Below, in pieces: positions 1 to 64,000 of a DNA stretch of 64,000 nucleotides; position 1 is the stretch's first letter, and every line of letters starts with the position of its first letter. Below the pieces are notes generated by a model. The model ran no database searches. It saw nothing but the letters and a program-made list of their open reading frames with translations, and had not been told where the DNA came from. This stretch comes from Pectobacterium aroidearum (lineage in GTDB: Bacteria > Pseudomonadota > Gammaproteobacteria > Enterobacterales > Enterobacteriaceae), in contig NZ_CP166097.1 of the NCBI RefSeq assembly GCF_041228105.1, positions 4,030,001-4,094,000 of the forward strand, in the 5' to 3' direction. A program made the translations under genes and the position numbers.

Positions 1-339
1 TAGCCGTTCACCAATATTGCCGCCGGCCGAAACCTGCGGGCGCAGGCCGTCAAGCGGGTACTGATGCACGACGCCCCATTCGGTGCGCAGCAGCCGTCGC
101 CGCTCACTTTCGCTCAGGCGATATAAATCACGCCCCTGATACTCAATCGTTCCCTGCTGTGGCGTTAAACGTGCCGAAATAGCCTGTAATAAGGTGGTTT
201 TCCCCGACCCCGACTCCCCGACAATCCCCAGCACTTCACCCGGAAAAAGTTCAAACGAGACGTCTTCAAAACCCTTTTCCGGCGCATAAAGGTGCGTCAG
301 GTTATTGACCGCCAGCAGCGGCTGTTCACTGCGGTTCAT
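1..339 (-). CDS. phnK: C-P lyase ABC-type subunit PhnK (partial, C-terminus off left edge)
   Basis: ATP-binding-cassette subunit of the carbon-phosphorus lyase machinery; it binds the PhnGHIJ core complex in the cytoplasm during phosphonate breakdown. The visible N-terminal 113 codons start MNRSEQPLLAVNNLTHLY and contain a Walker A motif GESGSGKTT at residues 41-49. The start ATG (337-339) lies inside the end of phnJ, a 14-base overlap that implies translational coupling. The rest of the gene, and presumably phnL onward, lies beyond position 1. Identification rests on sequence plus operon position; it is firm although the gene is incomplete. Confidence 0.93.
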   Translation of the reverse strand, partial: MNRSEQPLLAVNNLTHLYAPEKGFEDVSFELFPGEVLGIVGESGSGKTTLLQAISARLTPQQGTIEYQGRDLYRLSESERRRLLRTEWGVVHQYPLDGLRPQVSAGGNIGERL

Positions 340-1180
340 GGCTGTTTTTCTCCTGCTGCTGACGGCAGTAGTCGGTATCGGAGCAGACAAACAGACGCGA
401 TCCTTCATCATCTATCACGATTTCATCAAGGTAGCTGTCATGTGAACCGCACAGCGCACAGGGCTGTTCCCAGCGCTGAACGCAGAACGGGTGATCGTCA
501 AAATCCAGACTTTTCACGTCACAGTAGGGAGGCAGGGCGTAGATGCGCTTTTCTCTGCCTGCGCCAAACAATTGCAGCGCCGGCATCCTGTGCATTTTGG
601 GATTATCAAACTTTGGAATGGGTGACGGATCCATCACGTAACGGTCATTCACCTTCACCGGATACGCATAGGTTGTCGCAATATGGCCATAGCGGGCGAT
701 ATCTTCGTACAGTTTCACCTGCATGATGCCGTACTCTTCCAGCGCATGCATTTTGCGCGTCTCAACCTCGCGCGGCTCAATAAAACGCAGCGGTTCAGGG
801 ATAGGAACCTGATAGATCAGGATCTGATCTTCTTTCAGCGGCGTTTCAGGAATGCGGTGGCGCGTCTGAATCAGCGTGGCCTCGGCGGTACGTTCGGTGG
901 TCACCGCCCCGCTCACGCGCTGGAAGAAACGCCGAATGGATACGGCATTGGTTGTATCGTCCGCGCCCTGATCAATCACTTTCAGTACATCGTTTTCACC
1001 AATCAGGCTCGCGGTAAGCTGAATACCACCAGTTCCCCAGCCATAGGGCATCGGCATTTCCCGTCCGCCAAACGGCACCTGATAGCCGGGAATCGCTACC
1101 GCCTTCAATATGGCGCGACGGATAGTCCGTTTGGTTTGCTCATCAAGATAGCCAGGGTTATAGCCGTTTAACTCATGCAT
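326..1180 (-). CDS. phnJ: Alpha-D-ribose 1-methylphosphonate 5-phosphate C-P lyase PhnJ
   Basis: Radical-SAM enzyme that cleaves the C-P bond of ribosyl methylphosphonate phosphate, releasing the alkane and a cyclic ribose phosphate. The protein has 284 residues. The family's cysteines are all present: Cys241 and Cys244 (CALC), Cys266 (VCSD) and Cys272 (DYC), at the same positions as in E. coli PhnJ, where three bind the 4Fe-4S cluster and Cys272 is the catalytic thiyl residue. It overlaps phnI by 8 bases upstream and phnK by 14 downstream, as expected for a tightly coupled phn operon. It should be fully functional. Confidence 0.97.
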   Translation of the reverse strand: MHELNGYNPGYLDEQTKRTIRRAILKAVAIPGYQVPFGGREMPMPYGWGTGGIQLTASLIGENDVLKVIDQGADDTTNAVSIRRFFQRVSGAVTTERTAEATLIQTRHRIPETPLKEDQILIYQVPIPEPLRFIEPREVETRKMHALEEYGIMQVKLYEDIARYGHIATTYAYPVKVNDRYVMDPSPIPKFDNPKMHRMPALQLFGAGREKRIYALPPYCDVKSLDFDDHPFCVQRWEQPCALCGSHDSYLDEIVIDDEGSRLFVCSDTDYCRQQQEKNSHEPQ

Positions 1181-2249
1181 CGTTGCTCTCCTGATACTCC
1201 CGGCGCAGACGTTTCAGGAGTTCCAGCTCGGCCTGAAAATCGACGTAATGCGGCAATTTAAGATGAGAGACAAATCCCGCCGCCTCGACGTTATCCGCAT
1301 GCGACAGCACAAACTCCTCGTCTTGCGCCGGACTGGTCACCTGTTCGTGATGCTCTTCGGTTTGCAGCGCACGATCCACCAACGCCATCGACATGGCCTT
1401 ACGTTCCGCCCGACCAAACACCAATCCGTAGCCTCGGGTAAAGTGAGGCGCGTCCTCCTCCTTGTCGGTAAACCCGTTGACCATTTCACACTCGGTCAGC
1501 AGGATCTCGCCGATTTCCAGCAGAAACCCCAGCTCCTCCGGCACGATCTCCACCGTGACAAAGCCTGTGCGGATCTCTCCTGCAAAGGGATGGGTGCGGC
1601 CATAGCCGCGCTGTGTCGAGTAGCTCAGGGCCAGCAGGAACCCTTCATCCCCCCGCACCAGCTGTTGCAGACGTGCCGAACGCGGGGCCGGATAGCTCGG
1701 GGGATCGCGGGTGATATCACAAGGCTCACTGCCATCATCTTCTTCCCTGACGGCAAACCCTTCGCGAGTCATCAGATCAAATATCAGCGGACACGCGGCT
1801 TCCAGCGGCATATCCGCACTCGACGGTGCAGGTGTATCACCGTTGGCAAGCAGCGTGAAATCCAGCAAGCGGTGAGTATAATCGTAGGTAGGGCCGAGAA
1901 CCTGACCGCCCGGCACATCTTTGTAGACTGCCGAAATACGTCGCTCAATCCGCATGTTCGCCGTCGTTAACGGCAGGCTGTCGGCCAGACGTGGCAGCGT
2001 CGTGCGATACGCACGCAGGAGAAAAATGGCTTCCACCACATCCCCACTGGCCTGTTTAATCGCCAGCGCCGCCAGTTCACGATCGTAGATACCGCCTTCG
2101 GTCATCACGCGATCGACGGCCAGACCGAGCTGCTGTTCAACCTGCTGGCAGTCAATTTCCGGGATGTCACGATCCCCACGGCGCAAATCTTCCTGTAAGC
2201 GATGGGCATTTTCGATCGCTTTCTCTCCCCCTTTCACGGCGACGTACAT
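1173..2249 (-). CDS. phnI: C-P lyase core subunit PhnI
   Basis: Subunit of the PhnGHIJ core complex. With PhnG, H and L it attaches the methylphosphonate to ribose 5'-triphosphate by displacing adenine from ATP. It is a 358-residue protein beginning MYVAVKGGEKAIENAHRLQE, of typical family length, with the recognisable GPTYDYTHRLLDF stretch. The start codon shares one base with the stop of phnH (TGATG arrangement) and the end overlaps phnJ. No disruption is seen. Confidence 0.96.
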   Translation of the reverse strand: MYVAVKGGEKAIENAHRLQEDLRRGDRDIPEIDCQQVEQQLGLAVDRVMTEGGIYDRELAALAIKQASGDVVEAIFLLRAYRTTLPRLADSLPLTTANMRIERRISAVYKDVPGGQVLGPTYDYTHRLLDFTLLANGDTPAPSSADMPLEAACPLIFDLMTREGFAVREEDDGSEPCDITRDPPSYPAPRSARLQQLVRGDEGFLLALSYSTQRGYGRTHPFAGEIRTGFVTVEIVPEELGFLLEIGEILLTECEMVNGFTDKEEDAPHFTRGYGLVFGRAERKAMSMALVDRALQTEEHHEQVTSPAQDEEFVLSHADNVEAAGFVSHLKLPHYVDFQAELELLKRLRREYQESNDA

Positions 2250-2824
2250 CAGCAGACCTCCACATAAGTGGTGCGCGGTAACGCCATCATGGCATCGGCA
2301 CAGGTGAACATCAGATCGATACCTTGCGGAAAAGGATCGGGACGGTGGCAGAGATAACGCAATATGTCCGGCGGCAACGACGGGTCAACGATACGTGAGG
2401 TTTCCAGCCCCGGTCCGCTCAGGCGCAGCGGCGTGCCGCCGCTCAGAGAGGAAACGTCGATGATGACCGTGGTACTCTTTTCCGGCGACATATCATCCCC
2501 CGCCGAAAACCGGGACAGCGAGATTGCCGATGAGGCACGAAGCAAGGCGAAAACCGCCGATTCATCTCCGGTCAGTATCGCACCGGTATGAAAACGCAGG
2601 TTGCTGCGGAGGGTTTCATCATTCAATGCGTCATCCAGCCAGAGCGGCGTGTCATGATCGACCAGCGTCAGCATCACCGCCGTCGCGGCAGGAGACAACT
2701 TTCCCCACCCATGTTGTAACGGCAAAGTCACCGTTACGCCCGGTTCGCTAACCGCTTTGAGGATGCGCCGAAAAGCAGATTGCGCGTCAGCCACCGGCTG
2801 CGCAAAGCTCGCCTGTATAGACAT
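2249..2824 (-). CDS. phnH: C-P lyase subunit PhnH
   Basis: Core-complex subunit with a PLP-transferase-like fold but no PLP; in the characterised E. coli complex it sits outermost, bound to PhnG. The 191-residue product contains the typical N-terminal FRRILKAVSEPGV stretch and an internal STTVIIDVSSL segment. Start and stop codons overlap those of phnG and phnI by one base each, so phnG-H-I-J-K is one transcript read from phnF side. Identification rests on sequence and position. Confidence 0.95.
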   Translation of the reverse strand: MSIQASFAQPVADAQSAFRRILKAVSEPGVTVTLPLQHGWGKLSPAATAVMLTLVDHDTPLWLDDALNDETLRSNLRFHTGAILTGDESAVFALLRASSAISLSRFSAGDDMSPEKSTTVIIDVSSLSGGTPLRLSGPGLETSRIVDPSLPPDILRYLCHRPDPFPQGIDLMFTCADAMMALPRTTYVEVC

Positions 2825-3270
2825 CAGTTATCTCCGCGAACCAGCGTGAAGAAATCGACCTTGCTACTGGCAATTTGACGTGCGCGCCGTTGGCACAACT
2901 CGGCGCGCTGCGCTGCCAGAGGCTGGATGAGGTGCTCCTGCAACCGATCGTGGTTTTCCGGCAGTTGCAATAGCGCATCGATGAGGGCGCAGCGCTCTGC
3001 ATGGGCTTTATCTCGCCCAGCGATATAGCTGTACCCGCACGTACCGTCAGCCAGACGCACCACGGCACGCGTTATCGTCATATCCCCCAGCACAAAGCGC
3101 TTGCCCGTTCCTCCCATTCTCGCCTGTAGACGAGTCAGGCCAATTTCAGCCGCGCGCAGGACGGCATACTGCGGGTGCAGATTGAGCGCGTGCCAACGCT
3201 TCTCCAGCTCGGCAACCGGGCTGAATGCCAGCACCGAGAGCCAGTGTTGACGGCGTGTTTGCGTATCCAT
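2824..3270 (-). CDS. phnG: C-P lyase subunit PhnG
   Basis: Small core subunit of the C-P lyase complex (148 residues), starting MDTQTRRQHWLSVLAFS. It contains the conserved RLADGTCGYSYIAGRDK region characteristic of PhnG. The start is directly adjacent to the stop of phnF (3271), so regulator and structural genes share a transcript. No sign of damage. Confidence 0.95.
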   Translation of the reverse strand: MDTQTRRQHWLSVLAFSPVAELEKRWHALNLHPQYAVLRAAEIGLTRLQARMGGTGKRFVLGDMTITRAVVRLADGTCGYSYIAGRDKAHAERCALIDALLQLPENHDRLQEHLIQPLAAQRAELCQRRARQIASSKVDFFTLVRGDN

Positions 3271-3987
3271 CTAGTGCTCCAGCGTCAGTTCGATCATATC
3301 GCCACGGGTCAGGCTGATGGAGTACTCGGCGATCTCACCGTTTGCGGTTTTATTCAGCGTGCGTAAACACAGCAGTGGAGACTGCGCATCGATTTCCAAC
3401 AGTCGGCTTTCCTTAGCCTGAGCCAGCCGCGTGCTAATGCGCGTTTGCGTGCGAACCAGCGCCTGATTTAGCCGCTCGGTAATAAAGTCGTGCAGTGAGC
3501 CGCGAGTGAACTGCTGTAGATGCGGCCACCAGGAAAGGTTGGGCAGGAAGTGGTTAATAACGCAGACCGGAATACCATTAACCCGACGCAGCGTGCGCAA
3601 ATGGATGACGCTATCGCCTTCATCACAGCCTAGTGCGGTGGCAATCTCTTGACTCGCCGGACTCAGCATGGCCAGCAATCGTTCGCTGGAAGGGCAACTG
3701 CCTTGATCCAACAGGTTCTGGCTAAAGTGAGCCTGCGCATGCAGCGGGTAGTCGTAAGGCCGCATAAGCACCAAAATCCCCACACCGTGACGGCGTTGAA
3801 CCAGCCCTTTTTTCACCAGGTCATCCACTGCCCGGCGTAACGTATGGCGGTTAACGGCGTAGTGCGTAGCCAGTTGCTTCTCAGAAGGGAGATAGTCGCC
3901 ACATTTGTAGCGTTCGCGTAGCGCTTCTTCTAGCCGGGCGGCAATCGCCTGATAGAGAGTGGTCGGAGGTCTGGACAACTGCATCAT
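3271..3987 (-). CDS. phnF: GntR-family regulator PhnF
   Basis: DNA-binding regulator of phosphonate use, a HutC-subfamily GntR protein. The N-terminal winged helix is seen in YLPSEKQLATHYAVNRHTLR and the C-terminal effector-binding UTRA domain runs from about residue 95 to the end (LRTLRRVNGIPVCVINHF). The ATG at 3985-3987 was chosen because GGGAG lies nine bases upstream; an in-frame codon at 4014 lacks such a site. It is first gene of the phn operon here. I looked for a Pho box in the 285 bases upstream and did not find a convincing one. Confidence 0.93.
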   Translation of the reverse strand: MMQLSRPPTTLYQAIAARLEEALRERYKCGDYLPSEKQLATHYAVNRHTLRRAVDDLVKKGLVQRRHGVGILVLMRPYDYPLHAQAHFSQNLLDQGSCPSSERLLAMLSPASQEIATALGCDEGDSVIHLRTLRRVNGIPVCVINHFLPNLSWWPHLQQFTRGSLHDFITERLNQALVRTQTRISTRLAQAKESRLLEIDAQSPLLCLRTLNKTANGEIAEYSISLTRGDMIELTLEH

Positions 3988-4225
3988 AAAAAATCTCCCA
4001 TAAGCAGGGGGCATTAATACGATTCGGAAGGAGAACGCTGGAGTGCATAAATATTGAACAATATTGGCGGGAAAATATGTCGGTATCGTTAATCAGACGT
4101 GGCACAAAAATGAACTTTTTTCGATAGGCAGCTATCGGTAAGCATGATTCATGGTGTAACCGTCATGCCCCCGGATAGGGGAATAAGGGGGCTGGTCGAG
4201 AAGGAAAATGGAGAGAAAAACGAAA

Positions 4226-4268
4226 AAACGGACCTCAGCCCGTTTCCTTAAGCAGCTTCAAGCTGCTT
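4226..4268 (-). terminator. Terminator region after yggN
   Basis: Two hairpins follow the yggN stop on the minus strand: AAGCAGC/GCTGCTT (4250-4268), then AAACGG/CCGTTT (4226-4245) followed by a short T run. The second has the form of an intrinsic terminator. The remaining space up to phnF (about 3990-4225) shows no gene and presumably holds the phn promoter. Confidence 0.7.
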
Positions 4269-4272
4269 CAAC

Positions 4273-4986
4273 TTACTTCAGTGTCTGCAACAGGCTCTTG
4301 CGCTGATTTTCTAACGACGTAACGCGGCTACATACATCGTTGCCAAAGCGCTGGAACTCCAGTTCCTGATTATTCCACTCGGCCTGAATCGCTTTCTGCA
4401 AACCGCCGAGGTTGCCCATCATCGCCTGTAGCGGGTTACCGCCACTGGACATCTGTTTTACGCCCATCTCGTTCAGGCTATCCTGCAAGACGCCGCCCAT
4501 GCTTTGCTGCACGATCTGCTTGCCATCTTGCTCGACCTGCTTAATAGCCTGATGGTGGAACGTCAGGCCATCGCTACGGTGTTCGATAATACGGTTCATC
4601 TGCTGCTTGAGCTGTTTATCCAGCGTAGTCAGACGATTGCGCACATTGCTGTCGCTGCCGAGCTCCTGCACGATCACTTTATCCAGTGCGACTCGCGCTT
4701 TTTCCAGATGCTGCTGCGCGCCCTGATCGATCCACGGCAGTTGCTGGCGTATATCCGCCTGATAGGCTTTGGCTTTCTGGCGCTGTTCGGCGTTCAGGGT
4801 CAGCGGCGTACCGTTACGGACGATATCGCCCTGCGGGGAAAGCTGTAAATTACCGCTGGCACCCACGACCTGTACGTGCTGCGGACTGATAATGATGTCG
4901 TCCTGCGGATTCACGTTGCACTGGTAGGCTGCCTGCGCCTGCCAGGACAGCAGCATCAATAAACCCAAGGTCATTTTACGCGACAT
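4273..4986 (-). CDS. yggN: Periplasmic YggN family protein (DUF2884)
   Basis: Uncharacterised secreted protein conserved next to yggL in enterobacteria. A signal peptide is visible (MSRKMTLGLLMLLSWQAQA, cleavage before AYQCN). The mature part is about 220 residues, mostly alpha-helical and rich in Gln, with two cysteines (YQCN near the start and NDVCSR near the end) that could pair. The ATG at 4984-4986 has GGAG six bases upstream; an upstream in-frame start at 5007 has none. Its position matches the E. coli gene order yggN-yggL-trmB. Function is not known. Confidence 0.9.
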   Translation of the reverse strand: MSRKMTLGLLMLLSWQAQAAYQCNVNPQDDIIISPQHVQVVGASGNLQLSPQGDIVRNGTPLTLNAEQRQKAKAYQADIRQQLPWIDQGAQQHLEKARVALDKVIVQELGSDSNVRNRLTTLDKQLKQQMNRIIEHRSDGLTFHHQAIKQVEQDGKQIVQQSMGGVLQDSLNEMGVKQMSSGGNPLQAMMGNLGGLQKAIQAEWNNQELEFQRFGNDVCSRVTSLENQRKSLLQTLK

Positions 4987-5055
4987 ATTTTCTCCTGAAG
5001 AAAACAACGGCAGTGGCGGGAAAGCGGCAATGTGTCCTTTGATGAGGCGGGTAAC

Positions 5056-5085
5056 GCCTGAGCCACAATCAGCTCAGGCATTTTT
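5056..5085 (+). terminator. Intrinsic terminator-like hairpin, plus-strand orientation
   Basis: GCCTGAG/CTCAGGC (5056-5062 and 5073-5079) is followed by ATTTTTT on the plus strand. Both neighbours, yggN and yggL, are on the minus strand, and on that side no T run follows the stem. It therefore points at a plus-strand transcript antisense to yggN, or is an incidental palindrome. Confidence 0.45.
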
Positions 5086-5160
5086 TGCCTGGATCAAAGC
5101 GTTGGCCTAAACCAAGGCTTTTCTGCTTTTACTTATTTTCTACTTTTACTTAAGCAAAAA

Positions 5161-5505
5161 TTACAGCAGGTTTTCTGGCAGATCCCACCAGATATCGAAC
5201 AGATCGCTGACTTTCACATCCGTCAGTTTCTGTTCTTCCAGCCAGCGGCTAACCAGTTGGCGGTGCTCTTCGGTACAATGACCCAGTTTTTGCAGGCAGA
5301 TGAGACCTTCCCAGTGCAGATAACCGCTGCCTTCAAATGCCAGACCCTGTGGTTCAATCACTTCATCGACGAACTTATCCATCAGTTGATCGATGTCTTC
5401 AACGCTAGTGCCCTCAGGAAAGCGGAAGCTGACTGAAAAACCTAATTCCTGAAATTCATCAATGTGCAGTTTTTTACGTAAACGACGGCTACGAGCTTGT
5501 GCCAT
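5161..5505 (-). CDS. yggL: YggL family 50S ribosome-binding protein (DUF469)
   Basis: Small cytoplasmic protein of 114 residues with a basic N-terminus (MAQARSRRLRKKLH) and an acidic alpha/beta body. Members of this family have been found associated with 50S ribosomal subunits. The start codon lies one base from the stop of trmB, so the two are translated from one message. Length and sequence are as in other enterobacteria. Confidence 0.93.
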   Translation of the reverse strand: MAQARSRRLRKKLHIDEFQELGFSVSFRFPEGTSVEDIDQLMDKFVDEVIEPQGLAFEGSGYLHWEGLICLQKLGHCTEEHRQLVSRWLEEQKLTDVKVSDLFDIWWDLPENLL

Positions 5506-5506
5506 T

Positions 5507-6226
5507 TTATTTTATCCTCTCAAACATCAGATCCCATACGCCATGCCCCAAACGCTGGCCGCGTGCTTCAAATTTCGTCAGCGGTCGAGAATCCGGCCGC
5601 TCAACGTAGTCATTCTTATCGGAAAGGTTGCGGTACCCGGCGACAGACGTCATCACTTCGAGCATATGTTGCGCATAAGGTTCCCAATCTGTTGCCATGT
5701 GGAACACACCGCCGACTTTCAGCTTACTCTGTACCAGTTCGACGAAAGGCACCTGAACGATGCGACGTTTATTATGACGGGCTTTGTGCCACGGATCGGG
5801 GAAGAAGAGTTGAACCATGGACAGTGAACCATCGGGGATCATCTTCATCAGCACTTCGATCGCATCGTGACACATCACGCGCAGATTGCTGATTCCCGCC
5901 TCCTGTGCGGAAGCGAGGCACGCCCCCACGCCCGGCAGGTGAACTTCAATACCGAGGAAATTCTGCTCAGGATGCTGTGCCGCCATCGTCACCAGCGAGG
6001 CGCCCATCCCAAAACCAATTTCCAGCACCACTGGCGCGTCACGACCAAATAGCGCGTTAAAATCTACCTGTTCGGTCTGATATTCCACGCCCATCACCGG
6101 CCAGTAGTTATCCAGCGCCAGCTGTTGCCCGTTGGTCAAACGTCCCTGACGGCGGACAAAACTGCGGATACGACGCATCGGGCGTCCGTTTTCATCAAAT
6201 TCCGGTGAAATGACGTTGTTAATCAT
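5507..6226 (-). CDS. trmB: tRNA (guanine-N7)-methyltransferase TrmB
   Basis: SAM-dependent enzyme that makes m7G46 in the variable loop of tRNAs. The 239-residue product has the SAM-binding glycine motif VLEIGFGMG near residue 70, the [14 protein letters not shown] signature around residue 145 and the C-terminal [10 protein letters not shown] segment. It lies divergent from mutY, with a 165-base gap (6227-6391) holding both promoters, as in E. coli. Confidence 0.97.
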
Positions 6227-6391
6227 AAAGAGTGCTTACTTGCTGTCCGATTTCGTTAAGGAAACGCGCATTATGCAAGGATACCGTGGTTTAGCAAGCC
6301 CACCGCCTCGGAAAGTTCCGGTTTACAGCACATTCACTCTGTGCTGGAATCGCTGTCAAACTTTTTACCTGTCGGATAGTGACCCCATTTT

Positions 6392-7498
6392 ATGATGCAA
6401 GCGCAACAGTTCGCCCATCAGGTGCTGGACTGGTATCAACGCTATGGCCGCAAAACCCTGCCGTGGCAGCTTGAGAAAACTCCCTATAAAGTATGGCTAT
6501 CCGAAGTGATGTTGCAACAAACGCAGGTCACCACGGTTATTCCCTATTTCCAACGCTTTATGGAACGTTTTCCAAACGTGAGCGCGCTGGCGGCAGCACC
6601 GCTGGACGAAGTGCTCCACTTATGGACCGGACTGGGCTACTACGCCCGTGCGCGCAACCTGCACAAAGCGGCCCAGACCATCGTGTCACGTCACGGCGGC
6701 GAATTCCCCACTACGTTTGATGAAGTCGCGGCGTTGCCGGGCGTCGGACGTTCCACCGCTGGCGCAGTGCTGTCACTCTCTCTCGGCCAGCATTACCCGA
6801 TTCTCGACGGCAACGTGAAACGCGTGCTGGCACGCTGTTATGCCGTTGACGGCTGGCCGGGCAAGAAAGAGGTCGAAAAGAAGCTGTGGGCGCGGAGTGA
6901 AGAGGTCACGCCAGCCGAGGGGGTCAGCCAGTTTAATCAGGCGATGATGGATCTCGGTGCAATGGTCTGTACCCGCAGCCGCCCCAAGTGCGAGCTGTGC
7001 CCGCTCAACACCGGCTGTATTGCTTACGCCAACCACAGCTGGGGGCAATACCCCGGCAAGAAACCGAAGCAGACGCTGCCGGAGAAAACCGGCTGGTTCC
7101 TGTTGATGCAGCAAGGATCTCAGGTCTGGCTGCAACAGCGCCCTGCCGTGGGCCTGTGGGGCGGGTTATTTTGCTTCCCTCAGTTCAGTGAACGTCGGGA
7201 ATTGGAACTCTGGATGCAACAACGTGGTCTGAATCCTGATGGATTGCAACAGCTTGTCGCGTTCCGCCATACATTTAGCCATTTTCATCTGGATATCGTT
7301 CCGCTCTGGCTGGACATATCGCAGAGCGATCGCTCACAAAACAGGTCCTGCATGGATGACGATGCGGGTCTCTGGTATAACTTAGCGCAGCCGCCGTCTG
7401 TCGGACTGGCCGCCCCGGTAGAACGCCTTCTGAGGGAGCTGGCTCACCCGCAGTCTACACATTTGAATGCCTGCGCAATTGATGAGGAAGAAGCATGA
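6392..7498 (+). CDS. mutY: Adenine DNA glycosylase MutY
   Basis: Base-excision repair enzyme that removes A mispaired with 8-oxoguanine. The 368-residue protein has an HhH-GPD domain with catalytic Glu38 ([10 protein letters not shown]) and Asp139 (ILDGNVKR), a 4Fe-4S cluster ligated by Cys193, Cys200, Cys203 and Cys209 (spacing C-x6-C-x2-C-x5-C), and a C-terminal NUDIX-like 8-oxoG recognition domain ([12 protein letters not shown]). Either of the two tandem ATGs (6392, 6395) could start it; the E. coli homologue matches the second. It overlaps yggX by four bases. Confidence 0.97.
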
Positions 7499-7767
7499 GC
7501 AGAACGATTTTTTGTACTTTTTTACAACGCGACGCCGAAGGGCAAGATTTCCAGCTTTATCCCGGCGATCTGGGCAAGCGCATCTATAACGAAATATCTA
7601 AAGAAGCCTGGGCGCAGTGGCAAACCAAGCAAACCATGCTGATCAACGAGAAAAAACTCAGCATGATGAATGTTGACGACCGTAAGCTGCTGGAACAGGA
7701 AATGATCAAATTCCTGTTTGAAGGGAAGGACGTACACATCGAAGGCTATACGCCTCCGAGCCACTGA
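7495..7767 (+). CDS. yggX: Fe(2+)-trafficking protein YggX
   Basis: Small cytoplasmic protein (90 residues) linked to protection of Fe-S clusters from oxidative damage and to iron trafficking. It starts [20 protein letters not shown], with the conserved Cys7 of the family. The ATGA overlap with mutY, itself an Fe-S protein, implies coupled translation, as in other enterobacteria. Confidence 0.96.
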
Positions 7768-7819
7768 GATGGCGGGCTTTCGGGCCCGCTTACGTCCCAA
7801 TTCCGACACGGCTTGTTAT

Positions 7820-8893
7820 ATGAAGAAAATGTTAGCGCTGCTGGTCATTGCACCACTGCTGGTTTCCTGTTCGGGAAACAAAGGGAATACCAACGACGAA
7901 GAGTTTATCAAGGATACCAACGCCTTCGATATTTTGATGGGCCAGTTTGCCAACAACATCGAAAATATCTGGGGTATCAATGAAGTTCTGATCGCCGGCC
8001 CGAAAGACTACGTCAAATACACCGATCAATATCAGACACGTAGCCACATCAACTTTGATGCCGGTTCAATCACGATTGAAACCATTTCGGCGACCAATTC
8101 CGTCGCCAGCCTGCGCCAGGCGATTATCACCACCCTGCTGATGGGCGATGACGCCAGTAACACCGATCTGTATTCCGACGCTAATGATATTCAGATCAGC
8201 CGCGAACCGCTGCTGTATGGTCAGGTGCTGGATAACACCGGACAGCCGATCCGCTGGGAAGGCCGTGCCGCCAGCTTCGCGGATTATCTGCTCCAGAACC
8301 GTCTGCAAAAACGCACTTCCGGCCTGCACGTTATCTGGTCGGTCACGATGCAGCTTGTCCCTAACCATCTGGATAAGCGTGCACACAAATACCTGCCGCT
8401 GGTGCGAAAAGCCTCCGAGCGTTATGGCATTGAAGAGTCGCTGATTCTGGCGATTATGCAGACAGAGTCGAGCTTCAACCCCTACGCCGTCAGCCGTTCC
8501 GATGCGCTGGGTCTGATGCAGGTGGTACAGCACAGTGCGGGACGCGACGTCTTCAAGATGAAAGGGAAATGGGGACAGCCGAGCCGTAGTTACCTGTTCG
8601 ATCCAGAACAAAATATCGACGCAGGTACCGCCTACCTGTCGATTCTGAAGAACAGTTATCTGGCCGGTATTGAAAACCCGACGTCGAAACGCTACGCCGT
8701 CATCACCGCGTATAACGGTGGCGCAGGCAGCGTGTTGCGCGTCTTCTCCAGCGACCGGGATCGCGCCGTGGGCATTATCAACAGTATGTCACCGAGCGAT
8801 GTCTACCAAACGCTGACGACGAAACACCCGTCTGGTGAATCACGCCGCTACCTGTACAAAGTGAACACGGCGCAGAAAAATTATCGCCGCTAA
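7820..8893 (+). CDS. mltC: Membrane-bound lytic murein transglycosylase C
   Basis: Outer-membrane lipoprotein that cleaves peptidoglycan glycan strands and makes 1,6-anhydro-muramic acid ends. The signal peptide [17 protein letters not shown] ends in a lipobox with Cys17. Residues about 185-357 form the SLT domain with catalytic Glu216 in MQTESSFNP, followed by SDALGLMQV and AYNGGAG. The 357-residue product matches family length when started at 7820; upstream in-frame codons would bury the lipoprotein signal. Third gene of the mutY-yggX-mltC run. Confidence 0.96.
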
Positions 8894-8913
8894 TTCACGC
8901 GCACCACAAAACA

Positions 8914-8944
8914 CCGCACTACCGGGTTGATTCCGGTAGTGCGG
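8914..8944 (+). terminator. Stem-loop after mltC
   Basis: A perfect 12-bp stem CCGCACTACCGG/CCGGTAGTGCGG with a 7-base loop lies 20 bases after mltC. The following bases (CTTCATC) are only weakly T-rich, so termination strength is uncertain. Confidence 0.7.
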
Positions 8945-8987
8945 CTTCATCAGACCAGATATCTACAATACATTTCTGAAGAACACG

Positions 8988-10079
8988 ATGACCGCGATTC
9001 CCTTACCGTTTATCACCGCACTTCTGTTGGTTATTTTGTTTTTTCGCATCCGATTTCTGGATATTCAGCACAATCTTCCTGACAAGAACACCAAAAAACG
9101 CAATGCCAAGACGGAAGCGGTCTTCATCGGCGTGAGCTGTCTTGCTCTGACGCTGGTGGCATTACGCTGGGGTAGCCACATGGCTTTACCCCTGTTTATC
9201 CAACCTGCGATTGCCGCATCAATTCCGCCTCTGCTATGGCTTTGCCTTTTCCCCCGCAGCGAGAAGAAATCTGAGGATCTACCTCGCAGACGCGGCAGTT
9301 CTCTCGGGCATCTGTTACCACCTTTACTCATTCTTGGCGCAAACGCCGTCCAAAGCAGAACGTCCATTCCGCTCATCGATATAACGCTGGTGAGTATTTA
9401 CTTCGTTTATGGAGTCGCGCTGATTTACACCGCCCGCCTTCTTCAAACACCAGCGTCTATGTGGAAACGCGCGCCGTTTATCGCCGGGCTGTATATGCTG
9501 CTCTCCGGCGCGATTGATATGGTGATTGCACTGGATATCGCGTTCTACAGCGGCAGCCGCGCGACGACCATCATCACCGCATTCCATCTTGTCATGCTGG
9601 CGATATTGACCCTGCTGATCGTCACACACCGTACGGTGCCGCTAGAGGGACTTGTCCCGCCAACTGACCCGAAACCCGAAGCACCGCCTGCCACCGAAGA
9701 CGAACACCAGCTCGCAAAAGCGTTAGATGATTTCATCCGCACTCATGCGCTGTATACCGATCCGGGCATGACGCTTCAGCGTCTGAGTAGACGCATGGGC
9801 ATACCGCTCCGACGCTTGTCCGAAACCATCAACCGCGTTCACGGTCGTAATTTTTCTCAGGTGATGAACGAATATCGCATCGAGGAGGCTAAGCGCCTCC
9901 TCAGTGAAACAGATGACCGAGTTACGGATATCATGCTGGCCAGCGGATTTCAGACCAAATCAAACTTCAACCGCGAATTTCTGCGGCTAACGGGAATGAG
10001 CCCCAGCGTCTGGCGTAGTCAGTACCCACTTCGGGAACAGGTTACGGCTTCCGCCACGCCGCCTGAAGAAACTCGCTGA
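8988..10079 (+). CDS. Membrane-anchored AraC-family transcription regulator
   Basis: The N-terminal ~215 residues contain several hydrophobic helices (starting IPLPFITALLLVILFF, with others near residues 45-90, 110-150 and 165-215), followed by a Pro-rich linker (PTDPKPEAPPATED). A C-terminal AraC-type DNA-binding domain spans about 235-345, with two helix-turn-helix units (MTLQRLSRRMGIPLRRLS; VTDIMLASGFQTKSNFNREF). Such proteins are believed to sense a signal in the membrane. The last 38 bases overlap the end of the convergent hydrolase gene. Targets unknown; the neighbouring hydrolase is one candidate. Confidence 0.85.
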   Translation: MTAIPLPFITALLLVILFFRIRFLDIQHNLPDKNTKKRNAKTEAVFIGVSCLALTLVALRWGSHMALPLFIQPAIAASIPPLLWLCLFPRSEKKSEDLPRRRGSSLGHLLPPLLILGANAVQSRTSIPLIDITLVSIYFVYGVALIYTARLLQTPASMWKRAPFIAGLYMLLSGAIDMVIALDIAFYSGSRATTIITAFHLVMLAILTLLIVTHRTVPLEGLVPPTDPKPEAPPATEDEHQLAKALDDFIRTHALYTDPGMTLQRLSRRMGIPLRRLSETINRVHGRNFSQVMNEYRIEEAKRLLSETDDRVTDIMLASGFQTKSNFNREFLRLTGMSPSVWRSQYPLREQVTASATPPEETR

Positions 10080-11085
10080 CATCTTTCGCGACTTCCTGAT
10101 GGATCTGCTCACGCGAGCGTTCACCGCCGTCAAGACAGATCATGCCGTCTCCCGGGTTCTCGGCGTTGATAATCTCAACGGCACCCGGTTTACAACGCTG
10201 CATGAAGCTAAAATGCGTCGCGTCGGCAATTTCCTTATACGCTGAGTGCGCTGGCGGCAGCTTCCGCGCCAGATCGTGAGACTCCAGTTCGGCAGGCAGT
10301 TCTTCATTGGGATACCCCGCCGCCATGATCAAGACGGGAATATTGATTGCCGCCAGACTCTCTGCGGTAATTCCTCTCGCCAGCCCCATATCCAGGGAAA
10401 TCACGGCGCTAATACGCGGATCCACCAGTGGTTTATCAAGCTGTGTACGCGATGCGGCATTTTTTGCAACCTGCATCTTTTCATAGACTTTACAGGACGC
10501 CAGCCCGGCGTGCGTCAGACAATCCTTCTCAAATTGCTCCGTACTAAAGCGCCCACCAGCAAGCTCAAGCACCGTCCATCCACCGAGTGAGTGACCGACA
10601 GCAGCGATCCGTTTCTCGTCAACTCGCCCCGTCTTTTCTGACGCAGCCAGTAATGCGGTGACAACGCGGCTGATGTCATGAGGACGTTGCCACAATTCCT
10701 GCGCCTTCTCGGTCCGCATATCTTTAGTGGTGGTTCCGGGATGATTAGGGGCAGCGACAATATAGCCTTGTTTAACCAACGCCTGTGCCAGCCAGAGTTG
10801 ATTAAGCCAGTTCCCACCGTAACCGTGCGAAACCACAATCAAAGGATGTTCACCTGATTCAGGCGTGGCATTTTTACTCACCGTTATGCCGGGAAAGACG
10901 GCGTTTTCGCCAATGGTCGTCGCCTGCGATGATGACGAAACCGGATAAAAGACGGCGACGTCTAACGACCTGTTATTGCCCTCATCCGCTAACGTTATCT
11001 GTTGAAAGCCAATGCCAGTGTTTGCCAGAACGGCAAAGCTGAGTAGTAAATTAGTGACTAAACCTATCGTGATACGCCATGTCAT
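10042..11085 (-). CDS. Secreted alpha/beta hydrolase (dienelactone hydrolase/PAF-acetylhydrolase-like)
   Basis: 347-residue protein with an N-terminal signal or anchor (IGLVTNLLLSFAVLANT), so probably periplasmic. The hydrolase core shows the nucleophile elbow GHSLGG with Ser166, an oxyanion-side VVSHGYGGN, an Asp candidate in the strand LIMAAGYPNEE region, and His in DATHFSF. The substrate cannot be told from sequence; the family includes lipid esterases and dienelactone hydrolase-like enzymes. ATG at 11083-11085 is preceded by GGAG. Its stop lies inside the convergent regulator gene. Confidence 0.85.
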   Translation of the reverse strand: MTWRITIGLVTNLLLSFAVLANTGIGFQQITLADEGNNRSLDVAVFYPVSSSSQATTIGENAVFPGITVSKNATPESGEHPLIVVSHGYGGNWLNQLWLAQALVKQGYIVAAPNHPGTTTKDMRTEKAQELWQRPHDISRVVTALLAASEKTGRVDEKRIAAVGHSLGGWTVLELAGGRFSTEQFEKDCLTHAGLASCKVYEKMQVAKNAASRTQLDKPLVDPRISAVISLDMGLARGITAESLAAINIPVLIMAAGYPNEELPAELESHDLARKLPPAHSAYKEIADATHFSFMQRCKPGAVEIINAENPGDGMICLDGGERSREQIHQEVAKDVSEFLQAAWRKP

Positions 11086-11198
11086 ACCTATTTCTCCGAA
11101 GTTTCTGCTTTGTGAAAAATAGCATGTATAACAATAGCTTTCTTCCCTGTGCGACCTAAAACGCTATTTAGTACCTTGCTGTAGTACACAAAAAACTG

Positions 11199-11218
11199 CG
11201 GCCAGCATGTGCTGGCCG
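11199..11218. terminator. Palindromic stem-loop
   Basis: CGGCCAGC/GCTGGCCG with an ATGT loop. It lies in the gap between the Tm-1-type operon end (11301) and the hydrolase start (11085), both on the minus strand. It can serve as transcription stop for the former. Confidence 0.6.
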
Positions 11219-11300
11219 TATTCCCTGATATTGGCGCAAAATTTACCCGTCGTTCTTCCCACTTCAAGAAGTCCATTAGGTATAGAACCAAAAAAGTCTA

Positions 11301-12134
11301 TTAACGTTTAATTTTTTTAAATTGCTGTGTTGTAGCCGTTAACGCGGTTTCTGTCGGCAGCCGCTCCATTGAGCTGGCACCGTAAAAACCATCGCATTGC
11401 GGGCAGTGATCCATAATGAACTGTGCGTCCTGCGGTGTTGAAATCGGCCCGCCGTGGCACAGAACAATCACATCTTTACGTATCGCTTTCGCCTCATTCG
11501 CCCAGTGATTAATCAACGGAACGCAATCTGCAAGATTCAGTGCAGTTTCCGCCCCAATGTTGCCACCGGTGGTTAACCCCATGTGCGGCACAATAATGTC
11601 CGCCCCCGCTTTCGTCATCGCGACAGCGTCCTCCGCACTGAACACATAAGGTGTGGTCAGCATGTCTTTTTCATGTGCCAGACGAATCATGTCCACTTCC
11701 AACGCATACCCCATGCCGGTTTCTTCCAGGTTGGCGCGGAAATTACCGTCGATCAGCCCAACGGTTGGGAAGTTTTGCACGCCAGAGAAACCCAGCGCTT
11801 TCAGGTCATCCAGAAATTTATCAAACTGACAGAAAGGATCGGTGCCGTTCACACCCGCCAGCACTGGCGTATGTTTCACAACGGGCAGAACTTCTTTCGC
11901 CATATCCACGACAATCTCATTCGCGTTGCCGTAAGCTAACAGGCCAGCCAGAGAGCCTCTCCCCGCCATGCGATAGCGCCCGGAGTTGTAGATCACAATC
12001 AGATCGATACCGCCCGCTTCTTCACATTTTGCAGACAGCCCCGTTCCCGCGCCGCCCCCGATAATCGGCTCGCGGCGGGCGATCATTTCGCGGAATTTTG
12101 CCAGCAGTTCCTGACGATTCATGCCTGACTTCAT
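11301..12134 (-). CDS. TIM-barrel 'phosphoenolpyruvate hydrolase-like' protein (Tm-1 C-terminal-domain homologue)
   Basis: 277-residue cytoplasmic (beta/alpha)8 protein related to the PEP mutase/phosphoenolpyruvate hydrolase group: [16 protein letters not shown] near the start, [11 protein letters not shown] about residue 92, [13 protein letters not shown] about 185, VIVLCHGGP about 222. It lies 13 bases after the UPF0261/Tm-1-like gene in the same operon. In tomato the viral resistance protein Tm-1 has these two modules fused in one chain (UPF0261 first, TIM barrel second), so this is the split bacterial arrangement. Biochemical activity is not established. Confidence 0.88.
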
Positions 12135-12147
12135 ACTTTTTCCCTTC

Positions 12148-13371
12148 TTATTTCACTAACGCCCGAAACGCATCGACAGCCGCATGGGCAAATAAAGGAT
12201 CGTTAATATGGAAAGGCAGACGAATAATCTTTCGTCTTGCCGTTTGCTGCACGACGCTCTCCAGCGTGCTGATAAACACGTCACGCGCTTCCGGATGCCA
12301 GAATGCTTGTTCCGGCGCATCCAGCGCAGAGAAGCCGCCTTCGGGGATCAGGAAGCGCACTTCGCCTTCACAGCGGTTAAGCTTCTCCCCAATCCAGCGC
12401 GCCATCGCGATATTCTCGTCTATTGTGGTACGCATCAGAGTGACCTGTGCGTTGTGGTTGTAGAACAGACGATGCGCGTATTTCTCCGGTATGCTGGCGG
12501 GGGCGCCAAAATTCACCATGTCCAGCGCCCCGCAGGATGCCACGTAAGGCACCCGCGTCTTGGCTATCGCGTCAAACCGTTCCGGCCCGCAGGCCAGCAC
12601 GCCATCAAACAGTAAATCACACACTTCCGTCGTCGTGAGATCGAGCACGCCAGTGAGCAAATGGCTGTCCACCAGCTTTTCCATCGCTTTCCCGCCGCTG
12701 CCCGTCGCATGAAAAACCAGACAGTCAAACTCCGCTTCCAGCAATGCACTGGCTTCCTGAATGCACGGCGTCGTTACGCCAAACATGGTCAAGCCAATCG
12801 CGGGCTTATCTTCATGATGTTCCTGAATATGAAACTTCACAGCGCCGGCGATCTGGTGCGCCGCGTTGCCAAGAACCTGACGAGAAATGCGGTTCAGACC
12901 CGCTACATCAGTAACGGAATACATCATGCTGATGTCGCTGGCACCGATGTAGCCGGAGATATCGCCGGAAGCCATCGTCGACACCATCAGTTTCGGCATG
13001 CCAATCGGTAATGCCTGCATCGCGGGCGTGATCAACGCCGTACCGCCGGAGCCGCCCAGCCCGATTACCCCGGCAATATCATCGCGGGACAACATAAAGT
13101 GCTCAAACGCAACGGCCATGGCACCAATTGCCTGACCTCTGTCATGGCAAAACACGGCTGATGCGCCCTGTGGGTGGTACGATGCCACCGTTTCTGCGCT
13201 GATATCTATCGTCTCTGACACCCGAGCATCCGTTGACGGACGTGTCGTTGACAGATCGACCGTGACGGTTTTCAAGCCTGTCGCGGCAATCAGATCGCGA
13301 ACGTAAATCTGTTCTTTCCCTTTAGTATCAGCTGTACTTGCAATATAAACGCTGCCAACTTTACTTCCCAC
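12148..13371 (-). CDS. Tm-1-like ATP-binding domain protein (UPF0261)
   Basis: 407-residue cytoplasmic protein of the UPF0261/Tm-1-like family, whose tomato member binds ATP. Features: [12 protein letters not shown] at the N-terminus, the glycine-rich [14 protein letters not shown] near residue 105, [11 protein letters not shown] near 195 and [14 protein letters not shown] near 220. The start is GTG at 13369-13371, supported by GGAG seven bases upstream. It is first in a two-gene operon with the TIM-barrel gene and faces a TetR gene across a gap carrying two matching palindromes, so it is probably TetR-repressed. Confidence 0.88.
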
Positions 13372-13468
13372 TTGGTCTCCCTCCTACCATTAGTGAAACG
13401 ATTAACAGATTGATATAAATAACAATTACAAGAAACCAAAAACAGATAAGATTAATTTGTCGCCATAT

Positions 13469-13526
13469 TGAGACTTGAGTATCAGAAAGACAAATCATTA
13501 AACACCCAAATGAGACAAAAGTCTCA
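13469..13526. promoter_or_regulatory. Paired TetR-type operators
   Basis: TGAGACAAAAGTCTCA (13511-13526) is a perfect 6-bp-arm palindrome. TGAGACTTGAGTATCA (13469-13484) is the same site with one arm mismatch, 42 bases away (about four helical turns). They sit in the gap between the Tm-1-like operon and the divergent TetR gene, nearer the former, and are the likely binding sites of that TetR. Confidence 0.75.
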
Positions 13527-13659
13527 AAATGTTATGTACGGCATTACATTAACAGTAAGAAAGCTTGACGTGGCACAAGAATCACTCAATTTGCTATAGT
13601 TCTGGCGATAACGCCGTGCTGCCCGATAGCTTCCGGCCCGAAAATTCAATGAGGTCTAT

Positions 13660-14289
13660 GTGATTGAACGGGATGAAAAACTGACATCAACACGGGCGAA
13701 AACCCGTCGTTTATTGATTGATACCGCCATGAATATGTTCGACCAAGGCATATTCCCCTCCATTACCGATGTTGCCGCTGCGGCTCAGCTTTCACGCGCG
13801 ACGGCTTATCGTTATTTTCCGACGCAAAGTGCGTTAGTCTCCGCCGTGGTCGGCGAAAGCCTCGGCCCCATTCTGGCGTGGCACCCGACACAGCCAGACG
13901 CCAGAGAACGCGTTGCCGAACTGCTGCATTTTGCTTACCCCAGGATGCTGGAACATGAAGGCGCGCTGCGTGCCGCCTTGCATCTGTCACTGCAACAATG
14001 GGCCGACCGCCGTTCTAATCGCCTCCACACGGATACGCTGACGCGTGGCAATCGTAAACGTCTGCTCAAGATTGCAACTGAACCGCTGGAAGGGAAAATC
14101 ACGCCGGAAGCACAACAGCGGGTGATTTATGCCTTATCCCTCATTTACGGTTCCGAGGTTTTTCTGGTGCTGAAAGATATCTGGCATCTGGAAGAAGACA
14201 GTATTCAGGATGTGACGCAGTGGGTCGCCAAAGCCATTTTACGGCAGGCTGAAGAGGATGCCGCGCAGGCCAATTCACCCAAAACCTAA
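13660..14289 (+). CDS. TetR-family regulator of the Tm-1-like operon
   Basis: 209-residue regulator. The N-terminal TetR helix-turn-helix spans about residues 12-60 (FPSITDVAAAAQLSRATAYRYFPTQ with the typical RATAYRYF recognition helix). The rest is a helical ligand-binding domain of unknown specificity. The start is GTG at 13660 with GAGG six bases upstream. Divergent orientation and the two palindromes in the shared gap suggest it controls the Tm-1-like pair and itself. Confidence 0.88.
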   Translation: MIERDEKLTSTRAKTRRLLIDTAMNMFDQGIFPSITDVAAAAQLSRATAYRYFPTQSALVSAVVGESLGPILAWHPTQPDARERVAELLHFAYPRMLEHEGALRAALHLSLQQWADRRSNRLHTDTLTRGNRKRLLKIATEPLEGKITPEAQQRVIYALSLIYGSEVFLVLKDIWHLEEDSIQDVTQWVAKAILRQAEEDAAQANSPKT

Positions 14290-14365
14290 TGAATACACTC
14301 ACGCTGCATCCCGCCATGTGGCTGGATGCGCAGCAATGGAAGAACACACGTTGCCAAGGGAACAC

Positions 14366-15109
14366 ATGATGCTGAAAGGTAGACGCGCGATTGTCACGGG
14401 CGGTGGCCGCGATTTTGGACAAGCGGTATCCGTCTGGCTGGCTCGCGAAGGGGTAAAGGTCGATCTTTGCGCCCGCAAACTGGACGATGCGCAGGCCAGC
14501 GTAGACATCATTCATCAGGAGGGCGGCACAGCTCGCGCCTATCAGTGCGATATCGCCAATCCTGATTCGGTCAGGGATTTTTCCGCACAACTGCTGGAAG
14601 ACAGCACGCCCGTCGATATTCTGGTGCTAAGCGCCGCACAATGGCTGGAAGGCGCGTTGGGGGAAGAAGACACCGATACGGATATCGTCAGCACCATCAA
14701 CTCCGGCCTGACCGGATCTATCCTGCTCACCAAAGCGCTATTGCCGAGCTTACGCCGTTCACCAAGCGCCGATATTCTGGCGATGATTTCGGTCTGCGGC
14801 CTACCGCAGTTCCACGATTCTATCGCTCACCCTGCGTTCTTTGCTGCCAAGCACGGCATGAGCGGCTTTAGCCAGAATCTGGCGCACCATGTCGCACAGG
14901 AAAACATTCGCGTGACAGGGTTTTATCCGCCAGATTTCGAAGTCACCGGCCTGGATGACTATCCAACTAGCGAGGAAAAAATGGGCGAGCACCTGCTGAA
15001 TGCCCGCTCGATATGGGAAGCGATGCGTTTCGTACTCATCCAGCCGCGCAGTTGCCATATCAACGCCATCCATTTTCAAGGACCAACGCGCGCAGATGTC
15101 GGCGCGTAA
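14366..15109 (+). CDS. Atypical short-chain dehydrogenase/reductase lacking catalytic Tyr
   Basis: 247-residue SDR-fold protein starting MMLKGRRAIVTG. The dinucleotide motif is TGGGRDFG, with Asp at the middle Gly of TGxxxGxG. Ser142 (MISVCG) is present, but the YxxxK active site reads FFAAK: Phe158 replaces the catalytic Tyr while Lys162 remains. Classical oxidoreductase activity is therefore doubtful; it may be a binding or regulatory protein. ATG at 14366 follows AAGGGA and matches the family N-terminus. It lies 76 bases after the TetR gene, probably co-transcribed. Confidence 0.82.
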   Translation: MMLKGRRAIVTGGGRDFGQAVSVWLAREGVKVDLCARKLDDAQASVDIIHQEGGTARAYQCDIANPDSVRDFSAQLLEDSTPVDILVLSAAQWLEGALGEEDTDTDIVSTINSGLTGSILLTKALLPSLRRSPSADILAMISVCGLPQFHDSIAHPAFFAAKHGMSGFSQNLAHHVAQENIRVTGFYPPDFEVTGLDDYPTSEEKMGEHLLNARSIWEAMRFVLIQPRSCHINAIHFQGPTRADVGA

Positions 15110-15425
15110 ACTGTTGCTTTTTTTTGCTTTTCCCGTCCCGGTCTTGCTCGCCTAACCGGGGCGGTAATATTTCCCGTCTGATGCCCCGCCCCCCACACCA
15201 TCACGCTCTGACACACTTTCCCTTTATCCATTTTTTGCCACAGCACACAGGAAAAGGTAGCATCGCTGCCGTTGTTTTCTGCCATGCGGCTTACCACGCG
15301 CAACGCACCGAAGGGTGGCGGACATAAAAAATGTCGCAGGCGAAAACATAATTTCTTGAATTTGAAATAATAATAGTGAACGCATCGCCACAGGGTGCGT
15401 GACAGACAGGAAAATACCAACATCA
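15110..15425. other. Non-coding gap before ansP
   Basis: About 315 bases without a credible gene between the SDR-like gene and ansP. The last 90 bases are AT-rich and probably hold the ansP promoter. No clear operator or hairpin stood out. Confidence 0.5.
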
Positions 15426-16877
15426 ATGACACAACATTCCTCCCCTCATAGCGAGCATCATGCCGCCGGGCAACGCCTCCACGAAAAGGGTTATCACCAA
15501 AGTATCGGCAACCGCCACGTACAGATGATCGCGATCGGCGGCTCTATCGGCACCGGGTTATTTCTTGGCGCGGGTGCGCGTCTGCAAATGGCTGGGCCCG
15601 CGCTGGCGCTGGTCTATCTGGTTTGCGGTATCTTCTCTTTTTTCATCCTACGTGCTCTGGGTGAGCTGATCGTTCATCGCCCCACCAGCGGTAGCTTCGT
15701 CTCGTATTCACGCGAGTTTCTGGGTGAAAAGGCCTCCTACGTGGCTGGCTGGATGTACTTCCTCAACTGGGCGATGACCGGGATTGTCGACATCACCGCC
15801 GTCGCGCTCTACATGCACTACTGGGGCACCTTTGCCGATGTCCCGCAGTGGCTGTTCGCGCTGGGTGCGTTATCCATCGTCACGCTGATGAACCTGATTG
15901 GCGTGAAGTGGTTTGCCGAAATGGAGTTCTGGTTCGCGCTAATTAAGGTTGCGGCCATCGCCATTTTTCTGGTGGTCGGTACGGTCTATCTTGGCACGGG
16001 CAGTCCGCTGGACGGCAACACACCCGGCCTGCACCTGATTACCGATAACGGCGGCCTGTTCCCACACGGTATTCTGCCCGCGCTGGTGCTGGTTCAGGGG
16101 GTGATATTTGCCTTTGCCGGCATCGAGATCATCGGGACAACCGCAGGCGAATGTAAAGACCCGGAGAAAGTGCTGCCGAAAGCGGTCAACAGCGTCATCT
16201 GGCGTATCGGCCTGTTCTACGTCGGTTCTGTCGCGCTGTTGGTCTGCCTGCTGCCGTGGAACGCTTATCAGGCGGGACAAAGCCCGTTCGTCACCTTCTT
16301 CAGCAAGCTGGGCGTGCCCTATATCGGCACGATCATGAATATCGTGGTGCTGTCCGCCGCGCTGTCCAGCCTGAACTCCGGCTTGTACTCGACGGGGCGC
16401 ATCCTGCGCTCGCTGTCGCTGGGTGGCTCGGCACCCGCGTTCCTGTCGAAAATGAGCACGCAGTCTGTGCCCTATACCGGTATTTTGGTCACGGTCGGCA
16501 TCCACATTATCGGTGTGGTGCTGAACTACGTGGTGCCTTCGCAGGTGTTCGAGATCGTTCTGAATATCGCTTCGCTCGGCATTATCTGTTCCTGGGCGTT
16601 CATCATTCTGTGCCAAATGCAGCTGCGCAAAGCGATTCGTCAGGGGAAAGCCAAACCGGTGGCATTCAAAATGCCCGGTGCGCCCGTGACATCGTGGCTG
16701 ACACTGGCTTTTCTGGTAAGCGTGTTAGGATTGATGGCGTTTGATTACCCGAACGGCACCTGGACGATTGCGACGATTCCGGTATTGACGATCATGCTAA
16801 TTATCGGCTGGCGCGGGCTGAAAAAGCAGCGTGAAGCCGTGGCGCTCGCCGACCAGCAGGAATCCAGCCTGCGTTAA
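15426..16877 (+). CDS. ansP: L-asparagine permease AnsP
   Basis: Inner-membrane amino acid/proton symporter of the APC superfamily with 12 expected transmembrane helices (483 residues). The first helix carries the substrate-binding motif IGGSIGTGLFLGAG. Long stretches, e.g. GASARLQ-type GARLQMAGPALALVYL, RPTSGSFVSY, AGWMYFLNWAMTGI, AGECKDPEKVLPKA, agree closely with what I know of E. coli AnsP rather than CycA or ProY. The ATG at 15426 was chosen because the cytoplasmic N-terminus then has the usual length. Followed by a strong terminator. Confidence 0.92.
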   Translation: MTQHSSPHSEHHAAGQRLHEKGYHQSIGNRHVQMIAIGGSIGTGLFLGAGARLQMAGPALALVYLVCGIFSFFILRALGELIVHRPTSGSFVSYSREFLGEKASYVAGWMYFLNWAMTGIVDITAVALYMHYWGTFADVPQWLFALGALSIVTLMNLIGVKWFAEMEFWFALIKVAAIAIFLVVGTVYLGTGSPLDGNTPGLHLITDNGGLFPHGILPALVLVQGVIFAFAGIEIIGTTAGECKDPEKVLPKAVNSVIWRIGLFYVGSVALLVCLLPWNAYQAGQSPFVTFFSKLGVPYIGTIMNIVVLSAALSSLNSGLYSTGRILRSLSLGGSAPAFLSKMSTQSVPYTGILVTVGIHIIGVVLNYVVPSQVFEIVLNIASLGIICSWAFIILCQMQLRKAIRQGKAKPVAFKMPGAPVTSWLTLAFLVSVLGLMAFDYPNGTWTIATIPVLTIMLIIGWRGLKKQREAVALADQQESSLR

Positions 16878-16885
16878 GACAGAAA

Positions 16886-16915
16886 AAACTCAGGCTCGTT
16901 TCCGAGCCTGAGTTT
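16886..16915. terminator. Strong terminator after ansP
   Basis: 13-bp perfect stem AAACTCAGGCTCG/CGAGCCTGAGTTT with a 4-base loop, nine bases after the ansP stop. A-rich on one side and T on the other, so it may work in both directions. Confidence 0.9.
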
Positions 16916-16940
16916 GAGGTTACTGACAAAGTCCGTAGAG

Positions 16941-17121
16941 CGGTAGTAACGGATAGATCGTAAAGACGCTGTGAATACGTCCATGTACGCTCGGCTTGCG
17001 CAGATATGAATCTCATCCCTGAGATTCACCCTTTCAGGGCCGTCGCAAGCGACGTTCAAAAACGTTCCTGACGTTTTTGTCCCTGGCGCAAACGCTTTAC
17101 TCTTCTATTCCGTTACTCCCG
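16941..17121. repeat. MITE-like dispersed repeat, long copy
   Basis: 181-bp element with imperfect terminal inverted repeats of about 30 bp: left end CGGTAGTAACGGATAGATCG, right end (reverse complement) CGGGAGTAACGGAATAGAAG. Both continue into GTAAAG(A)CG. Its outer ~50 bp on each side match the element at 56882-56985 in inverse orientation; the centre differs and contains further palindromes (AATCTCATCCCTGAGATT; AAAAACGTTCCTGACGTTTTT). No open frame. Lies between ansP and speC. Confidence 0.75.
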
Positions 17122-17152
17122 TTTTCATTCGGTAAATAGGCTATAAATGTAA

Positions 17153-19306
17153 TTACTGTTCTACTACGTAACCGTACAGGCGCTTGCTGCCATCTTCTTC
17201 CGCGACGCTATAGACGCCCTGCAATTCAGGGGAGAAGCCCGGCAGCAGGTTAATGCCCGCTTCCAGCGCCAGAAAATAGCGCTGTACCGCCCCGCCCCAG
17301 GTTTCCCCCGGCACGACGCACAGCACGCCCGGCGGATATGGCAATGCGCCTTCTGCCGCGATACGCCCTTCTGCTTCAGCAATAGGAACCAGTTCGATAT
17401 TCCCGCGCACAAACTCTCTGTTGGCATCCTGTGGCAGCATCACCACGGACGGAAACTCGGTTTTGCGGAACATCGCTTTTTGCAGATCTTTCACGTTGTG
17501 CTGAGCGTAAAAATCATGCATTTCCTGACACAGCCGACGCAGTCGGTAACCGCGGTAGCGCTCTTTGTATTTCTGATACAGGCTGGGCAGCACTTCACTC
17601 AACGGCGCATCGCGGGCAATCAACGTCTCGAAGTGCACCAGCGCATTCACCAGTTCCTGCATTTTTGCAGCGTCTTCCGCTGGCGTTAGCAGGAACAGGA
17701 TCGAGTTCATATCGCATTTTTCCGGGATAATGCCGTGCTCGCGCAGGTAGTTAGCCAGAATCGTCGCCGGAATACCAAATTCGGTATAATCGCCGCTAAT
17801 CGCATCAATACCCGGCGTGGTCAGCAGTAATTTGCAAGGATCGATAAAGTACTGATCCTCGGCGTACCCTTCGAATGCGTGCCATTTCTCGCCCGGCTCA
17901 AAGTTGAAGAAGCGCACGTCCTGCGCGATCGTCTCCGTATCGTGATCCTGCCAGAGCGCGCCGCCTACCGTCACCGGTACAAACGGTTTGATGAGCGAAC
18001 AGCTCGTCAGCAGCTGCTTACGCGCCTCAATGCCCAGCTTCACGCAGTCCATCCACATCCGACGCCCGCTTGCCCCTTCGTGCATTTTGGCATTGATATC
18101 CAATGCCGCGAACAGCGGGTAAAACGGACTGGTTGAGGCGTGCAGCATAAAGGCGTTATTCAGCTGTTTATGGTTGCAGAAACGGCGCTGGCCTTTGATG
18201 TGCGTATCTTTCTTGTGGATCTGCGAGGTCTGCGAGAAGCCCGCCTGCTGCTTATGCACCGACTGAGTGACAAAGATGCCCGGATCGTTCTCATTCAGAT
18301 CCAGCAACAGCGGCGAGCACTGCTCCATCATCGGGATAAACTGTTCATAGCCGACCCAGGCGGAGTCAAACAGAATGTAGTCGCACAGGTGCCCGATGCT
18401 ATCGACAACCTGACGCGCGTTATAAATGGTGCCGTCATAGGTGCCGAGCTGGATGACGGCCAGACGGAACGGACGCGGCTCGTTGGCACGCTCCGGCGCG
18501 ACTTCCGCGATCAGCTTGCGCAGATAGGCTTCATCAAAACAGTGGGCATCCACACCACCGATAAAACCGAACGGGTTGCGCACGGTTTCCAGATAGACTG
18601 GCGTCGCGCCCGCCTGAACCAGCGCGCCGTGATGGTTGGATTTATGGTTGTTGCGGTCAAACAGCACCAGATCGCCACGCGCCAGCAGCGCGTTCGTCAC
18701 TACTTTGTTCGCAGAGGACGTGCCGTTCAACACGAAATAGGTTTTATCCGCGTTAAACACACGCGCAGCATGCTTCTGCGCCTTCTTCGCCGCCCCTTCG
18801 TGAATCAACAAATCGCCTAGCTTGACGTCAGCGTTACAGATGTCCGAACGAAACACGTTCTCACCGTAAAACTCAAAAAACTGACGCCCCGCCGGGTGCT
18901 TGCGAAAGAACTGGCCGCCCTGATGCCCCGGACAGGCAAACGTCGTGTTTTTCATGTTGACGTATTTGGTCAGCGTATCGAAAAACGGCGGCAACAGGGT
19001 ATCCTGATAGGCTTTCGCCGCTCGCTCCAGCACGTTGGCGTGCTCACCCTCGTCATCAAGAACCAGCCATTCGCTGCCCGCAGGCAGAACATCCAGTTCT
19101 TTATCTTCATCAGGCTCTTCGACAAACGCCGGGATACTAAAGCCAGTGTGCTGCAATATCGACAGAATACCGCTACGGGCTTCTTCAATCGAAACCACGA
19201 CCGCCGCCACATCGGTGAAGTCGGTCTGACTCAACGCGACAATCTCGCGCGTTGTGATTAAACGGGTGGCAACCGCTGCATTCGCCGCAATTTTTAACTG
19301 TTTCAT
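17153..19306 (-). CDS. speC: Ornithine decarboxylase SpeC
   Basis: PLP-dependent group III decarboxylase that makes putrescine from ornithine; cytoplasmic. The 717-residue protein has an N-terminal response-regulator-like wing domain, the PLP domain with PLP-binding Lys in SVHKQQAGFSQTSQ, the upstream DSAWVGYEQF and STFACPGH-type (TTFACPGHQGG) motifs, and the C-terminal PPGVLCVVPGE region. Its position after mltC and beside tRNA-Phe matches constitutive speC of E. coli rather than the acid-induced speF-potE operon; no potE follows. No leader peptide was recognised upstream. Confidence 0.95.
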   Translation of the reverse strand: MKQLKIAANAAVATRLITTREIVALSQTDFTDVAAVVVSIEEARSGILSILQHTGFSIPAFVEEPDEDKELDVLPAGSEWLVLDDEGEHANVLERAAKAYQDTLLPPFFDTLTKYVNMKNTTFACPGHQGGQFFRKHPAGRQFFEFYGENVFRSDICNADVKLGDLLIHEGAAKKAQKHAARVFNADKTYFVLNGTSSANKVVTNALLARGDLVLFDRNNHKSNHHGALVQAGATPVYLETVRNPFGFIGGVDAHCFDEAYLRKLIAEVAPERANEPRPFRLAVIQLGTYDGTIYNARQVVDSIGHLCDYILFDSAWVGYEQFIPMMEQCSPLLLDLNENDPGIFVTQSVHKQQAGFSQTSQIHKKDTHIKGQRRFCNHKQLNNAFMLHASTSPFYPLFAALDINAKMHEGASGRRMWMDCVKLGIEARKQLLTSCSLIKPFVPVTVGGALWQDHDTETIAQDVRFFNFEPGEKWHAFEGYAEDQYFIDPCKLLLTTPGIDAISGDYTEFGIPATILANYLREHGIIPEKCDMNSILFLLTPAEDAAKMQELVNALVHFETLIARDAPLSEVLPSLYQKYKERYRGYRLRRLCQEMHDFYAQHNVKDLQKAMFRKTEFPSVVMLPQDANREFVRGNIELVPIAEAEGRIAAEGALPYPPGVLCVVPGETWGGAVQRYFLALEAGINLLPGFSPELQGVYSVAEEDGSKRLYGYVVEQ

Positions 19307-19853
19307 GTAACCAAACCCAAACGGTTAAGGGTAAGTGTACGTGCCTGGAAGACACCGTTCAGGGATAACAATCCCGACCAATCACAATGCCAATCAATAA
19401 CGACAAGCGTATGATCCCTACAGGTCAACTGTAGGCCAAGAATGGAAAAACTGGAGCCAGCACCATCCGATAGACATCAGTAAAAGCAGAGGCGTACTCT
19501 ATTTTTACTCATGCCTAACAGTGAGCGAACGAACGCCTCACCGCATGGTGAAGGAGGATAATCGACAGGAAGAAAAGTAAACCGCGCAGCGGTGGAAAGA
19601 AGAAACACGCAGTGACGTCATCAGCGAGCTGGCGCGAGCGTTTTGCACCATGAGCAATGAATCTGACATATCGGCGATCCTCTTTAGCTATACGCTAACT
19701 ACGCTTAAAGGGGCGTTCAGGTGAACGAGACGTTAAAAAACCGCGCAATAGTGGCATTATTCTTCATCAAATTCAACAATCCAGCCCGCACTCAACGCGG
19801 TAAAAAGTGCAACGAAACATGCCGAGCGTATACGGGAAGAAACGTTACCACGC
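19307..19853. other. Non-coding gap upstream of speC
   Basis: About 550 bases with no credible gene; holds the speC promoter near its left end. The rest resembles decayed sequence. A short palindrome (CTCACCGCATGGTGAAG) lies near 19540. Confidence 0.4.
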
Positions 19854-20049
19854 TATACCCTAAATAATTCGAGTTTCAGGACAAAAACGACGAGGCGTTT
19901 TTGAACAGCGCTTGCGCTGATCCCGAAGGGATGAGGCCTAAGGCCGAATAACGCGGCAAGGGAAGGAGTCCCGATGAGCTTACTCAGGTAAGTGATTCGG
20001 GTGACTGAGCGAAGCCAACGCACATGCAACTTGAAGTATGACGGGTATA
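19854..20049. repeat. Enterobacterial TATACCC-type palindromic repeat element
   Basis: 196-bp non-coding element with imperfect terminal inverted repeats: left end TATACCCTAAATAATTCGAG, right end (reverse complement) TATACCCGTCATACTTCAAG, both leading into TT(G/T)CA. The interior includes GATGAGCTTACTCAGGTAAG and GTGATTCGGGTGACTGAGC. I recognise this type from intergenic regions of Pectobacterium, Serratia and Yersinia. A fragment of the same end sequence occurs at 62803-62822. Confidence 0.75.
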
Positions 20050-20139
20050 AGCGTGCTGAAAGGATCGCCAGAAACTGGCTAGCAAATAATACAATTGCCT
20101 GAAAATAGCGCAGGCGCTCCGCTTTGTGACAGAAACCCG

Positions 20140-20168
20140 TTGACGCCACGCGGCCAATACGGTTTAAT
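20140..20168 (+). promoter_or_regulatory. tRNA-Phe promoter
   Basis: -35 TTGACG (20140-20145), 17-base spacer, -10 TTTAAT (20163-20168), then a GC-rich discriminator GCGCCCC, the hallmark of growth-rate/stringently controlled stable RNA promoters. Mature tRNA begins ten bases downstream. Confidence 0.8.
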
Positions 20169-20178
20169 GCGCCCCGTT

Positions 20179-20254
20179 GCCCGGATAGCTCAGTCGGTAG
20201 AGCAGAGGATTGAAAATCCTCGTGTCCTTGGTTCGATTCCGAGTCCGGGCACCA
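20179..20254 (+). tRNA. pheV: tRNA-Phe (GAA)
   Basis: 76-nt tRNA including the encoded CCA. Acceptor stem GCCCGGA/TCCGGGC, T arm TTGGTTCGATTCCGA, anticodon stem-loop GGATTGAAAATCC with anticodon GAA at 20212-20214. Nearly identical to E. coli tRNA-Phe, whose pheV copy also lies by speC; the symbol is given by position. Its 3' end is the attachment site of the genomic island that follows. Confidence 0.98.
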
Positions 20255-20255
20255 C
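20239..20255 (+). repeat. attL: island left boundary
   Basis: CCGAGTCCGGGCACCAC, the T-arm/acceptor 3' end of tRNA-Phe plus one base past CCA. Recurs exactly at 36561-36577. Confidence 0.92.
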
Positions 20256-20415
20256 CTTTCCTTTTTTATGCTTCCTTATCAATCCCTATGTTGTTGTGAT
20301 TCAATAAGTTGGCGTAAAAATCTTTTCCGATGCGTTTTGATTTATCCCTTCGTATCGGGGAATTTGTGGGTCAGATTGCGGGTCATTCAGTTCGATGAAC
20401 GGGAGTGACCCTCAC

Positions 20416-21678
20416 ATGTTAACTGACAGCAAAATCCGATCCGCGAAACCTCTCGCAAAATCTTACAAACTCACTGACTCGCAAGGCCTGTACCTCACGG
20501 TATCCACCAGCGGCGCTAAGCTATGGTATTTCCGCTATCGTTTCGGCGGTAAAGAAAGCCGTCTGGCCTTTGGCCCCTATCCTCAGACTACGCTGGCGGA
20601 AGCCCGTGAAAAGCGCGATGCGGCACGTAAGCTACTGGCATCCGGCATCAGCCCTTCTCAGCTTCGCAAAACGAACAATCCTGCCGTTGAGGAATCCCAC
20701 ACCTTTCAGTATGTCGCGACAGCATGGCACACCAGCAGCCTCAAGCTCTGGTCGGACGCGCACGCCGATAAAATCCTCATCTGCCTGAAACGCTACGTTT
20801 TCCCCGCCATTGGTGCAATGGATATCGCTCAGGTCGAAACCCGCCATCTGGCACAGTTGGTTAAGGCCATTGACGACAAAGGCGTGCATGACGTCGCCGG
20901 ACGGGTGCGCCAGCATCTGACCAAAATCATGCGCCACGCCGTCCAGCAGGGCGTCATCAAATACAATCCGGCTTACGATTTAGATGGCGTCGTGACCCCG
21001 GTCGTGACCCAACATCACCCCGCCCTGCCGCTGAAACGCCTGCCTGAACTGCTGGGGAAGATGGAGAACTACAAAGGCCGAATTCTGACCCGTCTTGCGC
21101 TGGAGCTGAATCTGCATGTTTTCCTGCGCTCCAGTGAACTCCGTTTTGCCCGCTGGGATGAATTCAATCTGAAAGCGCATATCTGGAGCGTGCCCGCCCA
21201 ACGTGAAGCGGTAAACGGCGTGCGATTCTCAGAGCGTGGCGCAAAAATGAAGGATGAACATCTGGTGCCGCTGTCACGGCAGGCGGTCACCCTGCTGAAA
21301 CAGATTCAGGTGATTTCCGGCGAATCGGTCTTCGTTTTTCCGGGCGCACATACCCTGAACAAGCCGATGAGTGAAAACACCATCAACAAGGCGCTGCGCG
21401 TGATTGGTTATGACACCAAAACCGAGGTATGCGGCCACGGTTTCAGAACCATGGCCTGTAGCGCCCTGAACGAGTCCGGACGCTGGTCAAAGGATGCCAT
21501 TGAGCGGCAGATGAGTCACAAAGAACGCAACGGCGTGCGGGCGGCTTACGTGCATAAAGCCGAGCATCTGGAAGCCAGAATCGAGATGATGCAATGGTGG
21601 TCGGATTATCTGGACGTTAACCGCGACGGCTACGTCGCACCGTATATTTATGCACGAAGTTACAGAAGAGAAGATTGA
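20416..21678 (+). CDS. int: P4-type tyrosine integrase
   Basis: 420-residue site-specific recombinase that inserts and excises the island at tRNA-Phe. N-terminal DUF4102 arm-binding domain (MLTDSKIRSAKPLAKSYKLT, GLYLTVSTSGAKLW) to about residue 85, core-binding helices about 95-190, catalytic domain about 205-390 with Arg238 (FLRSSEL), His341/Arg344 (HGFR), His368 (MSHKE) and nucleophile Tyr378 (RAAYVH). ATG at 20416 fits the family N-terminus; an in-frame ATG at 20395 would add seven residues. Catalytic set complete. Confidence 0.95.
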   Translation: MLTDSKIRSAKPLAKSYKLTDSQGLYLTVSTSGAKLWYFRYRFGGKESRLAFGPYPQTTLAEAREKRDAARKLLASGISPSQLRKTNNPAVEESHTFQYVATAWHTSSLKLWSDAHADKILICLKRYVFPAIGAMDIAQVETRHLAQLVKAIDDKGVHDVAGRVRQHLTKIMRHAVQQGVIKYNPAYDLDGVVTPVVTQHHPALPLKRLPELLGKMENYKGRILTRLALELNLHVFLRSSELRFARWDEFNLKAHIWSVPAQREAVNGVRFSERGAKMKDEHLVPLSRQAVTLLKQIQVISGESVFVFPGAHTLNKPMSENTINKALRVIGYDTKTEVCGHGFRTMACSALNESGRWSKDAIERQMSHKERNGVRAAYVHKAEHLEARIEMMQWWSDYLDVNRDGYVAPYIYARSYRRED

Positions 21679-21704
21679 TTGCGGCTAACGCGCTGCGCTT
21701 GTTG

Positions 21705-21747
21705 GCTCCTGACGGGCTTTCTATGTGATAGAAAACCCGTCAGGAGC
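21705..21747 (+). terminator. 43-nt hairpin after the integrase
   Basis: GCTCCTGACGGG/CCCGTCAGGAGC (12 bp) plus an inner TTTCTAT/ATAGAAA stem around a GTG loop; only one unpaired base on each side. No T run follows, so it may be a termination, stability or recombination-related structure. Confidence 0.7.
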
Positions 21748-21782
21748 GTTGTCTTAAAATCATTCGAGCATTCGCTTACCCG

Positions 21783-21977
21783 TTAGGGTTTCACTGGCTT
21801 ATCGCGCTTTGGCGCTGCCAATTTCCGGTTGCAAGCATCCAGAACCCAGGCTGAGAAATTAGCATCGGGATCTTCCGCTTTCTCCTGCGCAACGCTGGCG
21901 TTTATTTCTTCGATAAGCTCATGCGGGAAGCGAATTCCCTTTGTGGTCGAACGCTTGTTTTTAGAACCTGTAGGCAT
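21783..21977 (-). CDS. Small YlcI/YnfO-type (DUF3950) ribbon-helix-helix-like protein
   Basis: 64-residue protein starting MPTGSKNKRSTTKGIRFPHE. A basic N-terminus and IRFPHELIEEINASVAQ resemble short prophage/island proteins of the YlcI/YnfO group, probable DNA-binding ribbon-helix-helix proteins. ATG at 21975-21977 with AAGGA seven bases upstream. Oriented opposite to the integrase and divergent from the next gene, with palindromes in the gap, so it may autoregulate. Function not demonstrated. Confidence 0.7.
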   Translation of the reverse strand: MPTGSKNKRSTTKGIRFPHELIEEINASVAQEKAEDPDANFSAWVLDACNRKLAAPKRDKPVKP

Positions 21978-22029
21978 GCCGTTTTCCTTTCTCGCTGAAC
22001 GCACACTATACAAGGAAAAATATTTTTAA

Positions 22030-22074
22030 ACACGTTGACGTGTATGTGCACCTAGCGTTAAGGTGTATGAACAC
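22030..22074. promoter_or_regulatory. Cluster of ACAC/GTGT palindromes in a divergent promoter
   Basis: ACACGTTGACGTGT (22030-22043; 6-bp arms, 2-base centre) and GGTGTATGAACACC (22062-22075; 5-bp arms) lie between the YlcI/YnfO-like gene and the next gene. They are candidate operator sites for the small ribbon-helix-helix-like protein. Confidence 0.5.
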
Positions 22075-22087
22075 CAAGAGAAAGTTC

Positions 22088-22504
22088 ATGGTGAAAAACG
22101 AAACCCGGCAGTGCGCTAACACTAACCGGGCTTCTGACCACAACATTATGAGGACTAATGCTATGGCTGACACCAATAGTAACACGGGCTCGTCTTATCA
22201 ATCACTGCCGGATTACGAGAACCGTTACTCCGCCATGAGTGCCGCGCTGGCGCGTCTGGACTTTTCACATATGGACACTGACGAACTCTCGCGGGTCACA
22301 GAATATTGCGCCGAAACGCAGGCCGGGCTTTGCCATTGCCTGAATTTCATTGGTGATGCGCTGATTACCTTTGCCGATAACGACGTGTGTGAATCGACGC
22401 CAGAAAGCTTGTGCCAGTTGGGACACGGGTTAACCGCAATCAGTTTACTCATCCCTGCCCTTACCGATATGCACAAACACGCACATTCACTTACCGCCAG
22501 ATAG
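22088..22504 (+). CDS. Hypothetical island protein (DUF3077-like size and context)
   Basis: 138 residues from ATG 22088 (MVKNETRQCANTNRAS); a start at 22163 (MADTNSNTGSSYQ) is equally possible. The body is mostly helical (SAMSAALARLDFSHMD, RVTEYCAETQAGLCHCLNFIGDAL) with four cysteines and a polar N-terminus. I do not recognise a catalytic motif. Similar small proteins commonly sit between the integrase and the mobilisation genes of P4-type islands. A terminator follows directly. Confidence 0.6.
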   Translation: MVKNETRQCANTNRASDHNIMRTNAMADTNSNTGSSYQSLPDYENRYSAMSAALARLDFSHMDTDELSRVTEYCAETQAGLCHCLNFIGDALITFADNDVCESTPESLCQLGHGLTAISLLIPALTDMHKHAHSLTAR

Positions 22505-22529
22505 CCATCTGAATATAGCCTGCCTGATT

Positions 22530-22559
22530 AAAGCTCTGCCGTTAGGTCAGGGCTTTTTT
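22530..22559 (+). terminator. Intrinsic terminator
   Basis: AAAGCTCTG/CAGGGCTTT (one G-T pair) with a 9-base loop followed by TTT, 25 bases after the preceding stop. Confidence 0.8.
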
Positions 22560-22599
22560 GCTTTCGTGGCTGAATAACAATAATTCTTCCCATCCGATA

Positions 22600-23407
22600 T
22601 TGAGTTGTTTGCAGGCATCTTCCCCTTTTCCCGATAGCCTTCCCTATCGGCTGATTTCAGTGGGGAGGAGACATGCCAGCACGTTTTATTTTCGCAACGC
22701 TGACAGCGCTCAACAGGCCATCCAGGCACGACGAAGGACGCGACGGGTTTAGGCGGGTGAAGGCCTGCGCCTCGCGGGCATTCACCTGTGGCGTGAGGCG
22801 AGTAAATTCAATTTCGCAGAAATTGCTAATTTGCGTCGCCCGAACCCACCGGCGAGCGTTTCCCCCAAGGGAAACCGAGCAGGCCGGGGGGAGCCGAATA
22901 AATTTTGCCGCCCCAGCGAGCAAAAAGACGCGCCCACGCGTCGGTTTATTTGGGGGGCTTCAGCCCCGCACACCGTCGTGGCTAAGTCTCCGGCCACAAG
23001 CCGGTAGCGAGGCGCGACTACCCTCTTTGAAGGCGTTTTCCCATTTTTTCGCTGGCCGGCACGGGCAAAAGAAAAAGTGGGCTAAAAACGGCGTCTCAAA
23101 GGGGGTAGTCGCGCGTAGCGTGCGACGGTGTGCCGCCGTTGACGTTGGGGGTTTTGGCGTGGCGTCCAGCCGCGACATTACCCCCATGCGACAGGCAATA
23201 AGGGCGTCCAGCCCGCATGAACTGGCGCACGCCGTTCTGTGCCGGGAAATGTATTTTCCGGCGCATGACCGCATCGCGGTCACCTCTTTATCCCCACAAG
23301 ATCGCCTCATGACGTCGACTCATGCCAGTGGGCGAAGGTATTCCCCCATGCGATGAGGCGATAAAACCGAAAGAGCGAACACCCCAGTAAAATGCGAAGG
23401 AGGAACC
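22600..23407 (+). other. GC-rich structured segment without a convincing gene
   Basis: About 800 bases, clearly more GC-rich than the rest of the island and dense in palindromes. A 227-codon frame (22673-23356) crosses it, but its product is Arg/Ser/Pro-rich, has no recognisable domain, and matches what a GC-rich structured DNA would give by chance; an Ash-like island protein cannot be excluded. Position between the phage-type genes and mobC suggests a regulatory or structural locus (immunity RNA, origin or transfer site). See the inverted repeat entry. Confidence 0.45.
23012..23114. repeat. Large imperfect inverted repeat (arms ~40 bp)
   Basis: Left arm 23012-23050 begins GCGCGACTACCCTCTTTGAA. 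The reverse complement of the right arm 23071-23114 begins GCGCGACTACCCCCTTTGAG. Pairing continues through GGCGTTTT and CCCA to TTTTTC, with a 20-base loop region. An RNA of this segment would form one long stem. A smaller stem GCCGGGAAA/TTTTCCGGC follows at 23241-23262. Confidence 0.8.
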
Positions 23408-24151
23408 ATGCTGATTTCTGATTACCGTGAACGCCGGGCGCGTAGTCACGAAAAAATGCGACGTCTGCTCACCTTTCTGAAAGAAGAAACCTACAGCGAT
23501 TTTAAAACCCTGATGCTGCTTTTTGATTATAAAAATCACAAGCCGCTGTATCTGTTGCTGGCAAAAGCCATCGACATGGGATTCATTCAAAAACAGACGT
23601 TTTGCACAAGAATGGAAAAAATCTCACTATGGGGGATCACCAACGACGGATTATCCGTTGTCATCACACCCCATGAGGATGGCTTTCCTGCACGGTTTGA
23701 GCCCTCGAAAGTCACTTGCTGGACGCTGATGCAGCACCTTGATCGTCAGCTAGCACGGCTCCTTCTTGAGAAGAAAGGCGCTTATGGGTGGATCAGCGGC
23801 GCTGATTCAACATTCCGCAGCCGCTATGAGATATCTCATCGCCCGGCCGGGGTGATAACGTTACCAGACGGAACCGTTATCGCCGTTGAGACTGAACGCC
23901 ATCTGAAAACCAAGGCACGTTATCAGGCGATTATCACCCAGCATTTGATAACTCGTACTCAAAAACTTTGGATGTACGTCTTCTATATCATGCCTGATCC
24001 GCAGAAAAAGCGGGCTATCGAACTACTATTAAATAGTATCAAACACGCCATCGTGAACCATCAGCATATCCCGCTGGAAGCGAAGCACCGCAATGTTTTT
24101 CGGGTTTATACGGTTGAGGAACTTAAACGGTTAGCGTTAAATTTTGACTAA
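23408..24151 (+). CDS. mobC: MobC-like mobilisation protein
   Basis: 247-residue protein, MLISDYRERRARSHEKMRRL, preceded by a strong AAGGAGG site. The N-terminal half reads as a winged-helix DNA-binding region (DFKTLMLLFDYKNHKPLYLLL). The C-terminal half has a nuclease/relaxosome-like core (RPAGVITLPDGTVIAVETER, with acidic residues and VETE). I recognise it as the MobC type known from CloDF13-like mobilisable plasmids and P4-type islands. No MobB partner is present, so transfer would need trans functions. The exact activity is inferred. Confidence 0.65.
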   Translation: MLISDYRERRARSHEKMRRLLTFLKEETYSDFKTLMLLFDYKNHKPLYLLLAKAIDMGFIQKQTFCTRMEKISLWGITNDGLSVVITPHEDGFPARFEPSKVTCWTLMQHLDRQLARLLLEKKGAYGWISGADSTFRSRYEISHRPAGVITLPDGTVIAVETERHLKTKARYQAIITQHLITRTQKLWMYVFYIMPDPQKKRAIELLLNSIKHAIVNHQHIPLEAKHRNVFRVYTVEELKRLALNFD

Positions 24152-24169
24152 TTGCTGAACAACCACGTG

Positions 24170-24181
24170 GAGTATATACTC
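24170..24181. promoter_or_regulatory. Palindrome in the ccd promoter
   Basis: GAGTATATACTC is a perfect 12-bp palindrome 28 bases before the ccdA start, a likely CcdA-CcdB autoregulatory operator overlapping the promoter. Confidence 0.6.
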
Positions 24182-24209
24182 AAAGTATGCACACGAGAGG
24201 AGCACTATC

Positions 24210-24428
24210 ATGAAACACCGCGTCAGCGTTACCGTGGACAAAGACAATTATCAGGTTCTGAGTGCTGCCGGAGTCAATATTTCCGGGCTGGTGAATGACG
24301 CCATTGGCAAAGAAGCCCGCCGCATCAAGGCTGAGGAGTGGAAGAAGGAAAACCGAGAAGGGATGGAAGAAGTCGCCCGATTTATCGCGCAGAATGGCTC
24401 CTTTGCAGATGAAAACAGGAATTGGTGA
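24210..24428 (+). CDS. ccdA: CcdA-type antitoxin
   Basis: 72-residue antitoxin: an N-terminal ribbon-helix-helix DNA-binding part ([16 protein letters not shown] ... [11 protein letters not shown]) and a disordered C-terminal tail ([16 protein letters not shown]) that wraps the toxin. Stop and the following ccdB start are two bases apart, typical of the pair. ATG at 24210 with GAGAGGAG upstream. Confidence 0.93.
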
Positions 24429-24430
24429 TC

Positions 24431-24736
24431 ATGCAATTCATTGTTTATCAATACAAACGCGCCAGTCACTACAAAATGTTTGTCGATGTGCAGAGTGATA
24501 TTGTCGAGACACCGAAGCGGCGCATGGTCATTCCACTTATCGAATCGCATCATCTGTCTGAGAAAGTGAATAAGATGTTGTTCCCTCTGCTTCGCATCGA
24601 TGGCGAAGATTATCGGTTGATGACCACTGAACTATCGAGCGTACCTGTTGAGGTCATTGGTGAGACCATCGCGGATCTTGGCGACTATGCGGATGAGATT
24701 AAGGATGCTATTAATCTTATGTTCTGGGGGATTTAA
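24431..24736 (+). CDS. ccdB: CcdB-type gyrase-poisoning toxin
   Basis: 101-residue toxin starting [20 protein letters not shown] and ending INLMFWGI. The final Trp-Gly-Ile is the gyrase-A contact of F-plasmid CcdB, and [16 protein letters not shown] are also kept. All residues known to be needed for poisoning that I can recognise are present, so the toxin should be active and stabilise the island. Confidence 0.95.
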
Positions 24737-25165
24737 GAGAAGTTCAGCGTGTTCGCATTGAGCTTTACGTTTAGCGCCCCTTGACTGAGCATTACTAGCG
24801 TTCCAGAAATTCACTGAAATTTAATGACTTGGCTATGAGCTAACACCATTACCCCGCATTTTTGATGGATGCCACCTTATTGACATATTTACTCATGGAT
24901 ATCTGGATAAAAACCAACTTTCTATTCAATCCGGTGCGTGACGTCATTCCACTTCCAGCCAGCCCCTCAGCCAGCTATATGATAAACAGTATGATTTTAA
25001 CACTTCTCGGAGGAATTCAACTACACTGATTAAATATCATTTAAATACAATGACTTAAAATCTATTTTTCATCTAAAAGACGCACCGGATTGAATATCCG
25101 CTGACCGGTATTACACGACCTAACTCCTGCCCTCAGCATAATAAAATTGGACAGGATCCTGACTA
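24737..25165. promoter_or_regulatory. AT-rich gap upstream of the first R-M system
   Basis: 430 bases without a gene. Holds the inverted repeats described at 24923-25096 and presumably the promoter of the first methyltransferase gene. A hairpin CGGATTGAATATCCG lies at 25086-25100. Confidence 0.6.
24923..25096. repeat. Inverted repeat pair upstream of type III system 1
   Basis: TATTCAATCCGGTGCGT (24923-24939) and its exact reverse complement (25080-25096), 140 bases apart. The inner copy contains CGCACCGGATT reading toward the methyltransferase gene, 70 bases before its start. The same 11-mer occurs directly before the second system's methyltransferase (34604-34614, minus strand). Confidence 0.8.
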
Positions 25166-26815
25166 ATGCCAACGTTAAATTGGATCGGCAAAGAAGCCGT
25201 TATTAAGCATCACAAAGATGTTCCCTTTCGTTTGCTTGAGCATGACGTTGATTTGTCTCATGGACAAGACGATAGTGGGAATATTATTGTTCAAGGCGAT
25301 AATTTACACGCACTGAAAGCATTATTACCGCGTTATGCAGGACAAGTTAAATGTATTTACATCGATCCACCTTATAATACTGGAAATGAAAGTTGGATAT
25401 ACAATGATAATGTTAATAGTCCTGAAATTAGAAAATGGTTAGGGGAGGTTGTCGGTAAAGAAGGTGAAGTTTTAGATCGCCATGATCGCTGGCTATGTAT
25501 GATGTATCCTAGGTTGGTTTTATTAAAGCAATTTCTTCGTGATGATGGCGCTATTTTTATATCTATCGATGATAATGAAGTTGCAACTTTGCGACTATTA
25601 ATGGATGAGGTTTTTGGAAGAGAAAATTTCATTGCAACTATCGCTTGGCAAAAAATTTATACTATAAAAAACAGTGCAAAATACATTTCTGAAATGCATG
25701 ATTATGTCATAATATACGCAAAAAAAAGAGAACTATGGCATCGAAACTTACTACCAAGAAGTCAATCTTCAGAAAATGATTATTCTAATCCTGATAATGA
25801 TCCTCGTGGTGTTTGGACAAGTAACGCACTTCAATCAAGAAACTACTATAGTAAAGGTATATACTCCATAACGTGCCCTGGTGGAAAAATTGTCTCTGGG
25901 CCCCCTAAAGGCACATATTGGCGAATGGAGGAAGAAAAATTTTGGGAACTCGATGCTGATAATCGAGTATGGTGGGGAAAATCAAAAAACAATAGCCCTA
26001 GGATAAAAAAATTCCTCAGTGAGGCTAAAGCAGGTGTAGTCCCTTCAACTTGGTGGCTACATCAATTTGCAGGAACTAATTCAGGAGCTAAAACAGAGCT
26101 TAGAGAAATTCTTAGTGGAGAGTCATCTGAATTATTTAACACTCCCAAACCATGGCAATTAATACAACGTATTTTACAAATATCTACAGATAAAAACTCT
26201 ATCATTTTAGATAGTTTTTCCGGTTCAGGAGCAACTGCCCATGCAATATTGCAACAAAATGTGGAAGATGGTGGAAATCGTAAATTTATTCTCGTAGAAA
26301 TGGATGAAAATATTGCCAAAAACGTTACTGCGGAAAGAGTAAAACGTATATGTATGGGATATAACAATGCTAAAGGAAAAAGCATCCCCCCTTTAAATGG
26401 TAGTTTTCAATATTTTCGTCTTTCCAAAGACCCATTATTTCTACCGGATGGCCCTATTCGCCACGATGTGACATTCAACCAACTTCGTGAATTCGTTTGG
26501 TTTATGGAAACCGGATCAGGCTTAACGGTATCACCTTTAACCAAGGAACAGCCAGCCACACCATTCCTCGGTGTACATCAGGAAAAAGCCGTGTTTCTTC
26601 TGTACAACGGCATATTGAAAGATCGCTCAGATATTGGCGGTAATGTTCTTAATCATCGTTCCCTGAAGTTTCTTGATGAAATCACCCCACCACATTTTTC
26701 CGGTACGCGAGTCGTATATGGCGCTCGCTCCCGGTTTGATAAGAAGAAACTCAATCAGTTAGGCATTACCTTCCATCAACTTCCTTATGAACTGGCGGTG
26801 AAAACATGGCTCTGA
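25166..26815 (+). CDS. mod: Type III DNA adenine methyltransferase (Mod), system 1
   Basis: 549-residue beta-class N6-adenine methyltransferase: catalytic DPPYNTG at residues 67-73 precedes the SAM motif FSGSGAT at 351-357. Residues about 160-310 between them are the target-recognition region; this part is notably AT-rich (many AAA, ATA codons) compared with both ends of the gene, suggesting exchange of specificity. A C-terminal ~150-residue segment is shared with other type III Mods. It overlaps the helicase-nuclease gene by ten bases, so Mod and Res are co-expressed. Confidence 0.92.
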   Translation: MPTLNWIGKEAVIKHHKDVPFRLLEHDVDLSHGQDDSGNIIVQGDNLHALKALLPRYAGQVKCIYIDPPYNTGNESWIYNDNVNSPEIRKWLGEVVGKEGEVLDRHDRWLCMMYPRLVLLKQFLRDDGAIFISIDDNEVATLRLLMDEVFGRENFIATIAWQKIYTIKNSAKYISEMHDYVIIYAKKRELWHRNLLPRSQSSENDYSNPDNDPRGVWTSNALQSRNYYSKGIYSITCPGGKIVSGPPKGTYWRMEEEKFWELDADNRVWWGKSKNNSPRIKKFLSEAKAGVVPSTWWLHQFAGTNSGAKTELREILSGESSELFNTPKPWQLIQRILQISTDKNSIILDSFSGSGATAHAILQQNVEDGGNRKFILVEMDENIAKNVTAERVKRICMGYNNAKGKSIPPLNGSFQYFRLSKDPLFLPDGPIRHDVTFNQLREFVWFMETGSGLTVSPLTKEQPATPFLGVHQEKAVFLLYNGILKDRSDIGGNVLNHRSLKFLDEITPPHFSGTRVVYGARSRFDKKKLNQLGITFHQLPYELAVKTWL

Positions 26816-29439
26816 ACAGTCTGAAATCATATCAGGAACAACTTCTTGATGATTTCTCTTCGTACCTTTCCCGCTGTAGAGAATTGCAAGATCCAGCAGA
26901 GGCTTTCCGCGAATCAACACTCAAAGGTTTCGGCCGAGCACTGCCTTATTACCCCTTATCTGGCGCAGAAAAGATACCTTATATTTGTTTACGGGTTCCA
27001 ACCGGTGGTGGGAAAACCCGTATCGCCGGTCAGTCGATAAAACGCGTTAACGACTATTTTCTTGGTATAGAGCACGCCCTAATCTTATGGCTGGTTCCAT
27101 CAGATCCCATTCGTGAACAAACACTTCACTCACTGAAAACGCCGGGGGAACTACTATACCAAGATATGCGTGATCTGTTCGGTTCAGTACATGTTTTGGA
27201 TATCCAAGAAGCTTTATATATACAACCAGCCACGTTAAATACCGGAAACACAATTATCGTCGCCACGATGCAGAGTTTTAAGCGAGATACTGACGATGGT
27301 TTGAGAGTCTATCGTCAAAACGGTAGCCTAATGCCGCATTTCACTGGTACTTCGTCAGCACAAAAAGGGGAGCATTCACTGATGGATGTCATCCGGTTAC
27401 GCCACCCTTTTGTTATTGTTGATGAAGCGCATAATCAGGGAACACCCTTGGCTGTCGACACGCTTGTCCGCTTTAACCCCGCGTGCATACTTGAGTTGAC
27501 CGCCACCCCTGACCGTGCGAATCAACCATCCAATGTCCTCAGGAGTGTCTCCGCTGCAACCTTGCAAGCGGAAGATATGCTGAAGTTACCTTTGGAGCTC
27601 ACTGTTCATCCAGAATGGCATCGGTCTATGGCAGAAGCTATTAGCCGACTACGGCAGTTGGAAGAAGAGGCTGCTCAGGAATTTCTGCAAACCGGTGAAG
27701 TAATCAAACCAGTTGTGATGTTGATACAAGCCGAGCGCCAGGTAAAAGAGCAAGAGACGTTTACACCGGAGCGTGTTAAACAGCATCTGATTAATGATTT
27801 CAACATACCCGCTGATACCATCGCTGTAGCGACAGGAGCCCAAGATGAATTATCGGGTAAAAAACTGGGGGATCCTGACTATCCTCAGTTCATCATTACT
27901 GTCGATAAACTACGTGAAGGATGGGATTGCCCTTTTGCGTATGTGCTGTTCTCTTTCCGCAATACAACTTCCGCTACAGCGGTAGAACAAATCCTCGGCC
28001 GAATATTACGTATGCCGCATGTTAAAAGAAAACAGCATGAGGCGCTTAACCGTTGTTATGCCTACGTCGTATCGTCAGAATTTGCGGCAACAGTTCAGGG
28101 ATTGCGTGATGGATTAGTTCAAAGTGGTTTTGAACGGCTCGAAACACAAAGTTTGATTCAAACCCACGGAGAACTGCCATCAACAGGAGATCTCTTCGCG
28201 CCCCAAGGCGATTTGGTTATTCCTTTACCCGAATCCGATAATAGTCTCGTCCTTCCAGATGAAAGCGCTCTGGAAACCTTACCGAAATCACTTCGTGACA
28301 AGCTAGAGATCTCACCAGAGAGCGGTACTCTGACATTAAAAGGCGGCGCTAATAATAAACAGATCCAACAATTGGCCGACACATTCAAGCATCCAGAAAT
28401 TGCTAAAGACGTTCTCAACCAGCTTGAAATGGCGTCATCCAGACAAAATGCGTCACTACAAAAGGAAATAACACCCGCGGATCGGGGACATACTGCGCAT
28501 ATACCTTTACTCACATACCGGCAATCTGGGTTCTTTGATGTGTTTGATGAAACTCCACTTTTAGATGCTGACTGGGAAATAGAGGATTTTGACCCAATGC
28601 TTTCTGATAGCGAATTCACCCATGATGTAGAAACCATGTATCGCGCTGCATTAAATATTTCTCAACTAGAGAAAATCGAATGTAGTGTTTATGAACGATT
28701 AGATAATCAACTGGCATTATTCGGTAAAGAACATGGCTGGGAAGCTACTGATCTAATCTATTGGCTGGACCGCAATCTACCTTTCCCTTATTCCGAGCGG
28801 GACAAAAAGGTCGCATGGATCAATGTAGTGGTTGATTATTTGTTGGAAAAAAGAGAGTTCTCTCTGGACGAATTGGCCTACCGAAAGTTTCGTTTGCGCG
28901 GTGCGTTGGAACGAAAAATGGCAGCAGGGCTAGTGCTCGCCAAGCAACGCATCTTCAACGACTTGTTTGATGACGAATCACAATTCGCAGTGCTAGACGA
29001 ACATGCAGTGTCGTTGGAACCTGGACGATATGCTTACGATTTTCGTTATGCAGGGTTTATTCAGCTCAAACGTCATTTCTATCCCGTTATCGGTAATCTG
29101 AAAGATGTTGGAGAAGAATTTGAATGTGCTGAATTTATTGCCAACCGGCTCGAAGGTGTCGATTGGTGGTTACGTAATGTAGAGAAAAAACCAACCTCTT
29201 TCTGGTTGCAAACGGCCTCAGACCGATTCTATCCTGACTTTTTGATACAAATGAGCAATGGCCCACTCGTTGCTGTTGAGTATAAAGGATCGCATATCAG
29301 TGATACCCGAGATAGCCGAGAAAAGAAACGAATCGGAGAACTGTGGGCCAGACGCAGTGAGGGTCGATGCCTCTTTGTCTGGGTTGAAAATAAAGACTGG
29401 TCAATAATTCGTGAGGCAGTATCTCATGTAGTCTCCTGA
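26806..29439 (+). CDS. res: Type III restriction helicase-nuclease (Res), system 1
   Basis: 877-residue ATP-dependent restriction subunit. SF2 helicase motifs: Walker A VPTGGGKTR at 64-72, DEAH in FVIVDEAHNQG, TATP in LELTATPDR, and motif VI region EQILGRILRMP. A C-terminal PD-(D/E)xK nuclease domain shows Asp811 (YPDFL), Glu825 and Lys827 (VEYKG). All catalytic residues are intact. Shorter than classical EcoP-type Res (about 970), but the order of domains is the same. Confidence 0.92.
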   Translation: MALNSLKSYQEQLLDDFSSYLSRCRELQDPAEAFRESTLKGFGRALPYYPLSGAEKIPYICLRVPTGGGKTRIAGQSIKRVNDYFLGIEHALILWLVPSDPIREQTLHSLKTPGELLYQDMRDLFGSVHVLDIQEALYIQPATLNTGNTIIVATMQSFKRDTDDGLRVYRQNGSLMPHFTGTSSAQKGEHSLMDVIRLRHPFVIVDEAHNQGTPLAVDTLVRFNPACILELTATPDRANQPSNVLRSVSAATLQAEDMLKLPLELTVHPEWHRSMAEAISRLRQLEEEAAQEFLQTGEVIKPVVMLIQAERQVKEQETFTPERVKQHLINDFNIPADTIAVATGAQDELSGKKLGDPDYPQFIITVDKLREGWDCPFAYVLFSFRNTTSATAVEQILGRILRMPHVKRKQHEALNRCYAYVVSSEFAATVQGLRDGLVQSGFERLETQSLIQTHGELPSTGDLFAPQGDLVIPLPESDNSLVLPDESALETLPKSLRDKLEISPESGTLTLKGGANNKQIQQLADTFKHPEIAKDVLNQLEMASSRQNASLQKEITPADRGHTAHIPLLTYRQSGFFDVFDETPLLDADWEIEDFDPMLSDSEFTHDVETMYRAALNISQLEKIECSVYERLDNQLALFGKEHGWEATDLIYWLDRNLPFPYSERDKKVAWINVVVDYLLEKREFSLDELAYRKFRLRGALERKMAAGLVLAKQRIFNDLFDDESQFAVLDEHAVSLEPGRYAYDFRYAGFIQLKRHFYPVIGNLKDVGEEFECAEFIANRLEGVDWWLRNVEKKPTSFWLQTASDRFYPDFLIQMSNGPLVAVEYKGSHISDTRDSREKKRIGELWARRSEGRCLFVWVENKDWSIIREAVSHVVS

Positions 29440-29450
29440 TACAGAAATCT

Positions 29451-29482
29451 GGTAAACCTGCCGTCAAAGAGGCAGGTTTACC
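29451..29482. terminator. Bidirectional terminator between convergent R-M systems
   Basis: Perfect 12-bp stem GGTAAACCTGCC/GGCAGGTTTACC with an 8-base loop, placed between the two res genes that end toward each other. Confidence 0.85.
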
Positions 29483-29534
29483 ACACTGATTATCCAGCCT
29501 ATTCCTCACAGGCCCATACCACTACAGCCGACGG

Positions 29535-32534
29535 TCAGATATTCCACTGTTCAGGTACTGAAACCGCATACTCGATGCCAATTTCTCTGAAGTGCGCCTC
29601 GGCAGACTTGATTTTGGCATTTTCGGAAGGTCTCCTTTTTTGTTCATCCATGGTGCTCTTGGTTTCACGCACCATATAGATACGGTCTTCGCCGTCTTCG
29701 GATTTGATGATAGCCCAGTCCGGGTTATAGGGGCCAACCGGCGTGTCAATCTGGAATCTTGGCGGCAGCTTCATAAACAGCCTGATATCCTCGCGATGAT
29801 CGAGAAACTCAGCAAACTTTCGCTCCGGGCTATCCGGCCCACCATCAAACACGACATAATCAAAATCAGTTTTCTCGGGGTGTTCAACGCGGTACAGATG
29901 CTCTTTGAAGAAATCCTTTTCAGCAAGACCGTCGGCTTGCAACTCACGGAGTTCATAGACAGAGCCGCCAATCTTTTCATACTGAACACCTTCCACAATG
30001 ACACGCTGTAGCTCGCCCTCTACGCAACGGCGAATCATCGCAATAAAGTCGTTCGGATTGGCAATGAACTCGTCCAGCCTGCCGCTACCGATGAGAATAT
30101 CCACCAGAGTCTTGCGCGTAAGAGACGTACCTTGCTGCAACTCACCGATAATGTCCGGCAAATCATAGCTGCCCTTGAGGTCGACAGCCCGCGCGCCCAG
30201 TTCTTGCCCTTGAGTGCCACCACGCAGCACTTTGACACCCGCACGGGTGACATCAATACGTAACGGCTGGATTTTTGGTTCAGACTTGATTGCCTTTATG
30301 CACGCCTCAACCAGCCTAGGATGCTTAACTGTCACCCGATAAGTCGTTTTCTGGCTGATAGCGCTCCAAAGCCTCTCAAAATCCGGCGAGGCATAGAGCT
30401 CTTTATTGAATTTACGCTTAGCCCGCGCACTTACAGGCTTCACATATTTCTCAATACCCGCATTAAGGATGCACCGGATAATATCTGATTCGTAGGGCCT
30501 GAGCTCATCAGGTAGATGTAATGAGAATCCTTCTGCATCCGGCAGAAACATGGAAGTTGTCTTACCATCCTTGATGAATCCCGCGTTTTCCAGATGTTTG
30601 AAGATGGCAGAAGATGTCTTGAAACCCAGCATATCATCGGTCATCACTCCATGAATATCCCGTTTCATCAGTTTGGCAAATTCATTGGGGCGCACCTGTC
30701 CAATGGCAACACCCGCCTCTTTGTATTCAGCTTGCAGATTCTGAGCGAACGTAGCATAAGATTCATTAGCAACCACGGTGAGCTGTGCAACGCTGTGGTC
30801 GGTAACTCGCTCATAGCCTTTTACTGTTTTCGCTACCGGCAGGCGCAGACCACGCCCCAGCGTCTGCCGACGTTCCGTTTCCGCGCCCATTTCACGCAGT
30901 GTACAAATCTGAAACACGTTGGGGTTGTCCCAGCCTTCACGCAATGCGGAATGGCTAAAGATGAAGCGTACGGGTTCATCGCTGTCCAGCAGACGTTGCT
31001 TGTCCTGCATAATGAGTTTGTAGGCATCGTCATCTTTGACAGCCGAACCAGATGAATCCACAAAGGTTGTTCTGCCACGTGTTTTTAGTTGAGAAAAATA
31101 GGCTCGTCGTAATTCGCAAGGCTCCTGCGGCAGCAATTTTTGGTAGACGTCAGACTTGCCGCGTTCTTCCATGAACACTTCATCAAACCATTTCACGAAC
31201 TCGCCATTAGCGTCTTCGTTGTTTACCCCGTCGCCGAGGAAGCTTGCCACCTTGTCCACGAAAAACAGACTCAGCACCTTGATCCCTTTCGGGCGTAACA
31301 TGGCCTCTTTACGCAAATGCTCACGCACGGTTTCCCGAATCATTTCCTTGTAAACCGCGCCCGTTGCGCCCCCCACGGATTCACCTTCGTGCAACAAGTT
31401 GCCATTCGGCGTCAGTTCAATATTGGCAGGTTCACCGAAAGCGGCGATGCTCAACGCATTAATACGCCAGCCTGCATAAGCCGGATTTCCAGTGACGTCT
31501 GACAATTCCTGATGCGGTTTGACCTTTTTGCTACGACGCGCGATAGAGCCATCGGCCTTGCGGCAAGCCAGTTCAAGCTTCGCGGCTTTCGTATCTTTCA
31601 CTTCGAGCAACTTGACGTAAGGAGCCACATCCGCACCGTGCTGTGCGACTTCAGCCACGACGATCTGTTTCACCAGACCTAGATCGTGCGCGTCAACTGG
31701 GTCGAGCCGATAGACTAGGTTTCGCCGCTGCTTATGCGTAGCTGAGTAGCGTAGTGTGAATACAGGATCAAAATCACCCACAGCAGACTGCGATAGCAGT
31801 GATTCCATATTTTGTGGTTCATCCATGATCACCACAGGACACGTGCCTTTCAGATAATCCAACGGCCGCAAGCCATTGAGCTTGTCATAAGGTTTGTGAA
31901 TAATGCGCTTATTCTCGTTTTTATTCTTGTCACTACGCACCGCATCAATCGTCATGACTAAGATTTGCACGTTAGTCGCGGTAGCAAAGGCTTGTACTTC
32001 CTCAGCCTTATCGCCGCGGTAGACATTCGCATCGAAAGGCTGTGCCGGATAGAGGCTGCGGAAGTGCTCGCGCATCAGACGAATACTGGTGTTCACCCCT
32101 TCACGGATTGCGACACTGGGAACTAGGACGATAAACTTGGTGAAGCCATATTTCTTTGCCAGTTCGAAAACGGTACGCAGATAAACGTAAGTTTTACCCG
32201 TGCCGGTTTCCATTTCGATGTCGAAATCCAGTTTGCCATCAACCAGTTTTTCGCTAACCTCCAGCCCGTTGCGATCCTGTACCGTTTGTAAATTAGCAAG
32301 AATAGCGTCTTCATCCAGCACCAGATTATTGCCGATAGCACCAATTACTTGCTCGATGCCTAAATCCAGCTCACCTTCCCGGTTGGCAACGCTGCCACGC
32401 AAGGCAATCGCGATCTTGTCAGCATCCTTTGGCTGACCATCGAACAAATCCACCACGGCGTTGATGGCATCGAGCTGATATTGCTGATGTGAATCAAATT
32501 GAAAGCCCGTATTTTGAGAATGATGGTTCATCAC
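29535..32534 (-). CDS. res: Type III restriction helicase-nuclease (Res), system 2
   Basis: 999-residue Res subunit. Walker A METGTGKTY at 108-116, motif II DEPQ (VVIMDEPQNME), motif III SATH, motif VI region QTLGRGLRLP, and a C-terminal endonuclease motif Asp939 (YNPDWA), Glu957, Lys959 (RETKS). DEPQ/DEPH in place of DEAH is usual in this family. Long internal residues match the EcoP-like class well. The start overlaps mod by four bases (ATGA type). Sequence is distinct from system 1, so the two systems are not duplicates. Confidence 0.94.
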   Translation of the reverse strand: MMNHHSQNTGFQFDSHQQYQLDAINAVVDLFDGQPKDADKIAIALRGSVANREGELDLGIEQVIGAIGNNLVLDEDAILANLQTVQDRNGLEVSEKLVDGKLDFDIEMETGTGKTYVYLRTVFELAKKYGFTKFIVLVPSVAIREGVNTSIRLMREHFRSLYPAQPFDANVYRGDKAEEVQAFATATNVQILVMTIDAVRSDKNKNENKRIIHKPYDKLNGLRPLDYLKGTCPVVIMDEPQNMESLLSQSAVGDFDPVFTLRYSATHKQRRNLVYRLDPVDAHDLGLVKQIVVAEVAQHGADVAPYVKLLEVKDTKAAKLELACRKADGSIARRSKKVKPHQELSDVTGNPAYAGWRINALSIAAFGEPANIELTPNGNLLHEGESVGGATGAVYKEMIRETVREHLRKEAMLRPKGIKVLSLFFVDKVASFLGDGVNNEDANGEFVKWFDEVFMEERGKSDVYQKLLPQEPCELRRAYFSQLKTRGRTTFVDSSGSAVKDDDAYKLIMQDKQRLLDSDEPVRFIFSHSALREGWDNPNVFQICTLREMGAETERRQTLGRGLRLPVAKTVKGYERVTDHSVAQLTVVANESYATFAQNLQAEYKEAGVAIGQVRPNEFAKLMKRDIHGVMTDDMLGFKTSSAIFKHLENAGFIKDGKTTSMFLPDAEGFSLHLPDELRPYESDIIRCILNAGIEKYVKPVSARAKRKFNKELYASPDFERLWSAISQKTTYRVTVKHPRLVEACIKAIKSEPKIQPLRIDVTRAGVKVLRGGTQGQELGARAVDLKGSYDLPDIIGELQQGTSLTRKTLVDILIGSGRLDEFIANPNDFIAMIRRCVEGELQRVIVEGVQYEKIGGSVYELRELQADGLAEKDFFKEHLYRVEHPEKTDFDYVVFDGGPDSPERKFAEFLDHREDIRLFMKLPPRFQIDTPVGPYNPDWAIIKSEDGEDRIYMVRETKSTMDEQKRRPSENAKIKSAEAHFREIGIEYAVSVPEQWNI

Positions 32535-34597
32535 GCCGTCCTCAGCTCAATACCTTTGCTCCTTGCATATTGAGCAATATTGGTTTTCAGTTCGTCGTCG
32601 CCTTGGAAGGCATCCTCCAGAACGATCAGGCGCGTAGGTTCGGCATTCACCAGCTCCCGCAATTGTTCCAATGAGGGTTTGGTTCGCTCGTTTAAGTAGG
32701 CCAGCAAACGCGGCTTGTCGGCATCGCCAGCGATGGCATGGATGTCCAGCCCGGCGATAGTCTGCATACTGAGATGTTCGTTCAACGAATAGCCAAGTTT
32801 CAACAGTAGCTCAGTAAGCAGATCATCGGGACTGGCATCATCAGTGCTGCTATCGCGCAGGTCGAGCAAATGTTGGGTTAGCTTGTCAGGTTCGATATCG
32901 CTGGTAACGCGCCATTTGGTGAAATTGGTGTCCGCCAGCTTATAGGCACGAAAGCCGGTATCAACATTGTTTTCTGCAAAATCAGATTTTATTTTCTCGC
33001 CTGCGAGTTCGATGCGCTTGCGCGAGATGTCGGCGATAGTGGTAAAACCTGCCTTGCGCGCTTCGGAATCTTCCGGCGTGGGTTCGGGCAGTTGCACCAT
33101 GATAAAACGACGCTTGCCGTTGTCCTCGGCGTTAAGCTGCATTACAGCGTGGGCAGAGGTGGCACTGCCAGCGAAGAAATCCAATACTATGCCGTCACTT
33201 GGAGATCCGATTCTTACAACATCTTTTATGAACGGAACAGGCTTTGGCGTTTCAAATAACTTTTTCCTGTCGAAGAGTGCCTTAAGATGAGTTGTAGCCG
33301 TACTGGTTGAGTATTCCGACTTATACATCACTGACTTCGGCTTAATAGATGGAACGTCGCCGACTCCTGGTCGCTGTTTCTTGTAAATATTTGGCCTCCC
33401 ATCGGAACGGCGGACAACTACAAGATTAAAGTTCTCTAAGCTTATTTTCTTCTTACCCCAAGTCCACGACAATTCAAGTCCATCATCGTTGAGTGGCCAG
33501 ACGACTTCATCACCGGACTTCTTTGGCTCATCATCATCTGTAACGTAAATCTCCTCGTTTTGTGCAATGAAGATAGGAAACCAGCCTTTTGGCCTACGTT
33601 CACGACTTGCATCCTGCCCGGTACGACGAAGAGTATCGGCACGCTTAAATAGTCCATGCTCATCCTCCTCCCAGTCCTCCTCAATAGCCTCTTCGTCAAG
33701 AGGAAATTTACCTAAAACACTTTCTTCCTTCTTTTTCGCATAAACAAGAACATAGTCGTGAGTTTCGGCGAATCCGTAAGCGTCTTGGTTTCCTTTGAGA
33801 TTCATAATGGTTGGAACAACCGCAATCAAATTTGATTCACCAAAAACTTCATTACACAACTTCTTTAGGTTGTCCTGTTCATTATCATCAATCGAAATAA
33901 AAATCACGCCATCATCTGTAAGCAGATTACGGGCTAATTTCAGGCGCGGATACATCATGTTTAGCCAGTTGGAGTGAAAGCGCCCTTCGGTATCGCTATT
34001 AGTGGAAACTTTCTTACCTTCCTCATTCACCTGTCGCGTCCACTCAAGGTAAGTATCCAGCCCCTCTCTGTAGTTGTCCGGGTAAACAAAATCCTTGCCT
34101 TTGTTATAAGGGGGATCGATGTAAATCAGCTTAATCTTGTTATGATAGTGCCGTTGCAGGATCTTCAGGACCTCGAGATTGTCTCCCTCGATAAACACGT
34201 TCTGCGTCGTGTCCCAGTCTTTTGAGTTAGCAAAGTCTGGTTTCAGTGTTGCGGTAGTCGATGCTTGTGCTGCACGCAGAGCACGCTTTTTCCCCGGCCA
34301 AAACAGGCCAAAGCGCTCGTTACTGTCAGCGACATCATCGGCCAGCAGCTCGCGAAGTTTTTCAACGTCCAGCTTACCATCAGCAACAGCCTCTGGAATC
34401 AGCTCGGCAAGCTGAGCCGCCAGTTCAGTGCGGAAATTCGGGGTAGTACTTGGGATGTCAAAGAGGTCGCGGCTGATATCGAAAGGCGATGGACAAGACT
34501 CATCCTGTCGGCGCTCAGACAAAACATCAATACTGCAACTCGATTCAGCATTTTCTTTCTGTTTAGCGCTATGTTCAGTAATACGTTCATTTGCCAT
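32531..34597 (-). CDS. mod: Type III DNA adenine methyltransferase (Mod), system 2
   Basis: 688-residue beta-class methyltransferase: DPPYNKG at 161-167, SAM motif FFAGSAT at 474-480, and a long target-recognition region about 250-460 between them that is more AT-rich and reads differently in codon use from the flanks. A C-terminal segment of ~190 residues follows. The start ATG (34595-34597) has no clear Shine-Dalgarno; the motif CACCGGATTATCAGT abuts it directly. A later start cannot be excluded because the first ~40 residues are poorly structured. Confidence 0.92.
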   Translation of the reverse strand: MANERITEHSAKQKENAESSCSIDVLSERRQDESCPSPFDISRDLFDIPSTTPNFRTELAAQLAELIPEAVADGKLDVEKLRELLADDVADSNERFGLFWPGKKRALRAAQASTTATLKPDFANSKDWDTTQNVFIEGDNLEVLKILQRHYHNKIKLIYIDPPYNKGKDFVYPDNYREGLDTYLEWTRQVNEEGKKVSTNSDTEGRFHSNWLNMMYPRLKLARNLLTDDGVIFISIDDNEQDNLKKLCNEVFGESNLIAVVPTIMNLKGNQDAYGFAETHDYVLVYAKKKEESVLGKFPLDEEAIEEDWEEDEHGLFKRADTLRRTGQDASRERRPKGWFPIFIAQNEEIYVTDDDEPKKSGDEVVWPLNDDGLELSWTWGKKKISLENFNLVVVRRSDGRPNIYKKQRPGVGDVPSIKPKSVMYKSEYSTSTATTHLKALFDRKKLFETPKPVPFIKDVVRIGSPSDGIVLDFFAGSATSAHAVMQLNAEDNGKRRFIMVQLPEPTPEDSEARKAGFTTIADISRKRIELAGEKIKSDFAENNVDTGFRAYKLADTNFTKWRVTSDIEPDKLTQHLLDLRDSSTDDASPDDLLTELLLKLGYSLNEHLSMQTIAGLDIHAIAGDADKPRLLAYLNERTKPSLEQLRELVNAEPTRLIVLEDAFQGDDELKTNIAQYARSKGIELRTA

Positions 34598-34739
34598 ACT
34601 GATAATCCGGTGCGGGATCAGGCAGAGTCAGCAGGCATCTTCCTTCTGAAGTGCTAAATTAAGTATTGCTATCGAATCAATGACCCGTAACATCCCTATG
34701 TTATGTATAACAACCACTAAAACACACCGGATTATCAGT
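34598..34739. repeat. Inverted repeat pair upstream of type III system 2
   Basis: ACTGATAATCCGGTG (34598-34612) and its exact reverse complement (34725-34739), 112 bases apart. The inner copy touches the mod start codon and contains CGCACCGGATT on the minus strand (34604-34614), identical to the 11-mer before system 1. Confidence 0.8.
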
Positions 34740-34849
34740 GTGATATGTTAAAAACGTCGTCTGGGTAGGATGTCTGGTAAGTCGAGTTTCTCGGAGTAAA
34801 AAATGACGATATTTAACTCAACATCGTCATATAAAGGTTACCGACATCG

Positions 34850-35974
34850 TTACAGTGGACTGATAAGAACTCGATCAATCGAATTGACTGAGATAGCTCC
34901 GGGTGGCGGAAGTCTCTTCCCATTTTTCGCTGCTATAGCCTGAAATCGAAGTAATTCCACAGAGGCAATTTTCAGAGCATCATCATGCGTTGAAGCCGTC
35001 ACAGACAGGTTATCAAGATCGGAGAATTTCAGCGTAACCGTTGTATCATCGATATCAATATCCGCTGGGTAAGGAACAAAGATGGAGGCTAGTTTTTTAG
35101 CCTGTTTCTTATGTGCATCCAGTTTGCTCACGAGGTGTGTTGCACGAAGGTGGGTATAGCGTTTCAACATATTCATTGATTTATGACCTGATATCGCAGC
35201 CACTTCCATAACATTTAACGTTCCCAGTTCAAAGAATCGGCTGATTGCCTCATGTCTGAGATCGTGAAAATGTAGATCGTCGATAGCCAGAGCCTTCAAA
35301 GCCACACGCCATGCGCTTTTAAACCCACTCGACGTGTAACTAAAAATATAGCCATTCTCATGATGTGGCCGTTCACTCAGGCCACACAGAATTTGCCGTG
35401 CTTTTGATGACAATGGAACATCTCGTGATGTACCATTTTTCGTCAAAGGCAAATGGGCAACGCCGAGGCGAAGATCGGTATATTCCCATCTCAACGACAA
35501 AATTTCGCCTTGCCGCATTCCCGTCTCCAACGCGATCTGAAAAATAGCCAATAATTCAGGATTTTTATCTTTGAAGTATCTGGTTAGCTGCCGTTCTTCC
35601 TGAGTCGTTAGCCTCCGGGTACGGCCTGACGATACGGTAGGTTTGCGAACATTTTCAACGGGGTTTATAGAGCATGTGCCCCACTCAACTTTTGCCAGAT
35701 TATAAAGCGCCGATAACAATGCTAATTCCAGTCGCACAGTATTCGCACTTATCGGCTTTTGCGTTCTTGCGTTAAATTCCGATAATCTATTATCTCTATA
35801 TTCTGCGATGTCTATTGATGATATTTCATCCATATTTCTGTTAGCCAAACGCGAACGCTTGATAACGTTGATTCGATAGAACTCCTGCAATTGTCCTCGT
35901 TTATGTCGTGAAACCGTGGAAAAATACTTATCCAATGCTTTACTTAACAGTATCTTTTTTATGCGTTTTTTCAC
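34850..35974 (-). CDS. Tyrosine recombinase with HicB-like C-terminal domain
   Basis: 374 residues. A core-binding domain (about 8-100) is followed by a catalytic domain with Arg154 (TGMRQGEIL), His237/Arg240 (FHDLRHEA), His264 (SGHKSM) and nucleophile Tyr273 (KRYTHL), all intact. Residues about 300-360 ([19 protein letters not shown] ... [14 protein letters not shown] ... [10 protein letters not shown]) read like a HicB antitoxin fold. Start is GTG at 35972-35974 with AAGGGA upstream. Unrelated to the P4-type integrase at the other end; it may be a leftover of another element or act inside the island. Confidence 0.85.
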
Positions 35975-36093
35975 TATTATTCCCTTCCCTATTGGTCAAA
36001 GGGAAAGACAATACAACAAATTGGATTCCGTATTCAGACCTCTAGTTGACATAGGTCTTAACAATCAAGCGTGAGATGACTTAGGAGAGGGAA

Positions 36094-36318
36094 TCATTCC
36101 TCCTGTTCCCACGGTGCAGGTGTTTGCATGGTTTTGCAAAGCGCGGCATTTGGTGCAGGAGGCTGATCCAAACGAGCAAGGAATTCCTGATAAGCCTCTG
36201 AACCTGTCATGATAATCGGCTGCTCGATCAACGTCTCCTCAGTAACAGCTTGTTCATCGGGCTCGGTACGTAAATTTAATGCCACGCGTTTAGCAGAAAC
36301 GTCTTTTTCTACTGACAT
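36094..36318 (-). pseudogene. Internally deleted TacA-type (DUF1778) antitoxin, orphan
   Basis: 74 residues, good Shine-Dalgarno GGAGG. The N-terminal RVALNLRTEPDEQ matches the first strand of a TacA ribbon-helix-helix domain. The C-terminal SEAYQEFLARLDQPPAPN and PAPWE match the toxin-neutralising tail. The ~35 residues that normally form the two helices are missing, replaced by a short AVTEETLIEQPIIM stretch. No GNAT (TacT) toxin follows; the 90 bases after it are non-coding. Probably a decayed antitoxin; a solo anti-toxin tail is a second possibility. Confidence 0.6.
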
Positions 36319-36560
36319 AATGTTATCCTCCGCCCGTCCCTATTATGGAGAGTAATTATATAGTTCGCATAGAGCTTACCTCATTACGATTTACAAGTGA
36401 CATTGGGAATCGAACCGAAGGAACGAACTGGACGTTTTTTTTGCGCCTGGCCCCCATCATTCTGATCTACCTATAAAAACACGGGTCATGCTTAGGGTCT
36501 TGACAACTAGGGTGATTAAAATTTATGCTATATTTCAACTTAATAGAAAGCTGAATGATC
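36319..36560. other. Non-coding right end of the island
   Basis: AT-rich stretch of 240 bases between the antitoxin remnant and attR, probably containing integrase arm-binding sites; no gene seen. Confidence 0.4.
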
Positions 36561-36577
36561 CCGAGTCCGGGCACCAC
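36561..36577 (+). repeat. attR: island right boundary
   Basis: CCGAGTCCGGGCACCAC, identical to the tRNA-Phe 3' end at 20239-20255. The base preceding it differs (TCCCGAG versus TTCCGAG), which marks the limit of identity. Confidence 0.92.
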
Positions 36578-36586
36578 TAATTCTTA

Positions 36587-36611
36587 ACCCTCGCCTTTGG
36601 CGGGGGTTTTT
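36587..36611 (+). terminator. Displaced native terminator of tRNA-Phe
   Basis: ACCCTCGCC/GGCGGGGGT with a TTT loop (one T-G pair), followed by TTTTT, ten bases after attR. It is the kind of terminator that normally follows a tRNA gene; island insertion has carried it 16.3 kb from the tRNA. Confidence 0.8.
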
Positions 36612-36623
36612 CGTTTCTGGCGT

Positions 36624-36839
36624 GTGAACTCTTCATCGACCAGTTTCTTTAGCGAGCTGCTGAACCACTATAAAACACTACCGGCTATTGAGCAGGCGCA
36701 ATATCCCGAGAACGATGAAGCGAAATTACAGAAATGGATTGATCTCGATTACAACTACTTTACCAATACCGTAGAAGGTAAAGGCTCGCCGGACGATATT
36801 CTCTCGCTGCAAGAAAGCCTGAATATATTGCAACAATAG
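36624..36839 (+). pseudogene. Remnant reading frame beyond attR (unrecognised)
   Basis: A frame ending LLNHYKTLPAIEQAQYPEND ... IDLDYNYFTNTVEGKG ... SLQESLNILQQ looks protein-like, with normal composition, but no ATG and no ribosome-binding site exist at its front, which runs into the tRNA terminator. Only a GTG at 36624 is available. Most likely the 3' remnant of a gene broken during earlier insertion at this hot spot. Family not recognised. Confidence 0.4.
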
Positions 36840-37014
36840 TCTGGACGGTTCGCTGTTGAAGTTTGGTTATGTGGAAAAATATGCCGTTGTTGATTAAACC
36901 AACGGCATTGCAGCTATATAGCTATAATATTAATAACATCGCAAAAAACATTCAGGTTTTGAACCCCGATAAAAAATGACGCCTCGTTACGATAATGGCA
37001 ATGATGAGATGCAA

Positions 37015-37494
37015 TTAACTCAGTAGCGTTATCCAGCCACTGGGGATATCAGTAAAAAACGTGGCTTCCTGTGTGGCCGTCCGTGTGCCAACAATAACGT
37101 ACTGACTAAGCGCCGGGTTAACGTTGGTTAAAATGTAGTACGGCTTGCGCCCGAACATATTCCCTTGATTTGGCTGCTGTGTGCCCACGCCTCCATCGAG
37201 GTTGAATTCAAAATACAGGGCATTCTGCGGTGCAGTGATTTGATACTTATATTTCCCGTAGGATGCGCCATCCAGGACACAAGAGGTGGAAACAGAATCA
37301 CCTTTTGAGCTACTGATAATATAGGCGCCAATATCCGCAAGGCTTTTGAAATTGTTATCTTTAATAATTTTCTGAATATGCGCTATTGCCTGGAGTGGTG
37401 TTCTCCCTCGGCACGACTCTATTTGTGGCTGGAACCCGGTTTTCTGAATGTCCCCAATAGCCCGATTATCCCCACGATAATAAATAGATGGCAT
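37015..37494 (-). CDS. Small ADP-ribosyltransferase-like protein
   Basis: 159 residues, GGGGG upstream of the ATG, no signal peptide. YYRGDN with Arg7 near the N-terminus, SVSTS at 67-71 (the Ser-Thr-Ser strand), and Glu143 in TQEATFF near the C-terminus give the R-S-E layout of cholera-toxin-class mono-ADP-ribosyltransferases; GFQP after the first motif and the ALYFEFNLD strand also fit. The residue two before Glu143 is Thr, not the usual Glu or Gln. Candidate host-directed or antibacterial toxin; no immunity gene is obvious. Directly outside the island. Confidence 0.6.
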   Translation of the reverse strand: MPSIYYRGDNRAIGDIQKTGFQPQIESCRGRTPLQAIAHIQKIIKDNNFKSLADIGAYIISSSKGDSVSTSCVLDGASYGKYKYQITAPQNALYFEFNLDGGVGTQQPNQGNMFGRKPYYILTNVNPALSQYVIVGTRTATQEATFFTDIPSGWITLLS

Positions 37495-37668
37495 ATCTTT
37501 ACCCCCTCATTAAAATGATATTCATCAGACATACATTATTGCTATGAACATTTTTAAAAATAACAGCAGAGATAAAAAAAGAAATTCGTCTTTTGGCGTA
37601 GGTTATTTATCGTGATGGGTTATTGTTGGCGAGGGAAGAGTCTGAATTATTCGTGATGATTTAAACGG

Positions 37669-37701
37669 CAAAAGCATAACGACACCATCAGCCGTTATGC
37701 T
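37669..37701 (-). terminator. Terminator after the AraC gene
   Basis: Perfect 9-bp stem AGCATAACG/CGTTATGCT (37673-37701), followed on the minus strand by a TTTT run. It lies 135 bases beyond the AraC stop; nothing else was noted in 37495-37837. Confidence 0.65.
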
Positions 37702-37837
37702 CTTCATTCTGTATTATGTCGGAAGATTTCTAAAAGTGAATGGACCGTTTTAAAGGGATACTTACAATACCCACCAGCAAAAACGATCGCTACGATGGCA
37801 CGTTCGCTTCCAATACGATCTCTAACTCTGTTCCCCA

Positions 37838-38794
37838 TCAAACCTCTTCAGAAGCCAAGCTGGTTTCCCGCAGCGTTCCCGGTGCGTGGCCTACGATACG
37901 TTTAAATGCCCGGCTGAACGCCGCCAGCGATCCGTAACCCAGACGTAGCGCCACCGTTTCAATCGGCTGATGTTCATGACGGATGTACTGGACAGCTAAG
38001 CGCATGCGCAGCTCGCTGAGATATTTTACGGGCGTGGTGCCAGTTGCGGAGAGAAAGCGCTCGGCGAAAACGGAACGGGAGGTGCCCGCCTCTTTTGCCA
38101 GTTCCGCGACGCTCCAGTTGACGCCCGGATTCTGATGCATCGCGTAAATCGCCCGGCTTAGCCTCGGGTCACGCAGTACTTGCACCCAACCTGTTGCCTT
38201 ACCGCAGCCTGCTTCAACCCACCCGCGCACGATGAGCGCCGCGACAACATCGGCTAGCCGCGCCAGAATGCCGGCAAAGCCCACCTGACGTGTCATCGAC
38301 TCACGCTCCATCGCGACAAGAAGCGGATGGATTTCCGGCCAGGTAGACATCAATCGACTCACCATCATGACTTCCGGCATCGCTTTGATCAGCGGCTGCA
38401 TTCCGCCCAGTTCAAAGTCCATACATCCGCTGAAGATGACCGTGTTCTCGGTATCTGGGCAGGGCTTGCAGTCTATCGCACAGACCGAATTACAGATCGC
38501 TTCGCTGGGAAATGCAGACACTGGCGTGACGTCAGCCTTTTCGTCAGAGAGCAGCGCGTGCGAATTCCCGTTGGGGATAAACAGCGCATCCCCACTTTTT
38601 AGCGCAAACGTCGTGCCACTCTCCATGCGCAGCAGCGCCGTCCCCTGACTGACAAAATGAAACTGCGCCTTGCCGGGCACGTAGTGGAACGCCACACCAA
38701 AGGGAGCATGGGTTTCAATTCGGCGATATGTCACCCCGGAAAGACGCATCCCGCGCAGAAGTTCGCTGATCAAATCGGGTGACTGAACGGTCAT
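37838..38794 (-). CDS. AraC-family regulator with cupin sensor domain
   Basis: 318 residues. N-terminal cupin domain (AraC_binding/Cupin_6, about 20-190: FHYVPGKAQFHFVSQG, SGDALFIPNGNSHAL). C-terminal AraC DNA-binding domain about 220-310 (WSVAELAKEAGTSRSVFAERF; PIETVALRLGYGSLAAFSRAF). It stands divergent from the MFS exporter gene with 115 bases between; such cupin-AraC/MFS pairs are common and the regulator probably controls the exporter. Ligand unknown. Confidence 0.88.
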   Translation of the reverse strand: MTVQSPDLISELLRGMRLSGVTYRRIETHAPFGVAFHYVPGKAQFHFVSQGTALLRMESGTTFALKSGDALFIPNGNSHALLSDEKADVTPVSAFPSEAICNSVCAIDCKPCPDTENTVIFSGCMDFELGGMQPLIKAMPEVMMVSRLMSTWPEIHPLLVAMERESMTRQVGFAGILARLADVVAALIVRGWVEAGCGKATGWVQVLRDPRLSRAIYAMHQNPGVNWSVAELAKEAGTSRSVFAERFLSATGTTPVKYLSELRMRLAVQYIRHEHQPIETVALRLGYGSLAAFSRAFKRIVGHAPGTLRETSLASEEV

Positions 38795-38909
38795 GGCAAC
38801 AACTCCGGACGAATAATCAATAAGTGAAGAGTATATGTCATAGATCGTCCATGTGGAACGCTCTATGCTTCGTGACGGTTGTCACATTTTTCTAACGAGA
38901 GAGCAACAG

Positions 38910-40097
38910 ATGAATTCATGTATAGCGGCAAGTGAGGCCATAGCGCCCGCAAAACCCGCCTGGCGAGCCGTTTATTCACTGGGACTGGGGGTATTTGGCC
39001 TGATTACGGCTGAGTTTCTACCAGCCAGTTTATTAACGCCGATGGCGACCAGTTTAGGCGTCACGGAGGGAATGGCAGGCCAGGCGGTGACCGCGACGGC
39101 GCTGGTCGCGCTGGTGACCGGATTGCTCATCACACCGGCGACCAAAAGTATCGACCGCCGCTGGGTGTTGATGTTTTTCTCGGTGTTGCAAATCATCTCC
39201 AGCCTGCTGGTGGCGTTTGCTCCCAATCTGCATGTGCTGCTATTCGGGCGCTTACTGCTGGGGATTGCCATTGGCGGGTTCTGGGCTATGTCTACCGCCA
39301 CGGCGATGCGTCTTGTGCCTAAGGATAAAGTGCCTAAAGCACTCGCGGTGATCTTCTCCAGCGTCTCGATTGCTACCGTCGTTGCCGCGCCGCTTGGCAG
39401 CTATTTGGGGAGTTTGATTGGCTGGCGAAACGTCTTTATTCTCTGCATTCTGCCGAGCGTTGTGGCGCTGTTTTGGCAATTGTGGGTGTTGCCATCGATG
39501 AAGCCGGAAAGCAGCGGTAGCCTGGGAACACTGCTTCGCGTGCTGCGCCGTCCGGGCATGATCGGCGGACTGCTGGCAACCGTGCTGATCTTCAGCGGAC
39601 ATTTCGCCTTCTTCACCTACCTGCGACCGTTTCTGGAAACCGTTGGGCAGGCGAGTGTCGAAAGCATTTCCCTGATTTTACTCGGCTTTGGCCTCGCCAA
39701 TTTTGTCGGAACCTCGATTGCTGGGTATCTGCTGGCGCGAAACTTACGCCTGACGCTGGCGCTGGTGCCCTTTGTGATGGGCGTTCTGGCGCTGACCATG
39801 GTGGCCTTTGGACATCTGGCGATGCTGGACGGCCTGCTGGTAGCAATGTGGGGATTTGCGTTTGGTCTGGTTCCCGTGGGCTGGTCAACCTGGCTTGCAA
39901 CCACCGTGCCGGACGAAGCCGAAAGCGCGGGTGGCTTACTGGTGGCATCAATCCAGTTTGCCATCGGGGCGGGTGCCGCAGGCGGCGGGATGATATTTGA
40001 CCTCAACGGAGCAAGCGGTGTATTTGCGGGCAGCGGAATATTACTGGTATCGGCAATGGTGATTGTGTTTGCGGGCGTACGGGTTCGCACACAATAA
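38910..40097 (+). CDS. MFS efflux transporter, NepI-like
   Basis: 395-residue inner-membrane proton antiporter with about 12 transmembrane helices. EFLPASLLTPMA in helix 1, RRWVLMF after helix 2, GRLLLGIAIGGFWAMS in helix 4 and LVPVGWSTW in helix 10 all resemble E. coli NepI (purine ribonucleoside efflux) and YdhP relatives. ATG at 38910 follows GAGAGAG. Substrate is inferred only at family level. Divergent cupin-AraC gene is the probable regulator. Confidence 0.85.
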   Translation: MNSCIAASEAIAPAKPAWRAVYSLGLGVFGLITAEFLPASLLTPMATSLGVTEGMAGQAVTATALVALVTGLLITPATKSIDRRWVLMFFSVLQIISSLLVAFAPNLHVLLFGRLLLGIAIGGFWAMSTATAMRLVPKDKVPKALAVIFSSVSIATVVAAPLGSYLGSLIGWRNVFILCILPSVVALFWQLWVLPSMKPESSGSLGTLLRVLRRPGMIGGLLATVLIFSGHFAFFTYLRPFLETVGQASVESISLILLGFGLANFVGTSIAGYLLARNLRLTLALVPFVMGVLALTMVAFGHLAMLDGLLVAMWGFAFGLVPVGWSTWLATTVPDEAESAGGLLVASIQFAIGAGAAGGGMIFDLNGASGVFAGSGILLVSAMVIVFAGVRVRTQ

Positions 40098-40103
40098 AAC
40101 GCT

Positions 40104-40131
40104 ATGCCACACCCAAGCACGGGTGTGGCAT
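40104..40131. terminator. Bidirectional terminator
   Basis: Perfect 11-bp stem ATGCCACACCC/GGGTGTGGCAT with a 6-base loop, seven bases after the MFS stop, facing the convergent MarR gene. Confidence 0.85.
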
Positions 40132-40225
40132 TTGTCACTTACCATTCTTCTAAACTATTAGCGCCATCCGATCGGCCAGACGATTCGAGAATTCCCTATA
40201 GGAAATCGAACGTCTCCTCACCCGG

Positions 40226-40648
40226 CTATAAATCTTCCAATAGATTTTTGGAAAGCTGTCGCAGCATATTCAGATCTTCATCGTTCATCCGCATGGAACA
40301 ACGCATCTGATTCGGAAGATCGACAATCCGTTCTTTCAGCGCAAGCGCCTTGTCAGTCAGCACCACTTTCTTCATGCGCTCATCACCCGCAACCGCAACC
40401 CGGTTTAAAAACTCCTTGGCTTCCAGCTTCTGGACAAGCGGTGTCAGCGTGCCTGAATCAAACAGCGTTTTCTCACTCAGTTCTTTGAGCAGGATATTGT
40501 CCTGATCGTACAGAGACAGAAGGACGACAAACTGCGGGTAGGTCAGATCGAATTCTTTCAGCAACGGTCGATACTGACGAATCAGTGCATTGGCGACCGA
40601 ATACAAAGAGAAGCACAGCAATTCACCCAATGTACTGTTTTCTTTCAT
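40226..40648 (-). CDS. MarR-family redox regulator, OhrR-like
   Basis: 140 residues. The N-terminus LGELLCFSLYSVANALIRQY has Cys12 and the Tyr positions typical of OhrR, where the Cys is oxidised by organic peroxides. Winged helix at about 45-100 (LLKELSEKTLFDSGTLTPLV, then RMKKVVLTDKA). ATG at 40646-40648 with GGAG upstream. Divergent from a secreted esterase gene, with a MarR-type palindrome between; no ohr gene is nearby, so the esterase is the likely target. Confidence 0.85.
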   Translation of the reverse strand: MKENSTLGELLCFSLYSVANALIRQYRPLLKEFDLTYPQFVVLLSLYDQDNILLKELSEKTLFDSGTLTPLVQKLEAKEFLNRVAVAGDERMKKVVLTDKALALKERIVDLPNQMRCSMRMNDEDLNMLRQLSKNLLEDL

Positions 40649-40709
40649 TTTAAATACTCCGTTACTCACAAGCTTAAAAAAAATTATAAATAACGTTTGA
40701 CTGAAAGTA

Positions 40710-40723
40710 ACTTGCACGCAAGT
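40710..40723. promoter_or_regulatory. MarR/OhrR operator candidate
   Basis: ACTTGCACGCAAGT, 6-bp arms around a 2-base centre, imperfectly extended to GTAACTTGC/GCAAGTATTAC. It lies in the divergent promoter region between the OhrR-like gene and the esterase. Confidence 0.65.
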
Positions 40724-40808
40724 ATTACATGCACTATTTAATCGCTCGATTACAAAAAGCAACCTGATTGAACCTATCAACCGCACGATTTTAAAAAGGG
40801 CCAACATC

Positions 40809-41828
40809 ATGAAAACCGTCTCCACCATCCTGACTTCTGCCGTATTCGCTTCTATGACATCCGTCGCGGCTGCTCAGCCGATCAATGCCCCTACGCCGAC
40901 CGCTGGCGTAAAGGCATTTCTTGATGTCCTGAATTCCGGTAAAGGTAAACCGATAGAACAAATGACTCCGCAGGAAGCGCGTCAGGTTCTGATCGGTGCC
41001 CAACAGGGCGTGAAACTGCAAGCCGCACAGGTATCTGAAAAAACCATCCAGGTGAACGGTCAGGCTATTAAGCTGCAAATCGTGAAACCGGAAAATACAT
41101 CCGGCACGTTGCCCGTGTTCATGTTTTTCCATGGCGGCGGTTGGGTGTTGGGTGATTTCCCGACCCATGAGCGCTTAATCCGCGATCTGGTCAGGGCATC
41201 CGGTGCCGCAGCGGTGTACGTGGATTACACCCCGTCCCCTGAAGCACGCTTCCCTGTAGCCATCAATCAGGCTTATGAGGCAACGCAGTGGGTGGCCGAG
41301 CACGGTCAGGAAATTGGTGTGGACGGTAGTCGTCTGGCGCTGGTCGGCAACAGCGTCGGTGGCAATATGGTCGCGTCTGTTGCTCTACAGGCTAAGCAGT
41401 TTGGCGGACCGAAAATTCGTTATAACGTCATGCTGTGGCCAGTAACGGATGCGAACTTCGATAATGCATCCTATAACCAGTACGAAAAGGGCTATTTCCT
41501 GACGAAAAATATGATGAAGTGGTTCTGGGATAACTACACGACCCGTGCGGCAGACCGTAACAACATTCTAGCCTCCCCACTGCGTGCCAGTACTGAACAG
41601 TTAAAAGGCTTTCCGCAAACATTGATTCAGACGGCAGAACTGGACGTACTGCGCGATGAAGGCGAAGCGTTCGGACGTAAGCTGGATGCGGCCGGTGTAC
41701 CCGTAACCGTGACTCGCTATAACGGCATGATCCATGACTACGGCCTGCTGAATCCACTGAGCGAGGAGCCGACCGTCATCACCGCGCTGGAGCAGGCAGG
41801 TGCAGAGTTGCAGAAACACCTGAAATAA
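40809..41828 (+). CDS. Secreted alpha/beta hydrolase (HSL-family esterase)
   Basis: 339 residues with a signal peptide (MKTVSTILTSAVFASMTSVA, Ala-rich cleavage region before QPINAP). Hormone-sensitive-lipase family: oxyanion motif HGGGW at 108-112, nucleophile elbow GNSVGG with Ser182, Asp in ELDVLRDEG and His in MIHDYG near the end. Expected to hydrolyse small esters in the periplasm or outside. Divergent OhrR-like gene suggests induction by oxidants or phenolics, which would fit a plant host. Confidence 0.88.
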   Translation: MKTVSTILTSAVFASMTSVAAAQPINAPTPTAGVKAFLDVLNSGKGKPIEQMTPQEARQVLIGAQQGVKLQAAQVSEKTIQVNGQAIKLQIVKPENTSGTLPVFMFFHGGGWVLGDFPTHERLIRDLVRASGAAAVYVDYTPSPEARFPVAINQAYEATQWVAEHGQEIGVDGSRLALVGNSVGGNMVASVALQAKQFGGPKIRYNVMLWPVTDANFDNASYNQYEKGYFLTKNMMKWFWDNYTTRAADRNNILASPLRASTEQLKGFPQTLIQTAELDVLRDEGEAFGRKLDAAGVPVTVTRYNGMIHDYGLLNPLSEEPTVITALEQAGAELQKHLK

Positions 41829-41858
41829 CGGCTTGATATATCAACGGTTCCAAATGAT

Positions 41859-41889
41859 AAAAGCCCTGACTATATTAGCCAGGGCTTTT
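41859..41889 (+). terminator. Intrinsic terminator after the esterase
   Basis: AAAAGCCCTG/CAGGGCTTTT, 10-bp stem with 11-base loop, ending in TTTT. Confidence 0.88.
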
Positions 41890-42524
41890 AAGGTACTGCA
41901 GATTTAAGATTTAACATTCATTGGCTTAATAACATTTTACTACTATTGGTACTGCTTCAAATGTACACGTTTATAACAGATAATATTGGGTACTAAAATG
42001 AGCTAAACCTCCCTATATTTACTGATTTAAACAGTCTGCCAACCTTATCGCCATTCAAAGATATGGCAGGTTAACAAGTACATCCCCATCGCGATATAGA
42101 CTCTTTGATGCGTGGCCTTACTCCCGTTGCGATATCTTTCACTCACTAAACCAACACCTAATCGCAACCAATAAAAACAAAATCATGGCCTTACATCATC
42201 GCGCTTTCACCCCATTTTTGCGATTGTCGGTACTGACTACGTGGCTTTAAAGCATCATCGAGTGAGAGTATGAATTTTTCTCAACATCGACTCCCCATAC
42301 AAAAATATTTCGTGACCTGTATCGCAAAATACCTATTAAAGAACATATTCGATGTCTTTAATATCACAGCAGGCTGAAACTTTATTGCTGTAATTCCAAT
42401 CTACGGATTTTAAAAACGGTGTCAATACTGTTTTTAATAACATGATTTTAATAACATGGCTTTAATAACAGTAGTCATTAGAAAACGATGAGAAAAACAT
42501 AGAAAAATAGAGCACTTGCAATAT
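41890..42524. other. Long AT-rich non-coding gap
   Basis: 635 bases without a credible gene between the esterase and the O-methyltransferase stop. Composition is AT-rich. The only clear structure is the small tandem repeat at 42432-42473. Confidence 0.5.
42432..42473. repeat. 14-bp tandem repeat, three units
   Basis: TTTTAATAACATGA, TTTTAATAACATGG, CTTTAATAACAGTA in direct succession. Copy number may vary between strains. Confidence 0.75.
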
Positions 42525-43562
42525 TCACCTCTGCGACACCGCGTTTAATTTAATCTCAACGACCGTATGGCCAGTGGTTATTTTCTTTGTACCAACGATG
42601 ATTAATCCACTTAACGTCAGAATATCTTCCATATCTTTCAACGTTCTGTATCGCGTGCCATCCTGGCAGATGACAGATTGAAAAAGCGCATTCATCAATA
42701 ACCTTGGTGAGGTTTCCTCATGCTCTAGCAAAGGTTCGATAATTAATAGCGTTGAGTGCCCAATTGATTGCGCGATGGATTTTAATATTTTCAGGCAGAA
42801 TTCGTCGTTCCAGTTATGCAATATGTTTTTAAGCAGATAGATATTATAACCAGAAGGAATAGCCTCAAAGAAACTGCCGGGAGTGAAAACCATTCTTTCT
42901 TTCAATTCCGGAGAGTACTGTGCGACACGTTTTTCACTTCTGGTACAGACACCGGTCATGTCGAAAAGACAACCCGTTAAATGATGATACTGCTTTATAA
43001 GCTCAGTCAGAATAACGCCGCTACCGCCGCCAATATCAACAACGCTGTCAGCCGTTTTAAAAAGCGACGCATATTCTTTAGCCAGTACATATCCAACCGG
43101 GCGCGATAAATCCCGCATAGCGAGATCGTAAATGTCTGCTCGCGATGCAGAGTTTGCCAAGTGCTCATATAATGTCAGCCCAAAGACCTGCTTAAAGCCC
43201 GATTCCCCCGTACGACTCGTATGCAATAACCCATCAAACCCCTGATAGTATTCATTGCCGAACAGCATACAGAAATGCTTCATTGAGCTGATATTATCCG
43301 ACATCAGCAGCGCAGAACGTGCATTATTTTTAATAACACTTTCATCTTTCACGTCAAAAAAGCCAAAGACCTCAAGCACCTTGATAATATCAAAAATGTT
43401 CTTTTCACTCGCCTGACATTCCTTTGCTAATTCAGCGATGGTTGTCCCCTGCTCCCCTATTTTATCTGCTATCCCTATTTCCGCTGCAACGCATAATGCT
43501 TTTGCGGCCAAAGGCATCATCATGATTTCTGAAATACTTTTAATATGCTCAGCGGAATTCAT
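42525..43562 (-). CDS. SAM-dependent O-methyltransferase (acetylserotonin/plant-OMT type)
   Basis: 345 residues. N-terminal dimerisation winged helix (about 10-90), then a class I SAM domain with VVDIGGGSG, the acidic LFDMTGV strand end, and ILHNWNDE, where the His is the usual catalytic base of this family. The 42525 stop is followed by AT-rich DNA. ATG at 43560-43562 with GGGAG. The low-GC gene is unlike its neighbours and may be acquired. The substrate is probably a phenolic or a secondary metabolite; no biosynthetic partners lie nearby. Confidence 0.85.
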   Translation of the reverse strand: MNSAEHIKSISEIMMMPLAAKALCVAAEIGIADKIGEQGTTIAELAKECQASEKNIFDIIKVLEVFGFFDVKDESVIKNNARSALLMSDNISSMKHFCMLFGNEYYQGFDGLLHTSRTGESGFKQVFGLTLYEHLANSASRADIYDLAMRDLSRPVGYVLAKEYASLFKTADSVVDIGGGSGVILTELIKQYHHLTGCLFDMTGVCTRSEKRVAQYSPELKERMVFTPGSFFEAIPSGYNIYLLKNILHNWNDEFCLKILKSIAQSIGHSTLLIIEPLLEHEETSPRLLMNALFQSVICQDGTRYRTLKDMEDILTLSGLIIVGTKKITTGHTVVEIKLNAVSQR

Positions 43563-43783
43563 ATATCTCCCTTTATTCTCTGATTTCATAGCGAGGATGG
43601 GTTTACGATCTAGTTCGTCATTGATGACGATACGCAAAGTATGCGGAAATGAGGCTAAAAACATATCATCCGTTTGGCCGAACGGTAATCAGCCATCTAC
43701 CATCCGGCCAGAATAAATAAGAGAGTAAAGCGGCATGCTTAAAAGATATTATGGCTTTAAAAATAGGATTGATTATCGATGGT

Positions 43784-44383
43784 TTAAAATAACGATGTCT
43801 GGAAAATACGGCCACCAATATGGCGCGCGCTATCGATACACGCCTCTGGCGTTCCCAACTCCGGCATCAGTAGCATTTCAGACGTCAATACTGAAGCGCC
43901 GCAGTAGTCAAAAATCCCGTGATCGATCTGTGCATGAAAGGCGTCAGAATAGCCACGCTTTTCAAATGTTCTCTGGTTAGCAGCGCCCAGCGCCACAAGA
44001 TGCACCGGTAAATGTCCCAGTTTCTTTATCACATTCCCATCGGCAGTTTCTTCATAGGCCCAGCCGTTTGAAAACACGCGGTCGATCCACCCTTTCAACA
44101 GCCCCGGCATGGACCACCAGTAAATCGGGAATACCAGTACCAACGCATCCGCGCGATCAATACGGGACTGCTCTGCAACGACATCAGGCGGCGTTGCTCC
44201 GGTGCGCTGAAAAGCTGCCATATCTGATGCAGAAAACACCGGGTTAAAGCCTTCCTGCGTCAGATCCGCAATTTCGACCGTATTTTCCGGGTTCGACTCA
44301 GCGATCCCTTGCGCGATAGCGCCAGCGACACTGTGGGTTAGCGAGGTATGAACAGGATGAGAAACGACAAGTAATGCATGCAT
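43784..44383 (-). CDS. NAD(P)H-dependent quinone/FMN oxidoreductase (flavodoxin-like fold)
   Basis: 199 residues; MHALLVVSHPVHTSLTHS is the FMN-phosphate-binding start, FPIYWWSMPGLLKGWIDRVF the flavin-ring loop of the MdaB/KefF/YwrO type. Such enzymes perform two-electron reduction of quinones. Divergent from a TetR gene with a clear palindrome between, so expression is likely induced by quinone- or phenolic-type compounds. Confidence 0.88.
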   Translation of the reverse strand: MHALLVVSHPVHTSLTHSVAGAIAQGIAESNPENTVEIADLTQEGFNPVFSASDMAAFQRTGATPPDVVAEQSRIDRADALVLVFPIYWWSMPGLLKGWIDRVFSNGWAYEETADGNVIKKLGHLPVHLVALGAANQRTFEKRGYSDAFHAQIDHGIFDYCGASVLTSEMLLMPELGTPEACIDSARHIGGRIFQTSLF

Positions 44384-44439
44384 TCCGGGTACTCCCTATT
44401 GCTATAGAACGACGTCAGTTATACTCTTATATACTAACA

Positions 44440-44462
44440 GTAACCTACCATTGGTAAGTTAC
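44440..44462. promoter_or_regulatory. TetR operator candidate
   Basis: GTAACCTACC-ATT-GGTAAGTTAC, 10-bp arms with one mismatch, midway between the oxidoreductase and TetR start codons. Confidence 0.75.
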
Positions 44463-44499
44463 TTTTGGTATATAAGGATGTCAACAGGATAATTCGGCA

Positions 44500-45099
44500 A
44501 TGCCCACATCACAGACCCGACAGCGTTTATCGAGAGAAGCGCGCCATGTACAACTGATCAAAGCCGCCTGGCAGATTATTCGAGAGGAAGGTACGGAAGC
44601 GCTGACGCTCGGGCATCTGGCGAAACAGGCTGGCGTAACGAAGCCAGTAGTTTACGATCACTTTACTAACCGTTCGGGGCTGTTAGCTGCACTTTATAAG
44701 GAATATGACGCTCGCCAGACGGCGATTATGGATGACATTATCCGCAAGACGGAGCCCATGCTTGATAAGCTGGCCGCCGTCATTGCCACTTCGTACATCG
44801 ATTGCGTACTGCTTCAGGGCCGTGAAATGCCCAACGTCATGGCAGCGCTTACCGGAACCCCCGAGCTTGAACAAATCAGGCAGGAATACGATGCCATCTT
44901 CACGGATAAATGCCGCGATCTCTTTGCCCCATTCTGTGCGGGTAAACCGCTTCATGATGCCGCATTACGTGCAATGCTCGGTTCCGCCGAAGGATTATCT
45001 TATGCCGCCGTTAAAGGGATTATTACGGAACAACAGGCTAAAGATGAACTGTTCCATGTGATTATTTCTATGGTGCAACGGTGTAGCGCGGGACAATAA
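44500..45099 (+). CDS. TetR-family regulator of the oxidoreductase
   Basis: 199 residues. TetR helix-turn-helix at about 15-62 (LTLGHLAKQAGVTKPVVYDHF), C-terminal ligand domain with a TetR_C-type YIDCVLLQGRE region. AGGATA precedes the ATG by eight bases. Divergent orientation and the palindrome at 44440-44462 point to control of the quinone oxidoreductase. Confidence 0.88.
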   Translation: MPTSQTRQRLSREARHVQLIKAAWQIIREEGTEALTLGHLAKQAGVTKPVVYDHFTNRSGLLAALYKEYDARQTAIMDDIIRKTEPMLDKLAAVIATSYIDCVLLQGREMPNVMAALTGTPELEQIRQEYDAIFTDKCRDLFAPFCAGKPLHDAALRAMLGSAEGLSYAAVKGIITEQQAKDELFHVIISMVQRCSAGQ

Positions 45100-45132
45100 A
45101 ACTCCCATCTCCTATTAGGGATAGGCGTGAAG

Positions 45133-45158
45133 GGTCAGCACGCCATCCTGACCATTTT
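45133..45158 (+). terminator. Terminator after TetR
   Basis: GGTCAG/CTGACC around CACGCCATC, followed by ATTTTA, 34 bases after the TetR stop. Confidence 0.55.
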
Positions 45159-45377
45159 ACCAACCTGTTCTCAGAATGATTCAGCAAAGCTTATTGAGCT
45201 GTGCCGATAAATCACACCATTCCCTCCGCTATTTCCCCTAGTCCCTTTTAATAATTTACAAACCAGAGTACCAGTTCTATGTTTTTTTAAGCGGGTCATT
45301 GTTATTTTCAATTTCTCAGCACGAATATGATTTTATACACCAACTATTATATACCTCAAGATATAAGGAATGTTCGT

Positions 45378-45944
45378 ATGCCTAATGATGCACTAATAAA
45401 TGCGATAGTTGCTAATACTAAGCTTATGGAAGTCGATCATTGTACCGGAGTTTCCACAACAATGAGTTGTGCCGTTTATGGCAAGACGCAGGATGACTCA
45501 GGCAGTGGCAATGTAATTGAAGATAACGAAAGCATGAAGAAAAAAATTAATATTGCCCTAGACTTCCCCAGTACCGATTCAAAGACCTCAGTGTGGCATT
45601 TCCTGGTTGGGCCGACCGTGCACCACTTCGTCGTCATTCCCTGGTATCAAGACAGAATATCGCAAGAGCCCGTCTATACCGTCTTTATGGCGTATGAGAA
45701 TGAATATTCCGTTGAAGATTATGTAAAACATACCGCACCAGCACCTTCGGGCGCTAAGGGTTACAAAAAAATATGGAAAAAAAGCGATCTAAGCAAGATG
45801 TTTTCAGATCTATTGACGAGCGATACCGCGTGGGAAGAATATTTTGGTCCAGCCGGCAAGCCTAAAGCAAAAACAATAACATACTGGAAATACAAGGTAA
45901 TTCCCTTAGACACCGCAATTAATAATGTAAATAATTATAGCTAG
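45378..45944 (+). CDS. Hypothetical protein
   Basis: 188 residues starting MPNDALINAIVANTKLMEVD (ATG 45378, AAGGA nine bases upstream). Composition is soluble and acidic-to-neutral, with an aromatic-rich middle (VWHFLVGPTVHHFVVIPWYQD) and a Lys-rich C-terminal part. No signal peptide and no family recognised. AT-rich gene standing alone between two terminator-like regions, so a recently acquired orphan; an effector or toxin-type role is possible but not supported by a motif. Confidence 0.65.
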   Translation: MPNDALINAIVANTKLMEVDHCTGVSTTMSCAVYGKTQDDSGSGNVIEDNESMKKKINIALDFPSTDSKTSVWHFLVGPTVHHFVVIPWYQDRISQEPVYTVFMAYENEYSVEDYVKHTAPAPSGAKGYKKIWKKSDLSKMFSDLLTSDTAWEEYFGPAGKPKAKTITYWKYKVIPLDTAINNVNNYS

Positions 45945-46083
45945 CAAAAAACCAAAATAATTTATTAATAATAAAAGAAATCATCGCCAGTATCGTACTG
46001 GCGATAATATTTTAATTAATAAGCTAGAAAATAAAACCCAACGATTAGAGCAAGCTTTGAAGAAACAATGGAGAGGACGTCCA

Positions 46084-47073
46084 TCAAGCTTGATTTTCTG
46101 TAGGGAAAACAATTCCCCACTGACGTCTGAGTTCATCCATTGATGCCATAATGGATAGCGTCTCACTCAGAGGCATAATGTTACTCTCTGTTTTATTTTC
46201 TCTCAGGCACGACATGACTTCTGCGGCTTCGTAATTATATCCATTTCCTTCAAGCGGGAGCGTTATCGTCACCGGTTCTTCACCAATGACGAAGAGCGTA
46301 GCAGATGTCGCCTTAGCGAAATCAGGGATTACAATTGATCCTTTGTTGCCAATAATTCTGGCTTCTTTCACTGTTGGCGTATTTATCGAACAGGATAACA
46401 CGGCAAGCTGGCCGCTTTCATATTGAAATGTCATTGCAGAAAGCTCATCCACGCCGGTCTCATATAAACTGGCAACACCTTTAATACAAACTGGTTCTTT
46501 TTTTAATACCCAGGATGCGAATGATATGGGATAAATGCCCACATCCATTAATGCCCCTCCGGCACGATGCAAACTGATTTTTCGCTCTTCCGGTTCGCCT
46601 TCCCGTCTAAAACCAAAATCAGCGGTCACCATTCGAATAGGGCCAATCAAGTCTGCATCAATCCACTCTTGTACTTTCTGCATAATGGGGAAAAAACGGC
46701 TCCACATTCCTTCCATCAGGAAAACATTTCTCTCTCTGGCAACGCGAATAACCTCCTGTGTTTCCTTAACATTCAGAGTAAAAGGCTTTTCACACAGAAC
46801 CGGTTTATTATGATTTAAACACAGTAAAATATTATCTTTATGCGCACTATTAGGTGTCGCGATATAGACAACATCCACCTCGCTATCTCTAACCATTTCC
46901 TCATAACTACCGTAATACTTCTGCGCTTCATAATTTTGACCAAACTGAATAGCACTTGCTATAGAACGTGAGGCGACAGCATAAAGCTCTGCATCTTCTA
47001 AACTTTGCAACCCTTTCGCAAAATTTTTCGCGATAGTCCCGGTACCCATAATTGCCCATTTAATTTTTTTCAT
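46084..47073 (-). CDS. Gfo/Idh/MocA-family oxidoreductase
   Basis: 329-residue NAD(P)-dependent sugar or polyol dehydrogenase. The Rossmann nucleotide site is at the N-terminus (AIMGTGTIAKNFAKG), the family motif with the conserved Lys is in VLCEKPFTLN near residue 94, and the C-terminal alpha/beta domain includes GGALMDVGIYP with the catalytic-region Asp and His-type positions. Substrate unknown. Stands alone on the minus strand; AT-rich for the window. Confidence 0.9.
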   Translation of the reverse strand: MKKIKWAIMGTGTIAKNFAKGLQSLEDAELYAVASRSIASAIQFGQNYEAQKYYGSYEEMVRDSEVDVVYIATPNSAHKDNILLCLNHNKPVLCEKPFTLNVKETQEVIRVARERNVFLMEGMWSRFFPIMQKVQEWIDADLIGPIRMVTADFGFRREGEPEERKISLHRAGGALMDVGIYPISFASWVLKKEPVCIKGVASLYETGVDELSAMTFQYESGQLAVLSCSINTPTVKEARIIGNKGSIVIPDFAKATSATLFVIGEEPVTITLPLEGNGYNYEAAEVMSCLRENKTESNIMPLSETLSIMASMDELRRQWGIVFPTENQA

Positions 47074-47152
47074 ATTTTCACTCTTAAAAAATCAGGAAAC
47101 GTGGCTTTTATATTTCACAAAGACAAAAAGGCGTCATAAATACAGTACGACA

Positions 47153-48037
47153 TCACATCTGGCGAACCAGATCCACAAAATTACGAACGCGTGGCGAGTT
47201 ATCCGATTCTCGCGTGACCAGCGCCATACGAAGCTGAGCACCAGCATCAGACAGAGGGATAAAACACACACCTTTCGGTTGCAACTGATCCATCGGCTGC
47301 GGCAGTATCGCCACCCCCATTCCAGCGGCAACCAGGCCAATTTGAGTCATCGCTTCCCGTGCTTCCTGCGTAACATTAGGGATAAAACCCGCCTGTTCAC
47401 AGCACATCGTCACGTAGTCAGAAACGCTGGCACCAGCCTTCGCCGGGTAGCCAATAAAAGGCTCATCGCGAACCTCAACGATCCCCACGCCGGTACGCCC
47501 CGCCAGCGGATGATCGTCAGGCAGGACAAGGCACAGACGGTCGTTGCGAATCCAGCGCAACGTCAACCCATCAGGTGCACGTGGCCCGTTAAAACGCACA
47601 CAGCCGATATCCAACTCGCCAGCTAATAGCGCGGCAAACTGGAGGTGAGTGAACATTTCTTTCAGCGTAAGTCGCACTTCAGGGTATTTTGCCCTGAACG
47701 TTCTCAGCGGCGTTCTTAACTCCTCCACCAGCAGGCCTGTGGACGTAAAACTGATTTTTAATTCCCCTGCTTCTCCGCGTGAAATTCGCTGTAATTCACT
47801 GGCAACACCTTCACTACTTTCCAGAATCTCACGGGCACGAATCAGAAAGTGCTGACCGGCCTCTGTCAAACGCACGCTACGTCGAGTTCGCTCGAACAAC
47901 AAGACACCTAATTCTGCTTCAAGTGATTGGATTTGCTGCGAAAGTGGAGGTTGACCGATATTTAGACGCACCGCAGCACGCGTGAAATGCAATTCCTCGG
48001 CGACCGCGATGAAATAACGAAGGTGACGGAACTCCAT
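47153..48037 (-). CDS. LysR-family regulator
   Basis: 294 residues. N-terminal winged helix MEFRHLRYFIAVAEELHFTR, then SLEAELGVLLFERT; periplasmic-binding-like effector domain from about 90. It starts at an ATG preceded by GAGGATAT. It is divergent from the TauE/SafE-type exporter gene with 219 bases between, and is the probable regulator of that gene. Confidence 0.92.
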   Translation of the reverse strand: MEFRHLRYFIAVAEELHFTRAAVRLNIGQPPLSQQIQSLEAELGVLLFERTRRSVRLTEAGQHFLIRAREILESSEGVASELQRISRGEAGELKISFTSTGLLVEELRTPLRTFRAKYPEVRLTLKEMFTHLQFAALLAGELDIGCVRFNGPRAPDGLTLRWIRNDRLCLVLPDDHPLAGRTGVGIVEVRDEPFIGYPAKAGASVSDYVTMCCEQAGFIPNVTQEAREAMTQIGLVAAGMGVAILPQPMDQLQPKGVCFIPLSDAGAQLRMALVTRESDNSPRVRNFVDLVRQM

Positions 48038-48256
48038 TTATATCCTCAAATGAATCAATACATCACTAAATATATATTAGACACATATTTCAGTCCAAAT
48101 TAAGATGACTCTCGCTGTGGGCATCACCCACATACGCCGAGGCAGGCATCAGCAATACCTTGTCTGGCGGTGTTCACATTTGCCACATTATTCATCGCGT
48201 CTTACGCCGTGTGTTCTATTCCCCCAAGGCTGTTACCACTCAACAAAGGATTTATC

Positions 48257-49021
48257 ATGGCGTCTGAGCTACTTATCCTCATTCCAATCGCCTTCATTGC
48301 CGGTGCCATTAATGCCGCCGTTGGCGGCGGTGGGTTGATCAGTATGCCGATGTTTTACAGCACGCTTCCTCATTTCACGCCGGCCCAAATTATGGGGATC
48401 GATAAATTCTCTTCCGTCATGGGACATTTAATGTCCGTTCGGCAGTTTGCAACCCGATTGCGCTTACCATGGCGACTCATGCTGCCAACAGCCCTTGCGG
48501 CCATCACCGGTGCTTATATCGGAATCCGCATGCTGGATTTCATGCCGTCTTCCTGGATGCGCCCGGTCATTATCGTTGTACTGGCGATCATGGTGGCTTA
48601 CACATGGTTTCGCCCCAGTTTTGGTAGTCAGGATACCAGTCAGGAACCGACACAAAATGACCTCATCAAGGGCGCGGTACTCGGGCTTGTGATTGGATTT
48701 TACGACGGCTTTATTGGGCCGGGCACGGGCAGCTTTTTACTCTTCCTTTTCGTTCGCTTTTTCCATTTTGATTTTCTGCGCGCAACGGCCTGCGCTAAGG
48801 TCGTCAATTTCGGCACCAATTCCGCGACGCTCCTTTTCTTGATTCCAGCGGGGCTGATTAATTATGGGCTCGCATTCCCACTCGGCATCGCAGCCATTTG
48901 CGGTTCAATTGTAGGGACACAGTTAGCGTTAAAAGGAGGGAATTATTGGATTCGTCGTCTGTTCCTGATATTAGCAGTGACGCTACTGATTAAACTGATC
49001 TGGGAAACGCTACAGCATTAA
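48257..49021 (+). CDS. TauE/SafE-family (TSUP) membrane exporter
   Basis: 254 residues with about eight hydrophobic helices. The two TSUP repeats begin with FIAGAINAAVGGGGLISMP and FYDGFIGPGTGSF, the conserved Gly/Pro motifs. Family members export sulfite, sulfoacetate or related organosulfur anions. ATG at 48257 follows AAAGGA; a longer start would add a non-homologous N-terminus. Probably LysR-controlled. Confidence 0.9.
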   Translation: MASELLILIPIAFIAGAINAAVGGGGLISMPMFYSTLPHFTPAQIMGIDKFSSVMGHLMSVRQFATRLRLPWRLMLPTALAAITGAYIGIRMLDFMPSSWMRPVIIVVLAIMVAYTWFRPSFGSQDTSQEPTQNDLIKGAVLGLVIGFYDGFIGPGTGSFLLFLFVRFFHFDFLRATACAKVVNFGTNSATLLFLIPAGLINYGLAFPLGIAAICGSIVGTQLALKGGNYWIRRLFLILAVTLLIKLIWETLQH

Positions 49022-49168
49022 CACGTCTTTACTCGTCGGGTCGGTGAAAAACCTGAACCGTATCAATAATGGTGCTGATATCACCGCCATTTAGCGTGGT
49101 TTAAAATTGACCAAAATCAATAAAAACACAGTAAATACATTAATTTACCTTTCTATACACCCCACCTT

Positions 49169-49199
49169 TTGACCTTCCCGTAGGGGGAAGGTGTAACGT
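49169..49199 (+). promoter_or_regulatory. CueR-type copper-responsive promoter
   Basis: -35 TTGACC (49169-49174) and -10 TAACGT (49194-49199) with the long 19-base spacer of MerR-family promoters. Across it lies the palindrome ACCTTCCCGTAGGGGGAAGG (49172-49192 with the final T), matching the CueR box of E. coli copA and cueO. The cueR gene is not in the window. Confidence 0.9.
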
Positions 49200-49242
49200 C
49201 ATAGCCAGTGATTCCAGATGATGGCTCTATTGAGGGGAAATA

Positions 49243-49797
49243 ATGATGAAGATAAAGATGATGGCAGCGCTACTCGCACTGACATTGAGTGGCTCAGGTT
49301 TTGCCGCGTCGACTGACGCCAACGCATTCCTGGCCAAACAAGGGCTGGCAGGGAAAACGGTCGAGCAGATTGTCGATACGATCGATCAATCGCCGCAGGC
49401 AAGACCGTTGCCCTACAGCGCGTCGATTACCAGCCAGGAACTGAAATTATCTGATGGACAGCAGCAGCATAGCTATCCGCTGGGGAATAAATTCTATCTC
49501 TCGTTTGCACCTTATATTCAGCAAACCCACCCCTGCTTTAACCACAGTTTATCCGGGTGCCAGGGTGAGCTCGCCAATACGGCGTTTGATGTAAAAATCA
49601 CGGATAAAGCCGGTAACGTCATCGTGCAAAAAACCATGAGCAGCCATCAGAATGGTTTTGTCGGCGTCTGGTTACCACGCAATATTGAAGGAACCATCAA
49701 TGTCACCTATCAGGGACGTGTAGCAAGCTCACCGTTTGCAACCTATAACGACAGCCAGACTTGCATGACGACACTGCCACTGAAAGAACGGGCGTAA
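49243..49797 (+). CDS. cueP: Periplasmic copper-binding protein CueP
   Basis: 184 residues with a signal peptide (MMKIKMMAALLALTLSGSGF). The mature part contains LAGKTVEQIVD, RPLPYSASI, SFAPYIQQTHPCFNHSLSGC and SQTCMTTL, matching Salmonella CueP, which binds periplasmic copper and can donate it to SodCII. The cysteines in PCFNHSLSGC and QTCMT and the nearby His are the expected metal ligands. Controlled by the CueR promoter just upstream. Confidence 0.94.
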   Translation: MMKIKMMAALLALTLSGSGFAASTDANAFLAKQGLAGKTVEQIVDTIDQSPQARPLPYSASITSQELKLSDGQQQHSYPLGNKFYLSFAPYIQQTHPCFNHSLSGCQGELANTAFDVKITDKAGNVIVQKTMSSHQNGFVGVWLPRNIEGTINVTYQGRVASSPFATYNDSQTCMTTLPLKERA

Positions 49798-49824
49798 ATA
49801 GAAAACGGTGTAAACGCCCATAAA

Positions 49825-49851
49825 AAAACCCCAGCCGCGCGCTGGGGTTTT
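49825..49851. terminator. Bidirectional terminator after cueP
   Basis: AAAACCCCAGC/GCTGGGGTTTT, 11-bp stem with a CGCGC loop; also serves the convergent ABC-type gene. Confidence 0.92.
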
Positions 49852-49898
49852 GACTTAAAGGGAAAACAGACGAATTATCGCCTACACGCCCCGTTTTC

Positions 49899-50792
49899 TT
49901 ACACCGCGCCCGTGTCTACACGCTTACCGATGTCTTTTAGCTGCGAGTATTTTTCCAGCAGGCCGGGCGCGTCGTCCAGACTCATAGCAAACATCCACAT
50001 GTAGGTCATCACCGAATAGATATGCCCGGCATTGGTCCCACCGTTGAGTGTCATGTACACAATTGTCAGTGAAAACAGTACGGCGGCGGCGGCACCGATA
50101 GCCAAATAACCCAAAGCCTCACGATCCGACAGGCGAATACGCAACCCGGCCAGAACATGGTAATGCTTGGTTAGCGAAGCCTCAGTCGCGCTACTAACAA
50201 AGCCCACTTCTTTTTCCAGACGGTTATTTAACTTGCCAAACAAGACTTCATTTTTGCGGGTGTAACCCGGCAGGAATAAAGTAAAAAACAGCAGGATAGC
50301 GACGCAGGCAACGCCCGCCCAGAATTCAATGACCAGCAGCATCACAGCTGCGCCAGTGATCGACGCCAGCGACGTAATCAGCACCGGGAGGTGAATTTCA
50401 AAAAAGTCCACGAACTCACGTGAGAGCGCCACCCGTGCTGCAATGGTCGAATGGCTATGGTTTTCTTTTCTCTGCGCCAGAATAACCGGCACGGCCAGCG
50501 CAGCATAAATGCGTGCGAACGTGCGGGTATCCACACTGCGTCGTGCGGCACCAATTGCCCACATAATAAACACCATCAGTGCATACAGCACCGCGTGCCA
50601 GGCCTGAGCATTCAGAATCGCGTTAATGGCGAAGCCCGCCATCAGGGGATAAAGCAGATAAGTGACATTCTCCGCCACCACCAAAAGCAGGGTGAGAATC
50701 AGTTTTTTGCCATGCCGCTTTCCAAGTTTTTTAAGGGTGACAGCGGCACTATGCGAAACCTTGACCGGTTCGCTGATATTATGGGTTTGCAT
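49899..50792 (-). CDS. ABC-transporter six-helix membrane domain without ATPase
   Basis: 297 residues starting MQTHNISEPVKVSHSAAV. The chain covers an ABC type I exporter transmembrane domain (about six helices; e.g. LILTLLLVVAENVTYLLYPL, AVMLLVIEFWAGVACVAILL, LGYLAIGAAAAVLFSLTIVY) and ends at VDTGAV just where a nucleotide-binding domain would begin. No Walker motif is present and none is encoded next door. ATG at 50790-50792 is preferred since an upstream TTG lies within the operators. Annotated relatives exist as stand-alone proteins; role unknown. Confidence 0.82.
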   Translation of the reverse strand: MQTHNISEPVKVSHSAAVTLKKLGKRHGKKLILTLLLVVAENVTYLLYPLMAGFAINAILNAQAWHAVLYALMVFIMWAIGAARRSVDTRTFARIYAALAVPVILAQRKENHSHSTIAARVALSREFVDFFEIHLPVLITSLASITGAAVMLLVIEFWAGVACVAILLFFTLFLPGYTRKNEVLFGKLNNRLEKEVGFVSSATEASLTKHYHVLAGLRIRLSDREALGYLAIGAAAAVLFSLTIVYMTLNGGTNAGHIYSVMTYMWMFAMSLDDAPGLLEKYSQLKDIGKRVDTGAV

Positions 50793-50817
50793 GAGAATAG
50801 CATCTGACAGAGTTATA

Positions 50818-50866
50818 CTTGAGCGGTTGCTCAAGAGTAAAAATTGTATTTGAGCACTTGCTCAAA
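50818..50866. promoter_or_regulatory. Twin TetR operators
   Basis: CTTGAGCGGTTGCTCAAG (50818-50835) and TTTGAGCACTTGCTCAAA (50849-50866): the same TTGAGC-N4-GCTCAA palindrome twice, centres 31 bases apart (three helical turns), between the divergent membrane-domain and TetR genes. Confidence 0.9.
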
Positions 50867-50884
50867 GTCAACGCGGGGACGGTA

Positions 50885-51457
50885 ATGAAAGAGACAACGA
50901 AAGCGCTCAAAGACAAAATCCTTGATGGCGCAATCGAGCTATTTATTGAGAAAGGCATAGAGAAAGTGACAACGCGTGAACTGGCGGAACACGTTGGTAT
51001 TTCACGCAGTCATATTTATCACTACTTTCCTGACTGGCAGACGCTGTCGATTGAGGCGCTAACGGCATTCATGCTGGCGGATTTGGCAGACGTCGCGGCG
51101 GACATCGCCACATTGCCGCCGAAAGAGAAACTGCATGAGCTGGTGAAAAATTACCTGCCGGATACCACTGACGTCATCTGGAATCTGTATGGATCGCTAT
51201 GGCAGCTGGCCGTTCACAACACCGCTTACGCTGAACTCGCCCACGTCATGACAGAGAAATGGTCTGCCTTACTGGAAGAGATTATTGCATCAGGCGTCGC
51301 GTCCGGTGCCTTTAAAAATGCCGATATCCAGCGCGTTTCTCGCCAGTTGGATGCGCTGTTAAACGGCTACTCTGATCATCTGATTATTAATCCATCCCCG
51401 GCCGATTTTCAGCAGGCAATTGAAGATATTGATGATTTCATACAACGCGTGTTGTGA
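50885..51457 (+). CDS. TetR-family regulator
   Basis: 190 residues starting MKETTKALKDKILDGAIELF. Helix-turn-helix about 28-62 (VTTRELAEHVGISRSHIYHYF). C-terminal domain of the TetR_C type with LYGSLWQLAVHNTAYAEL. ATG at 50885 follows GGGGACGG. It faces the ABC membrane-domain gene across two identical palindromes and very likely represses both. Confidence 0.9.
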   Translation: MKETTKALKDKILDGAIELFIEKGIEKVTTRELAEHVGISRSHIYHYFPDWQTLSIEALTAFMLADLADVAADIATLPPKEKLHELVKNYLPDTTDVIWNLYGSLWQLAVHNTAYAELAHVMTEKWSALLEEIIASGVASGAFKNADIQRVSRQLDALLNGYSDHLIINPSPADFQQAIEDIDDFIQRVL

Positions 51458-51506
51458 AGCACGTGAACAGCACGCCCAAAATGGCGATGACATCCAAAGC
51501 AGCGAT

Positions 51507-51537
51507 TAATGTGTACACGCCACGTCAATACACATTA
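51507..51537. terminator. Stem-loop between convergent genes
   Basis: TAATGTGTA/TACACATTA (9-bp arms) between the TetR stop and the FidL-like stop, overlapping the last base triplet of the latter. Possible shared terminator; no T run. Confidence 0.5.
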
Positions 51538-52005
51538 GTCACGGGTGTTACATGCCATTTTTGATTGGACGGTGCTAATCAAGTAGGAATACTTCGTCAA
51601 CATCTCAAACTGGATGACATCATTTTCAGCCAGAATAGGGATTGCCTCATCGGGAGCGTTATCATTACCGTTTTTATTCATCGCGATATTGTTAACCACC
51701 AGACGATTCCCTTCCCAAACAGAATCAAAGCTGAACGTACGCCGAATCGTCAGCGGCACACCGTCCTCGCCGATGTAAAAACCGTTGACTAGAACCAGCG
51801 CTCTATTTTGATTATTTAAATAAAAATAGACGTCATATTCCTTTCTGATGTTCTGATCTTCAGTGTAGAGTTTTACTTCCCCCTGACATATCAGTGGCTT
51901 TCGGTATAAATTGCTTTTTAAATAAAAAAGGGTCCCCAGAGAAAATGAAATAAAAAGCACCAATGTGGTGCAAAAAATTTTCTTTCTGACTTTAATTATT
52001 AACAT
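51535..52005 (-). CDS. FidL-like inner-membrane protein
   Basis: 156 residues: a short basic N-terminus, one transmembrane helix (TTLVLFISFSLGTLFYL) and a ~125-residue periplasmic domain. Its layout and its 14-base overlap with an upstream CadC-like regulator gene match the MarT-FidL and YqeI-YqeJ pairs of Salmonella and E. coli, where the small membrane protein is thought to assist the membrane-bound regulator. Sequence similarity is at family level only. Confidence 0.7.
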   Translation of the reverse strand: MLIIKVRKKIFCTTLVLFISFSLGTLFYLKSNLYRKPLICQGEVKLYTEDQNIRKEYDVYFYLNNQNRALVLVNGFYIGEDGVPLTIRRTFSFDSVWEGNRLVVNNIAMNKNGNDNAPDEAIPILAENDVIQFEMLTKYSYLISTVQSKMACNTRD

Positions 52006-52777
52006 AAGTTACACATCCACTCCCGTTCTTCTTACAGGAAATAACGATTTCACTTTTCTTATCCAGCATTCCAGAGATAACAATTTTTTTCGACAGGAAG
52101 AACAATGTGTTCTCTGAACATAGATTTTCATAGTCGGTAGGAAGTGGATAACCCACGCTGTCATATAAATAGAAAAGATCGCATTTCCCGCTCATCTTCA
52201 CATCAACAAGGTGTCGATACGGGAAACGGTTTGCGTTATCTAACGCGAACAGAATAATCCCCACTATCGCTATCCAGATGAGAAGGCACCGGGTGTATTG
52301 CTGTGTTTTTATGGGCTCAGATATGGCGTGGTGTTTTATGGAGAACGGCTTTTTTTCTTTATAAACATCCTCTTCCACTTTCTCTTCTACGTTCTCTTCT
52401 ACCACCTGATGTGATGTTTCTTTCTCTCCTCCTCCCCTATCCGCCTCCGGGTAGGAAACAACGCTTTCAACATTAAAGACAATACCCAACTTGGGGATAG
52501 TCACTATCGAATCCGCCAGGTCAAATTCGCGTAATACCTTCCTTAACAGAGATAAATAGTTGTTTAGATTATTAATAGAGGGGGAAAGCGCATGCTTTTC
52601 CAACGCCTCTTTTAACAAAAAATCTCGGCTTAACGTTACCCTCTGATTCTCAATTAGCAAACTAAGCAATCGAGAAATAGGAAAGCTCAAAGAGATTGCT
52701 TCATTTTCACGTTCTATCCATGTCAGTGTCCCCTCTCCCTCGTTGAAAATGATTAAATCATTAATCAAATAAACCAT
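51992..52777 (-). CDS. CadC/ToxR-like membrane-bound transcription regulator
   Basis: 261 residues from ATG 52777 (MVYLINDLIIFNEGEGTLTW), preferred because AAGGA precedes it. N-terminal OmpR-type winged helix (about 1-100: NNLNNYLSLLRKVLREFDL, SIVTIPKLGIVFNV), an acidic linker (VEENVEEKVEED), one transmembrane helix (CLLIWIAIVGIILFAL, near 165-180) and a periplasmic domain with several Cys (KCDLF, ENLCSEN, ISCKK, SGCVT). It lies upstream of and divergent from the fimbrial gene, its likely target. Confidence 0.82.
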   Translation of the reverse strand: MVYLINDLIIFNEGEGTLTWIERENEAISLSFPISRLLSLLIENQRVTLSRDFLLKEALEKHALSPSINNLNNYLSLLRKVLREFDLADSIVTIPKLGIVFNVESVVSYPEADRGGGEKETSHQVVEENVEEKVEEDVYKEKKPFSIKHHAISEPIKTQQYTRCLLIWIAIVGIILFALDNANRFPYRHLVDVKMSGKCDLFYLYDSVGYPLPTDYENLCSENTLFFLSKKIVISGMLDKKSEIVISCKKNGSGCVTYVNN

Positions 52778-52795
52778 ACGTCCTTTTTCCATCAA

Positions 52796-53477
52796 GATTA
52801 AGAAGCGTTATTCGTTTGTTATAATCCACCGGGCACATACATTATTTACGATAATAAAACCTATGGAATAATCTTAAAATCACTGCACTACAGTAAAAAA
52901 AATCATCTATAAGAGAAAAATCAATTATATAGTGCCTTACGGGCTCGTAATCAGGCAAGGATAAAAAACTTACCTATTTGTTGTCAAAGATTATTTAACT
53001 TTCATTTAAGCTTCATACAAACAAAAAGACATTTCATTATTTTTATAAACCCATAGATATTCCACGCCATTCCACATCAAAAACAGCGAATGAAAATAAC
53101 ACATTGAATTAAAATAAATTATCTCGATGGTTATATTTATAGTGCCTTATTCCCCACCAGAGCATAAAAATCAAATATCAGAATAAAAACCTAAATAAAC
53201 ATAAATTTAAAATATTTAATCTAAATAAAAGTAATCAATACAATATATTTGACCAAAAAACTCTCCAACACTACCATCCATCTAGTTTCAGCGTCATCGA
53301 TTGGGGAAGCGGATAAATATATTCAGTCCGTGCAAGGCGATAAGCCGTTACCCGTCAGAAAAGGCATTGTAAAGGTATTACAAAAGAAATGGCACTACTC
53401 ATTATGCATGAATGCGTTCGCACTCATGAGAGTAGCGCGCATGTTTTAAATAATGTAACCAATAGAGAGAGCGTAAT
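52796..53477. promoter_or_regulatory. AT-rich regulatory region upstream of the fimbrial subunit
   Basis: About 680 bases, very AT-rich, no credible gene. Contains the 12-bp direct repeat TATAGTGCCTTA at 52928-52939 and 53138-53149. Long AT-rich promoters of this kind are typical of H-NS-silenced fimbrial operons. I found no invertible-element inverted repeats of the fimS type. Confidence 0.6.
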
Positions 53478-54026
53478 ATGAAACTATCAAAGATCACCCT
53501 GGCATCCCTCATCTCCGTGATATTCTCTGTCGGCGCACACGCTGCGGATTCACATAATGGAACGGTGACGTTTAAAGGGAAAATTATTGATACTCCTTGC
53601 TCAGTATCTCAGGAAGATTTGCACCAAACGATCGAGTTTGGCGAAATCAGCAAAACCGTGTTGGAAAACGGTGGCACGTCAGAAATTAAGCCGTTTGATA
53701 TCACATTAAAAGATTGCAGTCTGGATACCGCCACCAGCGCCAAAATTGTTTTCTCCGGCGGCGCAGCATCCGGCACCAATAATGAAATGCTGGCATTAAA
53801 CGGCAGCGCAACCGGTGCAGGTATTGCCGTAGAACGCGTCGGCGAAAAAATTAAATTCGACGGAACCACGCCAGCTGTTCCTGCTACGCCGTTGGCAAAC
53901 GGGGATAATGTTTTCTCCTTCACATCCTATGTCGCCAAACTCCCAACCCCACAGGAAGGTGAGTCACCAACAATCACCACAGGTGCTTTCTCCAGCACGG
54001 CTAATTTTGTTGTGTCTTATCAATAA
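53478..54026 (+). CDS. Type 1-like fimbrial major subunit
   Basis: 182-residue pilin precursor: signal peptide MKLSKITLASLISVIFSVGA cut at AHA-A. The mature protein starts with the donor strand NGTVTFKGKIIDTPCSV, and the two family cysteines are in DTPCSV and LKDCSL. It ends NFVVSYQ with the usual penultimate Tyr, recognised by chaperones. Sequence is intact, but the chaperone needed for export is not in this cluster because the downstream gene is rearranged, so it may no longer be assembled. Confidence 0.92.
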   Translation: MKLSKITLASLISVIFSVGAHAADSHNGTVTFKGKIIDTPCSVSQEDLHQTIEFGEISKTVLENGGTSEIKPFDITLKDCSLDTATSAKIVFSGGAASGTNNEMLALNGSATGAGIAVERVGEKIKFDGTTPAVPATPLANGDNVFSFTSYVAKLPTPQEGESPTITTGAFSSTANFVVSYQ

Positions 54027-54081
54027 AATATTGATGCGCTAACCATCCATTGCGCTAACAGCAGGGTATAGGCAATCAAAT

Positions 54082-54098
54082 GGGGAGGCCACCTCCCC
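54082..54098 (+). terminator. Hairpin between pilin and usher-hybrid gene
   Basis: GGGGAGG-CCA-CCTCCCC, 7-bp GC-rich stem followed by a weak T-rich run. Probably reduces read-through so that pilin is made in excess over the usher. Confidence 0.65.
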
Positions 54099-54134
54099 TA
54101 ATACATTCTTTATTCCACACGTGGTTTTACGTAC

Positions 54135-56852
54135 ATGGATATCTACAACGCTGTATCTGTTCAAGCACATATTCCTATGGCAATGAAGAATCTTACGTTC
54201 AAAGAAAAAATAAAATCAGCCTTATTTCGCTACGGTTTTTTTATTTTTTCTTTGAATACAACAGCGCTCAGTGCAACGGAATTTAACGTTAACGTACTGG
54301 ATGTCGATGAGCGTAGTGACATTGATCTTAGCCATTTTTCCGATCCTGAATACGTCACGCCCGGCACCTATCTTTTATCAATAAAAGTGAATGCGCGTGA
54401 AATACAGCAGGAGATGATTAGCTACCTGCCGGAAGGCAACCATCAGGCTCGGCCAACGGCCTGCCTCTCGCCTGAACTCGTTGATAAGCTGGCGCTGAAG
54501 AAAGAAGCACGCGACAAGGTCGAGCGATGGAATAACGGCGAGTGTGTCGATCTGACGCCCATTGCCGGCGTGAAAGTGTCTAACCAGATAGGTATGGGAA
54601 CGCTGAATATTACGATCCCTCAGGCCTGGCTGGCGTACAGCGATAGCAACTGGATTCCGCCCGAACAGTGGGATCACGGTATCGGCGGGGCGCTGCTGGA
54701 CTATAACCTCGTGGGTAACGTACGTCGTGATACCCATGGCAGAGGCACATCACACTATCTCAGCAGCTACGGCACTGCCGGGTTTAATCAGGGAGCCTGG
54801 CGCTACCGTGCCGATTACCGCTATTTTCTGCAAAAATCGCGCAACGGAAATCGCGATCGTTTCTCGTGGGATCAGTTTTACGCCTATCGCCCGCTGCCTA
54901 CGCTTTCAGCCGATCTCAAACTGGGTGAAATGTATTTCAGCAGCAACCTGTTCGATAGCTATCGCTTTACCGGCGTGTCATTAGCCAATAACGACAACAT
55001 GCTCCCACCTTCGTTGCGCGGCTACGCCCCCGAAATTCGCGGCGTCGCTAAATCAAACGCTACGGTGACCGTTACGCAAAATGGCCGACTTATCTATGAA
55101 ACCACCGTGCCAGCTGGCCCCTTTGCGATTCAGGATCTGAAGAACGGCGTCAGCGGCACGCTGGATGTCCGCGTGACGGAAGAAGACGGCACGGTGACGA
55201 CGTTCCAGACTGAATCGGCCAACCTGCCTTACCTGACACGGCCGGGACACGTGCAGTATAAACTCGCAGCCGGTAAACCCTCGAACACCAACCATCGCCT
55301 GCAAGGCCCAGCCTTTTCTGCCGCCGAGGCCTCATGGGGGTTATCTAACGCGTGGTCGGTGTACGGGGGCAGTATTTTGTCCGATGGCTACCAGTCCTGG
55401 TCGGCAGGCATTGGGAAAAACCTCTACCTGCTGGGCGCGCTGTCCGCTGACGTCACGCAGTCACGCGCAACGCTCCCAGCGACGTCGTCGCAAATGGGCC
55501 ATGCGTTCTCACTCAACTGGTCTAAATACTTCAACTCGATCGATAGCCAGATCAGTTTCGCGGGCTACCGCTTTTCAGAAAAAACCTACATGAGCATGGC
55601 GCAGTACCTCTACGCACTGAATCTGGATAATCGCTATCGCAATGAAAAAGAGCGCTACACCATTACACTTTCCAAAAATTTCGCGACGCGCGAGTCATAC
55701 TCATGGCTGAGCGGGCTATCGACCTATGTTACCTATACGCGCCAAACCTACTGGAATGAAGCCGAACAGGATCGCTACGGGGTTTCGCTGAACAAGTACT
55801 TTGATATCGGCGCCTTTACCCCGGCTAACATCTCCGGCAAACCCGGCGATGCAGATCAGATCACCGACGCGAACGGGAAAGTGGTTCAAGGCCGTAACCA
55901 GTTTACCGTCACGCCAGCCCATAAAATCTGGGTACAGGACACCTGGTTCTTCTCACCAGAATGGACGTTCAGCGGCGGTCTGGCCTATCAGCACGTAGAA
56001 CGTGACGGGACTAACCTCGGCAGTTTGTATAACGTCGCAGAGAAAAAGAACAAGAAATACCACGAGTTCCTGCCTAGCTTTAACGCAGCCTACCGCATCA
56101 ATACCGAAAATCAGGTGTTCTATAACATCACGCGTAACATGCGTACCCCGCCCAACTACGTTTTGTACAACGTTGGCGATTCCATCAATACCAAACCTGA
56201 GCTGAGCTGGAATCAGGAACTCGGCTGGCGCTTTCAGGACGAAGACATGCTGCTGAGCGCCTCGCTGTTCTTTATCCAGTTTACCGACCGTCAGATCTCC
56301 AGTCGTGACGCCAACGGCGATTACGAAATGATCAACGCCGGGAAAGTGGAAAACAAAGGGCTGGAACTGGAATGGAGCGGCAAGCTGCCTCATAACTTCA
56401 ACTACTTCGCCGCTTATACCTACACCGATACCGAGCAGAAAAACAATCTCGCCACCAGCGGTAGCCAGCTCCCCACCACGGGCAAGCAGGTCGCCAACGC
56501 ACCGAAAAACATGCTCAACCTCGGAGTGGGCTATGACGACGGCCTCTACTATGCCGGCGTAAACAGCCGCTATGTTGGCTCGTTCTACGGCGACATGACC
56601 AATGACGAGAAGATCGGCGGACGTACCGTTTTCGATCTCAGCGCCGGCGTCTATCTGCCAGTGGATAAGAAGATCGTGAAAAGCGCCACCTTACGCTTTG
56701 GCGTCAACAACCTGTTCGACAAAGAGTATCTCGACTCTGCGCGCTCCGTGAGCTTCAACTCAAGATCGTACAACGGCGTATCGGCAGGTACACCGTTTTA
56801 CAACGTTGGGGAAGAGCGCACCTTCAGCGCCTCACTGGAAGCCACGTTCTAA
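54135..56852 (+). CDS. Fimbrial usher / TonB-dependent receptor hybrid (in-frame fusion)
   Basis: One open frame of 905 codons built from two families. Residues to about 560 are a FimD/PapC-type usher: signal sequence, N-terminal subunit-binding domain, plug region (VTQNGRLIYETTVPAGPFAI, GTLDVRVTEEDGT) and first half of the barrel, to RYGVSLNKYFDIGAF. From about residue 561 (TPANISGKPGDADQ, near base 55812) it becomes the C-terminal half of a TonB-dependent receptor (VTPAHKIWVQDTWFF, RYVGSFYGDM, LRFGVNNLFDKEY) ending in Phe. Missing are the usher C-terminus, the chaperone and adhesins, and the receptor's plug, TonB box and front barrel. Starts at 54177 or 54183 are also possible. Probably non-functional for both tasks. 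Confidence 0.88.
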   Translation: MDIYNAVSVQAHIPMAMKNLTFKEKIKSALFRYGFFIFSLNTTALSATEFNVNVLDVDERSDIDLSHFSDPEYVTPGTYLLSIKVNAREIQQEMISYLPEGNHQARPTACLSPELVDKLALKKEARDKVERWNNGECVDLTPIAGVKVSNQIGMGTLNITIPQAWLAYSDSNWIPPEQWDHGIGGALLDYNLVGNVRRDTHGRGTSHYLSSYGTAGFNQGAWRYRADYRYFLQKSRNGNRDRFSWDQFYAYRPLPTLSADLKLGEMYFSSNLFDSYRFTGVSLANNDNMLPPSLRGYAPEIRGVAKSNATVTVTQNGRLIYETTVPAGPFAIQDLKNGVSGTLDVRVTEEDGTVTTFQTESANLPYLTRPGHVQYKLAAGKPSNTNHRLQGPAFSAAEASWGLSNAWSVYGGSILSDGYQSWSAGIGKNLYLLGALSADVTQSRATLPATSSQMGHAFSLNWSKYFNSIDSQISFAGYRFSEKTYMSMAQYLYALNLDNRYRNEKERYTITLSKNFATRESYSWLSGLSTYVTYTRQTYWNEAEQDRYGVSLNKYFDIGAFTPANISGKPGDADQITDANGKVVQGRNQFTVTPAHKIWVQDTWFFSPEWTFSGGLAYQHVERDGTNLGSLYNVAEKKNKKYHEFLPSFNAAYRINTENQVFYNITRNMRTPPNYVLYNVGDSINTKPELSWNQELGWRFQDEDMLLSASLFFIQFTDRQISSRDANGDYEMINAGKVENKGLELEWSGKLPHNFNYFAAYTYTDTEQKNNLATSGSQLPTTGKQVANAPKNMLNLGVGYDDGLYYAGVNSRYVGSFYGDMTNDEKIGGRTVFDLSAGVYLPVDKKIVKSATLRFGVNNLFDKEYLDSARSVSFNSRSYNGVSAGTPFYNVGEERTFSASLEATF

Positions 56853-56881
56853 TCCGTTAATAGTCTAAGTACAGAGCAAAA

Positions 56882-56985
56882 CGGGGGAATGGGATAGAAG
56901 AGTAAAGCGTCCGCGCCAAGGATGGCGCGGCTCGAGCTTACAGGGATGTACTTGCAGCGTCTTTACGATCTACCCATTACCCCCG
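56882..56985. repeat. MITE-like dispersed repeat, short copy
   Basis: 104-bp element with imperfect terminal inverted repeats: CGGGGGAATGGGATAGAAGA at the left; the right end reverse-complemented reads CGGGGGTAATGGGTAGATCG. Internal GCGCCAAGGATGGCGC. Its arms match the outer parts of the element at 16941-17121 in opposite orientation. Non-coding. Confidence 0.78.
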
Positions 56986-57046
56986 TCCGACACACGTCGT
57001 CGCTAATCACAAACAACGCCCAACACGGCAACAGAAGGATCAGGCC

Positions 57047-57730
57047 ATGAACGCCGATATGCTGCACGAGATTATTTTCTACGTCATGTACGCTGCACTG
57101 GTGATCGCACTGATGATCATCATCGAACGCAGTCTCTATTTTTCCTATACGCGTCGGCAGGCCAAGCGTCTGGATCGCGCCCTAACGGCAGATATTCGCC
57201 ACGTGCACGATCTACCGGATGCGCTGACCCAGCGCCCCAGCTTGCCCATCACGGTCGTCACCCCCGTGTTAGCGCAGTCACACCAGGTAGAAAATCGCGA
57301 TGCGCTGAACGACCTGATCGACGCACAATATCTGCAAAGTAAGCCGCAGCTGTCGCGCGGACTATGGATTTTGGAAACTGTCGTCACCGCGGCACCGTTA
57401 CTGGGGCTGCTCGGCACAATCATGGGGATCATCGAAACCTTCAAAGCCCTGTCCGCTGCGGGCATCTCTGACCCGAGCCAGGTTTCTGCCGGAATGGGAA
57501 CGGCGCTGTACGCCACCGGGCTGGGGATCGCCATCGCGCTGGTTTGCCTGCTGGGGAACAATTTCCTGCAAAGCCGAATGGAACACATCAACGAAATGCT
57601 GAAAGTCCTGCTGATTCGCGCCGGAATGCCGCATACTCGCCAACAGAAAGCGGGCCATGCTGCCACGCACCATTCCATGACAGGCAGTGCAGTAACAGAA
57701 AAAGCGATGGCGGAGAAGCGCTATGCTTAA
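57047..57730 (+). CDS. exbB: ExbB/TolQ-family proton channel protein
   Basis: 227 residues with three transmembrane helices: near 10-28, and the conserved pair near 110-140 and 155-180 (ETVVTAAPLLGLLGTIMGI; GMGTALYATGLGIAIALVCLL). It carries the family's T/A-rich ion-path residues. Such proteins power TonB-dependent receptors, and this one follows the receptor remnant. However, no exbD or tonB follows; the next gene overlaps its end by eight bases and encodes a phospholipase D-like protein. It would have to use partners from elsewhere. Confidence 0.88.
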   Translation: MNADMLHEIIFYVMYAALVIALMIIIERSLYFSYTRRQAKRLDRALTADIRHVHDLPDALTQRPSLPITVVTPVLAQSHQVENRDALNDLIDAQYLQSKPQLSRGLWILETVVTAAPLLGLLGTIMGIIETFKALSAAGISDPSQVSAGMGTALYATGLGIAIALVCLLGNNFLQSRMEHINEMLKVLLIRAGMPHTRQQKAGHAATHHSMTGSAVTEKAMAEKRYA

Positions 57731-59063
57731 GCGGGATGGTTTCACCAATCCGGGGCGACGCTGGAAGCATGGCATCAACACGCTGCTAACAGGAGGCGTA
57801 TTGTTTATTGTAAGTGCGTCAGCCCATGCCGACGCCAGCACTAGCGGCTATCGTATTCCCGGCTATGAATTAGTGTATGACGCCCCGGTAGAAACCACGC
57901 TGACCGCCCCTGATTTACGCCCCAGCGATGCGGTGTGGATATCCCTTTTTGATAATGCCCAGCACACCATTGAACTGGGTCAATTCTATGTCGCGAATCA
58001 GGCGGGAACTCGTTTTGATAACGTCTTACAGCATCTGCGTGCCGCTGGCGAGCGCGGCGTGCGAATCCGCCTGCTGCTTGAAGAAAAAGGGCTAAAAATT
58101 TCTACGCAGGACACGCTGGAACAGCTCAAAACGATTCCGAACCTGGAACTGCGCGTGATTCCTTTTGAACGTCTGAGCGGCGGCATTGTGCATGCCAAAT
58201 ACCTGCTGGTTGATGGCAAACAGGCCTACATGGGCAGCCAGAATCTTGACTGGCGGGCGCTGGAACACATTCACGAAACGGGGTTGTTGATCGACGATCC
58301 GCACGTGGTGAATCAGATTAGCGCTATTTTTGAACAAGACTGGCAGGCGCAGGCGCGGCTGGCCCACGGTGAAACCGTGCCACCGTTGCCCGCTGCAACA
58401 CAGCACGTCGATCGTTCGGGCAACTATCTGGTTGCCAGCCCCAAAGCATTCAATCCCGCTGGCGTGATAGATTCCGAAGAAGAACTCCCTCGCCTGCTGG
58501 CAGAAGCCCAGCAGCAGGTACGCATTCAGGTGATGGATTACGTCCCGCTCTCCTACGGCCCGGATAAAACGCGCCCGTACTACGCGGTTATCGATAACGC
58601 GATTCGCGCTGCCGCCGCACGCGGCGTCCAGATCGAGCTGATGGTGTCCGAATGGAGCACCAAAATGCCGAACATCGCCTACCTGAAAAGTCTGGCGGTG
58701 CTACCCAACATCCAGATTAAAACGGTGTCGATCCCCCAGGCCAGCAGCGGTTTTATCCCGTTTGCTCGCGTGATCCACAGTAAGATCATGACCATCGATG
58801 GCAAAAAAGCCTGGATCGGAACCAGCAACTGGAGCGGCGGTTATCTGGATAATTCACGCAATCTGGAGATGGTGATTCAGAACCCAGAGATGGCACAGCG
58901 GGTAGACATGCTTTATACACAACTGTGGGACAGCGCCTATGCACATCCCCTGCGCATTGATTATGATTACCCTCGACCCGATCCGGGTGGCATGAAAGAA
59001 AAAGATCAGGAGAAGGCAAACAGCCCTTCGTCCACGACAGGCGGCACGGTCAACGCACCGTAG
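57723..59063 (+). CDS. Secreted phospholipase D-like phosphodiesterase
   Basis: 446 residues. Long basic N-terminus then a hydrophobic signal segment (LLTGGVLFIVSASAHA), so exported. Two HKD motifs are complete: His157-Lys159-Asp164 with GSQN, and His352-Lys354-Asp359 with GTSNW. The two-motif layout forms one active site that cleaves phosphodiesters. C-terminal tail low-complexity (KEKDQEKANSPSSTTGG). With exbB before and a phytase-like esterase after, it suggests a phosphate-scavenging or membrane-lipid-attacking set. Confidence 0.88.
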   Translation: MLKRDGFTNPGRRWKHGINTLLTGGVLFIVSASAHADASTSGYRIPGYELVYDAPVETTLTAPDLRPSDAVWISLFDNAQHTIELGQFYVANQAGTRFDNVLQHLRAAGERGVRIRLLLEEKGLKISTQDTLEQLKTIPNLELRVIPFERLSGGIVHAKYLLVDGKQAYMGSQNLDWRALEHIHETGLLIDDPHVVNQISAIFEQDWQAQARLAHGETVPPLPAATQHVDRSGNYLVASPKAFNPAGVIDSEEELPRLLAEAQQQVRIQVMDYVPLSYGPDKTRPYYAVIDNAIRAAAARGVQIELMVSEWSTKMPNIAYLKSLAVLPNIQIKTVSIPQASSGFIPFARVIHSKIMTIDGKKAWIGTSNWSGGYLDNSRNLEMVIQNPEMAQRVDMLYTQLWDSAYAHPLRIDYDYPRPDPGGMKEKDQEKANSPSSTTGGTVNAP

Positions 59064-59096
59064 CCGCAACCAGAATGACAGTTGATGGGGAATCGC

Positions 59097-60458
59097 ATGA
59101 AACACACGTTGTTAGCACTGCTGGTTGCCGGATTTTTGCCGTTCAGCGCTCAGGCCGCAGGAGAAAAAGTGACGCGCTATGTCGTCACCTTCCCGGCCAG
59201 TGAGCGTGTTGCGTATCAGGGCAAATTCGCCCAGAACTTCCCCAACGGCCTGCCTGTCGGCATTGGTTCCGGCCTCTATTTTACTGGTAAGCAGGGTGAC
59301 GACCTGATGTTCTCCACCGTCACCGATCGCGGCCCGAATGCCGATGCCCCGCAAGTCGGCGAAAAAGAAGCCAAGATTTTCGCTAGCCCTGACTACGCGC
59401 CGCTCATCATGGATATCCGAGTCAGTGCGAAAGTGGCCGAAGCGAGCAACCCCCGACCGCTACACGACGCCGAAGGCAATATCACCGGTCTGCCTCTGCC
59501 CGCAGACTTTATTGGCGCCACCAATGAAGTGGCGCTGAATGACGTGCTGCAACCGCTCAGCACCAGCCAGCGTGGGCTGGACACCGAAGGGATTACGCCA
59601 GACGGTAAAGGCGGCTTCTGGTTGTGTGACGAGTACGGCCCGTTCCTGATCCACGTTGATGCCAGCGGGAAGATCCTGCAAAAATTCGGGCCGACGCCTG
59701 CGGGCAATGAGCACTCGGTTGCCAGCGGCTTACCGAATATCATCAAGTGGCGTCAACCAAATCGGGGTTTTGAAGGGCTGACACGCCTGCCGGACGGCAC
59801 GATCGTCATGGCCGTACAAAGTACGCTGGATATCGACGGCAAAAGCAAAAACAAAGCACAGTTTACGCGTCTGGTGATGTTTAACCCGGAAACCAAGACC
59901 AGCCGCATGCTGGGTTACCCCATCAACATCGACAGCTATAAGAAAGCGAAGGATGCCAAAATCGGCGATATCGTGGCGCTGGATAATCAGCGCATTCTGC
60001 TGGTCGAGCAAGGGGCAGATAAAGACAAGCAGATACAGAACCGCATCTATCTGGTCGATCTCAGCAAAGCGAGCGATCTGACGCCGTTCGATGTCGATGG
60101 GAAATCACCAGAATTTGACGATCTCGCCCAGTTGGAAAAGCGCGGCATTACGCTGGCGCACAAGCAGGAGCTGGTAGATCTGCGCAAGCTTGGCTGGCAG
60201 CAGGAGAAAGTTGAGGGGCTGGCGCTGGTCGATAAACAAACGCTGGCCGTTATTAACGACAACGACTTTGGTCTGCAATCCGTGCTGCAATCACCGGTGA
60301 AAGCGAAAGATAAGGCAGACGACTATCAGGTCACTGCCGATGGCAAACTCACGCGAAACGGAAAAGCAGTCGATACAACACTGGAAATCAAACCGTTAGA
60401 GAAGCCAGAAGCCGACAACGAACTGTGGGTGATTCATCTGGCACAACCGCTGAAGTAA
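59097..60458 (+). CDS. Secreted 'esterase-like activity of phytase' family protein
   Basis: 453 residues with signal peptide MKHTLLALLVAGFLPFSAQA. The family beta-propeller motifs are visible: TVTDRGPNAD near residue 85, GLDTEGITPDGKGGFWLCDEY near 165, NRGFEGLTRLPDGTI near 220 and KVEGLALVD near 370. These are the acidic metal-binding loops of phytase-like esterases. ATG at 59097 has GGGGA upstream. Follows the phospholipase D-like gene by 33 bases, probably co-transcribed; phosphoester substrate inferred. Confidence 0.88.
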   Translation: MKHTLLALLVAGFLPFSAQAAGEKVTRYVVTFPASERVAYQGKFAQNFPNGLPVGIGSGLYFTGKQGDDLMFSTVTDRGPNADAPQVGEKEAKIFASPDYAPLIMDIRVSAKVAEASNPRPLHDAEGNITGLPLPADFIGATNEVALNDVLQPLSTSQRGLDTEGITPDGKGGFWLCDEYGPFLIHVDASGKILQKFGPTPAGNEHSVASGLPNIIKWRQPNRGFEGLTRLPDGTIVMAVQSTLDIDGKSKNKAQFTRLVMFNPETKTSRMLGYPINIDSYKKAKDAKIGDIVALDNQRILLVEQGADKDKQIQNRIYLVDLSKASDLTPFDVDGKSPEFDDLAQLEKRGITLAHKQELVDLRKLGWQQEKVEGLALVDKQTLAVINDNDFGLQSVLQSPVKAKDKADDYQVTADGKLTRNGKAVDTTLEIKPLEKPEADNELWVIHLAQPLK

Positions 60459-60519
60459 CCTTTAGTCTGGCTTCCACCGCAGGAGCGAAGTGGAAGCCAT
60501 CATTCAGCGCGGCAGGCAC

Positions 60520-61206
60520 TCAGGCGTGCTCGAACCAATCGCTATTCTGTTGCGCAATCGGCGTGATCGAATAGATCATTTCCTGCAAATGTTCACGAAT
60601 CGCTTTTTCCGCTGCATCGGGATCCCGCGCTTTCAGGGCGCTAAAAATCAGATAGTGCTGTTGGATCAGACTGACCGGCGGAGAAACCTGGCTCAGGCTG
60701 AGAAAACGCACGCGGTCCATCGTCGCTTTGATCGATTCGATGGTTTCCCACGCCAGCGGACAGTTGGCAATTTGCGTCAGAAGCTGATGGAAGCTGTCAT
60801 CGAGGCTAAGGAACTCGCGCACTTGTTCATTCTGTGCAGCCAGTTCCTGACGGCGTAAATTGTGCTCCAGCGTCAGCAGTTGTTCATCCGTCACCATTTC
60901 TGCCGCCCGACGTACAATCGCGCATTCCAGCGCCTGACGGATAAAGCGGGCATCTGCTACGCGTTGCTCGGAGATCTTCATGACAAACGTGCCGCGCTGC
61001 GGCAGGATCTGCACCAGCCCAGCCTCTGCCAGCTTGATAAAAGCCTCTCGAACCGGCTGGCGAGACACATCAAAACGCACAGAAATTTCTTTTTCAGACA
61101 GCAGCTTACCCGGCGGAATATTGCATTCCACAATGTCTTTGCGCAGTACGCGATAAATTTGCTGGTTGACTGGTTCGTTGTTGTTGATCTGAAAAGAGGT
61201 ATCCAT
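60520..61206 (-). CDS. rspR: GntR/FadR-family regulator RspR (YdfH)
   Basis: 228 residues from ATG 61206 ([20 protein letters not shown]); a TTG at 61224 is less likely. N-terminal winged helix about 20-75 ([21 protein letters not shown]), C-terminal FCD ligand domain with metal-binding His/Asp positions ([16 protein letters not shown]). Close in sequence to what I know of E. coli RspR (YdfH). It is followed here by ydfI and ydfJ homologues on the same strand, which fits control of sugar-acid uptake and oxidation. Confidence 0.9.
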
Positions 61207-61295
61207 GCCGCTGTGCTTAGCCAAGAAATTTACCGCTTATGATACACGCTTAGCGCAGCGAGTGTCAGTGTTACCGCACCCGCTGCGCTTTCGTC

Positions 61296-62762
61296 CTACC
61301 CGTTCATCTCCTGCAACGTTCCCTTCACGCCCTTCGCTAGCAATGACAGGTAGTACTGCGTCACCGCATCGACAAACACAGGGTTGTGCGGTAAATCCTG
61401 ACCAAAAATCGCCGTCAGCGTCAGCAACGCCGCAACCCGGTTTTCGCCTTCCGGGCTGCGTTGCACCGTTTCTGCGATCTGATCCTTCAGCGGATCGCTG
61501 ATTTCAATCGGCTTTCCTTGTTCATCCACGCCGCCGACATAGCGCATCCACCCCGCCACGCCGAGCGCCAGCGCATCAAAACGGCTACCGCGCGCCAGAT
61601 GCCAGCGGATCGAATCCAGCATCCGCTGCGGCAGTTTTTGCGAACCGTCCATCGCAATCTGCCAGGTACGGTGTTTCAACGCACGGTTACGATAGCGATC
61701 CAGCAACGCATCTGCATAGGCGGCGAGATCGACTCCCTGAGTACGCAGCGTCGGCGCCTGTTCACGCAGCATCAGATGATGTGCTACCGCGACCAGATCG
61801 CTATCCTGCATGCACTCACTGATATGCTGATAGCCAGCAAGGTAGCCCAGATACGCCAGAAACGAATGGCTGCCGTTCAGCATCCGCAGCTTCATTTCCT
61901 CAAACGGCAGCACATCCTGTACCAGTTCCGCACCGGCTTTTTCCCACGCGGGACGGCCGTTGACGAAGCGATCTTCAATAACCCACTGAAAGAACGGTTC
62001 GCAGGCAACACCCGCCGGATCGGCGACGCCCAGTTGTCCCTGAATTGTCTCCAGCGTTTCCTCAGTGATAGCCGGAACAATTCGGTCCACCATGGTGGAC
62101 GGAAAGGTGACGTGCTGTTCAATCCAGCGCGCCAGTTCGACATCCTGCAGCTCAGCCAGTTGCACAATCACGTTGCGCGTGACGTGTCCATTTTCCGGCA
62201 TATTGTCGCAGGACATCACGCTGAATGCCGGTAGCTGGCGTTCCCGTCTGCGTTTGATGGCAGCCAGAATCACACCGGGCAGGGAACGTGGTTCTGCGGG
62301 TAACGCCAGATCGTGGCAAATCAGCGGATGTTCACTATTCAACTGCCCCGTCGCCGGATGGTGGCAATAGCCTTTCTCCGTGACAGTAATCGACACAATG
62401 GCGATATCCGGCGCGCTTAGCGCTTCCAGTACCGCGTCGATACCTTCGACTTCCGCATGCAGCGCACCGGTCGCGACGCCGATGACCCGACTATGCCAGC
62501 CGCTGTCCGCCATTTCGGAAACCGACCACAACAAATCCTGTTGGCGAATAGCCTCAATCTGCTGTTCGCCGCCAATCAGGTTAATTTCACAATAGCCCCA
62601 GTCGCTGCCCTGCTCCGCTGCCAGTTTATCGGCACAGACCGCCTGATGCGCCCGGTGGAATGCGCCAAAGCCAATATGCGCAATACGTGTTTTTAGCAGG
62701 CGTCGGTCGTAACGCGGCACCACAACCTGCGGTTTAAGAGTAGAAAATTCGCTGATACTCAT
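61296..62762 (-). CDS. ydfI: Mannitol-dehydrogenase-family sugar-acid oxidoreductase YdfI
   Basis: 488 residues from ATG 62762 (MSISEFSTLKPQVVVP, AGGGAT upstream). N-terminal Rossmann part (RIAHIGFGAFHRAHQA), central MSCDNMPENGHV, substrate region PSTMVDRIVPA and the active-site segment KLRMLNGSHSFLAYLG with the family's catalytic Lys. NAD-dependent D-mannonate/fructuronate-type oxidoreductase; sequence agrees with E. coli YdfI more than with YeiQ or UxuB. Sits between a transporter and its regulator in one operon; a role in breakdown of plant uronates fits the probable lifestyle. Confidence 0.92.
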   Translation of the reverse strand: MSISEFSTLKPQVVVPRYDRRLLKTRIAHIGFGAFHRAHQAVCADKLAAEQGSDWGYCEINLIGGEQQIEAIRQQDLLWSVSEMADSGWHSRVIGVATGALHAEVEGIDAVLEALSAPDIAIVSITVTEKGYCHHPATGQLNSEHPLICHDLALPAEPRSLPGVILAAIKRRRERQLPAFSVMSCDNMPENGHVTRNVIVQLAELQDVELARWIEQHVTFPSTMVDRIVPAITEETLETIQGQLGVADPAGVACEPFFQWVIEDRFVNGRPAWEKAGAELVQDVLPFEEMKLRMLNGSHSFLAYLGYLAGYQHISECMQDSDLVAVAHHLMLREQAPTLRTQGVDLAAYADALLDRYRNRALKHRTWQIAMDGSQKLPQRMLDSIRWHLARGSRFDALALGVAGWMRYVGGVDEQGKPIEISDPLKDQIAETVQRSPEGENRVAALLTLTAIFGQDLPHNPVFVDAVTQYYLSLLAKGVKGTLQEMNG

Positions 62763-62802
62763 CGTTATCCCTGATAGGTGATTCAAAAAATACGTCTACG
62801 CC

Positions 62803-62848
62803 CTAAATGATTCGAGTTGCAGTAAGGTCAACTCATCTGCAACTCGAA
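62803..62848. repeat. Small palindrome, fragment of the TATACCC repeat
   Basis: CTAAATGATTCGAGTTGCAG is close to the end sequence of the element at 19854-20049. Its 12-base TTCGAGTTGCAG (62811-62822) pairs with CTGCAACTCGAA (62837-62848). It lies between ydfJ and ydfI and could form an mRNA hairpin. Confidence 0.65.
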
Positions 62849-62865
62849 CAATGACAATCTGAACG

Positions 62866-64000
62866 TTACGCTGCGTCGTCTAACGCATCTAAATCGCGAT
62901 CTTTAACTTCAGGCATACAGATAGCCGCGAATAAACCAATCACTGAGTAAGCAATCAACATCACGACAATCGGCCACCAGGAACCGGTCATGTTGCAGAA
63001 AATACCGGCTAATACGGGACCGAAACCAACGGCAACCAACCCACCGGTTTCTTTGGCAATCGCCATTTGCGTAAAGCGGCTGCGTCCACCAAACATTTCC
63101 GCCATGGTGATATTTTCCAGTGCAAATAATCCCAACACCGCGAAGTTATGAATAATGATAATGCTGACGATAATGACATTCACGCTATTCTCTTTATCAA
63201 CAATAAGAGAGAGCATTGGGTAGGCTAACAATATCGCCGAGATATTCAGAATAATATAAGGTATGCGACGACCTACTTTATCCGACAACCATCCTAATAA
63301 TGGAATCGTAATAAAACCGATAATAGAGCTAATCATTAAAGCGTCAGTAGGAATATATTTTTCAAACAGCAACGTTTGAACCAAATATCCCGCCAGGAAA
63401 GTCTGAATTAACCCTGAATTTCCCGCCTGGCCGAAACGCAGCCCGGTAGCCAGCCAAAATGCTTTGCTTTTGAACATCGACAGGATCGATTTCTGCTCGC
63501 TTTGCTCAACTACCAGAGCAGGGGACGGCTCTTCAGTACCGGATACGTCATTGCTGACTTTCTCAAAGACCGGGCTTTCTTTCAGGTTCATACGCAGCCA
63601 GATCGCGAATATCATCACGACCACGCTGGCCAGGAACGGTACACGCCAGCCCCACGCCAGTAATTCTTCTCTGGAGAGCGCAAAGAACATAAAGGCCCAG
63701 ATAGCCGTGGCGCTGAGCGTACCGCAGTTGGTGCCCATCGCCACCAGTGAGGAAATAATTCCGCGTTTCCCCTTCGGCGCATATTCCGCCAGCATCGTAC
63801 CCGCACCAGAAATTTCAGCACCGGCGCCTAACCCCTGCACGATACGCAAGGTCACCAGTAAGATCGGTGCGAAGATACCGATCTGCGCGTAGGTCGGCAG
63901 CACCCCGATTAACGTGGTACAGATCCCCATCATGGTAATGGTAATAAAGAGCACTTTCTTTCTACCAATGGAGTCCCCCATGCGGCCGAAAATAAAGGCG
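62866..64000 (-). CDS. ydfJ: MFS transporter YdfJ (partial, N-terminus off right edge)
   Basis: Metabolite:H+ symporter-type MFS protein; about 378 residues visible, lacking the first ~50-60 residues. The visible part begins FIFGRMGDSIGRKKVLF, the loop 2-3 signature, and includes RIVQGLGAGAEISGAGTMLAEYAPKGKRG, RMNLKESPVF and DKVGRRIPY. It corresponds closely to E. coli YdfJ. First gene of the ydfJ-ydfI-rspR run, probably importing the sugar acid oxidised by YdfI. The C-terminus EVKDRDLDALDDAA is complete. Confidence 0.92.
   Translation of the reverse strand, partial: AFIFGRMGDSIGRKKVLFITITMMGICTTLIGVLPTYAQIGIFAPILLVTLRIVQGLGAGAEISGAGTMLAEYAPKGKRGIISSLVAMGTNCGTLSATAIWAFMFFALSREELLAWGWRVPFLASVVVMIFAIWLRMNLKESPVFEKVSNDVSGTEEPSPALVVEQSEQKSILSMFKSKAFWLATGLRFGQAGNSGLIQTFLAGYLVQTLLFEKYIPTDALMISSIIGFITIPLLGWLSDKVGRRIPYIILNISAILLAYPMLSLIVDKENSVNVIIVSIIIIHNFAVLGLFALENITMAEMFGGRSRFTQMAIAKETGGLVAVGFGPVLAGIFCNMTGSWWPIVVMLIAYSVIGLFAAICMPEVKDRDLDALDDAA

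What the first reader, a model, noticed from the sequence alone, without database searches (positions are those of the whole stretch)
54135..56852. Single gene fusing a fimbrial usher front half to a TonB-dependent receptor back half
The frame is open over 905 codons. Usher sequence runs to about residue 560 (RYGVSLNKYFDIGAF) and continues without stop into the C-terminal barrel of a TonB-dependent receptor ending in Phe. Upstream is an intact pilin gene; downstream is exbB, as would follow a receptor gene. The simplest reading is one in-frame deletion from within the usher to within the receptor, removing the chaperone, adhesin(s) and receptor front. A folded hybrid barrel would be unprecedented to my knowledge, since the usher barrel has 24 strands and the receptor 22; the C-terminal BAM signal of the receptor is kept.
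Basis: partly seen in the sequence, partly recalled or inferred. Interest (0 to 1): 0.85.

Follow-up and report, generated by a model that had tools for sequence, protein, structure and literature searches.

The report
Deletion-made fusion of two membrane-protein genes
In this one plant bacterium a large DNA loss has stuck the front of a pilus-export protein to the back of a nutrient-uptake protein in one reading frame; the join looks real in the assembly, but the product is most likely a broken remnant rather than a new working protein.

Summary
Confirmed: 54135-56852 is one open frame of 905 codons. Residues 1-561 are a chaperone-usher usher, 562-905 the barrel end of a TonB-dependent receptor; the join (55817/55818) has at most 2 bp of microhomology. 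Of 23 other Pectobacterium genomes searched, 11 hold both halves, always as separate loci on one strand 17.7-24.8 kb apart. Same-species P. aroidearum L6 has the intact 845-aa usher, chaperone and pilins; its match to the window stops at 55818. The missing stretch was not found elsewhere in the window's single-contig genome. Best reading: one illegitimate deletion, in frame by chance. No fusion is among the 120 listed matches of either protein search. A hybrid barrel is unlikely: the usher half has 16 modelled strands and should end on the periplasmic side; the receptor half begins in what should be an extracellular loop and brings 13, so 29, with direction reversed (low-confidence models), while known bacterial barrels are even-stranded (PMC6340704). 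Model confidence collapses at the join. Real, but most likely a double gene remnant.

The parts
53478..54026 (+). Intact type-1-like pilin gene (182 aa) of the fimbrial operon, now without its own chaperone and complete usher
   Evidence: Pfam PF00419, E 2.9e-17; same protein and 6 synonymous differences against L6
54135..56852 (+). Fused open reading frame, 905 codons
54135..55817 (+). Usher part, residues 1-561: leader, N-terminal domain (49-192), 16 modelled barrel strands with the plug region after strand 6
   Evidence: Pfam PF13954 and PF00577; PapC 7lhg aligned at 49-559; strands of the AF2 model; 12 synonymous and 3 non-synonymous base differences against L6
55817..55818 (.). Deletion junction; A or TA shared by both parents, depending on the relative compared
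   Evidence: usher matches end at query 2411-2419 and receptor matches start at 2418-2427
55818..56852 (+). Receptor part, residues 562-905 (receptor residues 403-746): rest of a long loop plus the last 13 modelled strands; plug domain and N-terminus missing
   Evidence: PF00593 without PF07715; intact 746-aa receptor of G007; 4 of 344 residues differ from P0121
56878..57001 (.). Dispersed repeat (ERIC-like; the name is recalled, not tested) between the fused gene and exbB
   Evidence: many short matches at about 80-97% identity across the Pectobacterium genomes listed
57047..57730 (+). ExbB/TolQ-family gene left from an exbD - tonB-like - receptor - exbB cluster
   Evidence: Pfam PF01618; cluster order in G007
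57723..59063 (+). Phospholipase-D-like gene downstream of exbB, same order in G007
   Evidence: Pfam PF13091; L026 700-2046

Best explanation
The gene is the scar of one large deletion. An ancestor carried, on one strand, a pilin-usher-chaperone-tip-pilin operon and, roughly 18-25 kb downstream, an exbD - tonB-like - receptor - exbB cluster. Illegitimate (not repeat-mediated) recombination joined codon 561 of the usher to codon 403 of the receptor and by chance (1 in 3) kept the frame. Shown: the join in the assembly, the separate genes in relatives, and that the missing parts were not found elsewhere in this genome. Inferred: that it was a single deletion in this lineage, and that the product does nothing useful. 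The usher lacks the rest of its barrel, its C-terminal domain and its operon's chaperone; the receptor lacks its plug, its N-terminus (where the TonB box of such receptors lies, recalled) and its first 9 strands; and the halves meet with opposite membrane topology. I expect the chain to misfold and be degraded in the periplasm, with this pilus system and this TonB system both lost.
For: Halves separate, same contig and same strand, 17.7-24.8 kb apart in 11 of 11 genomes that hold both (23 other same-genus genomes searched). Same-species L6: left flank 98.3% identical over 5.8 kb, stopping at 55818; intact usher of 845 aa, PapD-like chaperone, a 344-aa protein and a pilin follow. L6's first 10.2 kb beyond the breakpoint has two short hits (263 bp at 67%, 86 bp at 73%) in the window's genome; the next 4.1 kb has one 63-bp hit at 83% among the 5 of 6 own-genome matches listed. 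Receptor front and neighbours from G007 gave no match. The window's right flank to about 74 kb is colinear in large blocks with other species at 84-94%. No fused protein among the 120 listed of 2686 and the 120 listed of 392 matches. AF2 of the fusion: usher half 54-93 per 10-residue block from residue 51, receptor half 23-46.
Against: L6 has no match to the receptor half anywhere, and the nearest other species, G021, shows none either, so the undeleted parent has not been seen in this species. Identity to L6 drops from about 98% to 83-89% right at the join, which could also mean an import. The usher half shows no decay (12 synonymous, 3 non-synonymous differences), which fits a recent event but would also fit function. 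Non-function is argued from topology and missing parts, not measured. The blank has no positive control in that call, as its output warns.
Confidence: 0.87

Rival explanations
1. The fusion arose when Pectobacterium DNA carrying the receptor end was taken up and joined by homology on the right and illegitimately at 55818 on the left, replacing the resident segment.
For: Identity to same-species L6 changes from about 98% left of 55818 (93.9-99.6% per 500-base block) to 83-89% in the shared pieces right of it, and 98% resumes at about 74.2 kb. L6 and G021 lack the receptor half.
Against: L6 looks like the odd one: within 3990128-3996213 the pieces matching G011, another species, are 94-99% identical, against 83-89% to the window's genome, while the window's right side shows the 91-94% to G021 and G007 that is usual for it. 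No source closer than 93-94% was found for the receptor end among 24 other same-genus genomes.
Confidence: 0.1
2. Assembly artefact: two regions were wrongly joined, or about 20 kb was dropped, at 55817/55818.
For: Reads cannot be inspected here.
Against: The genome is one contig of 5.28 Mb, rated 100% complete; each half occurs once at high identity and the missing parts were not found elsewhere; at most 2 bp are shared at the join, so no local repeat could have misled an assembler.
Confidence: 0.04
3. A working hybrid outer-membrane protein: the chain inserts through the receptor's C-terminal BAM signal and forms a new barrel, or the 16 usher strands close on themselves and the receptor part hangs as a tail.
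Against: 29 strands with reversed receptor topology by counting; Franklin et al. call all bacterial barrels even-stranded and found 11 strand redirections in 2642 alignments, each corrected later in the chain (PMC6340704, section read). The receptor half is under pLDDT 50 except for one residue. The usher rows given to AF2 were cut at residue 561, which favours closure at 16 strands, so the porin-like match is weak evidence.
Confidence: 0.03

Closest known systems
PapC/FimD-type outer-membrane ushers (chaperone-usher pili)
   Same: Leader, N-terminal domain, plug region and 16 modelled strands; PapC 7lhg aligned at residues 49-559
   Different: The rest of the barrel (24 strands in PapC/FimD, recalled) and the PapC_C domain are missing; the operon's chaperone gene is gone
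TonB-dependent receptors (746-aa Pectobacterium family; nearest solved chains by sequence YncD/PqqU, FhuA, CntO/FoxA, FecA)
   Same: The last 13 modelled strands and the C-terminal Phe; intact 746-aa Pectobacterium relatives are 95-99% identical over this part
   Different: No Plug domain and no first 9 strands; the TonB box lies in the missing part (recalled, not tested)
In-frame deletion fusions and gene remnants in bacteria (general kind, recalled)
   Same: Junction with almost no shared bases, loss of the genes between, separate genes in relatives
   Different: Both partners happen to be outer-membrane barrels cut inside the barrel

Membership tests
Chaperone-usher outer-membrane usher | PapC_N periplasmic domain | tested here: met
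   PF13954 at 49-192, E 1.1e-36
Chaperone-usher outer-membrane usher | Complete usher barrel | tested here: not met
   PF00577 profile positions 3-344 of 549, against 3-549 in L6; 16 strands before the join in the AF2 model
Chaperone-usher outer-membrane usher | PapC_C C-terminal domain | tested here: not met
   no match in the fusion; present in L6 at 773-829
Chaperone-usher outer-membrane usher | PapD-like chaperone gene next in the operon | tested here: not met
   L6 L051 6618-7433 is PapD_N/PapD_C; the L6 stretch holding it has only two short weak hits, outside that gene, in the window's genome
TonB-dependent receptor | Plug domain | tested here: not met
   no PF07715 in the fusion; present in the intact G007 receptor
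TonB-dependent receptor | Complete 22-strand barrel | tested here: not met
   the retained part starts at receptor residue 403, in the loop between modelled strands 9 and 10 (low-confidence model)
TonB-dependent receptor | C-terminal strand ending in an aromatic residue | tested here: met
   translation ends in Phe
TonB-dependent receptor | TonB box near the N-terminus | not tested
   the receptor N-terminus is absent from the fusion; the box itself was not looked for in relatives
Functional hybrid outer-membrane barrel | Folded and inserted in the outer membrane | not testable with these tools
   a predicted model does not test insertion; receptor half low-confidence
Deletion fusion | Separate genes, same order and strand, in relatives | tested here: met
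   11 of 23 other same-genus genomes hold both halves, all 11 in that arrangement

The most novel reading that the evidence does not exclude
The truncated usher's 16 strands close into a porin-like barrel with the usher plug region inside, and the receptor remainder is tolerated as an extra segment, so that one deletion produced a new outer-membrane protein from two unrelated barrel families. The AF2 model does place residues 182-556 in a porin-like arrangement, but the alignment given to it favoured that.
Probability: 0.03. Interest if true: 0.75.

Novelty: new member of a known kind. Interest (0 to 1): 0.27.

Why it matters
If the chain does fold, it would be a natural barrel made by joining two barrel families out of register, which would challenge the view that outer-membrane barrels keep strand direction and even strand number. 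More likely it matters as a clean example of one illegitimate deletion removing a pilus system and a TonB system together, and as a warning that such a frame may be annotated as a single 905-aa outer-membrane protein.

Tried and rejected
Rejected: that the receptor-like part belongs to this usher in relatives. Kept only as a rival: import of the right flank into the window strain; the identity drop against L6 first looked like that, but L6's own right flank proved the odd one. Rejected: repeat-mediated deletion (at most 2 bp shared).

Led nowhere: promoter and terminator scan (7 promoter-like sites, 5.2 expected; 9 terminator-like, 5.1 expected). Paper searches, judged by title and start of abstract only: usher-receptor fusions (10 papers, 10 of 65 listed), P. 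aroidearum and fimbrial (4 papers), illegitimate recombination (3 papers, 6 of 3,891 listed); none seemed to describe this fusion. PMC9088014: 12 of 14 passages seen; it reports P. aroidearum LJ2 at ANI 98.33% to L6, and no passage shown tells of this fusion; I could not tell which strain the window is. PMC6340704 (found): abstract, outline and one section seen. Alignment A1 was set aside because five short receptor rows fell on the usher half, A3 because the starts of 8 receptor rows were scattered there; A4, which was used, still has one badly placed row, L099, and 2-3 stray residues in six receptor rows. Both AF2 models are shallow (17 and 26 rows) with mean pLDDT 48.7 and 55.7. The intact receptor had a different alignment, so its better-scored strands are no clean control for the receptor half of the fusion. 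The fused model itself shows 11 strand-like stretches in the receptor half, not 13, all but one residue below pLDDT 50; 11 is odd too. In the fold comparison of the fused model no TonB-dependent receptor is among the 50 rows shown, which says little because that half is low-confidence.

Full report
What is there. The frame 54135-56852 is open for 905 codons. Pfam places PapC_N at residues 49-192, the Usher family at 212-560 (only positions 3-344 of its 549), and the TonB-dependent receptor barrel at 450-860, with no PapC_C and no Plug domain. In NCBIfam the usher models end at or before residue 566; the general receptor models TIGR01783 and TIGR01786 reach back to 453 and 493, while the listed single-receptor models begin at 584-692 (best 25 of 28 shown). 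Profiles of two kinds of barrel thus overlap, and do not fix the join. DNA does: the window follows the usher of L6 and other species through GCCTTTA and then the receptor of relatives from (T)ACC, so the parents share one or two bases at the border of codons 561 and 562.

The separate genes. The 4.4-kb query 53400-57800 was searched in 40 genomes: the window's own, 23 others of the genus and 16 of the order. Of the 23, 17 have the usher half and each match ends at query 2411-2419; 13 have the receptor end and each match starts at 2418-2427; 11 have both, always on one contig and one strand in this order, with 17.7 kb (G011) to 24.8 kb (G004) between them. In G007 the downstream cluster reads ExbD, a TonB-like protein (TonB_C, 21.2 bits against a cut-off of 24.6), a 746-aa receptor with Plug and barrel, ExbB and PLD. 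L6 (P. aroidearum, NZ_CP065044.1) appears as G040 and, with the same coordinates, as G050, which the tool calls the same species as the window. L6 has the same pilin protein, an intact 845-aa usher, a PapD-type chaperone, a 344-aa protein without a Pfam match in the tip position, and a second pilin.

Where the missing DNA went. The window's genome is one 5.28-Mb contig. L6's 10.2 kb after the breakpoint has two hits there, 263 bp at 67% and 86 bp at 73%; the following 4.1 kb has one 63-bp hit at 83% among the 5 of 6 own-genome matches listed. G007's 3.5 kb upstream of the receptor breakpoint gave none (without a positive control). Each half occurs once at high identity; other ushers and receptors in the genome are 25-33% identical. 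This speaks against a mis-join, though reads were not available.

Deletion or import? Against L6, identity is 93.9-99.6% per 500-base block over the 5.8 kb left of the join, but 83-89% in the shared pieces to its right until about 74.2 kb, where 98% resumes. That looked like an import into the window strain. The genus-wide searches point the other way: the window's right flank shows 91-94% to G021 and G007 and is colinear in large blocks with several species, whereas L6's pieces in 3990128-3996213 are 94-99% identical to another species, G011, and L6 has no long match to much of the window's 61.6-73 kb. So the window most likely kept the native right flank and lost the middle. Because L6 and G021 both lack the receptor end, an import-linked origin cannot be excluded and is kept as a rival.

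Uniqueness. Two searches of about 5.8 billion proteins listed only ordinary ushers (120 listed of 2686, at most 64% of the query covered; only the 7999 candidates sharing most words were scored) and ordinary receptors of 746-749 aa (120 listed of 392). The window's own fused protein was not listed either. The nearest receptor, P0121, is a 746-aa protein with Plug and barrel that differs at 4 of the 344 shared residues; the nearest usher, P0001, is an 845-aa protein with all three usher domains.

Verdict. The hybrid barrel is improbable. What remains is an intact pilin, an usher-receptor scar, and an exbB without its partners beside it. The genome has another usher-like gene (33% identity, open frame of 881 aa, G000:C1:2363690), so chaperone-usher export as such need not be lost.

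Noticed in passing
window 56878-57001: ERIC-like repeat of about 124 bp (name recalled) between the fused gene and exbB, with many dispersed copies in the Pectobacterium genomes listed; it is not at the deletion junction.
   Followed up: partly
L052 (L6 3990128-3996213): In P. aroidearum L6 the pieces of this stretch that match another species (G011) are 94-99% identical to it but 83-89% to the window's genome, suggesting an interspecies import in L6; L6 also has no match to the receptor half.
   Followed up: partly
window 57047-59063: exbB and the PLD-like gene remain without the exbD, tonB-like and complete receptor genes that precede them in G007, so they may be without function or serve other receptors.
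   Followed up: no
window 54135-54185: Three possible in-frame ATG starts (residues 1, 15 and 17); by eye the leader after residue 17 looks like the signal peptide, so the real protein may be about 889 aa.
   Followed up: no
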